NCBI GenBank assembly: GCA_937868765.1
Contig: CALMNL010000008.1
Location: 1-64,000 of the forward strand
Length of the DNA: 64,000 nucleotides
Direction of reading: 5' to 3'
Source of the DNA: an uncultured Desulfatitalea sp.
Lineage (GTDB): Bacteria; Desulfobacterota; Desulfobacteria; Desulfobacterales; Desulfosarcinaceae
The position numbers were made by a program, and so were the translations under genes. The first letter of the stretch is position 1. The number at the start of each line of letters is the position of its first letter. Under the pieces are notes generated by a model. The model was not told where the DNA came from. It was given only the letters and a program-made list of their open reading frames with translations, and made no database searches. Positions 1 to 64,000 of the stretch are shown in pieces.

Positions 1-1266
1 GCTGGCGACCATGGCGGTGAGCGATTTGCCCAAAGTGTCCTTGTCGGAGAGCACCGGGACGGTGACCCCCAAGTCGCCCCGGGCGATCTGTTCGGCCATG
101 GAGACGGTCTGCCTGAGGTTGGTCACCATCTGCATCATGGCCTGGGCCAGGATGCCCACCTCGTCTGCCTGGGTCACTGCGATGTCGGCGGAAAGATCGC
201 CGATGGCCACGGCCTTGGCAAAATCCACACCCTTGCGCAGGGGCCCCAGGATGCCGCGGGCGATGACCACGGCCAGAAAGGTTCCCAACGCGATGGCCAC
301 GAGGCTGAAGATGATCACGACGGTGCGGGTCTTGACGGCTGCGTGCAGCATCTGCGCGTCGGTCATGATGTGTCCCTTGGCTTCCTGGCGGATGTCGGCC
401 AGCATGCGCTGGACTTCGACCAGGGCCGGCGCCGTGTGGTTCGCGTAGACCGACTGGGCCTGTTGCATGCCGTCGAGCGCCTGCTCGGCTTCTTCGCGCA
501 GGCCGTTCAAATGCTTCACGGTTTCGTGCAGCAGGGGAAGGGTCTGGGCTTCGAACTGCTTGTAGGCCTCCTGGGCCGACCGGTTCAGGGTTTCCTGGAT
601 GCTGACGGCCGAGCGGTGCAACCGTTCGTGGGCGGACACCATTTGATCCCACCGGTCGCGGAACTCCCGGCTGCCCTGCTGGTAGGCCTTGCCGGCTTCT
701 TCGCTTTGCAGCCATTTGCCCAGGTTGCACTGGCGCGGGTCGGTTTGAACGGCCAATTGGCGCTCGCCTTTTAAGAAGGTGTCGCGGATCTGAGCGGCCC
801 AGTTGAGGTGGTCGACCTCCCGGGCCAGCAATAGGGCCGGCAGACGGCGGTCGGCCTGTTTGAAGTGTTTGCCGATGTCGATGGCCGATTCATGCAGCGC
901 GCGGTGGGGCGTTTCGATGCTTTTGAGCAATGGTGCCAGGGAAGGCACGAGCGCTTCGGCCTGCTCGCGTCCCGGGCCGTAGAGCCACTGACCGAAGGCG
1001 CACCTGTGGTCGTCGGTTTCCACGCTCAAGGTGGTGACTTTGTCGTCGGTGAGCAGGGCGTTCACCTTGTTGGCCCAGTTGAGGTGATCCACCTCCTTCT
1101 GGGCCAGCAGGCCGTCGAGCTGGTTGCCGGCAATCACCTGGCGGGCATTGCCCACGATGGCGTTGATGCCCAGCAACGACCAGCCGGCGACCACACATAG
1201 CAGCAGCAGCACGGCCCCGAAGCCGATGGCGAATTTTTTTCCTAATTTGACATCTTGCCAACGCAT
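1..1266 (-). CDS. Methyl-accepting chemotaxis protein with twin periplasmic CZB modules (3' end outside window)
   Basis: The reading frame is open from an ATG at 1266 to the left edge (422 codons visible), so the cytoplasmic signalling tip is not seen. TM1 is about residues 12-30 and TM2 about 305-327, followed by HAMP (about 328-380) and a second HAMP-like stretch. The periplasmic region holds two copies of the chemoreceptor zinc-binding pattern H..W / C.xGxW / HxxxH: H61, W64, C89, W94, H121, H125, and H153, W156, C180, W185, H213, H217. The CZB family binds zinc through three His and one Cys and is usually cytoplasmic and C-terminal; here it is duplicated in the sensor. I infer a transmembrane chemoreceptor for zinc, oxidant or pH. 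It lies downstream of a second chemoreceptor on the same strand. Confidence 0.9.
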   Translation of the reverse strand, partial: MRWQDVKLGKKFAIGFGAVLLLLCVVAGWSLLGINAIVGNARQVIAGNQLDGLLAQKEVDHLNWANKVNALLTDDKVTTLSVETDDHRCAFGQWLYGPGREQAEALVPSLAPLLKSIETPHRALHESAIDIGKHFKQADRRLPALLLAREVDHLNWAAQIRDTFLKGERQLAVQTDPRQCNLGKWLQSEEAGKAYQQGSREFRDRWDQMVSAHERLHRSAVSIQETLNRSAQEAYKQFEAQTLPLLHETVKHLNGLREEAEQALDGMQQAQSVYANHTAPALVEVQRMLADIRQEAKGHIMTDAQMLHAAVKTRTVVIIFSLVAIALGTFLAVVIARGILGPLRKGVDFAKAVAIGDLSADIAVTQADEVGILAQAMMQMVTNLRQTVSMAEQIARGDLGVTVPVLSDKDTLGKSLTAMVAS

Positions 1267-1375
1267 GGTTTCATTCTCCCCTTTTTTGGGTTTGTTTATA
1301 GGTCTAAATCATTCGAAGGGCCGCGGGTTTTAGGCCGCCGCCCGCTCAATCGACATCGGCAAAGCCTGATACATG

Positions 1376-3475
1376 TCAAAATCTTTCGAACTCGGCATCT
1401 ATGTCGTGGCCCTTGCCGGTTCGGTCCATGTTCAGGAGGATGCCCCCGCCGGCAGACTCCTTGTCGGCGGCCATTCCGTGGCCATTGCCGCCGTCTTGGG
1501 TCTTGTGCGGGCGGGTCTGCCGGGCGGTCTTCATCTTCCCGGCCGCGGGCGATGGCTTGGCCCGTTTTACTTCTCTGCTACGGTGGGTATCCAGCTTGAA
1601 GAAGGCGATGGCTTCCTGCAGTTGCTCGGCCTGGCTGGAGAGTTCTTCGGCCGTGGAAGCCATCTCTTCGGACGCCGAGGCATTCTGCTGGATCACTTGG
1701 TCCAGTTGCTGGATGGCCTTGTTGACCTGCTCGGCACCGGTGTTCTGCTCGTTGCTGGCGGCGCTGATCTCCTGGACCAGTTCGGCCGTCTTCTGGATGT
1801 CGGGCACCATGCGGTTCAACATCTCGCCGGCCTGCTCGGCCACCTCTACGCTGGAACCCGAAAGGCTGCTGATCTCGGCGGCCGCCTTCTGGCTGCGTTC
1901 GGCCAGCTTGCGCACTTCCGACGCCACCACCGCAAAGCCTTTCCCGTGTTCGCCGGCCCGGGCCGCCTCGATGGCGGCATTGAGGGCCAGCAGATCGGTC
2001 TGGCGCGCGATCTCTTCGATGATGGCGATCTTCTGGGCGATCTCCTTCATGGCGGCCACGGTGCGATGGACCGCATCGCCGCCCTGGCGCGCATCCTCGG
2101 ACGATTTGAGGGCGATCTTCTCGGTCTGGACCGCGTTGTCGGCGTTCTGTTTGATGTTAGCCGCCATCTGCTCCATGGACGAAGAGGCCTCTTCGGCCGA
2201 GGCGGCCTGCTCGGTGGCGCCCTGGCTCATCTCCTCGCTGTTCGAGCTCAGCTGCTGGCTGCCCGAGGCCACGTTGTCGGCCGCAATCTGTACGTCGGCC
2301 ACGATGCTGCGCAGTTTTTCCACCATGCGCTGCATGGCCCCCAGCAACTGCCCGGTCTCATCTTTGCTTTGGACCTCGATCTGCACGGTCAGATCGCCGT
2401 TGCTCAGCCGGTTGGAGACTTCGGCGGCCTGGATGATGGGCCGGGTGATGATCCGGGCCATCATGAATCCCAATCCCATGGCCGCCGCCACGCCGATCAG
2501 CATGGCCACCAGGGAGAAGCCTTTCAGGAATGTCGCTTCGGACTGGGAATGCTTGATCTGCTGCTGGGCCGCATCACGGTTGAGCTGCGCCAGCTTGTCG
2601 AGCAGTTCGATGGCGGCGCGCTGTGTCTGCAGCACGGGACCCAGGGCCTGGGCTTCGGCCTGCTGGCGGATCTCCATGGACTCCTTGGTCATGGCGAGCA
2701 TGCTCTCGAAATGCTTGAAGACTTCCTGCATGGCCGGCAGCATGGCACTTTGGAAAAGGGTCTGGGCTTCGGCCGTCTTGCCGTCGCCAGCCAGACGTTT
2801 GATACGACCCGTGGCTTCGTGAAACCGGCGGTGGGGTTCGGCGAATTCGCGGATGGCAGCCGCCAGGGCCTGATTTTCGGTCTGGAAGGTGGGGAAATAG
2901 CGGCCCGCATTACAGGCAGTGTGGTCGTCGCCGCCGTCGAAGCGGGCGCCGGCGTTGGCCAGATAATCCCGGACGCGATTGACCAGGATATAGTGGTCTT
3001 TGGTGAATTGCTCCAGGTGACGGGCCACATCGGCGGGATAGGCGATGCCGTTGCGGTCGAAGCGATGGGACAATTCGATGAATTTGCTGTTCTCTTCGCG
3101 CCAGGCGTTCCAGGCCGGCACGAACTGCTGCCAGGTGGCGGCCTCTGCCGCGGTTTGGGGCAGCGCTTCATAGACGGCCCAGGCCTTCTGGTACTCCTCC
3201 CGGGCGCTCTGCAGGTTTTTGTATTGCCGTTCGCGGACTTCCTTTTCCAGACCGGGAATCACCAGGGTCCGCATGGTGCCGCGGATGTTTTCGGCGTTCT
3301 CCTTGAGGATCAGCAGGGAGTCCACGCTGGGCAGGCGCACCTGGCCGATGTCGTTGATGGCGCTGTCGCTCTGGACGGTGCCGTAGTATCCCACCAGGCC
3401 CAGCAACAGGGTGATCAGGGCTACCGCGCCGAAAGCCAGGATCAACTTGGCTCTGAGCTTAAGGTTTTTGAACAT
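1376..3475 (-). CDS. Methyl-accepting chemotaxis protein with degenerate periplasmic CZB-like module and C-terminal tether
   Basis: 699 residues. TM1 is about 11-31, then a long helical periplasmic domain (32-317), TM2 about 318-340, HAMP, and a full signalling domain with the conserved hairpin around residue 505 ([20 protein letters not shown]). The periplasmic part keeps H161, C188, H215 and H219 in CZB-like spacing but lacks the Trp residues, so it is a weak relative of the modules in the next gene. The protein ends in a charged linker of roughly 60-85 residues and EFERF, which fits the x-aromatic-x-x-aromatic pentapeptide that tethers CheR or CheB. The start at 3475 has GGAAAGG upstream, better than the alternative at 3496. 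It overlaps the upstream gene by 17 bases, implying co-transcription. Confidence 0.95.
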
Positions 3476-3968
3476 GGTCGTTTTCCTTTCCGGCATTCTG
3501 GATTCTGAAAAAGCGTTCTGCTTTGCCCCGGAGCGATACCAGCAAGGTCTGCGAAGTGCGGCTGGGCGGCGAAGGAGACTTTCGGCTTGGGCGGAAGATC
3601 TGCTGAATCACGGCGCGCAATTCGCGGTAATCCACCGCAGGTCCCATGAGATAGCGGGGCCGCAGCAGGTGGGCCTTGGCGATGGTCTCGTTGCGGCCGT
3701 CAGGCACCTTCAGGATGATGGGCAGATCGTGAAGCCATCCCGACATGGCCACCATCTGATCCAGTTCATCCGGGCGGGCCGCCAGCAACACCGCCAGGCA
3801 ACGGTCCCGTGGCATTATTTTCAAGGCGCCGCGGAGCATCTCCACGCTGGTGCATACCGGACAGCGGCTGATGGGCAGCCCCACGTCCTGGCAAATGAGA
3901 TCGGCGATCCGGGAAGCAATGGTGGCTTCGGAAGGGGCGAAAATCAGCGAGGCGGATCGTTTGGCCAT
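3459..3968 (-). CDS. Pseudo-receiver-like protein, function unknown
   Basis: 169 residues, ATG at 3968 behind GGAG. I do not recognise a family with certainty. The order of hydrophobic strands and helices over residues 1-125 looks like a CheY fold, but the acidic pocket and phospho-acceptor Asp are missing ([12 protein letters not shown] where a receiver has DLVLLD) and so is the usual KP motif. The final 40 residues are basic and Ser/Pro-rich. It overlaps the following chemoreceptor by 17 bases, so it may be a non-phosphorylated partner of that receptor or of the nearby NtrC-type regulator. That role is inference; a simple conserved hypothetical protein is the alternative. Confidence 0.7.
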
Positions 3969-4034
3969 GGAGGCTCCTTTTTTTGGACAGCGGCGCCATG
4001 TGTTTGAGCCGTCCGTAAGCAACAGCCGTGCCAG

Positions 4035-4085
4035 TTGCTGACATATCTTTAAAATATAATAATATCTAATTATTACAAATCGGGA
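4035..4085 (-). promoter_or_regulatory. AT-rich putative promoter for the pseudo-receiver/chemoreceptor operon
   Basis: This is a sharply AT-rich patch in an otherwise GC-rich window, lying upstream of the 3968 start. On the minus strand TTGTAA (about 4080) is followed after roughly 16 bases by TATTTT, a plausible but weak sigma-70-type arrangement. No sigma-54 consensus is present. Confidence 0.35.
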
Positions 4086-4156
4086 GCCGCTCGGGGCAGC
4101 GGCGGAACAGGCCTCGCCGTCCGCTTCCATCGGATTGTTGTCTGGTCGGGCCGGAA

Positions 4157-5548
4157 TCAGGCGATGGCGTGTTTTTTGAGCAGCTCGTAAAGACGGGAAC
4201 GGGAGACGCCCGAAAGCGAGCACGCTTTGCTCATGCTGCCTTCGGCCGTGGACATCAGGGTGCTGAGGTAGTCGGCCTCGGCCTTTTCGATGGCCGCGTC
4301 GCGTACCGCCTGCAGCAGGGGCAGGGGGCCGCCGGCAGGCGCACTTTGAACCGGCGCGAGCGGGGCAGCACCCAGCCGCTGGCGGGCCGCGTGGGTGCGC
4401 AGGGCGGTGGGCAAATGGCAGGCGAAGAGCCCGGTATCATAGCGTGCCGCGGCCAGGGCGAACTCCATGGTGTTGACCAGTTCGCGTACGTTGCCCGGCC
4501 AGTCGTAAGCGCTCAGGATCTCCATGAGGTCGGGGGAGACTCCCTTGGCCGGTTCGCCATACAGGGCGCCCAGGCGCCGCAGATGATGCAGGGCCAGTTC
4601 GGGAATGTCCTCCCGGCGCTGGTGCAAGGCGGGCAGCTTCAGGTGAAAGGCGCGCAGGCGGTAGAGCAGATCCTTGCGGAAGTGGCCCCGGGCCACCATT
4701 TCGTCCAGGTCGCGGTTGGTGGAGGCGATGACGCGCAAATTGCTGTGCACCTCCTGTTTGCCGCCGATGGGGCGGAAACGGTGGGTTTCCAGGACGCGCA
4801 AAAAACTTTTCTGCAGGGAGAGCGGCATTTCGCCGATTTCGTCCAGGAACAGGCTGCCGCCGTCGGCCTGCATGACCAGGCCCTCCCGGGCGCTGTCGGC
4901 GCCGGTGAAGGCGCCCTTGACATGGCCGAAGAGCATGCTCTCCACCAGGGTCTTGGGCAGGGAGGCGCAATCGACCACCACGAAGTTCTTGTCTTTGCGG
5001 CTGCTGTTGCGGTGCACGGCCTGGGCGAACAATTCTTTGCCCGTGCCGGTTTCCCCGGTGATCAGCACCCCGGCGTCGCTGCCCACGGTCTGGGCCAGCT
5101 GCGCCAGGGCCTGCATCAATGGTTCGCTGGTGCCGATGATCCCCTCCCGGTCCACGGGCAGGGTGCGTCGCAGCAGGTTCTTCTGGGCCCGGTATTCGAG
5201 CACGCGCAAAAAGCGCAGGGCCATGGCCTTGGGCGAGGCCGATTTTTCCATGTAATCCCAAGCCCCGTTGCGGATGGCCAGATCGGCGCCGTCCGGGTCG
5301 CCCCGGCCGGTGAGGATGATGATCTCCGGCCGCGAGGGGCTCTGGGAAATGGCGGGGATTTTTTCCAGGCCGTTGCCGTCCGGCAGATGGACATCCAGAA
5401 GCACCAGGTCGATGGGCTCCCGGGCGATCCGTTCCATGCCTTGGGCCAGCGTAGACGCCGTGAACGCTTCGTGGCCCTGTTGACCGACCATGACCGTGAG
5501 GGTTCGGCACACCCCGCCGTCGTCATCGATGATCAGCACCTTGGACAT
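4157..5548 (-). CDS. Sigma-54-dependent response regulator (NtrC family)
   Basis: 463 residues in the classic three-domain order. The receiver (1-120) has the acidic pocket D8-D10 and phospho-acceptor D52. The AAA+ sigma-54 interaction domain (about 140-370) has Walker A GETGTGKE, the GAFTGAD loop that contacts sigma-54, and Walker B LFLDEIGEM. A short C-terminal Fis-type helix-turn-helix ends at the stop (SMSKACSLSGVSRSRLYELL). It should activate sigma-54 promoters after phosphorylation by a histidine kinase; the divergently oriented hybrid kinases at 5817 and 8591 are candidates. The start at 5548 has a GGAAGGAAGG ribosome-binding region. Confidence 0.97.
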   Translation of the reverse strand: MSKVLIIDDDGGVCRTLTVMVGQQGHEAFTASTLAQGMERIAREPIDLVLLDVHLPDGNGLEKIPAISQSPSRPEIIILTGRGDPDGADLAIRNGAWDYMEKSASPKAMALRFLRVLEYRAQKNLLRRTLPVDREGIIGTSEPLMQALAQLAQTVGSDAGVLITGETGTGKELFAQAVHRNSSRKDKNFVVVDCASLPKTLVESMLFGHVKGAFTGADSAREGLVMQADGGSLFLDEIGEMPLSLQKSFLRVLETHRFRPIGGKQEVHSNLRVIASTNRDLDEMVARGHFRKDLLYRLRAFHLKLPALHQRREDIPELALHHLRRLGALYGEPAKGVSPDLMEILSAYDWPGNVRELVNTMEFALAAARYDTGLFACHLPTALRTHAARQRLGAAPLAPVQSAPAGGPLPLLQAVRDAAIEKAEADYLSTLMSTAEGSMSKACSLSGVSRSRLYELLKKHAIA

Positions 5549-5816
5549 GCGCCGGATCCTTCCTTCCTTCCTTTAAAGGGGGGGTAGTGGTGGCAAGCGC
5601 CGCGCCGCCGTTTTCCGATCCTATCGGCCGAATCTACCGATTCTTTAATTTTTTCTTGTGGCTTGCCGTCCGCTCCGGCCCTGTGTTAATTCTTTTTCCG
5701 GCCCGACCGATAACCCTCCTGGTATCCGCCGTGCGCTCCCCTGATCGCCGACTCGGTAGAGGGCCTACAGAAACATCCCAGGATCGAACCGAGTCCTGAG
5801 AACCTCAGGAGCTGGC

Positions 5817-8579
<2,763 letters not shown>

Positions 8580-8590
8580 GAAAGGCGGCT

Positions 8591-10729
8591 ATGTTCTATC
8601 TCGATCTAATTCTCAATCTCGCTTTGCTGGTGGCGCTGAGCGTGATCTCCGGGTTCATCGTGCAGCGCTGGCCCAAACAAACCCGTCCGGGGGTCGTGCT
8701 CCAGGGCCTGCTGTTCGGCGCCGCGGCGGTCATCGGCATGTTGCGTCCCTTGGACATGGGCGGTGGCCTGATCTTCGACGGCCGGTCGGTGCTGCTCAGT
8801 CTGGCGGCACTTTTCTTCGGCCCCTGGGCCGCGGCGGTGGCCGGCACCATGGCGCTGGCGTGCCGCATCGCCATGGGCGGCGTGGGCGCGGTCATGGGCG
8901 TGTCGGTGATCCTCGCCTCCCTGGGCATCGGCCTGCTGGCCCATTTCCGCCGCAAGCGCATCGAAGAACCGCCCACGGCCGGCTACCTTTACCGCTTCGG
9001 TCTGGTGGTGCACCTGGTCATGGTGGCCCTGATGTTCGTGCTGCCCGCCGGGATCGCCTGGTCGGTGATCCAGCGCCTCGGACCGCCCGTGATCATCCTC
9101 TATCCCCTGGCCACCATCCTGGTCGGCAAGATTCTCTCCGATCAGGTGGCCGCCGCGCGTTCGGTGGAGGCCCTGCGCCGGAGCGAGGAGGATTGGCGGC
9201 GGCTGTTCGAAGAGCATACCGCCGTGAAATTGATCATCTCGCCGGAGACCGGGGCCATCGTGGATGCCAACCAGGCCGCCGCCGATTACTACGGCTGGCC
9301 CCGGGATGCGCTGCGGCGCATGAACATCGCGCAGATCAACACCCTGCCGTTGCCGGAGATCATGCGCGAGATAGGCAAGGTCCAGGCGCTTCAACAGACC
9401 TGCTTCGAGTTCCAACACCGGCGGGCCGACGGATCGGAGCGGGACGTGGAGGTGTTCAGCAGCCGCATCACCATCCAGGGGGGCGTATTCCTGCATGCCA
9501 TCGTGCACGACATCACCGACCGCAAATTGTCGGAGGCGCGCAACCGCAAGCTCCAGGAACAGTTGCTCCAGGCCCAGAAGATGGAATCCATCGGCCGGCT
9601 GGCCGGCGGCGTGGCCCATGACTTCAACAACATGCTGGCGCTGATCATCGGCTATGCCGAGATGGCCCTGGCGCGGGTCTCTGCCGACAATCCGCTGCAT
9701 GGCGAACTGTCGGAGATCCTGGCCGCCGGCCGGCGCTCGGCCGACCTGACCCGTCAGCTGCTGGCCTTTGCCCGCAAGCAGACCATCCAGCCCCGGGTGC
9801 TCGATCTCAACGAGACCATGGCCGGCATGCTCAAGATGCTCCAGCGGATCATCGGCGAAGAGATCGCCCTGGTATGGAAACCCGGCGCCGGCCTGTGGCC
9901 GGTGCTGGTCGATCCGGCCCAGGTGGACCAGATCCTGGCCAATCTGGCGGTCAATGCCCGAGATGCCATCGCCGGGCAGGGCCGCTTGACCATCGAGACG
10001 CGCAATGTCACCGTCGGCGGAACCCAGGGCGTGATCCTGACCGAAATGACGCCTGGGGAGTATGTCCTGCTCGCGGTGAGCGATACGGGCTGCGGCATGG
10101 ACCAGGAGACCGCGGCCCATCTCTTCGAGCCCTTTTTTACGACCAAGGAGGTGGGTAAAGGCACGGGGCTCGGACTGGCCACGGTGTATGGCATCGTCAG
10201 CCAGAATAACGGCTTCATCGACGTTTCCAGCCGGCCCGGGCAAGGTGCGGAGTTCCGGATCTACCTGCCCCGGGTCCATGCCGTGGAAACGGCCGATACC
10301 CAGGAAGCGGCACCGGGGCCGTCGCTGGAAGGCAGGGAAACGGTGCTGCTGGTCGAAGACGAGGCGGGCATCCTGGCGCTCGGCCAGGCGATATTGACGC
10401 AGTATGGCTATACGGTATTGGCGGCCCGGAGCTCCCGGGAGGCCCTGGAAAAGGCCCGGAACCATGCCGGGCCCATCGATCTGTTGATCACCGATGTGGT
10501 GATGCCGGGTCTCAACGGCAATGGCCTGAGCCGGGCCGTCGCCGCCCTGCGGCCGGGCATCAAGACCCTCTACATGTCGGGTTATACCGCGGACGTGATC
10601 GCCCGCCACGGGGTGCTCGAAGAAGGGGTGCACTACCTGCAGAAGCCCTTCGCGGTCAAGGCCATGGCCGCCAAGGTGCGCCGGGTGCTCGATGAAAATT
10701 CAGCCGGCGCGCCCGGTTCTTCTGCCTGA
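8591..10729 (+). CDS. Membrane hybrid sensor histidine kinase, 5TMR-LYT type
   Basis: 712 residues. The first about 190 residues form five or six membrane segments resembling the 5TM-5TMR_LYT sensor module of LytS-type kinases (conserved DGR in the loop at GGLIFDGRSV). Then come a PAS domain (about 205-315), a DHp with H343 (GGVAHDFNNM), an HATPase_c domain (DTGCGM, GTGLGLATVYG) and a receiver with D635. The start is the ATG at 8591 behind GAAAGGCGG. It follows the previous hybrid kinase by 11 bases. The LYT module suggests a cell-envelope or small-ligand signal, but the ligand is unknown. Confidence 0.95.
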   Translation: MFYLDLILNLALLVALSVISGFIVQRWPKQTRPGVVLQGLLFGAAAVIGMLRPLDMGGGLIFDGRSVLLSLAALFFGPWAAAVAGTMALACRIAMGGVGAVMGVSVILASLGIGLLAHFRRKRIEEPPTAGYLYRFGLVVHLVMVALMFVLPAGIAWSVIQRLGPPVIILYPLATILVGKILSDQVAAARSVEALRRSEEDWRRLFEEHTAVKLIISPETGAIVDANQAAADYYGWPRDALRRMNIAQINTLPLPEIMREIGKVQALQQTCFEFQHRRADGSERDVEVFSSRITIQGGVFLHAIVHDITDRKLSEARNRKLQEQLLQAQKMESIGRLAGGVAHDFNNMLALIIGYAEMALARVSADNPLHGELSEILAAGRRSADLTRQLLAFARKQTIQPRVLDLNETMAGMLKMLQRIIGEEIALVWKPGAGLWPVLVDPAQVDQILANLAVNARDAIAGQGRLTIETRNVTVGGTQGVILTEMTPGEYVLLAVSDTGCGMDQETAAHLFEPFFTTKEVGKGTGLGLATVYGIVSQNNGFIDVSSRPGQGAEFRIYLPRVHAVETADTQEAAPGPSLEGRETVLLVEDEAGILALGQAILTQYGYTVLAARSSREALEKARNHAGPIDLLITDVVMPGLNGNGLSRAVAALRPGIKTLYMSGYTADVIARHGVLEEGVHYLQKPFAVKAMAAKVRRVLDENSAGAPGSSA

Positions 10730-10770
10730 CAGCGGCCCGGACCCGCGCGGACGGGCCCGGACCGGCCGTT

Positions 10771-11628
10771 TTACTTCTTGGTGTAATCGTAAACGCCCTT
10801 GCCGCTCTTGCGCCCGAAGCGGCCGGCTCGCACCAGCTTGACCAGCATGGGGGCCGGCCGGTACTTGTCGCCCAGTTCGCGGTGCAGGTTCTCGATGACA
10901 TGCAGCAGCGTGTCCAGGCCGATCAGGTCCGCCAGCGCCAGCGGGCCGATGGGGTGGTTGCATCCCAGCATCATACCCTTGTCGATATCCTCGGCGCTGG
11001 CCACGCCTTCGCCGAGCACGAAAAAGGCTTCGTTGATCATGGGGCACAGGATCCGGTTGACGGCGAAGGCCGGCGCCTCGTTGACCACGATGGTCTCCTT
11101 GCCCAGGGTTTTGCCCCACTGCAGCGCGATGTCCAGGGTTTCGTCCGAGGTCTCGTACCCCTTGATGATCTCCAGCAGCTTCATCACCGGCACCGGGTTG
11201 AAGAAGTGGGCGCCGATGAACTTGTCCGGCCGTTTGGTCATGGCCGCGATGGCGGTGATGCTGATGCCCGAGGTGTTGGTGAAAAACAGGCACGCGGGTT
11301 TGACGATGGTTTCCAGCTCCTGGAAGAGTTTCTTCTTGACTTCGAGCACCTCGATGATCACCTCGATGACCACGTCGGCATCGGCGGCCGCCGCTTTGAG
11401 GTCCGTGGTAGGCTTGATCCGAGCCAGCAGGGCGTCCATATCGGCCTGGGCGCGTTTGCCTTTTTCCACTTCCCGCGCCAGATTTTTCTTGATGGTGTTC
11501 ATGCCGTTGTCGACAAAGCGCTGCTCGATGTCATGCATGGCCACCTGGTAGCCGGCGTTGGCGCACACCTGGGCGATGCCGTTGCCCATCAAGCCCGCGC
11601 CGATCACACATACACGCTTGATCTCCAT
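10771..11628 (-). CDS. hbd: 3-hydroxyacyl-CoA (3-hydroxybutyryl-CoA) dehydrogenase
   Basis: 285 residues, the family's normal length. The N-terminal Rossmann fold has GAGLMGNGIAQ. The catalytic region contains GAHFFNPVPVMKLLEI with the HxxN arrangement, and the C-terminal helical dimerisation domain has GPLALADLIGLD. It oxidises 3-hydroxyacyl-CoA to 3-oxoacyl-CoA with NAD+, or the reverse, in butyrate or fatty-acid metabolism. No thiolase or crotonase lies beside it, so it is a scattered member of a beta-oxidation or butanoate route. It faces the hybrid kinase convergently, with a GC-rich palindrome between them. RBS AAGGAG precedes ATG 11628. Confidence 0.93.
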   Translation of the reverse strand: MEIKRVCVIGAGLMGNGIAQVCANAGYQVAMHDIEQRFVDNGMNTIKKNLAREVEKGKRAQADMDALLARIKPTTDLKAAAADADVVIEVIIEVLEVKKKLFQELETIVKPACLFFTNTSGISITAIAAMTKRPDKFIGAHFFNPVPVMKLLEIIKGYETSDETLDIALQWGKTLGKETIVVNEAPAFAVNRILCPMINEAFFVLGEGVASAEDIDKGMMLGCNHPIGPLALADLIGLDTLLHVIENLHRELGDKYRPAPMLVKLVRAGRFGRKSGKGVYDYTKK

Positions 11629-11758
11629 TTGCTTCTCCTTGAAGTTGGCGGTTTACAGAAAAGCGGCCTCCGTGGCCGGGGGTTACATTTTGTCCAAGCG
11701 ACACCGAGGCTGGCCATACACTTTTATGTCTCCTGGATCAAGTTCGGAAAAAGGTCGA

Positions 11759-12574
11759 TCAGGGCGACACCTGAACCCCGTGGCGCTGGGCCAGCCTCTG
11801 GAACATGCGGGTGATGCCGGCCCCCAGGGAATAGAGGCCCTGGATGCCGAGGTTTTCCTCGGCGGTGGTGTCGAAGAACAGATTGAAGTTGGAGTCCATG
11901 CCCTCTTCGGGGCGCCAGTAACAGACGAGCAGCGGCACCAGCGGCAACGGACGCAGGACCACCGATATGTCCGCCTGGTAGTGACCGTTCACCTGCCGGC
12001 CGTCGAAGATGTGGACCAGGTCCTCGAAAAGATCCGGGTAGGCATCGGCCAGCTTCTTGAGCGGCTTCTCGCATTGGTGCTGGAAGAAATGATACCAGTC
12101 CTTGCCGCCGGGCAGTTCCCGCATGGAGGTCCAGCGGCCGTTGACGGGCAGGCCTTTGCAGCACAGGATGTAGTTGAGGATCGGGGCGGTCACCCAGGGG
12201 TTGGCGTGGATGGCGGTCTGCAGATTGCCCTGGGCATCCACGCTGAAATCCTTGCCCATGACCTTCAAGGTGAGCCGCCGGCCGTCCCAGCGGCCGCCGG
12301 TGCGCTCGGCCGCGGCGGCCAGATCGGTTTGCCGGATCTTTTCTTTGAGCCGCTCGACGGCATTGTCCAGGTCTTCATCGATGTTTCGATCCTGCCGCTT
12401 CACGGCCCCATGGCCTTCCAGGATCTCCGGCGGCACGTAGGGGCACAGGATCAGCTCTTTTTGCCCCTTGAAGACCGCGGCGGCAAAGGCCATGCAGGTT
12501 TTTTCCAAACATTGGCGGCAGTTGGTCTTGGGCAGGATCTTCAGGACCTCCATGAGATTTTGAAACTGCGGCAC
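11759..12574 (-). CDS. DUF3786 domain protein with N-terminal four-cysteine (Fe-S-like) motif
   Basis: 271 residues. Residues 15-45 contain CRQCLEKTCMAFAAAVFKG followed by CP, the spacing of the [4Fe-4S] domain of the corrinoid iron-sulfur protein large subunit (AcsC/CdhE). The rest matches my recollection of DUF3786, a family common in anaerobes with the Wood-Ljungdahl pathway (VLRPLPLVPLLVCYWRPEEG near the C-terminus). The function is not established. A link to C1 or corrinoid chemistry is inference from the cysteine motif, and the next gene upstream encodes a B12-type radical SAM protein. RBS AGGAGG precedes ATG 12574. Confidence 0.85.
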   Translation of the reverse strand: MPQFQNLMEVLKILPKTNCRQCLEKTCMAFAAAVFKGQKELILCPYVPPEILEGHGAVKRQDRNIDEDLDNAVERLKEKIRQTDLAAAAERTGGRWDGRRLTLKVMGKDFSVDAQGNLQTAIHANPWVTAPILNYILCCKGLPVNGRWTSMRELPGGKDWYHFFQHQCEKPLKKLADAYPDLFEDLVHIFDGRQVNGHYQADISVVLRPLPLVPLLVCYWRPEEGMDSNFNLFFDTTAEENLGIQGLYSLGAGITRMFQRLAQRHGVQVSP

Positions 12575-12785
12575 GTCCTATCCTCCTTTTTTCGCTTCAG
12601 ACACCGTACTCCCTTTTCCCCGTTTCCCTACCTCGAAAACAGGGCGAATGGAACCCCCGGAGCCGTTTATTCCTGCTGAAAAGCATTGATTTGCAGCCTC
12701 TGCGCGCACGGTGCCCTGGACCATGGCCCGAATGCACCGTGCTGGTTCACCGATCTGATCTGGTCCGAGGGGAAAAGGGCGGGGA

Positions 12786-14381
12786 TTAACAGAGTCGGAC
12801 GGGCGCCTGATCCATCTGCTTGTTGTAGGTCCAGAACCACTGCCGGCCGTCGGCGACCGGCCGGGATTTGAGGTATCCGGCCTGGACGAAACTTTGCAGC
12901 GATCGCTGCACCAGGCCGGCGTCCATGCCGGTGACGCGGGTGACCGCCTGGGAAAGGGGCGTCAACGGGTCGGTGCCGTTGACCGGTTGGGTGCCGTGGG
13001 TCTCGATGATGTCCCGGGCGAAGAGTTCGAAGACCAGCTTCATGCGGTGGCACCCTTCGAACATCATGAACTCCTCGGGGGGCGACTGGCCCGCGAAATA
13101 GCGCTTTTCGGCCTCTGTGTTCTTGATTTCGTGCTTCTGGTAGAGGGCTTTCACGAAGGCGTCCATCTCCTCGGGCGCGAGTTTGGAACTGCGCATGATG
13201 GCCTGGTTGGCGTCGTAGCGGCTCCAGTCGTCGGTGAGGATCTGCAAATCGTATTGGTCGATATTTTCGCGCAGGGTGGTGCCGGGAAAGGGCGCCAGCA
13301 GGTGATAGCCGTACTCCACGTCAAGGGATTCGGCGAAGCGCTGGGTTTCGGCCAGGGTGTCGTGGGTCTCGCCGGGCAGGCCCACGATGAACGAGGCGTG
13401 CACCCGCAGCCCTGCGGCCTTGCTCCAGGCCACGGCCTGGCGGATCTGGGCCAGGGTGATGCCCTTGTTGGCGGTCTTCAGGATCTCCTGGTTGCCCGAC
13501 TCCACGCCGAAGCCGATGCTGTCGCAGCCGGCGGCCTTCATGGTGGCCAACATTTCGGGATCCACCGTGTTGACCCGGGCAAAGGCGCTCCAGACGAACT
13601 TGACCCTCCGGCGGTTGATCTCGTCGCACAGGGCCTGCACGCGCTTCTTGCTGGCCGTGAAGAGGTCGTCGGCGATGTTGATCCAGGTGAAGCCGTAGGT
13701 CAGGATCTGCTCGATTTCGTCCACCACCTTGTCGGGGCTGCGAAAGCGCGGCTTGTGACCCACCATGCGCCGGCCCAGGCAGAAGATGCACTTGTTGGGG
13801 CAGCCGCGGCTGGTGATGATGCTCACCGGAAAGCCCAGGGCCAGGTAGCGCGACAGGGGCAGCAGGTGGCGCGCCGGCAGCGGCAACGTGTCCAGGTCTG
13901 CGATCAGCGGACGATGGGCGGTGGTCACCACGGTTCCGTTCTGCTGGAAGGCGATGCCGGCGATGGATTGCCATCGGCCGCGATGGGGCAGTGCCGGAAT
14001 CAGCTCCTTGATGGTCTCTTCGCCTTCGCCGATGACGATCAGGTCCAGCTCGGGATAGCGGGTGAGGGTGTTCTGCACATCGAACGAAACGTGGGGGCCG
14101 CCCATCATGGTGATCACCTCGGGGCGGTGGCGCTTGGCATCCTGGATGATGCGGATGGCCTGGGGAAAGTTCATGGTCACCGAGTTGGTGCCCACCACGT
14201 CGGGCTGGAATCGGTCCAGTTCGGCGGCCAGCTTTTCGGGCGTGTAGCGGCTGACGATGTAGTCGATGATGATGACCTCGGCCCCGGCGGCTTCGCAGGC
14301 CGCGGCGGCATAACACAGGCCCAGGGGCGGCGAGGGGGCTTCTTCCAGCGGGTAGGGGGATGCAATCAGCGCGATTTTCAT
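12786..14381 (-). CDS. B12-binding-domain radical SAM protein
   Basis: 531 residues. The N-terminal 150 residues form a cobalamin-binding Rossmann domain (GLCYAAAACEAAGAEV, VVGTNSVT, MMGGPHVSF, VIGEGEETI). The radical SAM core carries SRGCPNKCIFC, the CxxxCxxC cluster motif, and the matching GFGVESGNQEIL strand. A C-terminal winged-helix-like region (about 450-531) is extra. Such enzymes are methyltransferases, cyclases or ring-forming enzymes (BchE/HpnP-like), but the substrate cannot be read from the sequence. ATG 14381 is the best start by alignment to the family although its RBS is weak. Neighbours do not define a pathway. Confidence 0.92.
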   Translation of the reverse strand: MKIALIASPYPLEEAPSPPLGLCYAAAACEAAGAEVIIIDYIVSRYTPEKLAAELDRFQPDVVGTNSVTMNFPQAIRIIQDAKRHRPEVITMMGGPHVSFDVQNTLTRYPELDLIVIGEGEETIKELIPALPHRGRWQSIAGIAFQQNGTVVTTAHRPLIADLDTLPLPARHLLPLSRYLALGFPVSIITSRGCPNKCIFCLGRRMVGHKPRFRSPDKVVDEIEQILTYGFTWINIADDLFTASKKRVQALCDEINRRRVKFVWSAFARVNTVDPEMLATMKAAGCDSIGFGVESGNQEILKTANKGITLAQIRQAVAWSKAAGLRVHASFIVGLPGETHDTLAETQRFAESLDVEYGYHLLAPFPGTTLRENIDQYDLQILTDDWSRYDANQAIMRSSKLAPEEMDAFVKALYQKHEIKNTEAEKRYFAGQSPPEEFMMFEGCHRMKLVFELFARDIIETHGTQPVNGTDPLTPLSQAVTRVTGMDAGLVQRSLQSFVQAGYLKSRPVADGRQWFWTYNKQMDQAPVRLC

Positions 14382-14514
14382 GAACGGCTGCTCTATCACG
14401 CCTGCCGCTGGAATGCCAGAGGGAAAAAGGCCTCGAAAAGGCGCGCGGGCCCGTCCGGCACCTGTGCCGTCCGGGGCCCCGCAGCGGCCGGAATCGATCA
14501 TTGCGGGTGTCGCG

Positions 14515-15003
14515 CTATTTCTTTCTGAGCGAGTTGTTCAAGCCGTCGAGGCTGAGATCATCGTTGTAGATGCCCGCCACCACCGTGTAGGGCGTGCCGG
14601 TCACACGGATGGTAAACGATATCTTGCGCGAAGGTTCACTGCTGCCGGGCTTGGGCCAGTAGTACTCGACCCAGTTGCCGAACGGGCTTTCACCGCCTTC
14701 GCACAGCGTGGTCTGGAAGGGGTAATCCTTTCGCAGATCCCGATCCTTGAGCTTGTCGAGGGCGAAGGGATGGGCAGCCATGTATTCGGGGCATTTCATG
14801 ACAAACACGTAGGTGTCCTTGTACACGAACTCCCCCTTGGGGTTGTTGAAGGCCGGCAGGGCCTCCTCCTTCAGGGCCTTGACCACATCGTAGGCGTTGA
14901 CGACCAGGCGATAGACATCCTCCGGCGTGGCTTTATCCTCGGCATAGGCCGTGCCGGTCGCCGCGAGCATTCCGATTACGAGAAAAATCTGGAAAATACG
15001 CAT
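14515..15003 (-). CDS. Stand-alone periplasmic Cache-domain protein
   Basis: 162 residues with a Sec signal peptide (1-21, cleavage after AYA) and nothing but one small sensor-like domain. The segment from TPEDVYRLVVNAYDVVKAL to VTGTPYTVVAGIYNDDL resembles the single-Cache domains found in chemoreceptors and kinases, here without any output domain. It is probably a soluble periplasmic ligand-binding protein. GGGGGA precedes ATG 15003. It lies between the radical SAM gene and the acyl-CoA synthetase on the same strand, with more than 100 bases on each side, so co-transcription is uncertain. Confidence 0.8.
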   Translation of the reverse strand: MRIFQIFLVIGMLAATGTAYAEDKATPEDVYRLVVNAYDVVKALKEEALPAFNNPKGEFVYKDTYVFVMKCPEYMAAHPFALDKLKDRDLRKDYPFQTTLCEGGESPFGNWVEYYWPKPGSSEPSRKISFTIRVTGTPYTVVAGIYNDDLSLDGLNNSLRKK

Positions 15004-15155
15004 GCAAAATCCCCCCTGGAATTCATTTTTGACCGCATCGAGGCGCCCCGGATTCCGGCCGAACGGCGGCTCGATGCCACCATTATCGGCCGATCCGGCA
15101 AAAGCATGAGGGGCGGTCTTTCCATGGGGGTGGGGCGCTGAAACGCGCCAGGCGG

Positions 15156-16661
15156 CTACATCTTGCGCAGCTCCTTGCGCAGGATCTTGCCTACCAGGTT
15201 TTTGGGCAGGGCCGGCAGGAAAGCCACCTCCCTGGGCGACTTGAAGCGTTTGAGCCTGGTCTGGCAGAATTCGATGATCTCTTCGGATGTGGCTTCCTGG
15301 CCGGGCCGGAGCACCACCCAGGCCTTGATGTTCTCGCCGTACACTTCGTCGGGAACGCCCACCACGGCCGCCTCGGCCACCTTGGGATGCGTAAAGAGCA
15401 CCTCTTCGACCTCCCGTGGGGCGATGTTTTCGCCCCCTTTGATGATCAGGTCCTTCTTGCGCTCGGTGATGAAGAAGTAGCCCTCCTCGTCGCGGTAGCC
15501 CACGTCGCCGGTGTAGAGCCAGCCGTCGCGCAGCACCTTGGCGGTCTCCTGGGGATTCTGCCAGTAACCTTTCATCAGCATGGGGCCGCTGATGATGATC
15601 TCGCCCTGCTGCCCCGGGGGCAGTTCGTTGCCCAGGTCGTCCACCACCTTCATCCGGGTGCCGTTCATGGGCCGGCCGATGGAGCCGACCTTCTTGGCGC
15701 CCTGGAGGGGGTTGGCCGAATTGTTGGCCCCGGCCTCGGTGAGGCCCCACCCCTCGGTGATCTCGCCGCCGTAGACCTCCTTGAATCGGTTCCAGGTCTC
15801 CTGGGTCAAGGGCGCCGAGCCGCAGATCCAGTACTTCATGGAACTCAGGTCGTATTTCCTGGGGTCCGGGTGGAGCAGCATGAAGACATACATGGTGGGT
15901 ACCGCGGCCAGGCTGTTGGCCTTGTGCTTTTCGATGGCCGCAAAGAGCTTGTCGATGTCGAACGAGTCGAGCACCACGGCCTTGCCCCCGCCCTTGAGCA
16001 TGCCGAAGTTCATGCTGGCGATGCCGTAGGAGTGGCACATGGGCAGCACCACTACGGCGGTCAGGCCCGACGGCAGGTCCACGGTGTCCACCTGCATCCG
16101 GGTGTTGGTCAGCAGGCTCTTGTGGGTGTGCATCACCCCCTTGGGCGTGCCGGTGGTGCCGGCGGTATAGATCAGGGCCGCCAGGTCGTCGTCGGCCACC
16201 GGCTCGATGGGGCAGTCGTCGGAATGCCGGGCCAGCAGTTGGTGGTAGGCGAGGGTGGGCGGCGGCACCTGCGCATCGATGAGGATGATGTGTTCGATGT
16301 TGGGCGCGTTCCTGCGGCAGGCTTCTATTTTGGGCAGGAAGAGGTTGCTGCTGATGATCGCTTTGGCCCCCGAGTTTTGGTAGATGAAGGCGGTCTCGGC
16401 ATCGCCCACCATGAAATTGATGGGGACGATCACGGCCCCCAGGGTATAGACTGCCAGAAAACTCTGGAACACTTCCGGGCAGTTGGGCATCTGGACGATC
16501 ACCCGGTCGCCTTTGCGGATGCCCAGGTGCTTGAGGGCGTTGGCCAGGCGCAGGGTGTCGGCATGCATCTGCTTGTTGGTGTACTGTCGATCGCCGAAGA
16601 TCATCGAGACATGCTCGCCGAACCGTTCGATCTCTCTGGCCGGCAACTCCGCTAGATTCAT
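15156..16661 (-). CDS. Acyl-CoA synthetase (AMP-forming, class I adenylate-forming enzyme)
   Basis: 501 residues. P-loop-like motif YTAGTTGTPKGVMHTH, adenylate-binding GWGLTEAGA, the YTGDVGYRDEEGYFF hinge region and the C-terminal catalytic lysine motif (KNLVGKILRKEL) are all present. It activates a carboxylic acid to acyl-AMP and then acyl-CoA. The substrate is probably a fatty or aromatic acid, but the sequence alone does not fix chain length. ATG 16661 has GGAGGA six bases upstream and is preferred to the longer start at 16715. It fits the acyl-CoA theme of the Hbd-like gene and the acetyl-CoA hydrolase in this window. Confidence 0.95.
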   Translation of the reverse strand: MNLAELPAREIERFGEHVSMIFGDRQYTNKQMHADTLRLANALKHLGIRKGDRVIVQMPNCPEVFQSFLAVYTLGAVIVPINFMVGDAETAFIYQNSGAKAIISSNLFLPKIEACRRNAPNIEHIILIDAQVPPPTLAYHQLLARHSDDCPIEPVADDDLAALIYTAGTTGTPKGVMHTHKSLLTNTRMQVDTVDLPSGLTAVVVLPMCHSYGIASMNFGMLKGGGKAVVLDSFDIDKLFAAIEKHKANSLAAVPTMYVFMLLHPDPRKYDLSSMKYWICGSAPLTQETWNRFKEVYGGEITEGWGLTEAGANNSANPLQGAKKVGSIGRPMNGTRMKVVDDLGNELPPGQQGEIIISGPMLMKGYWQNPQETAKVLRDGWLYTGDVGYRDEEGYFFITERKKDLIIKGGENIAPREVEEVLFTHPKVAEAAVVGVPDEVYGENIKAWVVLRPGQEATSEEIIEFCQTRLKRFKSPREVAFLPALPKNLVGKILRKELRKM

Positions 16662-16879
16662 GGATTCCTCCTTCGGTGGGTTCTTGCGTACGGCACTATC
16701 GTACATCCATTGCATGCCGCGGTTGCTGGAACATAATGAATTTAGAAGTGATTTCAGGACATCTGGGCGAAACGAGGGCGCACTGTAAAACTTATCTTGA
16801 ACCGGTACCGGAGGGATGTCAAAGGGTTTTGGCAGGCACCGGCGGCGGCAGGGGGACGCGGACCCCTGAGAAGCTCATC

Positions 16880-17701
16880 TCAACCAGACAGGTGGTAGGC
16901 CGACCGCACCATGTTGGCGAAGCAGGCGTTTCTCATGGTCATCCATTTGACCAGACGGTCCTCGCGGCGGTCGAGGTGACGGGTGACGGCCTCGAGGCTC
17001 ATGCCTCCGGCCTTCAGATGCTGGACCGAACCATAAAAGTTTTCTAAGAAATCCAGCTTATTGCGCAGGGCCTGCCGGCCGCCGGCCATCAATGGTCGAT
17101 GGGCGCAGAACAGCACGTCGAAATCCAGGGTGACGGCCTTCTTGAGGGAAGCCAGCTGGTCCCCCAAATCTTCGTCCGCGCGAAAGAATTTGATCCGTTC
17201 GCCCAGGAACAGGTCGCCCGAGAAGAGATACCCTCGGTTCTCCTCCAGGTACACCGTGTGATCCTTGCTGTGCCCGGGCATATGGATGGGCCGGAACCGG
17301 CTCCGGCCGACCGCGTGCACCGGCGGGTGGACCTCGAGCGCCACCGGTTCGCTCCGGCCCCACATGACATGTTGATAGGGGCGGATCTTGAAGGGGGCGC
17401 TCATTTTCCGGACCGTCAGCGGGTGGGCATAGGCCGGAATGCCCAGGGTCCTGCGGATGGCGCCCACGTTGCCGCTGTGGTCTTCGTGGTGGTGGGTGAG
17501 CAGCAGGCACTCCGGCTTATCCGCCTGGACGCTCGCCACCACGGCCTGCCGCAGATGGGCGATGCCCGAGTCGATCAGGACCCCGTCGAGGAGGTAGCAC
17601 CAGGCGGTCATCAGCGGCGGGCCGGCCAGGCCGATGCCGGAGTTGTAGCCGAGCACGTCACCGAAGCGCTTTTTGCTGAAATGTTTTCGCACAAGGTCCA
17701 T
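16880..17701 (-). CDS. MBL-fold metallo-hydrolase
   Basis: 273 residues. The metallo-beta-lactamase signature THHHEDHSGNVG supplies the HxHxDH metal ligands. Further ligands follow in HMPGHSKDHTVYL and in GYLFSGDLFLGE. The C-terminal 70 residues are helical. This resembles the glyoxalase II-like MBL hydrolases (thioester or lactone hydrolysis), but no specific substrate can be assigned. It stands alone between the acyl-CoA synthetase and a secreted protein gene. A CoA-thioesterase-like role is possible but unproven. Confidence 0.9.
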   Translation of the reverse strand: MDLVRKHFSKKRFGDVLGYNSGIGLAGPPLMTAWCYLLDGVLIDSGIAHLRQAVVASVQADKPECLLLTHHHEDHSGNVGAIRRTLGIPAYAHPLTVRKMSAPFKIRPYQHVMWGRSEPVALEVHPPVHAVGRSRFRPIHMPGHSKDHTVYLEENRGYLFSGDLFLGERIKFFRADEDLGDQLASLKKAVTLDFDVLFCAHRPLMAGGRQALRNKLDFLENFYGSVQHLKAGGMSLEAVTRHLDRREDRLVKWMTMRNACFANMVRSAYHLSG

Positions 17702-17784
17702 GAATTCAATTCTTACAAAGCCGGAACCGGGCTTGAAAGGAGGTTTCGAAGCTGCCTCCGGTCAGTTTCAACGGGTTTGCGCCG

Positions 17785-19080
17785 CTATCGATAGAAGCCG
17801 ATCTTCCCGACATGCATCGTCCCATGGGCGTCGGCCGGGTTCACACCGCTATTGATAATGATGGCGACCTGTTCGACAAGGCCGGCACGGAAAACTTGAT
17901 CCCCGGGCATAAAACCGCTGGAAGCGGCACCTTTTTTAATCCACTTTCGACCGACGACAAAATCGGTAAATGGCATTCGTATCTTCCGCCACTCTTTGGT
18001 GGCGCGGAACGTGCCAACCCAGGCATCCACCTTCAGCGGTTCCCCGGGCACCGAAGTCTGTATATTGATAAACCCAGCGCCGCTGCCTTTCACATAAAAT
18101 TCAACCCCGGAATAGAGCGACAGGTCCCGTTTTTTGCGGGTATAAGCCGTGCATCGGGTCTGTTTCTTCGTGCCGGTGAAATCGTAATCCAACCGCAGCG
18201 ACGTCCCTTCCGCTGCGGGGCCCTGGGTGGCATCCAGAGTAACCGAACAGACGGCCTCTCGGTTCTTCTCGTCACGAGGCCCCAAAACCCAGGAGGCGTC
18301 GAGCGCATCTTCCTTGAAGGTTTCATTCATCGGCCCCGAATCGCGCAATTGTTCGGCCGTCAGCGGCATCCGCATGGCGATGGCGGCCACCGTCTGCCCG
18401 CTTTTGACATTTATCAGCCGCAGGTTGACTTCCCAATCGCTGCCCATGTCGGCCAGCGTGCCGCCCATCAGCAGATCCGTCAGCAACAATCGGCCTTTGA
18501 GCTTTTCCGGCAGTTCCGCTGCCAATCCGGTCGCGCCAAGCGTCTCGCTCAATTCGAGTTCGTTGATGACCGCTTTGAGCTTCGCCCGCTCGAGCACATT
18601 GAAATAGCCCGAATCGATCAGCGCCGTGGTCAGCTCTTCCATGGTCACCCGGCCGGAGGTCGCGTCGGTGCCGCGGATCACCGCGAAGTCGGTCACGACG
18701 ATATTCTTCTTCGGGATATGGACCCGGACCGGCGCGCCGGGGGCAAAGGGAAACGCATTTCCCGTCAGGACCCGCAGGGTGCTTCCCTTGAAAACCTTTA
18801 CCACTGCAGGAACATCGGACACCTCGACGTCGGATCCCTCGATGAAAAAAGATTTGACGGCCGCCTGGTTCGCCAGTTCGGTCATATAGGCGTCTGTTTT
18901 CCGGGGTTTCGGAATACGGGCTTCCAGGACGAGCTCGTTTCCCGTGACCGATTGCACGATCGCATCGACGGATACCGTGGATGGCGTGTCGGCGTCGCCC
19001 GCCCGGGAGGGGGACGCAGCATTCATGATAAGGAGCGGCACCATCCAGGACAGTCCAAACACCAAGGCTCTGTTTTTCAT
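17785..19080 (-). CDS. Secreted CsgG/FlgO-like protein with C-terminal carbohydrate-binding-like domain
   Basis: 431 residues with a signal peptide (about 1-27). The middle (about 110-250: TMEELTTALIDSGYFNVLERAKLKAVINE and LLLTDLLMGGTLADMGS, cited in parts) resembles the CsgG/LpoB/FlgO alpha-beta fold used by outer-membrane or periplasmic assembly proteins. The final 150 residues (SLYSGVEFYVKGSGAGFINI, WRKIRMPFTDFV) look like a galactose-binding-type jelly roll of the CIA30/CBM11 kind. The combination suggests a periplasmic or surface protein that recognises a glycan. ATG 19080 is behind GGAGGAG, so the longer frame to 19239 is rejected. Confidence 0.75.
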   Translation of the reverse strand: MKNRALVFGLSWMVPLLIMNAASPSRAGDADTPSTVSVDAIVQSVTGNELVLEARIPKPRKTDAYMTELANQAAVKSFFIEGSDVEVSDVPAVVKVFKGSTLRVLTGNAFPFAPGAPVRVHIPKKNIVVTDFAVIRGTDATSGRVTMEELTTALIDSGYFNVLERAKLKAVINELELSETLGATGLAAELPEKLKGRLLLTDLLMGGTLADMGSDWEVNLRLINVKSGQTVAAIAMRMPLTAEQLRDSGPMNETFKEDALDASWVLGPRDEKNREAVCSVTLDATQGPAAEGTSLRLDYDFTGTKKQTRCTAYTRKKRDLSLYSGVEFYVKGSGAGFINIQTSVPGEPLKVDAWVGTFRATKEWRKIRMPFTDFVVGRKWIKKGAASSGFMPGDQVFRAGLVEQVAIIINSGVNPADAHGTMHVGKIGFYR

Positions 19081-19391
19081 GGCACTCCTCCGCAAACCCC
19101 ACCGATGGTTCATCGCGCGCCGGTACACCATCATTTCTTTTCCGGCGTCAACCGCTGCGCCTGCGGTTTCATCGCCCGATTGCGCATGACGCCTCAGCAT
19201 ACACCAAAAGGGTGCATGCGTCAGTGAGGTTAATCTCATTTTTTGGATTCATCCAGAAAATCGGGGGTTGCCATTTTTAGGGTATACGGTTTCAATTAAC
19301 TCACGCCGGCAGGCTTATACTGGGCGAAAAAATGCCGATAATGTCGATAGGCCGCATGGCCGGGCACCCAATCACCAAGGAGCACCACCCG
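19081..19391. other. Divergent intergenic region with hairpin, no gene
   Basis: 311 bases between the secreted protein and the hybrid kinase. No coding frame with a ribosome-binding site is visible. A short hairpin lies at 19197-19219 (GCAT.CACC paired with GGTG.ATGC), and TATACT at 19316 could be a -10 element for the kinase. Both are weak. Confidence 0.4.
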
Positions 19392-21545
19392 TTGACCAGA
19401 ATGATCTCAGGCCTTTGGAAACAGTTGGAAAAGCTCGTGTTCGGCGGCATTCCCGGGGATCTGCCGTTACGCTATTACCGTTACGTCGTCGTCAGCAATC
19501 TGATCTTCGTTTTCGCCATGGTGGGCCACAGCCTTTTTGTGCCGCTGTATTGGAACCTGGGCGCGCCGCTTCCGTTCTGGGTGAATCTGCTTTTCGTGCC
19601 CATCGATATTTTCTGCCTGTTCCTGAACCGGTGGCGCCGTTACCGGTCGGCCTTCGGCCTGTGGGTGACCTTGGTGATCTTGCACACCATGTCGAGTTCC
19701 CTGACGTACGGCTGGGCTTCCGGCTTCCACTACTACATCCTGAGCCTGACGGTTTTCATTTTCATGGCGCCCTGGCGCAAAAGCCTCAACATCGTTTACA
19801 GCTGCGCCATCATGGCCGCCTATCTCTGGCTCAACTTTCACGAGGGGGGGTGGGTGACCGTTTATCCGCTTCCCCCGCAGTCGGCCGCTTCCACCCGCAT
19901 CGCCAATATCGTGGTGAATTTCATTATCCTGAGCTACCTGGCCTATTACTATGCCGTGGCTGCGGAGAAAGCCCAGAAGACCCTGGAAGAGAGCGAAAAG
20001 ACCATGAAAACTATCCTGGCGGCCTCGCCCGTGGGGATCACCCTGGTGAAATCGCGCACGATCTTCTGGGCCAACGACACCCTGGAACAGATGATGGGCT
20101 TTGCGAGCGGGCAGATGAGCGGCCTCGATGTGGCGCGGATCTATCCGCAAATGGACCGGATGGAGGGTCTCGAACACCTGGCCCATGTGGTCGGCCAGCC
20201 GTTCATCGATCTGCCGGACAGCCGGCTGGCCAGAAACGACGGCACCCTGTTCCCCTGCCATCTCAAAATCCGTCCCATCACCCCCAAAGACAAAGAGGCC
20301 GGTTCCATCGTGGTCGTCATGGACACGACGGCCCAAAAAGCGGCCGAGCGCGAGAAGGCGGCCCTGTTGAAAAAGATCCAGCGGGCCGAAAAGATGGAGG
20401 CCGTGGGCACCATGGCCGGCGGCGTGGCCCACGATCTGAACAACATCCTTTCGGGTATTTTGAGCTACCCCGACGTGCTGCTGATGAAGATCGCCCCCGG
20501 CGACCCCATGCGCAAACCCATCACGCTCATCCGGCAATGCGGCGAAAAGGCGGCGGCCATCGTTCAGGACCTGTTGACCCTGACCCGCAGGGGGGTCTGC
20601 GTGCAGCAGCCCATCGACCTGAATGCGGCGGTCACCGATTACCTGGCAAGCCCGGAGCATGACAACCTGATGCTCAACCATCCCCTGGTGATCCTGGAAA
20701 CCGCTCTGTGCGCCGATCCGCCCTATGTTTCAGGTTCGCCGGTGCACCTGTGCAAGACCCTGATGAACTTGATCACCAATGCCTGCGAGGCCATGTCCGG
20801 GGGCGGTGCCCTGCGCATCGAAACCGCCGTCCGCTGCCTGCAAGAGAGCGTGGCGGGGTATGAAACCATCGACCCCGGCCGCTATGCTGTGCTCTCCGTC
20901 TCGGACAGCGGTCACGGCATCTCCAGGGAGAACCTGGAACGGATCTTCGAGCCCTTTTTCACCAAAAAGGTGATGGGCCGCAGCGGCACCGGGCTGGGCC
21001 TGGCCGTGGTCTGGGGCACGGTCAAGGACAGCGGCGGGTTTGTCGATGTGACCAGTCAAGCCGGTCGGGGCACCCGGTTCGATCTTTTTTTCCCCGCCGT
21101 GGCGGCGCCCGCGCGGCCGGCCGCGCTGCCCCCGTCCTATGAAGATTTCCAGGGCGACGGCAAGCATGTGCTGGTGGTCGACGACCTGCCCGAGCAGCGG
21201 GACGTGGCGTCGGGAATGCTGGCGGCGCTGGGCTACAAGGTGGACACGGTATCCAGCGGGGAGGCGGCCGTGGCCTGGATGCAGGAGAGCGGCACCGATC
21301 TGCTGCTGCTGGACATGGTCATGGACCCCGGCATCGACGGCCTGGAGACCTATCGGCGGGTCCTGGCGCTGCGGCCGCACCAGAAGGCGGTCATCGCCAG
21401 CGGTTATTCGGAAACGGACCGGGTGACCGGCGCCCTTTCCCTGGGCGCCGCCCGATACCTGAAAAAGCCTTATACCCTGATGGAACTGGGGCAGGCCGTC
21501 AAGGAGGCGCTGGCGGATGAAGGCAGGCTCCGGCGCTCGGCTTGA
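19392..21545 (+). CDS. Membrane hybrid sensor histidine kinase
   Basis: 717 residues from a TTG start at 19392. AAGGAG lies nine bases before it, while the in-frame ATG at 19401 and the upstream ATG at 19332 have worse spacing. About six membrane segments occupy residues 25-190. A PAS domain (about 205-325) follows, then DHp with H347 (GGVAHDLNNIL), HATPase_c (SDSGHG, GTGLGLAVVWG) and a receiver with D641 (LLLLDMVMDP). The signal is unknown; the membrane module has no clear family assignment by eye. It is a single-gene unit with a likely terminator downstream. Confidence 0.93.
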   Translation: MTRMISGLWKQLEKLVFGGIPGDLPLRYYRYVVVSNLIFVFAMVGHSLFVPLYWNLGAPLPFWVNLLFVPIDIFCLFLNRWRRYRSAFGLWVTLVILHTMSSSLTYGWASGFHYYILSLTVFIFMAPWRKSLNIVYSCAIMAAYLWLNFHEGGWVTVYPLPPQSAASTRIANIVVNFIILSYLAYYYAVAAEKAQKTLEESEKTMKTILAASPVGITLVKSRTIFWANDTLEQMMGFASGQMSGLDVARIYPQMDRMEGLEHLAHVVGQPFIDLPDSRLARNDGTLFPCHLKIRPITPKDKEAGSIVVVMDTTAQKAAEREKAALLKKIQRAEKMEAVGTMAGGVAHDLNNILSGILSYPDVLLMKIAPGDPMRKPITLIRQCGEKAAAIVQDLLTLTRRGVCVQQPIDLNAAVTDYLASPEHDNLMLNHPLVILETALCADPPYVSGSPVHLCKTLMNLITNACEAMSGGGALRIETAVRCLQESVAGYETIDPGRYAVLSVSDSGHGISRENLERIFEPFFTKKVMGRSGTGLGLAVVWGTVKDSGGFVDVTSQAGRGTRFDLFFPAVAAPARPAALPPSYEDFQGDGKHVLVVDDLPEQRDVASGMLAALGYKVDTVSSGEAAVAWMQESGTDLLLLDMVMDPGIDGLETYRRVLALRPHQKAVIASGYSETDRVTGALSLGAARYLKKPYTLMELGQAVKEALADEGRLRRSA

Positions 21546-21573
21546 TCGGCCGCCTCGCTGTCTGCAGCATTGC

Positions 21574-21607
21574 TCCGGGAACCTTGCTTTTTCCCGGAAT
21601 CCTTTTC
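21574..21607 (+). terminator. Putative intrinsic terminator after hybrid kinase
   Basis: TCCGGGAA at 21574-21581 pairs perfectly with TTCCCGGA at 21591-21598 across a nine-base loop, followed by a short T-rich run. It sits between convergent genes. Confidence 0.5.
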
Positions 21608-21617
21608 GCGCATGGAT

Positions 21618-23195
21618 TTATTTCAAAGTCCGACCCGTGAATACCGGTTTTTGACCCGGGCCTGCAGCCGCAATGGGCGCATCAGGGCGGCAGAGCGTTC
21701 CGGCGGCGAGGATTTGCAGTTTTTTATCTGTTTCCCCGAAGGATTCGATCTGTTCCAGGAGACAGAGGCCCGGCGATGCCCTCTCGGGTATGTATCTGTC
21801 TTTGGCCAGGAGCAGGAAGGAGCTGCCGCTGGCCAACATTTTTGTCAACTGCTTCTCTCTTAAAACCGGAATCGGCCGGCCGTAGTAGTAGACGAGCTGA
21901 ATCGATGGTTGCCGGTAGAAATATACCGGCGCATCTCCCCGCAGGCCGTCCAGCCGGGCGGCAAGGGGAGGGAAAGCAGCGTATCGACAGCTCATCACCC
22001 GGGCCTGCATCAGCGCGTAATAGCCGAAGACGACGGCAATAAGTGCCGCACTGAAGGCGGTCAGGGCCGCCGGGGTGTGCCGCCAGCGCCGTTTGGCTTG
22101 CGCCATGCCATCCGCCAGGACCATGCCAAGCCACACGGCCAGGGCCGGATACATCGGCAAAATATACTTGTCGCGCTTGAAAGTGAAAATGGAAAATACA
22201 ACCAGGGGGATCAGCGCGGCCAGCCCGAAGAACCGTCCCTGCTCGGTGGCGAACAGCTTCCTGAATTGCGCTCGTGGTTGCCAGAGCAACACAAGAATCC
22301 ACGGCGCAAAATTCTTTATCAACAAGGGTAGATAAAAGTAAAATGGATCGGCTTGATTGCCTGCGATCTTTGATGACATTTCCTTTTTGATGACATGGAG
22401 CAGCGGCGCCCCCCGCAGCTTGGCATCGACATAGAAGAACCATGGAAAGGCGATAACGGAAAACAACAGCCAGCCGCGCCAGTCGATCAGACCTTTCAGG
22501 GCGTTCCGGTCGCGCCCCATCAGCCCATAGCACAAAATGGGCGGCACAAAGAACAACAAGGCCACCGGTCCTTTGGTCAGGAAGGCCAGACCCAGCGTGG
22601 CATATGCCCCATAGAGACGGTAGGGGCTTGCGCGCTTGATGTTCTGGAAATAAAGGAGCAGGGAAGAAAATACGAAGAACGTCAACGGCAGTTCCAGCTC
22701 CGCCAACCGGGCTTTCGCGGTGAAATAGGACGATGTGACCAGGACCAGAACGCCGAAGAGAGCGGCCCATCGCCCGATATGCGCTTTCAGACCGAAAAAA
22801 AGCATCCAGACCAGGCCCATCGCGCAAAGTCCCGACGGCAGTCGGAGCACCCATTCGGAAGTGCCTCCGGAAAGAAGTCCGAAGATGGCGCCGGACCAAT
22901 AGAAGAGGGGCGGCTTTTCCAGATAGACCACACCGTTCAATGTCGGGATGAGCCAGGAGGAATTGGTCATCATTTCCCGAAGTACGACCAGTCGCCGAGC
23001 CTCGTTGTGAGTCAGCAGGGGGATCGACCAGATACCCCAGAAAAAAATGAGGAGCGATCCGGCGACCAGCATCCAGAAGAATATGCGGTAGAGCCGATCC
23101 CCGGGGCAAACAGCCGGCAATGCCGGGGTATTTGGGTTTTGGTCGGAATCTCCCTCGGAAGCTTCCATCGATGGCGCTTGCCCGTTCGAACCCAT
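21618..23195 (-). CDS. ArnT/PMT-family membrane glycosyltransferase
   Basis: 525 residues with about eleven hydrophobic segments. The first periplasmic loop carries an acidic/EARR motif (HNEARRLVVLREM) and the YLEKPPLFYW motif, both typical of ArnT-like GT83 enzymes that move a sugar from undecaprenyl or dolichyl phosphate onto lipid A or another acceptor. The upstream genes encode LAB_N and a DPM-like GT2, which would make the lipid-linked donor. ATG 23195 has AAGG upstream. The acceptor is unknown. Confidence 0.92.
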   Translation of the reverse strand: MGSNGQAPSMEASEGDSDQNPNTPALPAVCPGDRLYRIFFWMLVAGSLLIFFWGIWSIPLLTHNEARRLVVLREMMTNSSWLIPTLNGVVYLEKPPLFYWSGAIFGLLSGGTSEWVLRLPSGLCAMGLVWMLFFGLKAHIGRWAALFGVLVLVTSSYFTAKARLAELELPLTFFVFSSLLLYFQNIKRASPYRLYGAYATLGLAFLTKGPVALLFFVPPILCYGLMGRDRNALKGLIDWRGWLLFSVIAFPWFFYVDAKLRGAPLLHVIKKEMSSKIAGNQADPFYFYLPLLIKNFAPWILVLLWQPRAQFRKLFATEQGRFFGLAALIPLVVFSIFTFKRDKYILPMYPALAVWLGMVLADGMAQAKRRWRHTPAALTAFSAALIAVVFGYYALMQARVMSCRYAAFPPLAARLDGLRGDAPVYFYRQPSIQLVYYYGRPIPVLREKQLTKMLASGSSFLLLAKDRYIPERASPGLCLLEQIESFGETDKKLQILAAGTLCRPDAPIAAAGPGQKPVFTGRTLK

Positions 23196-23224
23196 CTTCG
23201 ACGCCTTATGGCCGTTGGAAGTCG

Positions 23225-23497
23225 CTATGTTTCCACGACCGCTTTCTTTTCTCTTTTGATAAGGTACAGGTTCCTGGCATAAATAAAGATGCCTGTGGCC
23301 TGCCCTAGGACAAATACGGGATCTTTGCGATGAATTGAATAGACGAGAAGCAGCAATGAACCCAAGATGCTAAGATACCAGAACAAAAGCGGGACGATGC
23401 TCTTGCCGGCCCGCTCGCTGGCGATCCATTGAACCCAAAAACGCGCGGCAAACAACCCTTGCGCGGCAAAACCCAGCACCAACCAGAAAATATTCAT
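23225..23497 (-). CDS. Lipid-A-disaccharide synthase N-terminal-like (LAB_N) membrane protein
   Basis: 90 residues with three hydrophobic segments. The pattern FAARFWVQWIASERAGKSIVP and LFWYLSILGSLLLLVYS is that of the stand-alone LAB_N family. Such proteins often accompany DPM-like GT2 and ArnT-like enzymes and may flip or handle the lipid-linked sugar. Its start overlaps the stop of the upstream GT2 by four bases (ATGA), showing translational coupling. The specific role is inference from context. Confidence 0.88.
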   Translation of the reverse strand: MNIFWLVLGFAAQGLFAARFWVQWIASERAGKSIVPLLFWYLSILGSLLLLVYSIHRKDPVFVLGQATGIFIYARNLYLIKREKKAVVET

Positions 23498-24276
23498 TTG
23501 CTATCATCTTCCTTATATTCAGGTTGGAGGAAAGAGGCATATTCAATATCAGCCGAAAGTACACGGGACTGCATCCATCGAACCGCCAGCGTATCCATGA
23601 TGCCGACCCACATCCGGTTGTTGATGCCATACTTTGTTTTTCCAAACTTTCTGGGCCGGTGATTTACCGGCATTTCGACGACATGCGAAAAGCCGCCGAT
23701 CCTTATCAGGGTCGGCAGAAATCGATGCATTCCTTTGAATGAGAGAATATTTCTGGTGCAGGCATGCTTGAAAACGCGCAGGGAACATCCAACATCGGCG
23801 ATATTCTCACCTGTCAGCCAATTTCGAAAGCCATTGCCGATTCTCGAAGATATCTTTCGGACAAGCGTGTCTTGCCGCTCTTGGCGCACCCCGGTGACCA
23901 TATCCGCGCCGGTTTCGATCAGGTGCGCCACTGCGGCGGGCAAATCCCTGGGATCATTTTGCCCGTCCCCATCCAGGGTCCCCAGCAGCCGCCCGCGCGC
24001 GCAATCAAATCCCACATGGAGTGCGGCCGACTGCCCAAAGTTTCGGGTCAAGGCAATGAATTGATGGCGGGGATCTTGGTTGTTCAGCTTCGCGAGTTCG
24101 GACAGCGTTGCATCCGTCGATCCATCATCGACCCAGATACATTCCCATGCGTAGGCGACGGGTGCCATGGCAGCGCAGATTTCCCCGGCCAGGCGATCGA
24201 TGTTTTCTTCTTCATCTTTCACGGGAATGATGATGCTCAGCTCAAGATCCCATGATCCATCTATTTTTGGCGGCAT
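23494..24276 (-). CDS. Glycosyltransferase family 2 (DPM1/ArnC-like)
   Basis: 260 residues. The GT-A fold begins ELSIIIPVKDEEENID, with GTLDGDGQNDPRDLP carrying the DxD metal site and VDDGSTD for nucleotide binding. No C-terminal membrane segments are seen, as in short DPM1-like enzymes that transfer a sugar from a nucleotide to polyprenyl phosphate at the inner membrane. ATG 24276 is preferred to a GTG at 24312 because of a purine-rich sequence upstream. It is first in a GT2, LAB_N, ArnT-like operon. Confidence 0.93.
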   Translation of the reverse strand: MPPKIDGSWDLELSIIIPVKDEEENIDRLAGEICAAMAPVAYAWECIWVDDGSTDATLSELAKLNNQDPRHQFIALTRNFGQSAALHVGFDCARGRLLGTLDGDGQNDPRDLPAAVAHLIETGADMVTGVRQERQDTLVRKISSRIGNGFRNWLTGENIADVGCSLRVFKHACTRNILSFKGMHRFLPTLIRIGGFSHVVEMPVNHRPRKFGKTKYGINNRMWVGIMDTLAVRWMQSRVLSADIEYASFLQPEYKEDDSK

Positions 24277-24710
24277 TCGCTCCCGTCCCAATGCAGTTGA
24301 AAAAACGGTCACACCCGTGGCTTTTGATCTCGTCCGGGGTGCGTCGAAAGAAGCTGAGGTTCCATATGGCCACCGTCACATGGATGTTTACGGTTTCGCG
24401 GCAGGTATTCAAAGCCGCGCGGTACCGGATGTTAAATCATTATCGCATTTTATCGGACGGTTCAAATCATCTTTTTTCTGCTTTCAGCCCTGCCGGCGGG
24501 ATCCACGCAAAGGCATCCAGCGCAGGGGCGGCCATCGTTTCGACCCGGATGCCCCTGAGCCGCAGGGAAACTGCGCGCCCCATAAAAACAGAACAGCCAT
24601 TGCGCAAAGATCCCTTCGTGCCTAGCGTACGCGTACATTTACGCAATCGGGCGACCCGCCACCCGGTCGTCCATGCAATCTTAAAACGATCACCTTCCAA
24701 GGAGGGTTCC
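24277..24710. other. Divergent intergenic region, no convincing gene
   Basis: 434 bases between the GT2 start and the dienelactone hydrolase start. Reading frames run through it on the plus strand but lack a ribosome-binding site and recognisable protein features. A palindrome-rich stretch with GCGTACGC lies at about 24626, and GCGTA recurs inverted nearby, a possible operator for the hydrolase gene. Confidence 0.4.
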
Positions 24711-25526
24711 ATGAAAAAATTGCTTCTACCTGTCACCCTGGCAGCCATCCTGTCCGGTCTTGGCGCGGTCCACGTCGACGCGGCAAATGCCGCGATCATC
24801 GGCAAGACCGTTGAATATTCCTCCCAGGGCACGACCCTCAAGGGCTATCTTGCTTATGACGACGCCATTCGCACCCAGCGTCCGGGCATTATTGTCGTCC
24901 ATGAATGGTGGGGCCTGAACGCGTATGCCAAAAAGCGGGCGCGGATGCTGGCCGAACTGGGCTATACGGCCCTGGCCCTGGACATGTACGGTGATGGCAA
25001 AGTGGCCACGCATCCCGACGACGCCGGCAAATTTTCCTCGGCGATCATGAAGGATTTCGATGTGGGCAAATCCCGCTTTCTGGCCGCTGAAGCGTTCTTG
25101 AAACAACAACCCAGTGTCGATCCGACCCGGATCGGGGCCATCGGATACTGCTTCGGCGGTGGCGTCGTCCTGAACATGGCCCGCCAGGGCGCGGACCTGG
25201 CGGCCGTGGCGAGCTTTCACGGCAATCTGACCGCCGTGAAACCTGCCGCGCCGGGGATGGTCAAGGCCAAGATCCGGGTCTATACCGGCGGAAACGATAA
25301 ATTCGTCCCACCCGAAGCCGTCGAGGCTTTCAAGAAGGAGATGACCGCCGCAGGGGCCGATTTCAAGGTCACGGTCTATCCGGGGGCGATGCACAGTTTC
25401 AGCAACCCGGATGCTACGAGCGTCGGCAAGAAATTCAATTTGCCGCTGGCCTATGACAAGCAGGCCGACACGCAATCCTGGAAGGACATGCAGCTATTTT
25501 TTACAGAGGTCTTCAAAAAGAAATAA
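24711..25526 (+). CDS. Dienelactone hydrolase family protein, exported
   Basis: 271 residues with a signal peptide (about 1-25, ending VDAANA). The alpha/beta-hydrolase core has HEWWGLN (oxyanion region), nucleophile elbow GYCFGGG with a cysteine nucleophile as in dienelactone hydrolase, an Asp in GGNDKFVPP and the catalytic His in GAMHSFSNP. The substrate may be a lactone or ester rather than dienelactone, since no aromatic-degradation genes are adjacent. AAGGAGGG precedes ATG 24711 at good spacing. Export to the periplasm is inferred from the signal sequence. Confidence 0.93.
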   Translation: MKKLLLPVTLAAILSGLGAVHVDAANAAIIGKTVEYSSQGTTLKGYLAYDDAIRTQRPGIIVVHEWWGLNAYAKKRARMLAELGYTALALDMYGDGKVATHPDDAGKFSSAIMKDFDVGKSRFLAAEAFLKQQPSVDPTRIGAIGYCFGGGVVLNMARQGADLAAVASFHGNLTAVKPAAPGMVKAKIRVYTGGNDKFVPPEAVEAFKKEMTAAGADFKVTVYPGAMHSFSNPDATSVGKKFNLPLAYDKQADTQSWKDMQLFFTEVFKKK

Positions 25527-25578
25527 TCCCGCCGGGTCAAGGTGACCGGCCGGCGACCGGGGTGGGTGTTCGCAATGC

Positions 25579-26613
25579 TCAGCCACCGCGCAACTCGGCC
25601 CTGACGATCGCTGCGCCCGCCGCCAGGGCCTTGAGTTTGCCCAGCGCAACGTGGCGCGCAAGTGGCACCATGCCGCAATTGGTGCAGGGATAGAGGCGTT
25701 CCGGGGTTACGTATTTTAGCGCTTCCCGGAGGGTGGCCGCCACTTCTTCGGGGGTTTCAACCCGATCGGTGGCCACGTCGATGGCTCCGGCCAACACCTC
25801 TTTGCCCTCGAGCAGGCCGATCAACGCCATGGGCACCCTGGAATTGTGGCATTCCAGGGATACCTGATCGATGATCGCGGCCCGCAGCAGCGGAAAAGTC
25901 TGCTCGTACTGCCGCCATTCCGCGCCGAGGGTCTTCTTCCAATCGGTATTTGCCTGGATGCCGTAGCCATAGCAGATGTGAACTGCGGTTTTACAGCCCA
26001 GGCCCTGGGCGGCCCGTTCCAGAGCCTTGATGCCCCAGTTGCGGACTTCGTCGAAAAAGACGTTGAAGGCCGGTTCGTCGAACTGGATGACGTCGGCGCC
26101 GGCGGCTTCGAGCTCGCGCGCCTCGTCGTTGAGGATGCGGGCGAACTCCCAGGCCAGCTTCTCCCGGCTGTGGTAGTAGTCGTCATAGAGCGTATCGACC
26201 ATGGTCATCGGGCCGGGCAGGGTGAATTTGATCGGGCGGGTGGTTTCGGACCGCAGGAAGCGGGCGTCCTCCACAAAAACCGGACGAAGACGGCGGACCG
26301 GTCCCGCCACCACCGGGACGCTGGCATCGTAGCGGTCGCGAATGCGCATCGTCTCCCGGCGCTGAAAGTCGACGCCCTCGAGACCTTCGATGAAGGTGGT
26401 CACGAAGTGCTGGCGGGTCTGTTCGCCGTCGCTGACGATGTCGATGCCGGCCTGCTCCTGGTCGCGGAGCGCCAGCCGGACCGCGTCCCGCTTGGCTTCG
26501 ACCAGGGCATCGCCTGCGAGCTTCCAGGGAGACCACAGCTGCCTGGGTTCGGCCAGCCAGCCGGGTTTGGGTAGGCTGCCGGCGATGGTGGTTTGAAGCA
26601 GTTTTTTTGTCAT
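25579..26613 (-). CDS. Cobalamin-independent methionine synthase-like protein (core MetE)
   Basis: 344 residues, matching the C-terminal catalytic half of MetE only. Start is TIAGSLPKP; zinc-site motifs include CHNSRVP-type His/Cys and the terminal CTNCGM, with FDEPAFNVFF for substrate binding. Short MetE-like proteins of anaerobes transfer a methyl group, often from a corrinoid protein, to homocysteine. The preceding gene is a UGA-containing SelW-like gene ending 18 bases upstream, and an EFR1 protein gene lies before that, suggesting a redox-linked operon. RBS AGGAG precedes ATG 26613. Confidence 0.9.
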   Translation of the reverse strand: MTKKLLQTTIAGSLPKPGWLAEPRQLWSPWKLAGDALVEAKRDAVRLALRDQEQAGIDIVSDGEQTRQHFVTTFIEGLEGVDFQRRETMRIRDRYDASVPVVAGPVRRLRPVFVEDARFLRSETTRPIKFTLPGPMTMVDTLYDDYYHSREKLAWEFARILNDEARELEAAGADVIQFDEPAFNVFFDEVRNWGIKALERAAQGLGCKTAVHICYGYGIQANTDWKKTLGAEWRQYEQTFPLLRAAIIDQVSLECHNSRVPMALIGLLEGKEVLAGAIDVATDRVETPEEVAATLREALKYVTPERLYPCTNCGMVPLARHVALGKLKALAAGAAIVRAELRGG

Positions 26614-26631
26614 GCCGCTTCTCCTAGAAGC

Positions 26632-26868
26632 TCATTCCTGCAGTTCTCGCTGGATCGCATTCAAGATCCTATGCTTGTCCGGGAATCGGAACATATCCTT
26701 TCTTTCAATCATTTTCCCGTCGACCCAAACGGTAAATTCTCCTATTTTTCCGCCCGAATCGAGCTCGACCGCGATGCCGGATTCCTTTTTTACGAATGCT
26801 GCCACACGGGAAGCAAACAGGCGATTGTGCAGTCAGATTTTACAATAGCGTATGGTTACTTTGTTCAT
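26632..26868 (-). CDS. SelW-like (Rdx family) selenoprotein with in-frame UGA
   Basis: 78 residues if the TGA at 26833-26835 (codon 12) is read as selenocysteine. The frame then continues without interruption for 66 more codons to the TGA at 26632. The N-terminus reads MNKVTIRYCKI-U, placing the UGA exactly at the second position of the CxxU redox motif of the SelW/SelT/SelH family. The rest (FVKKESGIAVELDSGG, GEFTVWVDGKMI, HRILNAIQREL) matches the thioredoxin-like fold, with the typical GxF.V..DG strand turn. GGAG lies upstream of ATG 26868. A possible bacterial SECIS stem (CTGCACA with TGTGGCAG, one bulged G) lies just after the UGA. The alternative, a truncated 11-residue frame, makes the downstream homology unexplained. 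Sec-decoding genes elsewhere in the genome are required. Confidence 0.85.
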
Positions 26869-26934
26869 TGGGCGCTCCATTTTTTGATAAGATCGAAATG
26901 CCGATAGCACACAAAGCTTCATAGAATCTTGGCG

Positions 26935-27747
26935 TTACATATCGACACCAAAGATTTGAGGTTCTTTGCGAGCCGTACAATTTTTATTTAACCAGCCCGC
27001 AATATTTTTCCACATTTCATCTTCCATGACCCTTGCCTTTTCGGGACAGCTCTTAATACAAGCACAACAGCGGATACAAAGCTCTATTTTCGTTTCCACA
27101 TTCTCATTGATTGAAATGGCGGCGGTTGGGCACACACCGGCACACGTGCCACAAACGGTGCATGACTCCTTGATGGTCACAGGGGCAACCGCCATGGTCC
27201 GCGCACCCTTTGCTTCATATGGAAATCTCCCGGGAATTTTCAAATCCATGGTCGCATCAGGGAATTGCGGCGCGGCAACTTTATCTCTGACTTTTACTCC
27301 GAAATTGATTGCTTTTTGTATATCCAGGTTGTCCGGACGTCCATTCGCGATGGGTACCTTCTCTGTTGCAAAGGAGTGTTCCCCTATGAAGGCACCGCCG
27401 GCTACCGGGCTAAAACCCAACTCGATTGCGAGATTTTTCAATTCCAGGAGCGCATCTTCAAACTCACGGTTCCCATATACAACGATGAGAACTGCCAAAT
27501 TATTGCCAGCTTTCAGTTGTCTGAAACGATCGACGGCATCGACCGGCAGACGGCCGCCGTAAACAGGTGCACCTATGATGGCGAGTTCATCGGAAAAGGG
27601 TGCAAGGGTTTGCCGGGACCCTTCCGGAAGCGTCAAATTGATATGCTTGATATCTTCAACGCCCATGCCTTCGGCAATACTTTCCAATATTCTTCGAGTG
27701 GTTCCAGTAGGGGAAAAATAAATGAGTCTTACCCCTTTAACTTCCAT
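26935..27747 (-). CDS. EFR1-type flavodoxin-ferredoxin fusion protein
   Basis: 270 residues. The N-terminal flavodoxin-like domain has YFSPTGTTRRI for FMN phosphate binding and GAPVYGGRLP. The C-terminal domain has two [4Fe-4S] motifs: CTVCGTCAGVCP and CIRCCACIKSCP. EFR1 family proteins are presumed electron carriers in anaerobes. It is upstream of the SelW-like and MetE-like genes on the same strand (about 66 bases), consistent with a redox operon. ATG 27747 follows AGGAGG; a longer frame to 27828 lacks support. Confidence 0.93.
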   Translation of the reverse strand: MEVKGVRLIYFSPTGTTRRILESIAEGMGVEDIKHINLTLPEGSRQTLAPFSDELAIIGAPVYGGRLPVDAVDRFRQLKAGNNLAVLIVVYGNREFEDALLELKNLAIELGFSPVAGGAFIGEHSFATEKVPIANGRPDNLDIQKAINFGVKVRDKVAAPQFPDATMDLKIPGRFPYEAKGARTMAVAPVTIKESCTVCGTCAGVCPTAAISINENVETKIELCIRCCACIKSCPEKARVMEDEMWKNIAGWLNKNCTARKEPQIFGVDM

Positions 27748-27992
27748 GGTGATTTCCTCCTGATGCATATGGCAGGCCATCCCCCAAAAGCCTTTTGGCC
27801 CAATATCTTGGTTGGAGGCAAAATTCAACTCCTGGAAAAACGCGAGTATGTCTTCGCTTTAAAACTTACCTCCGCCGCGATTCCGAACCAAAATACTTTT
27901 TTGGGGAAGGCGATAGTAAACGGTCGCCGCTTCTCCCGGTCGGAGGTGAAAGCGCCTGTTGGGCCCGACCGAGTCCTTTATCGGGCTTGAAC

Positions 27993-28337
27993 TTACCTTT
28001 GCCTGACGATATCGACCGAGATCTCCACCGCCGGAATCGTGCCTCTGTTTTCGAGCCAGTGGACCGTGTGCCTATCCTCGGGCCAGCCCACTCCCGGGCC
28101 ATAGTCCGTAGCGACTCCGTCTCTATGGTCAGTGATCATTCCTTGCAGTATGTATACGATGCCTGGTCTGTCTATATGGTCGTGAACCGGGCCGAAGACG
28201 CCGCCGGGCTCGATGGTCACCATACGCATTCGAAGCTGGCGTCCTGCCATGCCCTCGATCTCAGGGCCAAGGTCAACCGTTGCAAGCAACTTCACCGTAA
28301 CGCCTTTCGTCTCAGGTACCGTTCTTTCGTTGCTCAT
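27993..28337 (-). CDS. Cupin domain protein
   Basis: 114 residues, a single small beta-barrel. Metal-ligand pattern PVHDHIDRPGIVYILQG gives the two His and one Glu-like positions of cupin motif 1, although the expected Glu is not obvious; motif 2 falls at EDRHTVHWLENRG. Function is not inferable: small cupins can be enzymes, regulators or sugar binders. It is isolated, with non-coding stretches on both sides. Confidence 0.85.
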   Translation of the reverse strand: MSNERTVPETKGVTVKLLATVDLGPEIEGMAGRQLRMRMVTIEPGGVFGPVHDHIDRPGIVYILQGMITDHRDGVATDYGPGVGWPEDRHTVHWLENRGTIPAVEISVDIVRQR

Positions 28338-28690
28338 GGCGCTCTCCTCTCGCTATAGCCGTTGCCCAATAGACAACTCTGAAAGAGGCTTTTTAGATTT
28401 CTGCCTGAAAAACCTTTGAGCAAGAGCTGCCCCTGGCCAGCCACCGCACGGCGACAAAGTATGCAAAGTACTTTTAGAATTAGAAATGCGATTTGATTTT
28501 CTCAACTTCGAACTCGTTGTCGTGTTGTCCGAGGCACGTCTCTATTCAAAGGGAACTGGAGGAAAGTTAGTCCATAGTACGGCTGGCTGTCAATGTGATC
28601 CGGCTCACGAAATTCTCGATGGCCGCGAGGGCCGCCTGGGGTCGGGCCTGGAGGATGAATTGGGGGGCGGCCAGGGGGCTCGGGTTCAGC
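28338..28690. other. Non-coding stretch with lower GC, no supported gene
   Basis: 353 bases between the cupin and SDR genes. The GC content drops in 28440-28560. No reading frame with a ribosome-binding site, no tRNA and no clear terminator are visible. It probably contains the promoter of the cupin gene. Confidence 0.4.
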
Positions 28691-29455
28691 CTAAATGGCG
28701 CTGTAGCCGCCATCCACGTTGAAGGTGGCGCCGGTGGCGAACCTGGCGCGGTCCGAGGCCAGGAAGGCCACGAAGTGGGCGATGTCCTCGGGCTCGCCGG
28801 GGGGCGGGTCCTTGGGGATGAACTCGGTCCAGCGTCCGGGGTCGTTGAACTTGTTCTGGGCCAGGCTGCGCAGCAGGTTTTCCAACCGTTCGGTTTTGAT
28901 CAGGCCCGGATTGACGGCCACCACGCGGATGCCGTCGCGCAGGCTGCGGCCGCCCAGGGCCCGCGTGAAGGCCATGAGAGCGGCGTTGCCTGCGCCGCCG
29001 GCGATGTAGTCGGCCTGGGGCCGGGCGCCGGCCGCGCCGATGACGTTGACGATCACCCCTTTGCCCCGGCCGCGCATGCGGGCGTAGACGGCCCGGCACA
29101 AGTTGATGTAGCCGAAGACTTTCAGGTCCCAGGCCTCGCGCCAGCGGGCCTCGTCCACGGCGGCCAGGTCCCCCCGGGGAATGGCGCCGGCGTTGTTGAC
29201 CAGGATGTCGATCTCGGCGCAGCGTTCGGCCAGGGCGCGGGCGTTGTCGCCGCGGTTCAGGTCTGTGGGGTGCACCGTCACCGTTACCGGGTGGCGGGCG
29301 ACGATGGCTTCCCGGGCCCGCAGCAATTCCGCTTCGCCCCGGGCCGCCAGGTGCAGATGGCACCCTTCGGCGGCCAGCACTTCCGCACAGGCCCTGCCGA
29401 TCCCCTTGGAACCGCCGGTGATCAGGGCCGTCCGTCCTTTCAATCCGAGATCCAT
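28691..29455 (-). CDS. SDR-family oxidoreductase lacking the usual catalytic lysine
   Basis: 254 residues. Rossmann motif TGGSKGIGRA and NNAGAIP are intact, and the C-terminal GATFNVDGGY is typical of SDRs. The active site reads ADYIAGGAGNAAL, so the Tyr is present but YxxxK becomes YxxxG, followed by GN. Some SDR subfamilies share this AGNAAL sequence, so it may be a genuine family feature, but the proton relay must differ. It precedes the acetyl-CoA hydrolase by 34 bases in the reverse direction (hydrolase gene upstream), so they may be one operon. Confidence 0.9.
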   Translation of the reverse strand: MDLGLKGRTALITGGSKGIGRACAEVLAAEGCHLHLAARGEAELLRAREAIVARHPVTVTVHPTDLNRGDNARALAERCAEIDILVNNAGAIPRGDLAAVDEARWREAWDLKVFGYINLCRAVYARMRGRGKGVIVNVIGAAGARPQADYIAGGAGNAALMAFTRALGGRSLRDGIRVVAVNPGLIKTERLENLLRSLAQNKFNDPGRWTEFIPKDPPPGEPEDIAHFVAFLASDRARFATGATFNVDGGYSAI

Positions 29456-29489
29456 CGATATCGTCCTTTCGGCGCCTCTTTGTATTCGC

Positions 29490-31409
29490 TTATGATCTTC
29501 GCCCCGGCTTCAGCGACGTCTTGAGCGGCTCCATGCCGTTGTCCGGGTTGGGTTTGGTGAAATTGATGGTCAGGGAGTAGACGCCGTCGCGCAGCTTGGC
29601 CTGCATGGGGAATTCTCCCTTCTCGAACACCTTGAACATCGACTTGTTGGTGGCCAGCACGTCGGCGGTCAGGCCGCTCAGGCCGTGCTGCAGGGCGTGC
29701 TGGACCAGCATGCGGTAGAGGAAGGTGGCGATGCCTAGACCCTGGTAGGCTTCGTCGACGACGAAGGCCACTTCGGCGAACGGCCGGCGGTCCAGCCGGA
29801 CATAGCGCCCCTCGGCGATGATCTTCTCCTGGCCCGGATCGCCCACCAGACCGACGATGGAGAGCGCCGTGCGGTAGTCGATGTTGACGTAGGCCTGCAT
29901 CTCGGCATGGGGCATGGTCTTGATCGGGGCGAAGTAGCGGTAATAAATGGCTTCGTCCGAAAAACGGTAGAAGAGCCGGCGCATCTGCTCCTCGTCCGAC
30001 GGCTTCATGGCCCGGAAGTTCACGGTGACGCCGTTCTTGAAAGTATGGCGCGTGGCCAGCTCCTGGGGGTAGAAATGGGCGCTGTCGGCCAAAAAGACCT
30101 GGTCCTGGTAGAGAATGCGCGCCTCCTTGGCGGCCTTGACCAGTTCCGGCCGGTCTTCGGGATGGGCGATCTCGATGAGGGCCTGGGCCCGCTCGCGCAA
30201 GGTCCGGCCCCGCAGGTGGGCCGTGCCGTACTCGGTGGCGATGATGTCCATGGATTCGGGCTGGTTGAGCAGGTTGGGCATATCTTCCACCGAGAGGCGC
30301 ACGTTGGGCTGGCCCTTGAGGTTGCGGCTGGGCAGGGCCACGATGGTGTAGCCGCCATGGGAAATCTCGGCGCCGTTGAACAGATCGGCCAGCTGGCCCG
30401 GCCCGCTGGTGACATTGCCTTTGCCGATGGGCATGGCCACCCGGCCGGAGAGGTCCACCCGCCGGCCCGGCATGACCAGCACGAAGCGGGGGTTGCGGCC
30501 GATGTCTGTGGGACTGAAGACCCGGTCCACGCTCTGGAACTCCACCAGGGGGTTGCGGTCCAGCCAGCGGAACAGCTCGGGGCTGCCCAGGGCGAAGGCT
30601 GCCAGCGAGCGGCCGCGGAACAGGCCCTTGCGGCGGTTGCTCACCGCGCCGCTCTTCACCAGGTCCATGAGGGCATCGGTGAACGAGGGGGTGTGGATGC
30701 CCAGGTCGCGCTTGCCGGCCAGGTGCTTGGGCAGGGCCTCGAAGAGCGCGCCGATGCTGTAGGCCAGGCAGCTGCCGTTTTCGATCACCGAGGCCACATT
30801 GGCCGCCACCCGGTCGATGACCTCGTCGTAGGGCCAGCGGGTGAAATAGATGGGCCGGTCCTGGGAGCGCACCAGCAGGTCGAACTCCTCCACCGGCACG
30901 AAGGTGTCGCCGAAGGTGAACGGCACCTCGTCGTTGATCTCGCCCACCACCAGGTCGGCCTGCTCCATGGCCTGGCGGGCTACGTCCACCCCCACCCCCA
31001 GGCTGCAATAGCCGGCCTCGTTGGGCGGCGTGATCTGGATCATGGCCACATCGATGGGGATGTGCCCGGAGTTCATCATCTGGGGGATGGTGGAGAAACG
31101 GGACGGGATCAGGTCCACGTACCCGGCGGTGATGGCCTCGGAGGCCACCCAGCCGGCAAAGAAGGTCTTGAGCCGGTATTTGTGGGACTGCAGGGCCTGC
31201 AGGGAGATGGCGTCGCCCAGGCTGACCAGCTGCACCAGGGTCAGATCCTGGAGGTTGTAGGCCTTGGAGGCCATCAGGTGTTTAACCAGGGTGCGCGGTT
31301 CGGCCGTACCCGTGCCCAGGAAGATGTTCATGCCCGGCTCGATGCGCGCCAGGGCGACATCGGGGGTCACCAGACGCTTTTGCCAATCGGAAGCAGATAT
31401 TTGCGCCAT
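29490..31409 (-). CDS. Acetyl-CoA hydrolase/CoA-transferase fused to GNAT acetyltransferase domain
   Basis: 639 residues. Residues 1-430 are the acetyl-CoA hydrolase/4-hydroxybutyrate CoA-transferase (Cat1) family (NIFLGTGTAEPRTL, GLFRGRSLAAFALGS, ATEYGTAHLRGRTLRER). Residues about 455-620 form a GNAT domain (VAFVVDEAYQGLGIATFLY is the acetyl-CoA loop). In related proteins of Geobacter and Desulfobacteraceae the GNAT part may acetylate lysines to regulate the CoA enzyme, but this is inference. ATG 31409 has AAAGGA upstream. It would convert acetyl-CoA to acetate or swap CoA with an acid. Confidence 0.93.
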   Translation of the reverse strand: MAQISASDWQKRLVTPDVALARIEPGMNIFLGTGTAEPRTLVKHLMASKAYNLQDLTLVQLVSLGDAISLQALQSHKYRLKTFFAGWVASEAITAGYVDLIPSRFSTIPQMMNSGHIPIDVAMIQITPPNEAGYCSLGVGVDVARQAMEQADLVVGEINDEVPFTFGDTFVPVEEFDLLVRSQDRPIYFTRWPYDEVIDRVAANVASVIENGSCLAYSIGALFEALPKHLAGKRDLGIHTPSFTDALMDLVKSGAVSNRRKGLFRGRSLAAFALGSPELFRWLDRNPLVEFQSVDRVFSPTDIGRNPRFVLVMPGRRVDLSGRVAMPIGKGNVTSGPGQLADLFNGAEISHGGYTIVALPSRNLKGQPNVRLSVEDMPNLLNQPESMDIIATEYGTAHLRGRTLRERAQALIEIAHPEDRPELVKAAKEARILYQDQVFLADSAHFYPQELATRHTFKNGVTVNFRAMKPSDEEQMRRLFYRFSDEAIYYRYFAPIKTMPHAEMQAYVNIDYRTALSIVGLVGDPGQEKIIAEGRYVRLDRRPFAEVAFVVDEAYQGLGIATFLYRMLVQHALQHGLSGLTADVLATNKSMFKVFEKGEFPMQAKLRDGVYSLTINFTKPNPDNGMEPLKTSLKPGRRS

Positions 31410-31598
31410 GGGTAAATCCTTTGCGGCGTTCTTTTTTTTCGAAATTCGGAAGTGCATAGTAATAACTCGATGGAACGGTGTCCAGAACCGGTCCATCCGT
31501 ACGAGGGCCTCAGGCGCATCGCGGTTTGGGCCAAGCGTGCCGGATGGATAGAACACAAGCGCGTGGGGGTTTCAAGATATAATTGCAGCAAAAAATCC

Positions 31599-31628
31599 TT
31601 GACACCCGATGCCATTCCTCCTTATGTA
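31599..31628 (+). promoter_or_regulatory. Sigma-70-type promoter of the trp operon
   Basis: TTGACA at 31599-31604 (perfect -35) and TATGTA at 31623-31628 (weak -10) are separated by 18 bases. Transcription would begin about 31635, leaving a leader of about 235 bases that contains trpL and the attenuator. Confidence 0.6.
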
Positions 31629-31683
31629 GCCTGAACATCCATGGAAAGATCCAGGTATGATATCCGTCCGACACACGAATGAA

Positions 31684-31746
31684 ATGATTAAAGGCTGGTG
31701 GTGGCTGTGGCGCAAGCGCGTCCACGGGGCCTTGCCGACCGGCTGA
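31684..31746 (+). CDS. trpL: Tryptophan operon leader peptide
   Basis: A 20-codon frame beginning MIKGWWWLW. Four of its first nine residues are Trp (codons 5, 6, 7 and 9), followed by basic residues, and it ends with TGA at 31744-31746. It sits between the operon promoter and a strong terminator, 124 bases before trpE. Such Trp-rich leaders let a stalled ribosome sense charged tRNA-Trp. No strong ribosome-binding site is seen, which is the main weakness of the call. Confidence 0.8.
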   Translation: MIKGWWWLWRKRVHGALPTG

Positions 31747-31765
31747 AACGCTTCAATGGCAACCA

Positions 31766-31810
31766 AAAGGACCGTGGGCTGCGCAACGCTCACGGTCCTT
31801 TCTTTTTTTT
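31766..31810 (+). terminator. trp attenuator (leader terminator)
   Basis: AAAGGACCGTG at 31766-31776 pairs with CACGGTCCTTT at 31791-31801 and runs into nine pyrimidines, eight of them T. The alternative (antiterminator) pairing joins CCACGG at 31722-31727, inside trpL, to CCGTGG at 31772-31777 in the terminator's 5' arm. That gives the classic 1:2, 2:3, 3:4 competition. Confidence 0.85.
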
Positions 31811-31870
31811 GCTCCCGAGGGTCGTGGGCCGAATGCCGGCAACGACCCTTTTTTATAAAAAGGAGAGGCT

Positions 31871-33369
<1,499 letters not shown>

Positions 33370-33373
<4 letters not shown>

Positions 33374-33939
33374 TCCTGATGATCGATAACTACGATTCCT
33401 TTACCTATAACCTGGTGCAGTATATCGAAGAGATCGGCACCCCCGTGAAGGTGGTGCGCAACGATGCCCTGGACCTGGCCGGCATCGAGGCCCTGCATCC
33501 GACCGCCATCGTCATCTCCCCCGGTCCGGGCGGTCCCAGGGACGCCGGCATCTGCCTTTCCGCCATCCGGCACTTTTCCGGGCGGCTGCCCATCCTGGGG
33601 GTCTGTCTGGGCCATCAGTGCATCGCCGAAGCCTTCGGCGGCACCATCGTGGGCGCCCGGCGGCTGATGCACGGCAAGGTGTCGACCATCACCTGCGACG
33701 GCCAGGGAATCTTCGAGGGCGTCTCCAAGCCCTTCCAGGCCATGCGTTACCATTCGCTGGCCGTGGCGCGGGAGAGCCTGCCGGCCTGCCTGAAGATCAC
33801 CGCCGAAGCCGAAGACCAAGAGATCATGGGCATCCGCCATGTGGAACTCCGGACCGAAGGAATTCAGTTCCATCCCGAGTCGATCATGACGACGATCGGC
33901 AAAAGACTGCTTCGCAATTTCGTGAAGATGATTGGATAA
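33370..33939 (+). CDS. trpG: Anthranilate synthase component II (glutamine amidotransferase)
   Basis: 189 residues. Class I amidotransferase with LGVCLGHQCIAEAFGG (Cys nucleophile), GPGGPRDAG and the His-Glu pair in FHPESIMT. It supplies ammonia to TrpE. It is translationally coupled to trpE and separated from trpD by 17 bases. Without experimental data a shared role with aminodeoxychorismate synthesis (PabA) is possible, as in other bacteria with one amphibolic subunit. Confidence 0.96.
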
Positions 33940-33956
33940 GGATCAGGAGGCTTCCG

Positions 33957-34973
33957 ATGTTTAAGACCTATTTGAAACAGATCATCCAGCGCCGGAATTT
34001 GACCGCCGATCAGATGACCGACATGATGAACACCGTGTTCACCGGCCAGGCCACCGAGGCCCAGATCGGCGCCATGATGGCGGCCCTGGCCACCAAGGGC
34101 GAGACCTTCGAAGAGCTGGCCGGCGCGGCCCAGGCCATGCGCCGCAACGCCCGGCGCATCCAGGCCCTGGGGTCGCCGGTGATGGACACCTGCGGCACGG
34201 GCGGCGACGGGGCCCAGACCTTCAACATCTCGACCACCACGGCCTTCGTGGTGGCCGGCTGCGGCGTCACCGTGGCCAAGCACGGCAACCGGGCCGTGTC
34301 GAGCAAGTGCGGCAGCGCCGACGTGCTCGAGGCCCTGGGCGTCAAGCTCACCACCCCGCCCGAGATCGTGGAAGAGGCCGTGGCGGCCGTGGGCATCGGC
34401 TTTCTCTTCGCGCCGCTTTACCACAGCGCCATGAAGTACGCCGCCAAGCCGCGTCAGGAGCTGGGGGTGCGCTCGATCTTCAACATGCTGGGGCCGCTCA
34501 CCAATCCGGCCTCGGCCAACTGCCAGCTGCTGGGGGTCTTCGCCCCGCCGCTCACCGAGATGTTCGCCCAGGCCCTCAAGCTGCTCGGCGCCCAGTCGGC
34601 CATGGTGGTTCACGGCCATGACGGCCTGGACGAGATCAGTGTGTGCGCCCCCACCCGGGTGAGTGAACTCAAGGCCGGCGCCATCCGCACCTACGACATC
34701 GATCCCCGGCAGTACTTCGGCCGGCTGGCCGAGCCCGCCGAGCTGGCCGGCGGCGACGTGCAGCAGAACGCGGCCATCACCCGAGCGGTGCTCTCCGGTG
34801 AAAAAGGGGCCCGCCGGGAGGTGGTGCTGATCAATGCCGGGGCTGCCCTGGTGGCCGCCGGCAAGGCCGACAATCTGAAGAGCGGCATCGAAAAGGCAGC
34901 GGCGGCCATCGACAGCGGCAAGGCCCTGGAAAAGCTGGAGAAGCTGGCGGCCTACACCCAGGAAAACGGATGA
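33957..34973 (+). CDS. trpD: Anthranilate phosphoribosyltransferase
   Basis: 338 residues, normal length. PRPP-binding GTGGDG motif (DTCGTGGDGAQTFNIST), KHGNRAVSSKCGSADVLEALG and NPASANCQLLGVF are family signatures. It transfers ribose-5-phosphate from PRPP to anthranilate. ATG 33957 is behind AGGAGG. It precedes trpC by 16 bases. Confidence 0.97.
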   Translation: MFKTYLKQIIQRRNLTADQMTDMMNTVFTGQATEAQIGAMMAALATKGETFEELAGAAQAMRRNARRIQALGSPVMDTCGTGGDGAQTFNISTTTAFVVAGCGVTVAKHGNRAVSSKCGSADVLEALGVKLTTPPEIVEEAVAAVGIGFLFAPLYHSAMKYAAKPRQELGVRSIFNMLGPLTNPASANCQLLGVFAPPLTEMFAQALKLLGAQSAMVVHGHDGLDEISVCAPTRVSELKAGAIRTYDIDPRQYFGRLAEPAELAGGDVQQNAAITRAVLSGEKGARREVVLINAGAALVAAGKADNLKSGIEKAAAAIDSGKALEKLEKLAAYTQENG

Positions 34974-34989
34974 CAACAGCGGAGCCATC

Positions 34990-35796
34990 ATGACCATTCT
35001 GGATCGCATCGTTGCGGATAAAAGAGCAGAGGTGGCCCGGGCCGAGGCGATGACCCCCGCCGCCGAGTTGCGGGCGCGCGTCGCCGACATGCCCTGGACG
35101 GCGCGCGGGTTCGAAAAGCGGCTCTCCCGCCCAGGGCCGGGGGGCGTGAACATCATTGCCGAGGTCAAGCGCGCCTCGCCTTCCAAGGGCGATATTTGCC
35201 CGGGTCTGGACGCCGCCGCATGCGCCCGGCAGTACGAAGCCGGCGGTGCCGCGGCCGTTTCCGTGCTCACCGACGGCCCCTATTTCAAGGGCAGCCTGGC
35301 GGATCTGCAACAGGTGCGAGAGGCGGTCTCCCTGCCGGTGTTGCGCAAGGAGTTCATCATCAGTCCTTACCAGTTGTACGAAGCGCGGGCCGCGGGCGCC
35401 GACGCCGTGCTGCTCATCGTGCGCATCCTGTCTGCTCCCCAGCTTGCGGAGCTGCTCGACCTTTCCCGGCACCTGGGCATGGACGCCCTGGTGGAGATCC
35501 ACAGCCCCGAGGACTATGCCGCGGCCCATGTGGTCGGCAGCCGGCTGATCGGCATCAACAACCGCAACCTGGCCACCTTCGACACCAACCTCGCCACGGC
35601 CACGGGGCTGGCGGCCCTGATGGCGCCGGGCGAAACGGCGGTGGCGGCCAGCGGCATCAACAATCGCGGGGATATCGAGCGCACCCTGCAGGGCGGCGTC
35701 TTCAATTTTCTCATCGGCGAAAGCCTGGTGCGCGCCACGGACCGGGTGGCGTTTCTCAGGACCCTGATCCATGGCCATCCCCAAAAAGCGACTTGA
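34990..35796 (+). CDS. trpC: Indole-3-glycerol phosphate synthase
   Basis: 268 residues. IIAEVKRASPSKG, YEAGGAAAVSVLTDGPYFKGS, VLRKEFIISPYQLYEARAAG and GINNRNLATFDTNL are the family's catalytic TIM-barrel segments (Lys, Glu, Asn sites). It converts carboxyphenylamino-deoxyribulose phosphate to indole-3-glycerol phosphate. Separate from trpF, which follows after 52 bases. Confidence 0.97.
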   Translation: MTILDRIVADKRAEVARAEAMTPAAELRARVADMPWTARGFEKRLSRPGPGGVNIIAEVKRASPSKGDICPGLDAAACARQYEAGGAAAVSVLTDGPYFKGSLADLQQVREAVSLPVLRKEFIISPYQLYEARAAGADAVLLIVRILSAPQLAELLDLSRHLGMDALVEIHSPEDYAAAHVVGSRLIGINNRNLATFDTNLATATGLAALMAPGETAVAASGINNRGDIERTLQGGVFNFLIGESLVRATDRVAFLRTLIHGHPQKAT

Positions 35797-35848
35797 CGAA
35801 TGGGCCCATTCAGGATTTAACCCATTCTCCTGAAGGAAGACAGCGGCC

Positions 35849-36538
35849 ATGGATGACACAAAGCCCACCGCTCCCCAAATCAAGGTGTGCGGGTTGACGG
35901 TTCCCGAAGAGGCCGCGGCTTGTGCCGCCCTGGGCGCCGATGCCGTGGGGCTGGTTTTCTTCCCGCCCAGCCCGCGTCACGTGACGCTGGCGCAGGCGGC
36001 CCGCATCACGGCGCTCCTGCCGGAGCGCGTGCGCGCCGCCGGGGTCTTCGTGGATCCCGATCGGGGGTTTTTGGCCGAAGCCATCCGGGCAGGCCGGCTG
36101 CGCGTGGTGCAGTTGCACGGCCAGGAGCCGCCCGAACTGGCGGCCTGGATTCAGGATCGCTATGCGGTGACGGTGCTCAAGGCGCTCTTCATGACCAAAA
36201 AGCCCGCTCTGACCGCCGCGGTTGATTACCCGGTGCCGGCCTTCCTGGTGGAATGCGGCCAGGGGCCGTTGCCGGGCGGCAATGCCCTGCAATGGGATTG
36301 GGGCGCGGCCGCCGATTTCGCCCGCCGCCACCCCACCGTGCTGGCCGGCGGTCTGGATGCGGACAACGTGGCCCAGGCCATTGCCGCCGCCATGCCCCAG
36401 GCCGTGGATGCCAGCTCGGGGCTGGAGGCGGCACCGGGGCGCAAGGATTTGAAAAAAGTCGAACGATTCGTGGCGGCCGTGCGTGGCACGGCCGCGCTGT
36501 ACCGGGAACGAGCGCGGAAACTGAATCCGGTATTTTGA
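35849..36538 (+). CDS. trpF: Phosphoribosylanthranilate isomerase
   Basis: 229 residues. QIKVCGLTVPEEAAA starts the TIM barrel with the catalytic Cys, VGLVFFPPSPRHV and LAGGLDADNVAQAI and VDASSGLEAAPGRKD give the phosphate-binding loops and catalytic Asp. It isomerises N-(5-phosphoribosyl)anthranilate. trpB and trpA do not follow, so tryptophan synthase is encoded elsewhere. Confidence 0.96.
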   Translation: MDDTKPTAPQIKVCGLTVPEEAAACAALGADAVGLVFFPPSPRHVTLAQAARITALLPERVRAAGVFVDPDRGFLAEAIRAGRLRVVQLHGQEPPELAAWIQDRYAVTVLKALFMTKKPALTAAVDYPVPAFLVECGQGPLPGGNALQWDWGAAADFARRHPTVLAGGLDADNVAQAIAAAMPQAVDASSGLEAAPGRKDLKKVERFVAAVRGTAALYRERARKLNPVF

Positions 36539-36586
36539 TTTGAAGTAATCGCTTTAGCGCGTGGTATTTGCATTGAGGAGGCCCGT

Positions 36587-37090
36587 ATGTTGACCGAAAA
36601 CACCCTGGATATTCTGAAAGAGGCCATATTGCTGGAACGGCGGGGGCACGCGTTCTACCAGAAGATCGCCGATCATGCCCGCAACAACACGGTGCGCGAG
36701 TTCTTCCAGATCATGGCCGATGAAGAATTGCGGCACATCAAGATCCTGGAAGATCAATTCAAAGGCTACCAGAGGAACGCCCGCTTCGACGAGTTCGATG
36801 CGCAATCCATCCAGGAGCCCTCCATCGCCAACCTGGTGATCTCCGACGACCTCAAGGCCAAGATCGCCGCCGCCGGCTTCGAAGCGGCCGCCATTTCCGC
36901 GGCCATGTTCATGGAAGAGCAGGCCATCGCGCTCTATGGCGAGCGCGCCCGCCGCGGAGAAGATCCCCGGGAGCGCGCCCTCTACCGCTGGCTGGCCGAC
37001 TGGGAACACGGCCACCTGGTCTTCCTGGCCAAGCTGGACAAGGAGATCAAGGCCGGCATCTGGGAAGACAACCGCTTCTGGCCGATGTAA
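36587..37090 (+). CDS. Ferritin-like diiron protein (rubrerythrin-type)
   Basis: 167 residues of four-helix bundle. The diiron ligands fit EAILLERRGHAFYQ, ADEELRHIKIL, FMEEQAIALYGE and WEHGHLVFL (Glu and ExxH motifs). No C-terminal rubredoxin domain is present, so this is a sulerythrin- or ferritin-like protein. Probable role is peroxide handling or iron binding in an anaerobe, by family analogy. GGAGG precedes ATG 36587. The NUDIX gene begins two bases after its stop. Confidence 0.92.
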   Translation: MLTENTLDILKEAILLERRGHAFYQKIADHARNNTVREFFQIMADEELRHIKILEDQFKGYQRNARFDEFDAQSIQEPSIANLVISDDLKAKIAAAGFEAAAISAAMFMEEQAIALYGERARRGEDPRERALYRWLADWEHGHLVFLAKLDKEIKAGIWEDNRFWPM

Positions 37091-37092
37091 TC

Positions 37093-37539
37093 ATGACCCT
37101 TCCCAAATCCGCCTATCCCGACCACCCCCTGCTGGCCGTCGGCGCCGTGGTGATCCACCAGGGCCGCGTGTTGCTGGTGCGCCGACTGCGGCCGCCGGGA
37201 GAAGGGCAATGGGCTATTCCCGGCGGCAAGGTGGACCTGGGCGAGAACCTGGCCCAGGCCGCCGAGCGCGAAATCCTGGAAGAGACCGGCCTGACCATCG
37301 CCGCCGGCGAGCCGGTCTACACCTTCGAAGTGATCGATCGCGACGACGCCGGCCGGGTGCGCTATCACTACGTGATCATCGATCTGGCGGCCGAGTATCG
37401 GGGCGGCAAATTGCGGGCGGGCGATGACGCCGGCGACGCGCGCTGGGTGGCGCCCGAAGAACTCCCGGCCCTGGGGGTCTACCCGCGCACCCGGGAGCTG
37501 CTCGAGAAATTATTTGATTTCGGAAAAGCGCAAGATTGA
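37093..37539 (+). CDS. NUDIX hydrolase
   Basis: 148 residues. The NUDIX box is complete: GGKVDLGENLAQAAEREILE followed by ETG, giving the G-x5-E-x7-RE-x2-EE-x-G pattern. VGAVVIHQGRVLLVRR starts the fold. It hydrolyses a nucleoside diphosphate-linked substrate, possibly ADP-ribose (the C-terminal helix is like ADP-ribose pyrophosphatases) or a damaged nucleotide. It lies two bases after the ferritin-like gene, so they are translated together. Confidence 0.95.
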   Translation: MTLPKSAYPDHPLLAVGAVVIHQGRVLLVRRLRPPGEGQWAIPGGKVDLGENLAQAAEREILEETGLTIAAGEPVYTFEVIDRDDAGRVRYHYVIIDLAAEYRGGKLRAGDDAGDARWVAPEELPALGVYPRTRELLEKLFDFGKAQD

Positions 37540-37545
37540 ACGGTT

Positions 37546-38823
37546 CTATGCCGTTTTTTTACTTTCCGGCGTCGGCCGCAGGTACGCCCCCCAGTAGCTC
37601 ATGCCCACGAACACGGCCCCGCCGATGATGTTGCCGATGGTGACCGGCAGCAGGTTGTTCCACAGGCAGGCGAACCAGGTCAGGCTGTCGGCATCGTAGG
37701 CGGCCGGGCCGGCGATGCCGGCCCACTGGTGCAGCACCAGGGCCGCCGGGATGAAGTACATGTTGGCCACGCAGTGCTCGAAGCCGATGGCGACGAAGCC
37801 CATGATGGGGAAGAAGATGGCGAAGATCTTGCCGATGGTCTGGCGGGCGGCCAGGGCCATCCAGACGGCCAGGCACACCAGCCAGTTGCAGCCGATGCCG
37901 CGGGCCAGGGCTTCGGTGAAGCTCAGGTTCACCTTGGCGTAGCCGATGGCCACGGCGCCGGCGCCCAAGGCGCCGTTGGCGATCTTCCACAGGCCTGAGT
38001 AGTAAAACAGGGCCACCAGCAGCAGCGATCCGGCGAAGTTGGCGGCAAAGACAAGCAGCCAGCGCTGGCCCATGGTTTTGAGGGTGATCTCCCGGGACAT
38101 GACGCTGGAGACCATCAGGTTGTTGCCGGTGAACAGTTCGGCGCCGGCGATGACCACCAGCATCAGGCCGAGGCTGAAGGCCGAGCCCGCGACGATCTTG
38201 GTGACGCCCACGCCGGCCTTGGCCGCCAGGTCGAAGGTCACGCTGGTGGAGAGCAGGCCGCCGAAGCCGATGTAGGCCCCGGCCAGGATGCCCAGGACGC
38301 ACACGCTGAACCAGGGCGAGGTGGCCTTGCCCACGCCGATGGTCGAGGCCACGGTCTCGGCGATGGTTTTGGGGGCTTTGTCTTCCAGCGTCGGCACGGG
38401 GAACTGGAAGGATTTCATGACGCTTTCCAGGCGGCCGATGCTCTTCTTCTCCTGGAGCACCTTGTTGCGGGTGGCCTTCTGGACCGCTTCCAGGATCTCT
38501 TCGGGCGTGAAGGGCTTGGAGACGAAATCCATGGCGCCGCGCTTCATGGCGTCGGTGGCGCGGCCCACCGTGGGATAGCCGCTGATCATCACCACGGCCG
38601 ATTGCGGGCAGATGGCGTCGAGCCGTTCGACCACGTCCATGCCGTCGAACTCGGGCATCTGCCAGTCGCAGAGGATGACATCGAAGTTCTTCCGGGCGGC
38701 CAGCTCCAATCCTTCCCGGGGGCTGGCGGTGGTCACCACATCGTACTGTTCGGAGCTGAACACCCGGCGGCACGATTCCAGCACCACCGGATCGTCGTCG
38801 ATCACCAGCATGCGTTCCGCCAT
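37546..38823 (-). CDS. Response-regulator receiver fused to FNT (formate/nitrite-type) channel
   Basis: 425 residues in one uninterrupted frame with AAGGAGG before ATG 38823. Residues 1-120 form a complete receiver: acidic pocket D9-D11, phospho-acceptor D53 (VILCDWQMPE), and the KPFTPEE lysine. After a short linker, residues about 155-415 form an FNT-type channel with six hydrophobic segments: AGAELFTGNNLMVSSVM, the pore histidine motif FEHCVANMYF (about H350) and WNNLLPVTIGNIIGGA. FNT proteins pass formate, nitrite, hydrosulfide or acetate as pentamers. A phosphorylation-controlled channel is inferred. An in-frame ATG at 38418 with GGAAAG upstream could also make a 290-residue channel without the receiver. 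It is the last gene of the kinase-receiver cluster. Confidence 0.93.
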   Translation of the reverse strand: MAERMLVIDDDPVVLESCRRVFSSEQYDVVTTASPREGLELAARKNFDVILCDWQMPEFDGMDVVERLDAICPQSAVVMISGYPTVGRATDAMKRGAMDFVSKPFTPEEILEAVQKATRNKVLQEKKSIGRLESVMKSFQFPVPTLEDKAPKTIAETVASTIGVGKATSPWFSVCVLGILAGAYIGFGGLLSTSVTFDLAAKAGVGVTKIVAGSAFSLGLMLVVIAGAELFTGNNLMVSSVMSREITLKTMGQRWLLVFAANFAGSLLLVALFYYSGLWKIANGALGAGAVAIGYAKVNLSFTEALARGIGCNWLVCLAVWMALAARQTIGKIFAIFFPIMGFVAIGFEHCVANMYFIPAALVLHQWAGIAGPAAYDADSLTWFACLWNNLLPVTIGNIIGGAVFVGMSYWGAYLRPTPESKKTA

Positions 38824-38851
38824 AGGAAGCCTCCTTGTTTAAGGGTCCGGC

Positions 38852-39478
38852 TTACCAGATCTCCGCGCTCAGCCGCTGTTCCAGCCATTTGCGCTGCACG
38901 GGGCTCAATTTTCCTGCGTGCTGCTCGATCCAATGGATGTCGCCGGTGAGGATGGCCAGCTTTTCCGGACCGCTCAGGTTGAACTCGTCCAGGGCATCGG
39001 CGCCGAAACTGAGCATGTTGGAGACCAGGGCCGGGTCCTTGCCGGCCTGTTCCAGCACCCGCAGCACCTCGCCTTTGTGGAGCATGCCTTGTTCTTCCGG
39101 CGTCCGGGTGGCGGCCAGGTGCAGGGCCGACTTGACGGCGGCGGTCAACTCTTCGGGAGAGAAGGGCTTCTGCAAGTACTCCGCGGCGCCCAGCTTCATG
39201 GCCTGCACGGCAGTTTTGACGCTGCCGTAGCCGGTGATCATCACCACCGGCAGGGCCGGCTTGGCCCGTTTGATGTCGCGCAGCACCCGCATGCCACCGA
39301 TGTCGGGCATGCGCAGGTCGGTGAGCACGATGTCATAGGGGCGGCCCAGCGCCATGGAGAGGCCTTCGAGGCCGCTGGGGGCGGTTTCTACCTTGAAATT
39401 CTCTTCCTTGAGGATGCGGCTGACGCTGTCCAGCACGATCCGCTCGTCATCGATGACCAACGCTTTCATTTTTTCCAT
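38852..39478 (-). CDS. Response regulator with C-terminal small helical domain
   Basis: 208 residues. Receiver (1-120) with phospho-acceptor in DIVLTDLRMPDIGGM and lysine in QKPFSPEE. The C-terminal 85 residues are helical and end FNLSGPEKLAILTGDIHWIE, matching the end of the neighbouring regulator at 39494. They contain no helix-turn-helix DNA-binding domain that I recognise. The sequence recalls the helical LigA-type domains, but that is only a resemblance. AGGAGG lies before ATG 39478. 28 bases separate it from the REC-FNT gene. Confidence 0.9.
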   Translation of the reverse strand: MEKMKALVIDDERIVLDSVSRILKEENFKVETAPSGLEGLSMALGRPYDIVLTDLRMPDIGGMRVLRDIKRAKPALPVVMITGYGSVKTAVQAMKLGAAEYLQKPFSPEELTAAVKSALHLAATRTPEEQGMLHKGEVLRVLEQAGKDPALVSNMLSFGADALDEFNLSGPEKLAILTGDIHWIEQHAGKLSPVQRKWLEQRLSAEIW

Positions 39479-39493
39479 GGGGTCTGCCTCCTT

Positions 39494-40102
39494 TTAACGG
39501 GCTTCGAACAGTTTTTTGTGTTTGGGCTCAAGGGCACCCATGTACTGCTCGAGCCACTCCACGTCGCCGGTGACCAGCGCCAATCTCTCCGCGGCCGTCA
39601 GGTCGTACCCTTCCAGGGCCTCGGCCTCGCGGGTCTGCAGATCCCGCGCGAAGTCCGGGTTGCGGGCGGCGCGGTTGAGGACCTTGCGAATCTCTTCGTC
39701 ATGGATGATGCCCTGCTCTTCGGGCACGGCCTGGGATGACTGCTCGAGAACCGACCGCACTACCTGCGCCAGTTCTTCGGGCGTAAACGGTTTCTCCAGG
39801 ACATGGGCCGCCCCCATGCGCATGCACTGGATGGCCGAAGAGACCGTGGCGTAGCCGGAGACGATCACCACCGGCAGGGACGGCTTGACCCGCTTGATTT
39901 CGCGCAAGACGATCTTGCCGCTCAGGTCGGGCATGCGCACATCGGTCAACACCAGGTCATAGGCCCGCTGGGCGGCCCACTGGATGCCCTCCTTGGCGTG
40001 CAGGGTGGTGTCCACCGTGCAATTCTCATCCGAGAGAATGCGGCGCACGCTGTCCAATACGATCTGCTCGTCATCGATGGCCAGTACTTTTTTCGGCGTC
40101 AT
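39494..40102 (-). CDS. Response regulator with the same C-terminal helical domain
   Basis: 202 residues from ATG 40102 (GGGGA upstream). Receiver with DLVLTDVRMPDLSGK phospho-acceptor region and LEKPFTPEE lysine. The C-terminal part (EEQGIIHDEEIRKVLNRAA to YDLTAAERLALVTGDVEWLE) is clearly a paralogue of the C-terminus of the next gene, and both begin with an EEQG motif. Start overlaps the upstream single-domain regulator by four bases. Such paired regulators may act as phospho-sinks or protein-interaction adaptors; no DNA-binding domain is present. Confidence 0.88.
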   Translation of the reverse strand: MTPKKVLAIDDEQIVLDSVRRILSDENCTVDTTLHAKEGIQWAAQRAYDLVLTDVRMPDLSGKIVLREIKRVKPSLPVVIVSGYATVSSAIQCMRMGAAHVLEKPFTPEELAQVVRSVLEQSSQAVPEEQGIIHDEEIRKVLNRAARNPDFARDLQTREAEALEGYDLTAAERLALVTGDVEWLEQYMGALEPKHKKLFEAR

Positions 40103-40476
40103 GGTTTGTTCCCCTTTCTTGCCACGGAGAGGACTGTGTCCAGCAGTTCTCCGGGTGTGAACGGCTTGGCGATGAACGTCGCCGCGCCGAATATCGCCGC
40201 GTTTTCCACGGTTTCGTCGGTGGGATAACCGCTCATCACGACGATGGGCAGTTGCGGATGCTTGGCTTTGACCTGGCGCATCAGGTACATGCCGTCGTGC
40301 ACGGGCATCTTGACGTCCACCAGCAGCAGGGACGGCAAGGGCGCGCCGGGCGCATCGAGCAGGGCCAGGGCCTCGTCCACCGATGGGGCGGCCTGCACTT
40401 CGAACCCTTCGGCTTCGAGAATTCGGCGGCAACTGAGCAGGACGATGCCTTCGTCATCGACCACGAGGATTTTCAT
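40099..40476 (-). CDS. Single-domain response regulator (CheY-like)
   Basis: 125 residues, receiver only. DDEG acidic pocket, LLLVDVKMPVHDGM phospho-acceptor region, MSGYP, and IAKPFTPGE lysine. It overlaps the histidine kinase gene upstream by four bases and the next regulator downstream by four bases. It is likely the primary acceptor from the kinase or a relay to the other receivers. Confidence 0.95.
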   Translation of the reverse strand: MKILVVDDEGIVLLSCRRILEAEGFEVQAAPSVDEALALLDAPGAPLPSLLLVDVKMPVHDGMYLMRQVKAKHPQLPIVVMSGYPTDETVENAAIFGAATFIAKPFTPGELLDTVLSVARKGNKP

Positions 40477-42398
40477 GACTTACCCCCTGTGCCTTCAATG
40501 GGCAGCCAGACAAAGAAGCGGGTGCCTTTGCCCATCTCGCTCTGCACGCGGATGTGGCCCTGATGACGCTGGACGATGCCCTGTGAGACGGAAAGTCCCA
40601 GCCCGGTTCCCTGTCCGACGGCCTTGGTAGTAAAAAACGGATCGAACAGCTTGTCCATGTGCTCGGCGGGGATGCCGCTGCCGGTGTCGGCCACGGTGAT
40701 CTCCACCCCCTTGTGAACCGCGCCGTCGCCCGAAAGTGCCGGGGCCGTGAAGATTTTGATCTGGCCGCCGGGCGGCGTGGCATCCAGGGCGTTGATGATC
40801 AGGTTCATCAGCACGCTCTGCATCTGGCTGCGGTCCAGGGTCACCATGGGCAGGTTCTCCCCTGCCATGAACTTGACCGCGACTCCTTTGACCAAGGCCT
40901 GGTTCTCGAGCAGCCCCACCGTGGCGCCCACCAGGCGGTTGATGTCGGTCGGCTCGGGGTCCAGCTTGGTCTGGCGGGAGAAGTCCAGCAGCCCCTTGAC
41001 GATCTTGCGCACGCGCTCGGTGGCTGCGGCGATGGTCTCCAGGTCCGCGCGCATCTCGGTATTCAGATCCTTGCGGCGCAGCAGCATGTGCGTATAGGTG
41101 AGCACGCCGGTGAGCGGGTTGTTGATCTCATGGGCCACGCCGGCCGCCAGGCGACCCACGCTGGCCTGCTTTTCGGACTGGATGATCCTGTCTTCGCTGG
41201 CCGCCCGGCGGCGGCCCACAGCGGCCACCATCTCCAGAAAAGTCTTCTGCAGCCGGCCGAATTCACCTTCCTTGATCGGTCCCACATCTGGCGTGAGGCT
41301 GCCTTCGGAGACCTGGCGGCTCGCCTTGATCAGGCGGTGCACCGGCCCCATGATGCGATTGGCCAGCAGGACGCCGAACCCCAGGGCCACGATCATGCCC
41401 GCGCCCGTGATGAGGATGAAGACCGTGAGGGCCCGGGTGAGAATGTCGGTGTACTTCGCTTCCAGGGTGCCCACATAGAACATGCCTACCCGGCGGCCGA
41501 AGATATCTTCCAGCGGTTCATAGGCCGTGATGTACCAGTCGCTGAGCACCCAGGCGCGGCCGGACCAGCGCCGGCCCTGGTCCAGAACGGCCGCCTTGAC
41601 TTCCGCCGAAACCCGGGTGCCCACGGCGCGGCGGCCGTCGGGCAGGGTCACGTTGGTGGCGATGCGCAGGTCGTTGAGGAACACGGTCGCCGTGGCGATG
41701 GGCCGGCCCTTGTAGCTCTCCCCCTGGGACAACCGGTTGCGCACCATGTCCACCAGGGTTTCATCGCGGTTGAGCAGCTGGCCACCATAGAGGACGCCGA
41801 CCACCCGGCTGCCTTCGAAGATGGGCACGGCCGCGGCCAGGGCCAGGCCGCTGGTTGCTTCGGCGGCGGCAGCCGCCTCGGCACCCAGGTCAGGGATGGC
41901 GATGCGCGCCCGCTCGGCCAGCTCCGGATCTTCATGGAGCAGCATCTCCCGGGTGAGCACCACGATGCCCTCCACCGAAGACTGCCGTTCCAGCGCCATC
42001 CGGCCGATGGGGTTTTCGGCGGGGATGCGCTGGATTTTGGCATTGGGGCCCAGGCGGGAGAGGATATTGCCATCCGTGCCGAGGATACCGGCGAAATCCA
42101 GCTTGGCGTGGTGGGCCAGGCGGCTGAGGCGGTAGGCCAGGTCGTTGGGATCGGCCGCTTCCACGGAGCCGACGAAGCCGCTGCCCAGCGAGGTGATGTT
42201 CAGGGCCGTGCGGATCAGGCGGATGCGCTCCTGGATCATTTCGGAGCCGGCATTCAGATCCAGCGCCACCCGGTTGGCGGCTTCGCCGATGACATGCTTC
42301 TTGAGCAGGTGCACCCCGGTCCACAGAGAGACCGCGCCCACCAGCAGCGTCACGCCGAGCAGACTGGCAATCAACTTGGATCGGATGGAAGTGAACAT
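40473..42398 (-). CDS. Cache-HAMP sensor histidine kinase
   Basis: 641 residues. TM1 about 8-26, a periplasmic Cache-type domain (about 30-290: [36 protein letters not shown]), TM2 about 305-330, HAMP, coiled coil, DHp with H423 ([19 protein letters not shown]), and HATPase_c ([21 protein letters not shown]). The periplasmic ligand could be a small organic acid, as for many Cache sensors; this would fit an FNT channel for formate, but it is inference. ATG 42398 is behind AAGGAGG and the stop overlaps the next gene by four bases. It heads the cluster of four receivers. Confidence 0.95.
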
Positions 42399-42595
42399 GC
42401 GGCTCTGCCTCCTTTGCAACCCTCACACCGCTTCACATGAGCAAGCCACATGCCATTGGTCCGGACCTGCCTGAAATGGGCGCAAGCCGCTGGAATCACA
42501 TGGCCACTGGGACCGGCCAGGCGCGCCGGCCCAGATCCTCGGCGGTGGGAGGTGTCTGGATTTTTTACGATTTGTAAATTGCTGGATGGCGCGAC

Positions 42596-43909
42596 ATGGA
42601 GTATACAAAAATACGTATGAACATCATCTTCCTGGTCATGGTGGGGGCGGCATTTCTGACGGCGGCGGTTCGGCAACTGCTCTGGGTGCCGGCAGTCGGG
42701 CAGAGCGCGCCCATGGAGGCCTTGACCGGGGCCATCCTCCAGGCGGCCGCCAGCGCTGTGGACCTGGCCATCGGCCTGGTGGGGGTGATGACCCTCTTCC
42801 TGGGGTTGATGAAGGTGGCCGAGGCCGGCGGCATGCTCCAGATCCTGGCCCGGCTGATCCGCCCGCTGATGGTGCGGCTGTTCCCCGACGTGCCGGCCGA
42901 CCACCCGGCCATGGGGGCCATGATTCTGAACATGTCGGCCAATGTCCTGGGCCTGGGCAACGCCGCCACCCCCTTCGGCATCCGGGCCATGCAGGAACTG
43001 GACAAGCTCAACCCCCAAAAAGGCACCGCCACCAATGCCATGGCGCTTTTCCTGGCCATCAACACCTCGTCGGTGACCCTGCTGCCCACCGGCGTCATCG
43101 CCCTGCGCGATGCGGCCGGATCGACCAATGCGGCCGGCATCCTGCCGACCACCCTTTTCGCCACATTCGGTTCCACGGCGGTGGCCATTCTGGCCGCCAA
43201 GCTCTACCAGCGCTGGGCGTCCCCCCAGGCCGCATCGGAGGAGAACGGCGCCTCCTCCGAAAGTACCGGCGGGGGCGGATCGGATCTGGCCGACGGCCAG
43301 GCCCAGGGGTATCCCCTTTGGATCAGCGTGCTGGCCCTGCTGGCCCTGGCGGCCATGGTGCCGCTGGCCGTGCTCTACGGCAAACAGGTGTCGCCCTGGA
43401 TCATTCCCGGGCTGCTGGCCTTTTTCGTGGCCTTCGGCGCCGGACGGGGGGTGCGGGTGTACGAAGTGCTGGTGGAAGGCGCCAAAGAAGGGTTCCAGGT
43501 GGCGCTGCGGATCATCCCCTACCTGGTGGCCATCCTGGTGGCCGTGGCCATGCTCCAGAGCAGCGGGGTCATGGGCGCCCTGGTGAACATGCTCGGGCCG
43601 GTGACCGGCAGAATCGGGCTGCCGGCCGAAGCGTTGCCCATGGCCTTGATGCGGCCCTTGTCCGGATCGGGGGCCTATGGCATCATGACCGCGATCATCA
43701 AGGACCCGGCCGTCGGCCCGGACAGCTACACCGGCTACCTGGTCAGCACGCTGCAAGGCTCCACCGAAACCACGTTCTACGTGCTGGCCGTCTATTTCGG
43801 CGCCGTGCAGGTACGCCGCGTGCGGCACACCATGGCTGCGGCCCTGACCGCCGATGCGGCCGGCGTGGTGTGCGCCATCCTGGCCTGCCTGTTCGTATTT
43901 CGCGGATAG
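42596..43909 (+). CDS. SpmAB-like nucleoside-recognition (Gate) membrane protein
   Basis: 437 residues with about eleven hydrophobic segments. Two nucleoside-recognition/Gate repeats (residues about 40-160 and 260-400: LGLMKVAEAGGMLQIL, NVLGLGNAATPFGIRAM and EGFQVALRIIPYLVAILVAV) correspond to the spore maturation proteins SpmA and SpmB joined in one chain. In Gram-negative bacteria the function is unknown and possibly export of a small molecule. ATG 42596 is the first in-frame start; ATG 42617 is an alternative. It is divergent from the sensor kinase. Confidence 0.92.
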   Translation: MEYTKIRMNIIFLVMVGAAFLTAAVRQLLWVPAVGQSAPMEALTGAILQAAASAVDLAIGLVGVMTLFLGLMKVAEAGGMLQILARLIRPLMVRLFPDVPADHPAMGAMILNMSANVLGLGNAATPFGIRAMQELDKLNPQKGTATNAMALFLAINTSSVTLLPTGVIALRDAAGSTNAAGILPTTLFATFGSTAVAILAAKLYQRWASPQAASEENGASSESTGGGGSDLADGQAQGYPLWISVLALLALAAMVPLAVLYGKQVSPWIIPGLLAFFVAFGAGRGVRVYEVLVEGAKEGFQVALRIIPYLVAILVAVAMLQSSGVMGALVNMLGPVTGRIGLPAEALPMALMRPLSGSGAYGIMTAIIKDPAVGPDSYTGYLVSTLQGSTETTFYVLAVYFGAVQVRRVRHTMAAALTADAAGVVCAILACLFVFRG

Positions 43910-44004
43910 AGGCATGCCGGACGATGCGCAGAAACGTCATGCCCCGCATGGCGATCGCAATGGAAAGAGATGTTCCAACCCAATTCAAAGCGAAAGGAAA
44001 GCAC

Positions 44005-44721
44005 ATGAAGATCAAAAGCATTGTTGCCGTGGCGGCCCTCACCGGTTTGGTATGGATTTCGGCATTGACCGCCGCATCGGCCGACCTGTACTTCGAGTCC
44101 GAGCAGACCACCCAGGGGCTGCCGGGGCAGGCGGCCGGCACCACCATCATCAAACAATACATCTCCCAGGATGCCACCATGACGGAGATGGCGGACCGCG
44201 TCACCATCATCGATTTCAAAGAGAAGATGATGTACGACCTGGATCCCAAGGCCAAAGTCTACACCCAGGCGCCGGCGGAAAAGATCGGACTGCCGGCCGA
44301 GGGGCAGGATGGCATGAGCGCCGAGCAGGCCAAGATGATGCAGCAGATGATGCAATCCATGGCCAGCAGCATCAAGGTGACCCCCACCAGCGAGACCCAG
44401 ACCATCAACGGCTACAAGTGCAAGAAGTATATCGTCAGCATGATGATGGTCAATTCCGACTACTGGGCCACCAAGGATTTCAAGGGGTATGACGAAATGA
44501 AAGCGGTCGGCGAAAAGGCCGCCAAGCTTTTCGAGAACAACCCCACGATGAAGCAGATGAACGTGATGGCCCTCATGAAGGAGCTGGACGGCTTTCCCAT
44601 CAAGACCTCCTCCCAGGTCATGGGCGGCTCGGTCGTCACCCTGGTGAAGAAGATCGAACAGAAGAAGCTCGACAAGGATCTGTTCAAGGTGCCGGCGGGA
44701 TATAAATTGGTGGAGGAGTAG
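44005..44721 (+). CDS. DUF4412-type periplasmic protein
   Basis: 238 residues with a Sec signal peptide (1-26, AASA). The family reads as a beta-rich lipoprotein-like domain (YLDVESE..., TINGYKCKKYIVSMMMV, FKVPAGYKLVEE). A Met-rich segment (AKMMQQMMQSMAS) lies mid-protein. DUF4412 is the best match by eye; function is unknown. AAGGAAA precedes ATG 44005. The gene begins 95 bases after the SpmAB-like stop, so they may be co-expressed. Confidence 0.82.
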   Translation: MKIKSIVAVAALTGLVWISALTAASADLYFESEQTTQGLPGQAAGTTIIKQYISQDATMTEMADRVTIIDFKEKMMYDLDPKAKVYTQAPAEKIGLPAEGQDGMSAEQAKMMQQMMQSMASSIKVTPTSETQTINGYKCKKYIVSMMMVNSDYWATKDFKGYDEMKAVGEKAAKLFENNPTMKQMNVMALMKELDGFPIKTSSQVMGGSVVTLVKKIEQKKLDKDLFKVPAGYKLVEE

Positions 44722-44806
44722 GCAGCTTCACGCGCGAATGCGCGCTCGTGTGCCGTCTGCCGGGCCGAGCGCGCGTGCGGCGCTTATTAATAGGAGGGAA
44801 CAATCG

Positions 44807-45568
44807 ATGAACGCCAATTTCGATCTTTCGGGAAAAAGTGCCATCGTCACCGGCGGCGGCCGGGGCATCGGCCGGGCCGTCGCCCTGGGTCTGGCCGCGG
44901 CGGGGGCCAATGTGGTGGTCGCCGGGCGCACCGCCGATCAACTCGAAGCCGTGGCCGGCGAGATCCGCGCCGCCGGGGCCAAGGCGCTGCCGATGGTCAC
45001 CGATCTCACCGACAGCGGTCAGATCGAGGCCCTGGCGGCCAAAACCGTGGAGGCCTTCGGCCGCATCGACATCCTGGTGAACAACGCGGCGCGCAGCTTT
45101 CTGCGCAGCCTGCTCGACCTGCGCGAAGACGGCTGGGACAAGGTGTTCGACACCAACGTCAAGGCGGTGTGGCTTCTGAGCCGGGCCGTGGCCCGCACCA
45201 TGATGGCCCAGAAGAGCGGCCGCATCGTCAACATCACCACCGTGGGTGCCGAGAAGGCCGAACTGGGCATGGCGGCCTACGGCTGCAGCAAGGCGGCCCT
45301 CAAGATGCTCACCCGCTGCATGGCCCGGGAGTGGGCGCCGTTCGGCATCCAGGTCAATGCCGTGGGCCCGGGGCTGACCCGCACCGCCTTCAGCCAGCCC
45401 ATCTGGTCCAACCCCGATATCGCCAAGCACGTCACCAGCCTGCTGCCCATGGGGCGCATCGCCGAGCCCGAAGAGATCGTGCCGGCCGTGCTCTTCCTCT
45501 GTTCCGAGGGCGCCAGCTACATGACCGGGCACACGATCTATGTGGATGGCGGCGCTTTAACGACTTGA
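44807..45568 (+). CDS. SDR-family oxidoreductase (classical)
   Basis: 253 residues. TGGGRGIGRA cofactor motif, NNAARS, and the complete catalytic YGCSKAAL (Tyr and Lys). GHTIYVDGGAL ends the fold. It resembles glucose/gluconate-type or 3-oxoacyl-ACP reductase-like SDRs, with substrate unassigned. ATG 44807 is preceded by AGGAGG with ideal spacing; the longer frame at 44738 is not supported. Confidence 0.95.
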   Translation: MNANFDLSGKSAIVTGGGRGIGRAVALGLAAAGANVVVAGRTADQLEAVAGEIRAAGAKALPMVTDLTDSGQIEALAAKTVEAFGRIDILVNNAARSFLRSLLDLREDGWDKVFDTNVKAVWLLSRAVARTMMAQKSGRIVNITTVGAEKAELGMAAYGCSKAALKMLTRCMAREWAPFGIQVNAVGPGLTRTAFSQPIWSNPDIAKHVTSLLPMGRIAEPEEIVPAVLFLCSEGASYMTGHTIYVDGGALTT

Positions 45569-45613
45569 CAGGCTGCCGACAAACGGCACCGCGGCCTTCC
45601 ATGCGGCGTTCTC

Positions 45614-45668
45614 GCCGTTTTGCAATCCTCGACGTGGAATCCGACTACGCCTTCGGTTGCAAAACGGC
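45614..45668. repeat. 12-bp perfect inverted repeat between convergent genes (possible REP-like element)
   Basis: GCCGTTTTGCAA at 45614-45625 and TTGCAAAACGGC at 45657-45668 pair perfectly with a 31-base loop. It lies between the SDR and thiC stops. The sequence has the look of a dispersed palindrome rather than a terminator, as there is no T tract. Confidence 0.5.
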
Positions 45669-45717
45669 AGCGGCGTTGCCTGAGAGGCCGATGCACCATT
45701 TTTCAACAGCCAGTTTC

Positions 45718-47004
45718 TTAATGGCCTTCTAAAATTTTCCGGCTGCGTTTGACCGCGCACAGGTCGCCGCACATGGTGCACACCTGCTGGTCCAGGGGCT
45801 GGGAGGAGGCCCGGTAAGCCCGGGCCTTCTCCGGGTCCAGGGCCAGCTCCATCATGCGCGGCCAGTCCAGTTCCTTGCGGGCGTGGCTCATGGCGTGGTC
45901 CCATTCGATGGCGCCGGGCAACCCCTTGGCGATATCGGCGGCGTGGGCCGCGATGCGGGCGGCCACAATGCCCTCCTTCATGTCGGCAAGGTCGGGCAAC
46001 CGCAGGTGCTCGGCAGGGGTCACGTAGCACAGGAAATCGGCGCCGTGCGCCCCGGCGATGGCTCCGCCGATGGCCGAGGTGATGTGGTCGTAGCCCGGCG
46101 CCACGTCGGTGACGAGGGGCCCCAGTACGTAAAAGGGCGCGCCGTGACACAGCTTTTTCTCCAGCAGCATGTTGGCCGCGATCTCGTTCAGCGGCACGTG
46201 CCCCGGCCCTTCGATCATCACCTGTACATCGGCTTTCCAGGCACGCAGGGTCAACTCGCCCAGCACGATCAGCTCCTGGATCTGGGCCGCGTCGGTGGCG
46301 TCATGCAGCGACCCGGGCCGCAGCCCGTCGCCCAGGCTGATGGTCACGTCGAACTGCCGGCAGATCTCCAGCAGCCGATCGAAGTGCTCGTAAAAGGGGT
46401 TCTCCTGCGCGTTGGCCGTCATCCAGTGCAGCAACACCGAACCGCCGCGGCTCACCACGTGGGTCAGGCGCGGGCTCTGGCGCAGCCGCGCCACGGCCGC
46501 CCGGGTGAGGCCGGCATGGATGGTGATGAAATCCACCCCGTCTTCGGCGTGGGCGGCCACGGTGTCGAAGAACTCGTCCACCGAGATGGCGGGCACATCC
46601 TTGCCGTAGCGCGCCACTGCGTCGTACACCGGCACCGTGCCGATCATCACCGGGCTGAGCTCGATGGTCCGGCGGCGGAATTCGCGGGTGGCGCCGAAGG
46701 TGGAGAGGTCCATGATGGCGTCGGCCTTCAGTTCGATGGCCCGGCGCACCTTGTCCAGTTCCAGGGCGACATTGCAGCAATCTTCGGAGACCCCCAGGTT
46801 GACGTTGATCTTGGTGCTCAGCCCCTGGCCGATGCCCCGGGCGCGCAGGTTGGCATGCCGGCGGTTGGCCGGGATCGTGATGCGTCCGGCCGCCGTGCGG
46901 GAGAGCAGATCTTCCCGGGAGATCTTCTCGTCGGCCAGGACCTGTTCCATCTGGAGGGTCACGATGCCCTGGCGGGCGGCTTGCATTTGGGTTTTGTAAG
47001 ACAT
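45718..47004 (-). CDS. thiC: Phosphomethylpyrimidine synthase
   Basis: 428 residues, the short ThiC form. The radical SAM cluster is at the C-terminus (CTMCGDLC, CxxCxxxxC). [26 protein letters not shown] and [10 protein letters not shown] are conserved. It converts AIR to HMP-phosphate. AAGGAG precedes ATG 47004. It is the last gene of the thi cluster, 64 bases after thiE. A gap this size leaves open a separate promoter. Confidence 0.97.
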
Positions 47005-47067
47005 GGCACTTCTCCTTTTGACATACGCTCCGGCGGCAGCGCTGGGGCACGATGTTAAGCGTTCAGG

Positions 47068-47727
47068 CTAGGGTGTTCCATTGATGATGGCATTCAGCGC
47101 CCGGACTTTGGCGGCGATGTCCCCGGCGCCGACGATGTCGGTGAGCAGGCAGACGCTGCGCGCGCCGTGGCGGACCACCTCGCCGATGTTGTGCTGCTTG
47201 ATGCCGCCGATGGCCGTGAAGGGCAGGGGACAGTGCCGGGCCACATGCTCCAGGTAGTCGAACCCCACCGGGGCGACCACATCCTCCTTGGTCTGGGTGG
47301 CGAAGATCGGCCCCACGCCGATGTAGTCGGCGCCCAGCGCCGGGGCTTCCCGGGCCTGCTCGGGCGTGTGGGTGGAGAGCCCGATGATCTTGTCCGGCCC
47401 CAGCAGGCGGCGCAACTCGGGCACCGGCAGGTCGTCCTGGCCCACGTGCACCCCGTCGGCCTCGGTCAGCAGGGCGATGTCGGCATAATCGTTGACGATG
47501 AAAAGCACGCCGGCCGCCCGGGTCAGGGCCCGGATCCGACGGCACTCGGCCAGCATCTGGCGGTGGCTCTTGTAAGGGCGTTTCTCGCGATATTGAACGA
47601 TCTTCACGCCGCCGGCGATCATGGCTTCGACGACGGCCACATTGCTCCGGCCCAGTGAGAATTTCTCGGCGGTGATGCCGTAGACGCCCGACGGGAGCGC
47701 GGGCTTACGGGTCGATGGGGTTGTCAT
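47068..47727 (-). CDS. thiE: Thiamine-phosphate synthase
   Basis: 219 residues. KIVQYREKRPYKS and GADYIGVGPIFATQTKED give the substrate-binding and phosphate-binding loops, with FTAIGGIKQHNI. It joins HMP-PP and thiazole phosphate. The start at 47727 (AAAGGAGG upstream) lies 23 bases inside the upstream thiF stop region. Confidence 0.97.
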   Translation of the reverse strand: MTTPSTRKPALPSGVYGITAEKFSLGRSNVAVVEAMIAGGVKIVQYREKRPYKSHRQMLAECRRIRALTRAAGVLFIVNDYADIALLTEADGVHVGQDDLPVPELRRLLGPDKIIGLSTHTPEQAREAPALGADYIGVGPIFATQTKEDVVAPVGFDYLEHVARHCPLPFTAIGGIKQHNIGEVVRHGARSVCLLTDIVGAGDIAAKVRALNAIINGTP

Positions 47728-48256
47728 AATATCCTCCTTTTTCCAGAACCACATGGGCCATCATGGCCGCCACCAGGGCGACCTTGGGCGCGTAACAGCG
47801 CGCCCGGCCCGCATCGGTGCAAAAGTCGCCAATGACCGTGCACGTCCCCAGGCGGCGGACTGTAATGCTGTCCAGGGCGCTGCCGGCCACCCCCGAGGCC
47901 GAAACCACGGCGACCCTGCGCGGGGCCAGGGCTTCGAGCAGCATTTTCTTCTCGATCCGCCCGTCGAACCCTTCCACCACCACGTCGCACCCGTCGAAAC
48001 AGGTGGCCATGGCGGCAGCGTCCAGGCGCAGCGCCACCGGCTCGATCTCGGCATCGGGCGCGATGCGCCGCAGGTTTTCGGCCAGGGCTTCGACCTTGAG
48101 GCGGCCGATCTGATCGCGGAAGTAAAACTGGCGGTTGAGATTGCTCTCTTCCACCCGGTCGCCGTCCACCAGCGTGAAGCGGCGCACCCCGCCGCGCGCC
48201 AGAAAGGCCGCCACATTGGATCCGATGCCGCCCGCGCCCGCGATGCCCACTTTCAT
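47705..48256 (-). CDS. thiF: ThiS adenylyltransferase
   Basis: 183 residues, a short E1-like protein. GAGGIGSNVAAFLARGG is the nucleotide-binding motif, and LVDGDRVEESNLNRQFYF is the E1 core. No Cys-rich zinc CxxC pairs are seen, so this is the short ThiF form common in anaerobes. It adenylates the C-terminal Gly of ThiS. ATG 48256 overlaps the thiH stop by four bases; thiE starts before this gene ends (23-base overlap). Confidence 0.93.
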   Translation of the reverse strand: MKVGIAGAGGIGSNVAAFLARGGVRRFTLVDGDRVEESNLNRQFYFRDQIGRLKVEALAENLRRIAPDAEIEPVALRLDAAAMATCFDGCDVVVEGFDGRIEKKMLLEALAPRRVAVVSASGVAGSALDSITVRRLGTCTVIGDFCTDAGRARCYAPKVALVAAMMAHVVLEKGGYYDNPIDP

Positions 48257-49362
48257 GCGATCCGATCCCAATCTTTATACACCGGTTGATATCCCTGGGC
48301 CGCGATGGCCCGCACCACCTGGTCCACGCCGCGTGTGTCCGAGATTTCGAATTGGGGCGTTTCCCGACGTTCCGGTTGGGCGTAGCCGCCCACGCCGGTG
48401 CACGAACCGGCCGAAAACCGCGTGGCGCCCAGATGGATCAGGCGGTCGCGGAAGGCCGCCCGTTCCCGGGTGGAAACGGTGATGGCCGCCCGCGGCAGGA
48501 AGAGACGCAGGGCCACCAGGAACTGGACGAACTCCCGGTCGTCGGCCGGAAAGCGCGGCTGGAAATCGCCTTCGGCCGGGTTGAAGCGCGGCAGCGAGAC
48601 GCCGATTTCGGTCGCAAGGTAGCGATCGTCCAGGTAGCGGGCGTGCAGCCCTGTGAAGAAGACCTCCCGGCGCTTTTCGCCCAGGCCGATCAACGCGCCG
48701 AGGTTCACGGCCCGGAAACCGGCCCGGGCGCCCCGCTCGGGCGCGTCCAGGCGGAAGCGGTAGTCGGTCTTGGGGCCGGCCAGGTGCACCTTTCGGTAGA
48801 TCTCGCGGTCGTATACCTCCTGGTAGAGGGTCAGGCCGTCGGCACCGGCCTCTTTCAGCCGCCGGTATTCGGCCTCCTGCATGGGAAACATCTCGATGGC
48901 CACCGAGGCGAAGTGCTTCTTGAGCAGCCGGACGGTCGCCTGGAGGTACTCCATGGGGGTGGTTTCGCGCGCTTCGCCGGTGAGCACCAGCAGGTGGCGC
49001 ATGCCGGTGGCGGCGATGGCCCGGGCTTCGGCTTCGATTTCGTCGAGGGTCAGGCGGCGCCGCTGGATGGCATTGGCCCGGTTGAAGCCGCAGTAGGCGC
49101 ACTGGTTGGCGCACTGGTTGGCGATGTACAGCGGAATGAAGAGCTGAATCGTGCGGCCGAAATGCTGCACGGTGAGCTGCCGGGACTTCTGGGCCATGGG
49201 CTCCAGAAAGGCCATGGCCGCCGGGCTGAGCAGGGTCAGAAAGTCGATGGCTTCCAGCTTCTCCCGGTTCAACGCCCGCACCACGTCGGCGCCCTCGGTC
49301 CGGGCGAAGAAAGCATCGAAGTCAAACACTTCATAGGCTGCTATGGTCTGGTAGAATGACAT
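48253..49362 (-). CDS. thiH: 2-iminoacetate synthase
   Basis: 369 residues. Radical SAM motif [10 protein letters not shown] (CxxxCxxC) and the C-terminal region [17 protein letters not shown] typical of ThiH. It cleaves tyrosine to give dehydroglycine for the thiazole ring, needed because this is an anaerobe. ATG 49362 is used, overlapping the thiG stop by 22 bases. The longer frame upstream is a shadow. Confidence 0.96.
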
Positions 49363-50144
49363 TCGTTTTCCACTGCATTTAAAAAACCGGTCAAGGGCGA
49401 CGACGCCCGGGCCAAGGCACTCGTCTCCGCCATGTGGGCCAGAAACGCCATCCGCCCCGCCGCAACCGCCAGGCTGAAGGCCCGGCCCATGGCCACCGGG
49501 TCCTGGGCCGTAGCGATGGCCGTGTTGACCAGCACCGCATCGGCCCCCATCTCCATGGCCGCCGCCGCATGGGAGGGGCGTCCGATGCCGGCATCCACCA
49601 CCACGGGCACATGGCAGTTCTCCACCAGCAGGGCGATGAGGCTGGCCGTCTCCAGGCCGCGGTTGGAGCCGATGGGTGCGCCCAGGGGCATCACCGCCGC
49701 GGCGCCGGCATTCTCCAGGCGTTTGGCCAGGGGCAGGTCGGGCAGCACATAGGGCAACACCACGAAGCCTTCCTTGGCCAGGATCTCCGTGGCCTGCAGC
49801 GTTTCGTAGTTGTCGGGCATCAGGTACTTGGTGTCGGTGATCACCTCGATCTTGATGAAGTCGCCGCACCCTGCCTCCCGCGCGATGCGGGCGATGCGCA
49901 CCGCCTCGCCGGCCGTGCGCGCCCCGGAGGTGTTGGGCAGCAGGGTCACGGTCTTGGGGATATGATCCAGGATGTTGTCTCCACCCGCGGAGAGATCCAC
50001 CCGCCGCAGGGCCACGGTGATCATCTGCGAGCCGCTGCTCGCCAGCATGCCGGCGATGAGGCGGTTGTCGGCGAACTTGCCCGTACCGGTGAAGAGCCGG
50101 TTGCTGAAAGTCCTGCCGCCGATGATCAATACCTCGTCATTCAT
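49341..50144 (-). CDS. thiG: Thiazole synthase
   Basis: 267 residues. [18 protein letters not shown] start, [19 protein letters not shown] and [20 protein letters not shown] are signatures of the TIM-barrel enzyme, including the phosphate site and imine-forming Lys region (FIKIEV). It forms the thiazole from DXP, dehydroglycine and ThiS thiocarboxylate. Start is three bases after the thiS stop, with GGAGGA upstream. Confidence 0.97.
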
Positions 50145-50147
50145 ATC

Positions 50148-50345
50148 TCATCCTCCGCCCACGAATCGCAGCAGTTCCAGGATGTCCCCTTCCTGGAGCC
50201 GTACCTGGGCCCATTGCGCCTGCCGGACAATGCGCTGGTTGTGCTCCACCACCAGGGCCTCCGGCTTCAACCCCCGCTGGCGGACCAGCTGCTCGATGGT
50301 GCCGGCCGGCACCTGCTCGCTTTTGCCGTTGATCGTAACCCGCAT
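50148..50345 (-). CDS. thiS: Sulfur carrier protein ThiS
   Basis: 65 residues, ubiquitin-like. MRVTINGKSEQVPAG begins the fold and the C-terminus ends in VGGG, giving the Gly-Gly tail that receives the thiocarboxylate. EGDILELLRFVGGG is the family ending. It is the first gene of the thi operon, directly after the riboswitch and its terminator. Confidence 0.95.
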   Translation of the reverse strand: MRVTINGKSEQVPAGTIEQLVRQRGLKPEALVVEHNQRIVRQAQWAQVRLQEGDILELLRFVGGG

Positions 50346-50370
50346 GGCATGCTCCCTGCCGTTCAAAATC

Positions 50371-50401
50371 AAAAAGCCGCTTCCCGAAGGGGAAAGCGGC
50401 T
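50371..50401 (-). terminator. Intrinsic terminator, expression platform of the TPP riboswitch
   Basis: On the minus strand AGCCGCTTTCC and GGGAAGCGGCT pair around CCTTC, followed by TTTTTGA. It lies between the THI box and thiS, so thiamine pyrophosphate binding would terminate transcription. Confidence 0.8.
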
Positions 50402-50432
50402 GATTTTCGAAGGATGACCAATGCTTTCGTTC

Positions 50433-50527
50433 AGCGCCGCTTCCCTTCGCCGGTATTATCCGGATCAGGTTCTAAGGGTTGGAGAAGATCCTCTCAGCGG
50501 GAACCGCACCCCTAGCGTCTGTGACCG
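50433..50527 (-). ncRNA. TPP riboswitch (THI box)
   Basis: On the minus strand the conserved CTGAGA (in GGTTCCCGCTGAGAGGA), ACCTGATCCGGATAAT and ACCGGCGAAGGGAA segments appear in the correct order. It sits upstream of thiS and the terminator at 50371-50401, giving a transcriptional OFF switch for the thi operon. Confidence 0.95.
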
Positions 50528-50628
50528 TCATTTATAAATAAGGGGGTATGGATTGTCAACGACCTTATCAATTGATCTTCGTTGACACGTCGCCCGAAAG
50601 GGCAAGAATATGGGGGCGACCCCCGGAG

Positions 50629-51576
50629 TCAGACCTCGTACGCCATGCGCAACAGCACCAGCAGCAGGTTGGCCAGGGGGTAGTAGCTGGCCCTGTTGAA
50701 GAGCGCCATGGCATGACGGGCCTCGCCCCCTTCGCCCAAGCGGAACGCCGGCCGCAGCAGTAGAAAAATATTGATGCCCACGGCGGCGATCATGGGGACC
50801 GTGCCGAAGCTCAGGGGCGATACCCACAAAATGGCGATATTGAAGAACAAGGCGCACACCAGGCAGCCCACGATGAGCAGTGCCGCCCGGGGCAGGCCGA
50901 ACCGAATGGGAATGGTCTGGGCATTGAAGCGGCGATCTTCTTCCAGATCGGTCCAGTCGTTGGGAATGTTTTGCCCGCCGATTTCCCAGGCAAAGAGCCA
51001 GAGAAAGAGGACCGCCAGGAAGAGGGGGGGAGGCGCAGGATCGACGGCAAAGACCGCGGCCAGCGGCCCCAGAGTCTTGACGGCGCCGTTGACCAGGGCA
51101 CGCATGGGGGTTACCTGCCACAGCTTGCAATAAATGCCTTCGAGCACTGCTCCGGACAGGAACAGATAGACGCACACCGGATTGAGCCAATAGGCGCCTG
51201 CCAGGGCCACCAGGGCCCAGCCCGAGGCCCAGGCCAGGCCGGCCCGGAAGCTTAAAATGCCCTGGGCCAGGGGGTGACGGATGATCATGCCGTCCAGGTC
51301 GCCGGCCTCCTTGCGCAGCCCGCCCGCTTCCGCCTTGCGGCGGTCCACGTTGAAATCCACGAGATCGTTGAGGGCATAGACCGCCGTGTATCCGGCAAAA
51401 ACGGTGATCAGGCCCACCACGGTGACCCCCAGGGAGGGGAATCGGCCCAGGCACAGGAGGGCCGCCATGGCCGGCGCGGCCATGTCGATCAAACCATGGG
51501 GGGTGCGGGACAAGGCGAAGAACAACTGGAGGCGACGCAGCAGCGTCGCAGGCAAGCCGGCGGGCATGGAAGTCAA
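50629..51576 (-). CDS. UbiA-family prenyltransferase
   Basis: 315 residues with about eight membrane segments. The two Asp-rich motifs are NDLVDFNVDRRK and NDWTDLEEDRRFN, which bind Mg-diphosphate of the polyprenyl donor. A TTG at 51576 has AGGAG at good spacing; ATG 51567 is possible but the spacing is long. The aromatic acceptor is unknown (menaquinone, heme O and decaprenyl-phosphoribose are options); genes of quinone synthesis are not adjacent. The gene is a single unit on the minus strand. Confidence 0.92.
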   Translation of the reverse strand: MTSMPAGLPATLLRRLQLFFALSRTPHGLIDMAAPAMAALLCLGRFPSLGVTVVGLITVFAGYTAVYALNDLVDFNVDRRKAEAGGLRKEAGDLDGMIIRHPLAQGILSFRAGLAWASGWALVALAGAYWLNPVCVYLFLSGAVLEGIYCKLWQVTPMRALVNGAVKTLGPLAAVFAVDPAPPPLFLAVLFLWLFAWEIGGQNIPNDWTDLEEDRRFNAQTIPIRFGLPRAALLIVGCLVCALFFNIAILWVSPLSFGTVPMIAAVGINIFLLLRPAFRLGEGGEARHAMALFNRASYYPLANLLLVLLRMAYEV

Positions 51577-51820
51577 ATCAGGCTCCTGTTTCAGCAGACG
51601 GTCGAAACGCTTTGCCTGAAAGTTTGTTTTTCGACAGCCTGTCAGAGGGTTCCACATACATAAATTCGGTGGTCGGGGATTCGTTCGGAGTGAGATCCGA
51701 ATTTTCGATGTGCCAATTTCCCGCTCTTTTGTCAATCTTGTAGGTGTCCAGCCCAGGGATTCTGGCTGAACAGCCTTCATTCGGTAAGCCGGACGCCTCG
51801 CGAAGGCCCCCCGGGAATCG

Positions 51821-52483
51821 TCAGAAGAAGGCGGCCCAGGCATCGGTCAGCACGGCTACCGCCATGCCGACCATGATGAGGCCGGCCAGCAGCTCGGCCT
51901 GGGGCCGGAAACGTTTCCAGAGTGCCGCCGAGCCACCCCCAAGAAGCAGCAGGCCGGGCAAGGTGCCTAATCCGAAGAGCAGCGTCCACAGCGCTCCGCG
52001 ACTCGCGCTGCCGGCCGTGAGGGCGCGGGCGAAGGCGCCGTATGACAAGCCACAGGGCAGCAGGCCCAGCAGGGTGCCCATGGCCAGCAGCCATCCGGTG
52101 CCGTGCTGGTCCAGGACACGGCGGATCAACCGGCCGAAGCCCGGCAATCGGAGCGGTTCGGCTTTTGCTATCCAAGCCGGTTCGGCCACGATGCCGAGTC
52201 GGTGCAACCCCAGGAGCAGCAGGAAAATCCCCACCGGCAATGAAAGTATGATCTGGAGGCGGGCACCCAAGGCTGCGGCTTGCGCGGAAGGCAACGCCTG
52301 CAGACCCAACACGCCCCTTCCAACTGCCCCCATCAAGGTGCCCAGCAGCGTGTAAGTAAATAGCCGACCCGAATGATAAGCGAGGTGGGCGCGCCACCGG
52401 CCGTCGGCGCCCGGCAAGGCTACCACCAGCGGCCCGCACATGCCCAGGCAATGAGCACTGCCGAAGAGTCCCAGCAAAAACAT
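51821..52483 (-). CDS. TauE/SafE-like (DsbD_2/UreH-type) transmembrane protein
   Basis: 220 residues with six hydrophobic segments. Conserved FGSAHCLGMCGP near the N-terminus and LGLLPCGLSYGAFA in the middle supply the paired Cys of the UreH/sulfite-exporter TauE/SafE group. These proteins move metals, sulfite or electrons. It is divergent from the NosL operon by 209 bases, and both could handle the same metal. A copper or sulfite role is inferred only from family. Confidence 0.88.
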   Translation of the reverse strand: MFLLGLFGSAHCLGMCGPLVVALPGADGRWRAHLAYHSGRLFTYTLLGTLMGAVGRGVLGLQALPSAQAAALGARLQIILSLPVGIFLLLLGLHRLGIVAEPAWIAKAEPLRLPGFGRLIRRVLDQHGTGWLLAMGTLLGLLPCGLSYGAFARALTAGSASRGALWTLLFGLGTLPGLLLLGGGSAALWKRFRPQAELLAGLIMVGMAVAVLTDAWAAFF

Positions 52484-52625
52484 GGCAAGGGGGTCGATGG
52501 ACGCCTCCCGAAGGCTGGAGGATCGTGATTACGGCTTGACAGGAAATGGAAAAACGATAAGTTGCCTCTCAATTGTCCGAAGCAGCCCCTCGGCTATCTG
52601 TCTTGCCTAAAAAATTAATCGCTGT

Positions 52626-52665
52626 GTTGTTCAACCGCATGTTGAAGTATCTCTCGTTGAACAAC
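52626..52665. promoter_or_regulatory. 10-bp perfect inverted repeat upstream of nosL-like gene
   Basis: GTTGTTCAAC at 52626-52635 and GTTGAACAAC at 52656-52665 are exact reverse complements separated by 20 bases, between the divergent TauE-like and NosL genes. It could be an operator or an RNA hairpin in the leader. Confidence 0.5.
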
Positions 52666-52692
52666 ATCTCTTCTCCAACGAAAAGGAGGGTT

Positions 52693-53259
52693 ATGTCAAG
52701 GCACCCATATTTTTTGATGATTGTGGCAATGGTGCTGTTTCTCCTGGGGTTGTCAGCCGGTGCGCCTTCAGCCGAACCCGCGTCCGCCGAGCCGGCCGCC
52801 GGACCCTCCCGGCCGGTGCCGGCATTGTTGCCGTTGGCTGCGGATGGGACGATGCAGATCAGCGACCCGGATCGCTGCCCGCTGTGCGGCATGTTTCCGG
52901 CCAAGCGCCGGAAAACCGCCGCCGCCATGGCACTGGCCGACCAGCGCACGTTTTACTTCTGCGGCAACGGCTGTCTGCTGCGGGCCTGGCACGACCCGGT
53001 CACCCATCTTAACGTACCCCCTGGGCGCATCCAGCGTATGGTGACCCGAAACTTTTTCACCGGAGAACCCTTGGAGGCCCAAAAGGCCTGGTGGGTGGCC
53101 GGATCGGACGTCGTCGGCCCCATGGGGCCGGCCATCGTGGCGCTTGCCTCCCAGGCCGATGTGGAACAGTTCAAAGCGCGCCACGGCGGTAAAATCGTTT
53201 TTCAGCTCTCCCAGATGGATGATGCATTATGGCAGAAACTCTTTCCGCCCAAGAAGTGA
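52693..53259 (+). CDS. NosL-family lipoprotein-like metal-binding protein
   Basis: 188 residues with an N-terminal hydrophobic segment (signal or anchor, about 5-26). The core has CPLCGM (C62, C65, M67) and FCGNGC (C90, C94), matching the NosL/HMA-type motif for Cu(I). The C-terminus repeats the NosL pattern WWVAGSDVVGPMGPAIVALAS. NosL delivers copper to nitrous oxide reductase in denitrifiers, but here no nosZ is seen. AAGGAGGG precedes ATG 52693. It overlaps the next small gene by 31 bases. Confidence 0.92.
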   Translation: MSRHPYFLMIVAMVLFLLGLSAGAPSAEPASAEPAAGPSRPVPALLPLAADGTMQISDPDRCPLCGMFPAKRRKTAAAMALADQRTFYFCGNGCLLRAWHDPVTHLNVPPGRIQRMVTRNFFTGEPLEAQKAWWVAGSDVVGPMGPAIVALASQADVEQFKARHGGKIVFQLSQMDDALWQKLFPPKK

Positions 53260-53504
53260 CCGTGGCATCCCTTCCGACCGAAAGGGAGTTGTGGCCCGGC
53301 AGCTGGCGGCATGCCCGCTTCACCGTGGTCGGCGCGCTGGTGTTGACCGGGTCGATTCTGATGTCGATCGGCCTGGGAGGCTGGCTGCGCAGTGGGCGGC
53401 CTGAACGGGCCGCGGCCCGCTGGGCCGCGCGGCTGGGAATTTCGACGCCCGCGTTGTGGCCGGCCGGCGACGCCATGCACTACCCCCCGGAGAGCGCGCC
53501 ATGA
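53229..53504 (+). CDS. Small single-span membrane protein, unknown function
   Basis: 91 residues with one hydrophobic helix (about 35-52, VVGALVLTGSILMSIGLGGW). Overlaps the NosL gene by 31 bases and the permease gene by four bases (ATGA), so it belongs to the operon. No family recognised. It may anchor a subunit or act as a periplasmic bridge. Confidence 0.65.
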   Translation: MAETLSAQEVTVASLPTERELWPGSWRHARFTVVGALVLTGSILMSIGLGGWLRSGRPERAAARWAARLGISTPALWPAGDAMHYPPESAP

Positions 53505-54655
53505 CCCGCCCGCTGTGCTGGAACCGTCCGCTGGTGGTCTGGGCCGCCCGGGACCTGGGCCGCCACGCCTCAACCGCTCTCCTGCTCTTCATATCGCTAT
53601 CGCTCCTGGTAACCCTGGTGATGTTGGTTTTGTGGTTCGACCAGAGCCTGAGCCATGCCTGCCTCCTCTGGGCCGAACAGGCGCCGGATCTTGTGGTGCG
53701 CCGGGTGACGGTCGGCGGCTGGGCGCCGTTGCCGGTGGCCGAGACCCTGGCGCGGGTGCGGCCGGTGGTCGGCGCGTTGCGGCCGCGGCCGAGGGTGTGG
53801 GGGGTGGTGCAAAGTCCCGTCGGGCCATGGACCGTGGTAGGCCTGGACCCTGCCACGGTCTCCGATTGGCCTGCGGACGTGCCCCTGCCCCGCACTGGAG
53901 AAGCGCTGGTGGGAACGGCCGGTCAAGCTTTCGAACCCGGCAGATCCATCCGCCTGGAAGGACGAGCGTCTCTGACCCTCAACGTGGTGGGGCGCTTGCC
54001 CTTATCGGCCGCACCGGTCTTGCACGACGGTGTGGTGCTCCACGTTCGGGACGCGAGAAGGGTTCTGGGGTTGGAAGCGGACCAGGCCACCGACCTGGCT
54101 CTGGATGTATTTCACGACGACGAGGCCGAGGCCTTGCGGCCCGATCTGGCCCGGGCGCTGCCCTGGCCGGTGAGTATCACCACCGCCGGGGAGCAGTTGC
54201 GCCGCCAACTGGACGATATCAGCCGGCGGACCGGCTGGCTGTTGGTGAGCTTTGCCCCTGCCCTGGCGGCCATGGCCCTGGTGGTGGCGACGGTGGGGAG
54301 TGCTGGCCGAAGGCGCCGCTGGGAGATGGGATTGCTCAAGGCGCTGGGCTGGAGCGGCGGCGATCTGCTCCGGTTGCACCTTTACCGCGGACTCCTGATC
54401 GGCGCCCCGGCCGTGGTCCTGGGCAGCGCGGCGGCCTACCTGCTGCTTTTCGCGCCGGGCGCCGACTGGGCGGCCGGCTTTATTTTCGGAATGACGGGGC
54501 GGTCCCTTCCGTTGCAGCTTTCCGGCCAGGGCTCCGCCGGAGGGCTGTTGCTGGGAGCGCTGATGGTGGGGATGCCTTACATGGCGGCCCTTTTCTGGAG
54601 CGGATGGCAGGCAGTGGTTCAGGATCCAGCCGAATGCCTGGCGGAAGGAGCGTGA
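53501..54655 (+). CDS. FtsX/MacB-type ABC transporter permease
   Basis: 384 residues with TM1 near the N-terminus (about 20-40) and three C-terminal helices (ALVVATVGSAGRRRRWEMGLLKAL, then two more). The large periplasmic domain (about 50-250) is of the MacB periplasmic core type. Predicted partner is the ATPase that follows, starting at the last base of this gene's stop. The cargo is not identifiable; a NosL-linked metal or lipoprotein transport is inferred from context. Confidence 0.9.
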   Translation: MTRPLCWNRPLVVWAARDLGRHASTALLLFISLSLLVTLVMLVLWFDQSLSHACLLWAEQAPDLVVRRVTVGGWAPLPVAETLARVRPVVGALRPRPRVWGVVQSPVGPWTVVGLDPATVSDWPADVPLPRTGEALVGTAGQAFEPGRSIRLEGRASLTLNVVGRLPLSAAPVLHDGVVLHVRDARRVLGLEADQATDLALDVFHDDEAEALRPDLARALPWPVSITTAGEQLRRQLDDISRRTGWLLVSFAPALAAMALVVATVGSAGRRRRWEMGLLKALGWSGGDLLRLHLYRGLLIGAPAVVLGSAAAYLLLFAPGADWAAGFIFGMTGRSLPLQLSGQGSAGGLLLGALMVGMPYMAALFWSGWQAVVQDPAECLAEGA

Positions 54656-55329
54656 TGAACTCCACCGGCCTCGATTGCCGCGCCCTAACGTTCAAACGAT
54701 CCGACGCCGGGACAATTCTGCGCGGTGTTACAGCCTGCTTTGCCTGCGGGGGGGCATCTCTGGTCACCGGCCTCACCGGCGCGGGGAAAAGCACCCTGCT
54801 GCACCTTTTGGCCGGCTTGCTCGGTCCCACCAGCGGCGAAATATGGGCCGACGGCGAGCCGGTGTCACGCTTCTCGGCGCCCCATCGCGAGCGCTGGCGG
54901 CGGCGGGTGGGGATCGTGTTTCAGCACCTGCATCTGCTCAATGACGTGAGCCTCCTGGAAAACGTGCTCGTGCCGTGCATACCCCGACCCGATTGCTGGC
55001 CGGATGCGCTGGCGGATGGTCGGCGACTCCTGGAGCGTCTCGGGCTGGGTCATTTAAAGGATGCGCCACCGTCGCGGGTATCGGGCGGCGAACGGCAGCG
55101 GGCGGCCCTGGCCAGGGCCTTGATCGGCCGGCCGCGTTTTTTGCTGCTGGACGAACCGAGTGCCTTCCAGGATGACGACCAGATCGACGGCTTGCTGCGC
55201 CTGCTGGCCGAAGCCGTCGCCCGGCACGCCTGCGTGGTGGTCTGCTCCCACGATCCCCGCCTGGCCGCAGCCGAACTCTTCCAAATCCGCTACCGCCTGA
55301 CCCAGGGGCGGCTTGAGGTATGCCCATGA
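54655..55329 (+). CDS. ABC transporter ATPase (LolD/MacB-like)
   Basis: 224 residues. Walker A GLTGAGKST, signature VSGGERQRAA, Walker B RFLLLDEPSA, and switch His in VVCSHDPRL. The length and motif set fit LolD/FtsE/MacB-type exporters. It starts at the stop of the permease gene and its own stop overlaps the next gene by four bases. Confidence 0.96.
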   Translation: MNSTGLDCRALTFKRSDAGTILRGVTACFACGGASLVTGLTGAGKSTLLHLLAGLLGPTSGEIWADGEPVSRFSAPHRERWRRRVGIVFQHLHLLNDVSLLENVLVPCIPRPDCWPDALADGRRLLERLGLGHLKDAPPSRVSGGERQRAALARALIGRPRFLLLDEPSAFQDDDQIDGLLRLLAEAVARHACVVVCSHDPRLAAAELFQIRYRLTQGRLEVCP

Positions 55330-56363
55330 CCGGCCATCCACTGGTACTGGCCATCTGGCTGTTGGATGGAATCTCCGGCGCTCTGTTTCTATTTGCCGGC
55401 TGGCGATTGCTGGCGATCCTGCCCGCCTGGCAGCCGACGGTGAGCGACGGCGCACAACTGGCCAGGGAACGTTCCTTGACCCTCGTCGTCTACCAGGGAC
55501 GCTGGATTTTCGGTCTGCAGGTCGTCGCATTGGTTGCACTGCTGTTGGGTATCAGCAACAGTTGGGTGGACCACGTGCCCGGCGCCATGTGCGGCACAGG
55601 GGTGCTTCAGGCCTTGAGCGCGGCCGGGCGTCAGTCCTTGCTGCTGCGGTTGCTGACACTGCTGCTGCTCTATTGCTGGCAGGTGGTGGTGCGTATCGAT
55701 GATCAGCGGCCCGACATGCCGCTGGCACTCATCCACGGCCGGTTGCTGCTGCTGGCAGCGCCCCTTTTGCTGTTGGCCACCTGGCGTTTCGGCCGGGCCG
55801 TCGCGACGATGGTCAGCCAGGGGCCGGTGAGTTGTTGCGTTGCGCTTTATGCCCGGGTGGCATCTGCTGGTGGAGAAGGGATGATGTCCGGGATTACCCC
55901 CCGGACCTGGGCCGCAGGGTGCTTCGCCGGCGCTTTAATGATCGGCCTTTGGGGCCTTTTTCAGTGGCGGCGGCCCCGGCGGTTTGCTTCCTGGGCTGTC
56001 GGGGCGGCCGGCAGTGCGGCCTTGCTCTGGATCGGTGTTGCGGTCATGGAGGTAATGTTCTTCACGGCGCCCTATCTACTGGAAGTGCTCTCCCATCCAT
56101 GTCCCTGGTGCCTTTTGCTCTGGGCGCATGGCGGCGTCGGGTTCGCGCTTTTCGGCTTGCTGGCGCTGGTCGCGGCCGAGAGTGCCGCCGGCTTGACCGC
56201 CGCCGTCATCGCCCAACGCCGCCCGCAATTGACCACGCCGGCCCTGGCCCGATTGGCACAGGCCGGTGCCCGCCTGGGCCTGTCCGCGTTGCTTTTCGTG
56301 ATCCTGGCCGGCGCGCCTGTTCTGCTCTGGCGGCTGCGCAGCGGCGGATGGATTACGATATAG
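55326..56363 (+). CDS. Polytopic membrane protein with CxxC motif
   Basis: 345 residues with about eight hydrophobic segments. [11 protein letters not shown] segment (C259, C262) and a single Cys at C89 (AMCGTG) resemble thiol-redox membrane proteins such as VKOR or DsbB. It is the last gene of the NosL-ABC operon, starting within the ATPase stop (ATGA). Unknown family; a disulfide or electron-transfer role in metal handling is a guess. Confidence 0.75.
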
Positions 56364-56511
56364 GTTCGAAGTACTCCTTTTCAGCGCCGCACTTGGGGCA
56401 GACCCAGTCGTCGGGGAGGTCTTCAAAGGCGGTGCCGATGGGAATGTTGTGTTCGGCATCGCCTTCAGCCGGATCGTACACATAGCCGCAGGGGCATTCG
56501 TAGCGGGTCAT
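56353..56511 (-). CDS. Rubredoxin
   Basis: 52 residues from ATG 56511 (AAAGGAG upstream). [14 protein letters not shown] and [18 protein letters not shown] are the two iron-binding knuckles; the first is CxCG rather than CxxCG, a variant seen in some rubredoxins. It is convergent with the membrane-protein gene and overlaps its 3' end by 11 bases. It acts as an electron carrier for rubrerythrin or oxygen-detoxifying enzymes. Confidence 0.95.
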
Positions 56512-56646
56512 GGGATCTCCTTTGAAAATTTGGGGGTGTTCTCATTTTAAGCTGTACCTATTTACACGGGTGATTTACATTGAGTCCACGGCCCAATGCA
56601 AGGGCGGATATGTCTCGGGACCCAGAAAGGAATTATTCGGAAGCAA

Positions 56647-57336
56647 ATGCAGTTAACGATCGAACAGGTGGCCAACCGTCTGGGGATGCCGGTGGAGACT
56701 TTGCAGCGCTGGGTGCGTCAAGGCAAGATCCCCATGCAGCACATCCGCGGCAACTATTTTATCCGCCTGGAGATGCTGCAACGCTGGGCCGCCGACCATC
56801 AATTGCATCTGGAGGAGGGCACACCGGTCCTGATCGCCCACGCAGAGGCGTCCGAATCGGAAAACATTCTTCCAGCCATGGCGCGCGGCGGCATTTTCCA
56901 TGGCTTGTTGGCCGACACCAAGGAACAGGCGCTGCGTGCCGCCGTAGACCGGATCCCCAATGTCCAACCCGCCGAGCGCCAGGAGGTGCTGCTCAAACTC
57001 ATGGAGCGCGAGGGATTGGCCTCCACGGGCATCGGCCACGGCATCGCCGTGCCCCACCCTCGTTCCGACCTGCATATGAGCCTGCCGCGGCCCCAGATCT
57101 CCACCTGCTTTCTGGCCCACCCGGTGGACTTCGACGCCGTCGACGGCCAGCCGGTGTCGGTGCTCATGGTGATGCTCAGCGGCTCCACCCGCTTGCATCT
57201 CAGCCTCCTCTCCAAACTCTCCTTTCATTTGCGCAATCGCGCCTTCCGCGAGTTGCTGCTGACGGCACCACCGGCCGAGACATTGCTCGGGAAGGTGGCG
57301 CAGCTCGAGCCAGCAACCGATGAGAACAAGAGTTGA
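56647..57336 (+). CDS. HTH-PTS EIIA (Ntr/Fru type) fusion
   Basis: 229 residues. The first 60 are an excisionase/MerR-like DNA-binding helix-turn-helix (TIEQVANRLGMPVETLQRWV). The rest is a PTS EIIA-Ntr/fructose-type domain with active His in GIAVPHPRSD (H137). Phosphorylation by the Ntr PTS could control its binding. The ClC channel gene follows after 16 bases on the same strand, so the protein may regulate it or be regulated by it. ATG 56647 is chosen because GGAAG lies just before it. Confidence 0.9.
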   Translation: MQLTIEQVANRLGMPVETLQRWVRQGKIPMQHIRGNYFIRLEMLQRWAADHQLHLEEGTPVLIAHAEASESENILPAMARGGIFHGLLADTKEQALRAAVDRIPNVQPAERQEVLLKLMEREGLASTGIGHGIAVPHPRSDLHMSLPRPQISTCFLAHPVDFDAVDGQPVSVLMVMLSGSTRLHLSLLSKLSFHLRNRAFRELLLTAPPAETLLGKVAQLEPATDENKS

Positions 57337-57352
57337 CAAGGGTCCTGAAAGG

Positions 57353-59080
57353 ATGAGCCACACTGAACTGTTATCCGCCGTGCGCCAACGTTGGACCGTA
57401 CTGCGGGCCGACAAGCGCCTCACCCTCATCGCCCTGGCCGGCTTCGTGGGCGCCTGCAGCGGCCTGGCCGGCGTTGCCCTGAACCGCTCCCTGCATTTCA
57501 TGGCAGAAATTTTCCAAAGCATTCATCTCGATTGGTGGGGATTCATCCTGCCCGCCGTGGGCGCCGTGCTCTCGGCGCTTTTTCTCAACTATATCGTGAG
57601 GGAGCGCGCCGGACACGGCGTGCCCGAAGTGGTGCAGGCCGTGTCGCGCCAGGGCGGACGCCTGCAACTGACCTCCAGTTTCTCACGGCTGATTTCCAGC
57701 AGCCTGACCATCGGCAGCGGCGGTTCGGCCGGTCCCGAGGCGCCGGTCATCATGAGCGGCGCGGCCCTGGGTTCCAACATCGCCCGGCTCTTCCGTCTGG
57801 ACGAGCGCCAGCGGGTGATCCTGGTGGGCTGCGGCGCAGCCGGCGCCATCGCCTCGATCTTCAACGCGCCCATCACCGGCATGGTTTTCACCCTGGAGGT
57901 GATCCTGGCCGAGTGGCGGTCCTTCAACATCATCCCCATCGCCATCGGTGCGGTGGCCGGCACCGAAGTGAGCCGGCTGCTGCAAGGCAACCAGATCGTC
58001 TTCCAGAGCCAGAGCCTCAATATCCACGGTTCGGATATCGTCGCCAGCTTCGGCGTGGTGCTGTTCGCCACGGTGTTTTCCACCGCCCTGGGGCGGGGGC
58101 TCAAGAGCATGCACCGGCTGGCGGGCCGTACGCCGCTGCCGGGCTGGCTGCGCCCGGCCATCGGCGGCGCCTTGGTCGGCATCATCGGCATCTATCTTCC
58201 GGTGGTGCTCGGCGAGGGATATCTTTCGATACAGCAGATGATCGATGGCACCTTTACCCGGGGATTGATGCTGGCCGTGCTGGCGGCGGTGGCTAAGACC
58301 GCGGCGACGGCCCTGACCCTGGGCTGGGGCGGATCCGGGGGCATCTTCGCGCCCAGCCTGATGATCGGCAGCCTGGTGGGCATCGGCTACTACCGGCTTC
58401 TGGTTCTGGTTCTGCCAGGCATCGCCTTCAGCGGTGAAGGCTGTTTCGCCCTGCTGGGGATGGCTGGCCTGTTGTCCGGCATGCAGCAGGCACCGCTGAC
58501 CGCTATCTTTCTGGTGGTGGAGATCACCGGCGGTTATAATGCGATCCTGCCGCTGATCATCGTTTCGGCCCTGACTTCAACGCTCTGCTCCTACATCGAG
58601 CCTGCATCGTTTTACCTGCGTGACCTGATCGAAAAAGGCATCTATCAGCGGCCCGGCACCGATGCCCGGGTGCTCTCCGACATGTCGGTGGCCGAACTGG
58701 TGGAGACCGACCACCCGACCATCTCCGGCGGCATGCGCATGAGCGAATTCATCAAGGTTTTGGAACACTCCCGCGACTATCTGTTCCCCGTGGCCGATCC
58801 GGTTTCCGGAAATTACGTCGGCATGGTTTTCGTGGACCGCATCCGGCCCTACCTGTTCAATCCCCAGATGCACGCCGTGCTGCTGGTGGAGCAGATAATG
58901 GAGCACGATGTGCCCACGGTGAAGCCCGACGACGATCTGTCCGGCGTTCTCGACCTCATGGCCCGGGATGGATTGAGCGTTCTGCCGGTGGTGGAAAACG
59001 GCAAGTTCGTGGGCCTGCTTTCCAAGGCCACCCTGCTGGACCACTACCGCAAGGAACTGATTGTCCAGACCGGCATCTGA
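57353..59080 (+). CDS. ClC-family chloride channel/transporter with two CBS domains
   Basis: 575 residues. Selectivity motifs GSGGSAGPEAPVIMSG and GWGGSGGIFAPSLMIGSLVG match ClC. The C-terminal about 130 residues contain two CBS repeats (VLLVEQIMEHDVPTV, GLSVLPVVENGKFVG). Glu at the gating position (GSAGPEAP) is present, so a H+/Cl- exchanger is possible. It passes chloride or another anion; the CBS pair may sense nucleotides. The start at 57353 is after GAAAGG. Confidence 0.95.
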   Translation: MSHTELLSAVRQRWTVLRADKRLTLIALAGFVGACSGLAGVALNRSLHFMAEIFQSIHLDWWGFILPAVGAVLSALFLNYIVRERAGHGVPEVVQAVSRQGGRLQLTSSFSRLISSSLTIGSGGSAGPEAPVIMSGAALGSNIARLFRLDERQRVILVGCGAAGAIASIFNAPITGMVFTLEVILAEWRSFNIIPIAIGAVAGTEVSRLLQGNQIVFQSQSLNIHGSDIVASFGVVLFATVFSTALGRGLKSMHRLAGRTPLPGWLRPAIGGALVGIIGIYLPVVLGEGYLSIQQMIDGTFTRGLMLAVLAAVAKTAATALTLGWGGSGGIFAPSLMIGSLVGIGYYRLLVLVLPGIAFSGEGCFALLGMAGLLSGMQQAPLTAIFLVVEITGGYNAILPLIIVSALTSTLCSYIEPASFYLRDLIEKGIYQRPGTDARVLSDMSVAELVETDHPTISGGMRMSEFIKVLEHSRDYLFPVADPVSGNYVGMVFVDRIRPYLFNPQMHAVLLVEQIMEHDVPTVKPDDDLSGVLDLMARDGLSVLPVVENGKFVGLLSKATLLDHYRKELIVQTGI

Positions 59081-59284
59081 TTCTCCTCGCCTTACAAGGC
59101 AATCGTTGCCAGGCCGGCCAAGCCTATTGTATGCTTCAAAAATAAACAAAAAATGCGTTTGCGGGAGCGCGCCGATCGATAGCTGCTGTTCGCTGGACGA
59201 TTTTACAGACCGCCCACCGAAATCTCCCCCGCAATTGCCTCATAAGGCGCCCATGCCGCGTGACGATCGTTGTGAGGTCACTGA

Positions 59285-60964
59285 ATGGATTTGAGCAAAC
59301 CGACCAAGGCCCAATTGATGGAACAGGTCAAGGAGTTGCGGCGCCAGGTGCAGGCGTTGACCACCGCGCTCGCGCCGGGTGCGTCCGGGGAGAAAAAAGC
59401 TGAACCGACCGGTGCCTGCGAGAACGAAAGGCGCAGCGTCGCGGAATTGGAACGCTACCGGGATTTCATGGAAAATGTGGAGGATGCCTGTTTCGAAGTC
59501 AATTTGAAGGGGGACATGACGTTCTGCAATGCCGCGGCGTTTCGGACGTTCGGTTATCCGCCTGAAAAATTTATCGGTATGAACAACCGGGAATACGCCA
59601 CTCCCGAGACAGCCAAGAAAGTCTATGCTGTTTTCAATCAAATCTACCGCACCGGTCAGCCCGCCAAGTTCACCGACTACGAGATCTTTCAGGAGAACGG
59701 ACGGGTGCGTTATCTGGAGATGATTGCCTCGCTAATCCGGGATGATAACGGCTCGCCGTCGGGATTTCGCGGCATATGCCGGGATATCACGGATCGCAAG
59801 GCCGCCGAAGCCGAAACCGAGCGGCTCAACGCCCTGCTGAACCAGGCCCAGCGCCTGGAAGCCATTGGTACCCTGGCTGCCGGAGTGGCGCACAACTTCA
59901 ACAACCTGTTGATGAGCATCCAGGGATGCGTCTCCCTGATCCTGATGGGCATCGAAGCCGACCATCCCCACTACGAGCGGCTCAAGACCATCGAGACACA
60001 TATCAAGAGGGGCGCGGATCTCACTATTCAGCTGCTGGGATATGCCAGCGGCGGCCGCCGTTTGGTCCAGACGGCTCAGATCAACCAGATTGTCGGCACC
60101 ACCGCCGCGCTATTCGGACGAACCCGGCCGGAGGTGCGCATTTTTCAGAAGTATGACGAATCGCTCTGGCCGGTGTCTGTGGACCGGCAGCAGATGGAGC
60201 ATGTGTTCATGAACCTGTTCGTCAATGCCGGTCAGGCCATGAAAGAGGGCGGATCGCTCTATATCGAAACCGAAAACATCCAACTGGACGAAGCGTTTGT
60301 CCAGGCCTTCGATCGCCGTCCGGGCAAATATGTCAAAATCACCGTGGCCGATACGGGGATCGGCATGGAAGCGGCGACCCTGGAGCGCATATTCGAGCCC
60401 TTTTTCACCACCCGGAATTTCAGCCGCGGGGCCGGTCTGGGGCTGGCCTCGGTGTACGGTGTGGTCAAGAGCCACGAGGGCATCATTACCGTCCAGAGCG
60501 AAAAAGGAAAAGGGGCCACCTTTTCCATCTATCTGCCGGCTTCCATCCCGCAGCAGGCGGCCAAAGCAGCGCCGCTGGCTCCGAAGCCCGAGGACGCGCC
60601 CAAGACCATCCTCATCGTGGACGACGAGCGGGTGATCGTGGATGTGACCAGCAAGATTGTTTCGGGCCTGGGTTATGAGGCCCTGGTCGCCTTGAGCGGC
60701 AGGGAGGCGGTGGAGATCTTCAGTGCCAATCCCGGCCGCATCGATCTGGTGATCATGGACATGGTCATGCCCGGCATCGGCGGTGACCAGGCCGTGGAGA
60801 TGATGCGGGCCATCGAGCCCCACGTCAAAGTGATCATGATGAGCGGCTATCTCGAAAGCGGAGGCAGTCAAGCATTCAGTCGGAAGCAGGGGGGCGCCTT
60901 TCTGCAGAAGCCCTTCCGTGTGGAGGTGCTCTCCAGGACCATCGAGGAGCTATTGAGCGCCTGA
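59285..60964 (+). CDS. PAS hybrid sensor histidine kinase
   Basis: 559 residues. An N-terminal coiled coil (about 1-55) precedes a PAS domain (about 60-180), DHp with H203 (GVAHNFNNLL), HATPase_c (DTGIGME, GAGLGLASVYG) and a receiver with D492 (VIMDMVMPG). No membrane segment, so cytoplasmic. It shares the architecture of the other hybrid kinases, but the signal is unknown. Start ATG 59285 has GTGAGG at good distance. The C_GCAxxG gene overlaps its 3' end by 15 bases on the opposite strand. Confidence 0.95.
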   Translation: MDLSKPTKAQLMEQVKELRRQVQALTTALAPGASGEKKAEPTGACENERRSVAELERYRDFMENVEDACFEVNLKGDMTFCNAAAFRTFGYPPEKFIGMNNREYATPETAKKVYAVFNQIYRTGQPAKFTDYEIFQENGRVRYLEMIASLIRDDNGSPSGFRGICRDITDRKAAEAETERLNALLNQAQRLEAIGTLAAGVAHNFNNLLMSIQGCVSLILMGIEADHPHYERLKTIETHIKRGADLTIQLLGYASGGRRLVQTAQINQIVGTTAALFGRTRPEVRIFQKYDESLWPVSVDRQQMEHVFMNLFVNAGQAMKEGGSLYIETENIQLDEAFVQAFDRRPGKYVKITVADTGIGMEAATLERIFEPFFTTRNFSRGAGLGLASVYGVVKSHEGIITVQSEKGKGATFSIYLPASIPQQAAKAAPLAPKPEDAPKTILIVDDERVIVDVTSKIVSGLGYEALVALSGREAVEIFSANPGRIDLVIMDMVMPGIGGDQAVEMMRAIEPHVKVIMMSGYLESGGSQAFSRKQGGAFLQKPFRVEVLSRTIEELLSA

Positions 60965-61453
60965 TTGCGGCCTGGAGACGGCCTGCGCCTCCAGGTCGTA
61001 GAGTTGTTCGATGACGAACTGCACGTAATGCTCGCACTTCTCCTTCCAGACACCGGATTCCCGGAAGCGCTTGTATTCGCCCTCCTTGGAAAAATCGATG
61101 TTCAGCAGGCCGCGGCAGGTGATTTCGCCGAATTTTCGTTGAAACGCCTGAACCATGTGACTGGCCGAGCGGCGTATCGACTCGCGCGCCTGTTTGGCGG
61201 CGCGTTTGTCATCCAGGGAGCAGCGATGGCGAAGTCCCAGGGCCACCGCCGCCGCCGAAACCGCACCGCAGGGCGCCTGCTGCTGCCCACTGATGCCGGA
61301 CAGGAAGGGAATACCGGCCCACAGGAAATCTTCGTTCTGCATGCCGTACGCCTGCCACATGACTTGCATGACGGCCGGGCCGCAATGAAAACCTTTGTGC
61401 ATATATTCCAAGGCGCGGGCCTTGGCTTCGGAGAGAGGAATCAGAGGGGTCAT
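60950..61453 (-). CDS. C_GCAxxG_C_C family redox protein
   Basis: 167 residues. The family cysteines appear as HCGPAVMQV, APCGAVSAAAVALG, ITCRGLL and EKCEHYVQFV, the C-GCAxxG-C-C pattern. Such proteins are common in anaerobes and may bind a metal or act in electron transfer. ATG 61453 follows AAGGAG. Convergent overlap of 15 bases with the hybrid kinase. No close functional neighbour is seen on this strand except mlaA, which is upstream by 14 bases, so a shared transcript with mlaA and mlaC is likely. Confidence 0.92.
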   Translation of the reverse strand: MTPLIPLSEAKARALEYMHKGFHCGPAVMQVMWQAYGMQNEDFLWAGIPFLSGISGQQQAPCGAVSAAAVALGLRHRCSLDDKRAAKQARESIRRSASHMVQAFQRKFGEITCRGLLNIDFSKEGEYKRFRESGVWKEKCEHYVQFVIEQLYDLEAQAVSRPQSGAQ

Positions 61454-61466
61454 CGATGGGTGCTCC

Positions 61467-62375
61467 TTATTGCCGGATTTTGGATTGCCGCAGCTGGATA
61501 TAGGCGTTGCGGAAAGACTCATAGGGATCCAGGGCCGCATTTTTAAGGGACTCGTAGTCGCCGATGCGGAACGACAGGTTGTTGATCTCATTGGTGGCGC
61601 TCAATGCCAGCGAATCTTGCCAGCGTTCCACAAAACCCACGGGGTTCAGGAAGCGATCGCCCACCATGCCGACGCTGTCACGCAGGGTCGAGGGCCCCAG
61701 TACCGGCCATACCAGGTAGAAGCCATCCCCCAATCCGTAGCCCGCCAGGGTCTGCCCCATATCCTCCTCGGGCGGATTGAGTTCGGCAATCTTTCCGGCC
61801 GGGTTGCCGAATCCGAGCACGCCGATGGTGGTGTTGTAGAGAAACCGGGCCCATTCGGCTTCGGCGGACAGTCCCTTGCCCTGGAGGATGTTGTTGACGA
61901 TGCGGATCGGCGCCGTCACGTTGTAGAAGAAGTTTTTGATGCCGGTCCGCGCCGGTGGCTGCAGGATGAATTTGTATCCCTGGGCCACAGGTTTCATCAC
62001 CCAGAAGTATAGCTTGTCGTTGAAGTAAAATACGCCCCGATTGAATTTCTCCAATGGATCGGCGACGGTATAAATATCTTCGTTGGATTGTGACGTCCAA
62101 TCCGTATTGTCTTCCAAAAGCATCTCTTCTTCTCTGGAGAGAGCGGCCGACGGTTGCGCTTCGGCGTTTTTGTCCGCTGCCGGCGCTGCCCGATCAACGG
62201 GCACCGGAGCGGCGGCGGGTGTCGGGGGAGAGCTATCCGTCGATGATGGGGCGGACAAGGCGGCGGGGTCGGGAGGAATTTCGGCGCCTGCCTTGGGCCG
62301 GGAACCGGCGCAGCCAATGATTCCGTTCAGGATGATAAGCATGGCTGCCAGTGGCGGTAGTATTCTGTGGCTCAT
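61467..62375 (-). CDS. mlaA: MlaA (VacJ-family) outer-membrane lipoprotein
   Basis: 302 residues with lipobox LNGIIGC at the end of a signal peptide, then a low-complexity Pro/Ala linker. VacJ core: FNDKLYFWVMKPVAQGYKF, TAPIRIVNNILQGKG and LGFGNPAGK. MlaA extracts phospholipids from the outer leaflet of the outer membrane. It lies 36 bases after mlaC in the same direction. The other Mla genes are not in this window. Confidence 0.95.
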   Translation of the reverse strand: MSHRILPPLAAMLIILNGIIGCAGSRPKAGAEIPPDPAALSAPSSTDSSPPTPAAAPVPVDRAAPAADKNAEAQPSAALSREEEMLLEDNTDWTSQSNEDIYTVADPLEKFNRGVFYFNDKLYFWVMKPVAQGYKFILQPPARTGIKNFFYNVTAPIRIVNNILQGKGLSAEAEWARFLYNTTIGVLGFGNPAGKIAELNPPEEDMGQTLAGYGLGDGFYLVWPVLGPSTLRDSVGMVGDRFLNPVGFVERWQDSLALSATNEINNLSFRIGDYESLKNAALDPYESFRNAYIQLRQSKIRQ

Positions 62376-62411
62376 GTTCAGGACCGTAGATTTTTTCCGG
62401 GGCGTCGTCGT

Positions 62412-63038
62412 TCACTGTCCCAGTTGAGATCCCTGTTCTTTCAGTTTTACTTCCAGGCGTGCGATCAACTGCGCCGGTGTTTCCTTCTGCAGGATGGATT
62501 GGAACTGGACCCGATAGTTCTGGACGATGCTCACGCCGTTTTCCACCAGGATGTCGTATATTTTCCAGCCGTCCTGGGTCTGCCGCATGCGGTAATCGAG
62601 GGGGAGCGCGGTGTTCTCACGCTTTAACTGGGTGCGCACCAGTGCCTGGGGTTCCTTGACGATTTCCTGAAGGTATTCCACCTGCTCGTTGTGGTATTCG
62701 CCCTGCATTTTATCGATATAGGTGTTGCCCAGAAATTGCGCGAAAACATCCGTGAAGCGGCTTTTTTCAGCGTCCGTGAAGCTGTTCCACTTAGGGCCGA
62801 CCGTTCGGCGGCTGATTTCCGTGAAATCGAACATGGATTTGGAGATTTCCCAGATCTTATCCCGTTGGACTTCCTTTTTGGCCGGGGCATGGTATTGGGG
62901 GTCGTTCAATACCGCAATAATCTGATCGATGCGCTCCTTGACCGTCTGCATGGGCGTGGGGGCGCCGGCGCTGGCAGCAGCCTGTCCGATCGCGAAAAAA
63001 ACCGCAAACAGAGCGGTTATCCAGCGTTTGTGGGTCAT
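62412..63038 (-). CDS. mlaC: MlaC-type phospholipid-binding periplasmic protein
   Basis: 208 residues with a Sec signal peptide (1-22). Family segments include RTVGPKWNSFTDAEKSRFTD, TYIDKMQGEY, and the C-terminal TQDGWKIYDILVENGVS. MlaC carries phospholipid between MlaA and the inner-membrane MlaFEDB complex. ATG 63038 has AAAGGAG upstream; the longer frame (63155) is not supported. mlaA follows. Confidence 0.94.
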   Translation of the reverse strand: MTHKRWITALFAVFFAIGQAAASAGAPTPMQTVKERIDQIIAVLNDPQYHAPAKKEVQRDKIWEISKSMFDFTEISRRTVGPKWNSFTDAEKSRFTDVFAQFLGNTYIDKMQGEYHNEQVEYLQEIVKEPQALVRTQLKRENTALPLDYRMRQTQDGWKIYDILVENGVSIVQNYRVQFQSILQKETPAQLIARLEVKLKEQGSQLGQ

Positions 63039-63370
63039 ACAAGCTCTCCTTTCACGATCCAGGTACAACGGCTTTTCCCAAGGAAAGGATCTGAGCACCG
63101 CTTCCGTTTTAGCGTGGATCGTATAACATATCAAACTATCGGATATCATCCACAAAACTTTAGCCTCACGAGCACTGGCGCAATATAGAGAAGCGGCCGG
63201 GGGGTGTCAAGCACCAAGGGTATTCCCAATGTGTGGCAATAGATTTCACAACTTAGGGGGCCACACTACACAACGACTCTCCTGCCTGGCGATCTGGCGC
63301 GAGGCAAAATTGGTGAAAAATTCCTTTATATTGGGTCGTTACCCCCGAACCGATGCGCCAGGCCCCGATT
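63039..63370. other. Intergenic region between mlaC and a sigma-54 promoter
   Basis: 332 bases with no gene. It must contain the mlaC promoter (divergent). A 7-base inverted repeat (GTGTGGC at 63231-63237, GCCACAC at 63260-63266) is present but not enough to call an operator. Activator binding sites for the sigma-54 promoter may lie here. Confidence 0.4.
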
Positions 63371-63386
63371 TGGCACCGCCATTGCT
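63371..63386 (+). promoter_or_regulatory. Sigma-54 promoter (-24/-12)
   Basis: TGGCAC-N5-TTGCT is a full match to the sigma-54 consensus (TGGCAC at 63371-63376, TTGCT at 63382-63386). Transcription would start about 63397, immediately before the riboswitch aptamer. Confidence 0.85.
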
Positions 63387-63404
63387 ATAACTGGAGTCGG
63401 CACT

Positions 63405-63487
63405 ATGCCAGAAAACGCCAAACTTCGGGTAACCGAAGGACGGAAAGCTTCGGGTCCACAGATGTGGATAGCCGGGTTGCCTGGATG
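63405..63487 (+). ncRNA. GEMM-I riboswitch (cyclic dinucleotide)
   Basis: P2 is a perfect hairpin, CTTCGG-GTAA-CCGAAG (63423-63438), with a GNRA tetraloop, followed by GACGGAAAGC (63439-63448). P3 runs CGGGTCCAC with GTGGATAGCCG (63451-63474). P1 pairs CCAG (63408-63411) with CTGG (63481-63484) and GC/GC inside, closing on GGGTTGCC. This is the GEMM-I architecture; I cannot say by eye whether the ligand is c-di-GMP or cGAMP. Confidence 0.8.
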
Positions 63488-63498
63488 ATGAGACCATA

Positions 63499-63534
63499 AA
63501 AACCGGGTTGCCTGGCGGGCAATCCGGTTTTTTT
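63499..63534 (+). terminator. Riboswitch-controlled intrinsic terminator
   Basis: AAACCGGGTTGCC (63500-63512) pairs with GGCAATCCGGTTT (63518-63530) around TGGCG, followed by seven T. The 5' arm repeats the aptamer's P1 strand CCGGGTTGCCTGG, which could instead pair with the terminator's 3' arm, making an antiterminator when the ligand is absent. Confidence 0.8.
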
Positions 63535-63675
63535 ATGGCAGCCGGCGGCCGGCTTGGGGTGAAGTCCGCCGCGAGGGGCAAGGGGCAGAGGGGTTGTTCG
63601 AATGGGGGTCCCCCGCCTTTGGCAGGCAAGGCCAAGGGCGGGGGGCGACCCCGGCAAGGGTTCCAACGGAAGAGG

Positions 63676-64000
63676 ATGGCGATGAACAGGGCTTGTAAGG
63701 AAAACGGGTTATCGTTGAAAGCGCCGTTGTCCTTGTTATCGATGACAGACTTGATTCCCCTGGCCGATCCGCAGCAATGCCGTTCGGCTTTGGCCGAAGT
63801 GAACACCATCGAAGGACGGGAGCGGTTGTTGACTTGGGTTGTTCAGTTGATCCAGGGGCTTCGCTCGATGGATCTTCCCCGAGTGCTGTCGGCCGGGGAT
63901 CTGATTCGGCTCAACGACCTGGAAAAGGAGATGGAGGGCCACCAGTTGCGGCTGGAAGCGGCCCGAAACGACCGGATTTCAGATTTGATCAGGGATAATA
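63676..64000 (+). CDS. Unknown protein under riboswitch control (3' end outside window)
   Basis: The frame is open from ATG 63676 (AGAGG upstream; ATG 63682 is an alternative) to the right edge, 108 codons. No known domain is recognised. The visible part is helical, with a charged segment at LNDLEKEMEGHQLRLEAARN typical of a coiled coil. It lies about 140 bases after the riboswitch terminator, so a role in motility, adhesion or extracellular electron transfer is expected from the GEMM and sigma-54 context, but that is inference. Confidence 0.55.
   Translation, partial: MAMNRACKENGLSLKAPLSLLSMTDLIPLADPQQCRSALAEVNTIEGRERLLTWVVQLIQGLRSMDLPRVLSAGDLIRLNDLEKEMEGHQLRLEAARNDRISDLIRDN

Follow-up and report, generated by a model that had tools for sequence, protein, structure and literature searches.

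The outputs of two-component systems are mostly transcription, enzymes or protein contacts. Cache-kinase systems with receiver-only regulators resemble the locus described here in that a complete kinase and receivers lie in one operon, and differ from it in that here the second domain of one response regulator is a membrane channel of the formate/nitrite transporter (FNT) family. The nearest fusion of a transport protein with a two-component domain in one chain that we found is Ks-Amt5, in which the Amt ammonium transporter module does the sensing and carries a histidine kinase; the presumed logic is reversed here, with a receiver as the attached domain and the channel as the presumed output.

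In FNT channels the N- and C-termini of the protomers are reported to be cytoplasmic (PMC5572259), and in Escherichia coli PflB contacts the N-terminal helix of FocA and is presumed to gate the channel, and removal of this helix severely disrupted translocation in vivo (PMC11841067). The protein described here shares with FocA a full FNT domain, the pore positions, the fold and a helix at the place of the N-terminal helix; it differs in adding an N-terminal receiver and a long helix, in scoring below the FocA equivalog cut-off, in belonging to another clade and in having no recognised pflB alongside. Formate chemoreceptors (8py0, 8py1, PacF and McpF, with sCache_3_3 or Cache_3-Cache_2 domains) have the same sensor module and R/T/T spacing as the kinase of this locus; the known ones serve chemotaxis, whereas here the module is the membrane-proximal half of the sensor of a histidine kinase encoded beside a channel gene. 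No description of a receiver-FNT fusion was found in the literature searched, which comprised titles and abstract openings and had most subscription papers and bioRxiv outside it, and the main text of a survey of 2,206 FNT sequences contains none of the words "response regulator", "receiver", "fused" or "fusion" (PMC5525234).

Here we analyze such a fusion and its operon in the window, the whole 64,000-nucleotide stretch of an uncultured Desulfatitalea sp. (Table 1). We propose a formate two-component system whose terminal response regulator is a phosphorylation-gated channel, most likely for formate, a reading that we hold to be evenly poised between right and wrong.

Table 1. Positions of the fusion gene, its parts and its operon partners in the window, and of ferritin-like FNT fusions at other loci
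Feature	Position	Strand	Basis or remark
REC-FNT fusion gene	37546..38823	-	One open frame, 425 aa
Receiver domain, residues 6-115	38479..38808	-	Pfam PF00072 Response_reg, E 7e-28, nearly full-length profile
Phospho-acceptor D53 codon	38665-38667	-	Within receiver domain
Linker, residues 120-149: extended receiver helix alpha5 and short loop	38377..38466	-	AlphaFold2 model
FNT channel domain, residues 160-411	37591..38346	-	Pfam PF01226 Form_Nir_trans, E 1.4e-77, nearly full-length profile
Pore H350 codon	37774-37776	-	Within FNT domain; other pore residues T232, K297, N313
RR2, receiver with conserved tail of ~75 aa	38852..39478	-	Pfam; upstream of fusion
RR3, receiver with similar tail	39494..40102	-	Pfam; start at ATG 40102 from reading of the sequence
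RR4, stand-alone receiver, 125 aa	40099..40476	-	Pfam
Histidine kinase: double-Cache-like sensor, HAMP, HisKA (H430), HATPase_c	40473..42419	-	Pfam; H-box HEINNP; AlphaFold2 model of sensor
sCache_3_3 module of kinase, residues 216-328, with R252, T255, T268	41436..41774	-	Pfam, E 3.8e-28
Ferritin-like FNT fusion	L133:2647-3939	+	
Ferritin-like FNT fusion	L134:4785-6077	-	
Ferritin-like FNT fusion	L135:5094-6386	-	
Ferritin-like FNT fusion	L136:1-1515	-	Cut by stretch end; outside Pfam scan

A receiver and an FNT channel in one reading frame

The earlier note on this DNA had claimed, from the motifs D9-D11, D53, KPF and FEHCVANM, that a complete receiver is joined in one frame to a full FNT channel, and this is confirmed by the intact 425-residue frame and by both Pfam domains. 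The frame runs on the minus strand from an ATG at 38823 to a stop at 37546 without an internal stop, AAGGAGG lies a short way 5' of the ATG, and all of the motifs are found in the protein, with D9, D10, D11, D53 and K103-P-F in the receiver and FEHCVANM at residues 348-355. A promoter and terminator scan returned zero promoter-like sites and 6 terminator-like sites against 4.1 expected.

An AlphaFold2 monomer model of the fusion (54-row alignment; mean pLDDT 90, overall pTM 0.66) has receiver-like strands and helices, a helix at 107-139, a helix at 151-168 and then the channel helices, with low confidence at about 140-150 and pLDDT below 50 at residues 140-142. In the model a helix occupies the position of the FocA N-terminal helix, preceded by the receiver via the long alpha5. 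Across 40 fusions, linker residues 120-139 are poorly conserved (49% mean pairwise identity) and linker lengths vary by just 2 residues.

Recurrence of the fusion across genomes

A scan of a genome collection confirmed 184 stretches, of which the best 80 were kept; these gave 79 loci, and a full-length fusion is present at 37 of the loci. The fusion counts reported here are therefore lower bounds, and they leave out three broken copies (L060, L063 and L065) and two contig-cut copies (L058 and L059). Together with the window protein and two proteins from relatives, these 37 form a 40-row alignment, so that end-to-end alignment extends to at least 40 full-length REC-FNT proteins, whose record titles cover three phyla and include isolates. 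Going by these titles, the records come from Desulfobacterota groups, Spirochaetes and Acidobacteria and include isolates as well as whole chromosomes; those of the carriers Desulfosarcina alkanivorans PL12, Desulfosediminicola flagellatus IMCC35005 and Desulforhopalus sp. IMCC35007 bear no MAG label. As to whether the order REC-FNT recurs or homologues are always separate proteins, the two possibilities raised earlier, it recurs in at least 40 full-length fused homologues with receiver and pore residues intact. The window frame also runs from one domain into the other without a stop. Because the 40 homologues align end to end, the fusion cannot be put down to chance or assembly error, and with some of them in records not marked as MAGs we rule out an assembly or frameshift artefact.

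The source genome (5.36 Mb) gave one FNT match in all, the window fusion. Of 297 genomes drawn from the phylum, this one included, 51 have an FNT match; their 52 matches comprise 8 REC-FNT proteins, 4 ferritin-like fusions and 3 fragments too short to classify, among others. The 11 genomes of the genus set, again with the source genome included, divide into five with the fusion, two with a stand-alone FNT and four with nothing above receiver matches.

The ferritin-like fusions constitute a second type of N-terminal FNT fusion, in which a ferritin-like/rubrerythrin domain precedes a divergent FNT domain; the four genomes that have it belong to one family in the same phylum. The broken copies at L060, L063 and L065 are fusion genes split into shorter separate frames, through decay or sequencing error, and L063 and L065 retain a whole kinase upstream. 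L079 (449 aa) is not a further fusion, being a long open frame without a second Pfam domain. At L062 the match starts in the linker, and the protein has no receiver.

A FocA-like channel outside the FocA clade

The channel half belongs to the FNT family by its full-length domain (PF01226, 260.7 bits against a cut-off of 34.6) and its conserved pore residues, and the window fusion also scores above the cut-off of TIGR00790 (241.4 against 232.3 bits). Relative to the FocA pore residues listed in PMC9380403, the equivalents of T91, K156, N172, E208, H209, N213 and N262 are each present in 40/40 fusions, the equivalent of D88 is E in 40/40, and the position of S210 varies. A Foldseek search with the fusion model returned E. 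coli FocA first (9g49; TM 0.92 by target, 36% identity), and in sequence scores against solved structures FocA (177 and 166 bits) stands ahead of LciA (132), HSC (98) and NirC (96).

In a tree of 113 FNT tips, mostly chosen for likeness to the query, the fused FNT domains form one clade (0.881) with the stand-alone FNT of L062 as sister (0.991) and other short FNT proteins near. The node that unites the 40 fused domains covers 48 tips, the eight extra ones being four fusions from the phylum draw, the pieces of L060, L063 and L065, and the contig-cut L058. Because the FNT domains of the fusions form one clade, a single fusion event would be the simplest reading of the tree, and independent, convergent fusions are unsupported in the sampled set. 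E. coli FocA falls elsewhere, within another clade of 10 tips (0.999); when the 69 non-fused tips are ordered by distance from the window protein it comes 68th, a low rank that is partly built in, since the tips were for the most part selected as similar to the query. The window fusion also falls below the cut-off of TIGR04060, the FocA equivalog (227.4 against 290.1 bits). We reject FocA as the family name on these two grounds: the fused FNT is FocA-like in pore and fold, yet not FocA proper.

The distance of the fused clade from E. coli FocA makes the substrate less certain and lowers the chances of a formate loop. The fusion, itself real, may be regulated by phosphorylation but carry nitrite, hydrosulfide, acetate or bicarbonate, in which case the formate-to-formate loop fails. 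Besides that distance, such a channel would fit with LciA, titled a bicarbonate transporter, among the closest structures, and with the organism itself, which has dsrA and so probably makes sulfide; set against this are the best solved-structure scores, which belong to FocA rather than to LciA, HSC or NirC, and the formate type of the kinase sensor described below. We judge another anion unlikely, though deserving of some weight, and retain formate as the preferred substrate. In the source genome, two FdhA matches exceed the cut-off, each with one internal TGA that may code for selenocysteine, and one FTHFS and one dsrA over the cut-off were found; from this gene content the organism is probably a sulfate reducer with formate metabolism.

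The fused receiver and the other receivers of the operon

The receiver of the fusion keeps the features by which response regulators are recognised, namely an acid pair, a phospho-acceptor Asp, a Ser/Thr and a Lys. D9, D10, D53, P57, K103, P104 and F105 are each present in 40/40 fusions, position 11 is D in 24/40 and E in 16/40, and S81 is S in 39/40 and T in 1/40.

We placed this receiver in a tree of 193 receivers (FastTree supports, midpoint root). The 40 fused receivers form one clade (0.995), whose sister is a clade of 24 RR2/RR3 receivers (0.998; join 0.912), followed by 36 RR4 receivers (0.898). None of 91 other receivers of the source genome falls inside the operon-receiver group, these 91 being a sample from 90 stretches taken from the 150 matches listed in that genome. 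Two of the 26 sequences labelled RR2/RR3 by best match, from L025 and L040, lie outside the RR2/RR3 clade, and one of these is the receiver-kinase of L025. The sequences thus indicate a common origin of the operon receivers. Because the fused, RR2/RR3 and RR4 receivers group together, the fused receiver probably arose by duplication inside the operon, and one kinase shared by all of them would be the simplest reading.

Helix alpha1 of a receiver is the face that contacts the kinase. At this helix RR3 and RR4 each share 6/12 residues with the fused receiver, with one unrelated receiver tying for best, and RR2 shares 4/12, below an unrelated receiver with 5; the operon receivers were counted twice in this comparison (as locus L167), which raises the background slightly.

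Receivers that act as phosphate sinks are known from other systems, and with several receivers per operon the fused one could mainly be a sink or scaffold, its FNT part anchoring receivers at the membrane beside the kinase and its channel constitutively open. A conserved pore would be needless for a sink, yet eight pore positions are invariant in 40/40 fusions, and mean pairwise identity across the fusions is higher in the FNT part than in the receiver (72% against 65%). We consider this account improbable and favor a channel under the control of its receiver.

Conservation of the operon

The genes upstream of the fusion are closely packed: the kinase and RR4 overlap by 4 bases, the RR3 ATG at 40102 overlaps the RR4 stop by 4 bases, and 28 bases separate RR2 from the fusion. 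The RR3 frame is open further upstream, and its Pfam scan used six extra residues before the ATG, the source of a nominal 22-base overlap. The kinase start is TTG as listed, with an alternative ATG at 42398. The tail of RR2 and RR3 has the approximate consensus ALDEFNLTGPEKLAILTGDIxWIE...WLEQRLSAEIW and occurs also at related loci; in Pfam at E up to 1 it has no match in RR2 and weak sub-cut-off matches in RR3, for example PF14407.

Neighbours were counted at 44 distinct fusion loci, 41 of which have at least 2.5 kb upstream (3 do not). A Cache histidine kinase lies upstream on the same strand in 39/41, a stand-alone receiver (RR4-like by our cut-off) in 36/41, and an RR2-like protein, a receiver with the ~75-residue tail, in 16/41. 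Together with the receiver clade, the placement of the kinase lends indirect support to phosphorylation of the fused receiver by this kinase. The expectation that the fusion always sits beside a Cache kinase thus holds at 39 of the 41 loci and gives way at L038 and L048, where a kinase of this type is absent from the whole fetched stretch. At L025 (6727-7857) and L032 (6783-7913) a receiver-histidine kinase gene, identified by Pfam for L025, is situated between the stand-alone receiver and the fusion.

The adjoining part of the window (31871-37539) ends with a rubrerythrin gene (36587-37090) and then a NUDIX gene (37093-37539), convergent with the fusion; the frames beside the system from 31871 we take, trp names included, to be a tryptophan operon. 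No formate enzyme was recognised among the window frames between 30000 and 46000, by reading and by Pfam on eight frames. This bears on the possibility that phosphorylation sets the binding of a formate-producing or formate-using enzyme at the cytoplasmic face while the pore itself is unmoved. A precedent would be PflB, which binds the N-terminal helix of FocA and is itself required for translocation in vivo (PMC11841067); against it, no such enzyme was recognised in that part of the window, and the fusion has no known partner. We give control of a partner a slim chance, and direct gating of the pore is the reading that we pursue.

A formate-type sensor in the operon kinase

The earlier note had suggested that the Cache kinase could sense the channel's own anion. 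On the window kinase the sCache_3_3 profile scores 98.4 bits against a cut-off of 28.8, and five further operon kinases that were scanned match it as well (5/5). Sequence searches of the PDB with the periplasmic part gave two matches, 8py1 (E 1e-6) and 8py0 (E 1.7e-5), which are titled as sensor domains of chemoreceptors from Asticcacaulis benevestitus and Oscillibacter ruminantium complexed with formate. By Foldseek, 4/5 listed chains of 8py0 and 8py1 align over 110-116 columns at 1.9-2.4 Å with 28-31% identity, and the fifth over 144 columns at 8.4 Å; larger double-Cache sensors with other ligands outrank them by E-value, with a loose fit over the whole model, mostly at an rmsd of 7-9 Å.

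Changes at R142, T145 and T158 of PacF affected formate binding (PMC12501870). R252, T255 and T268 of the kinase have the same spacing (3 and 16), the PacF positions being matched via this spacing and the alignment to 8py1 rather than to PacF itself. Across 40 distinct operon kinases the triad is R in 39/40, T in 40/40 and T in 39/40. All of these kinases are at least 45% identical to the window kinase (42 rows with two identical pairs; 33 of the 40 are in alignment A3); the set includes the kinases of L063 and L065 and leaves out the partial kinase of L050. The new observation here is that the sCache_3_3 module of the kinase matches formate-bound chemoreceptor structures and keeps the R/T/T triad.

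A Desulfobacula kinase with the same operon order (L036:4971-6920) has C and A in place of the R and one T of the triad; the accompanying fusion is intact, and this kinase may therefore have acquired a different ligand. The source genome has two further sCache_3_3 proteins, L248:6350-8374 (G000:C4) and G000:C9:77046-77393, and since both carry the triad it is a general trait of sCache_3_3 domains; to take it as operon-specific proof of formate sensing would be too strong. The first of the two is a second sCache_3_3 kinase, in a genome whose sole FNT match is the window fusion.

In the double-Cache topology read from the AlphaFold2 sensor model, the module forms the C-terminal half, nearest the membrane, and so departs from known members, in which it is a single Cache or the distal half of a double Cache; PacF binds formate in the distal module. 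A chemoreceptor sCache_3_3 domain with the reported formate residues is reported to have bound formate (PMC12415202). In the formate chemoreceptor Atu0526, R115A raised formate affinity yet abolished the response (PMC8698456), and for that reason the triad arginine may serve signalling more than binding. By sequence, the sensor of the kinase is of formate type, and the suggestion of a shared ion thereby becomes a specific prediction. That suggestion is borne out as to the sensor, whose type binds formate in chemoreceptors, and is less certain as to the anion of the channel, given the distance of the fused clade from E. coli FocA.

The direction of signalling might also be the reverse: an anion passing through or occupying the channel could alter the conformation of the attached receiver, hence its gain or loss of phosphate, and so report flux to the kinase and the other receivers. 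Transporter modules with two-component domains can sense, as Ks-Amt5 with a histidine kinase on its Amt module illustrates, and most operons hold at least one other receiver able to compete for phosphate. In the present fusion, however, what is attached is a receiver and not a transmitter, a kinase with a formate-type sensor is already present in the operon, and the pore residues essential for transport by FocA are kept, unlike in a channel turned pure sensor. We regard such feedback as very unlikely and return to the channel as output.

Proposed mechanism and implications

In the proposed circuit, the membrane kinase would bind periplasmic formate through its sCache_3_3 module, which would change its autophosphorylation, and phosphate would pass to the operon receivers, D53 of the fused receiver among them. 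Since FNT protomers have both termini in the cytoplasm, the receiver would be positioned opposite the cytoplasmic part of the kinase. It would precede the equivalent of the FocA gating helix on its N-terminal side and be joined to it via the extended alpha5 helix. Phosphorylation would then rearrange the five receivers of a predicted pentamer, move the gating-helix equivalent and open, or possibly close, the pore. In this probable sulfate reducer with formate dehydrogenases, the likeliest use would be an import or export of formate that follows sensing closely and bypasses transcription. For the circuit in full, in which the kinase binds periplasmic formate and, by phosphorylating the receiver part of a formate channel, gates that channel directly, our confidence is tentative and falls a little short of an even chance. 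What is confirmed, in a stronger form than first stated, is a conserved system that pairs a sensor of formate type with a channel of the formate family.

If the proposal is true, these proteins would be a class of response regulators with an anion channel as output, and going by record titles their anaerobic carriers span at least three phyla. With the receiver and the pore in one chain, phosphorylation would set anion flux directly, and an FNT channel would possess a definite gate that can be switched; for FocA, gating by a partner via its N-terminal helix is so far presumed. A widespread set of kinases would also gain a candidate ligand, and laboratories a channel that can be switched. Because formate is important in carrying electrons from one anaerobe to another, a fast formate valve in sulfate reducers would bear on how such partnerships are controlled.
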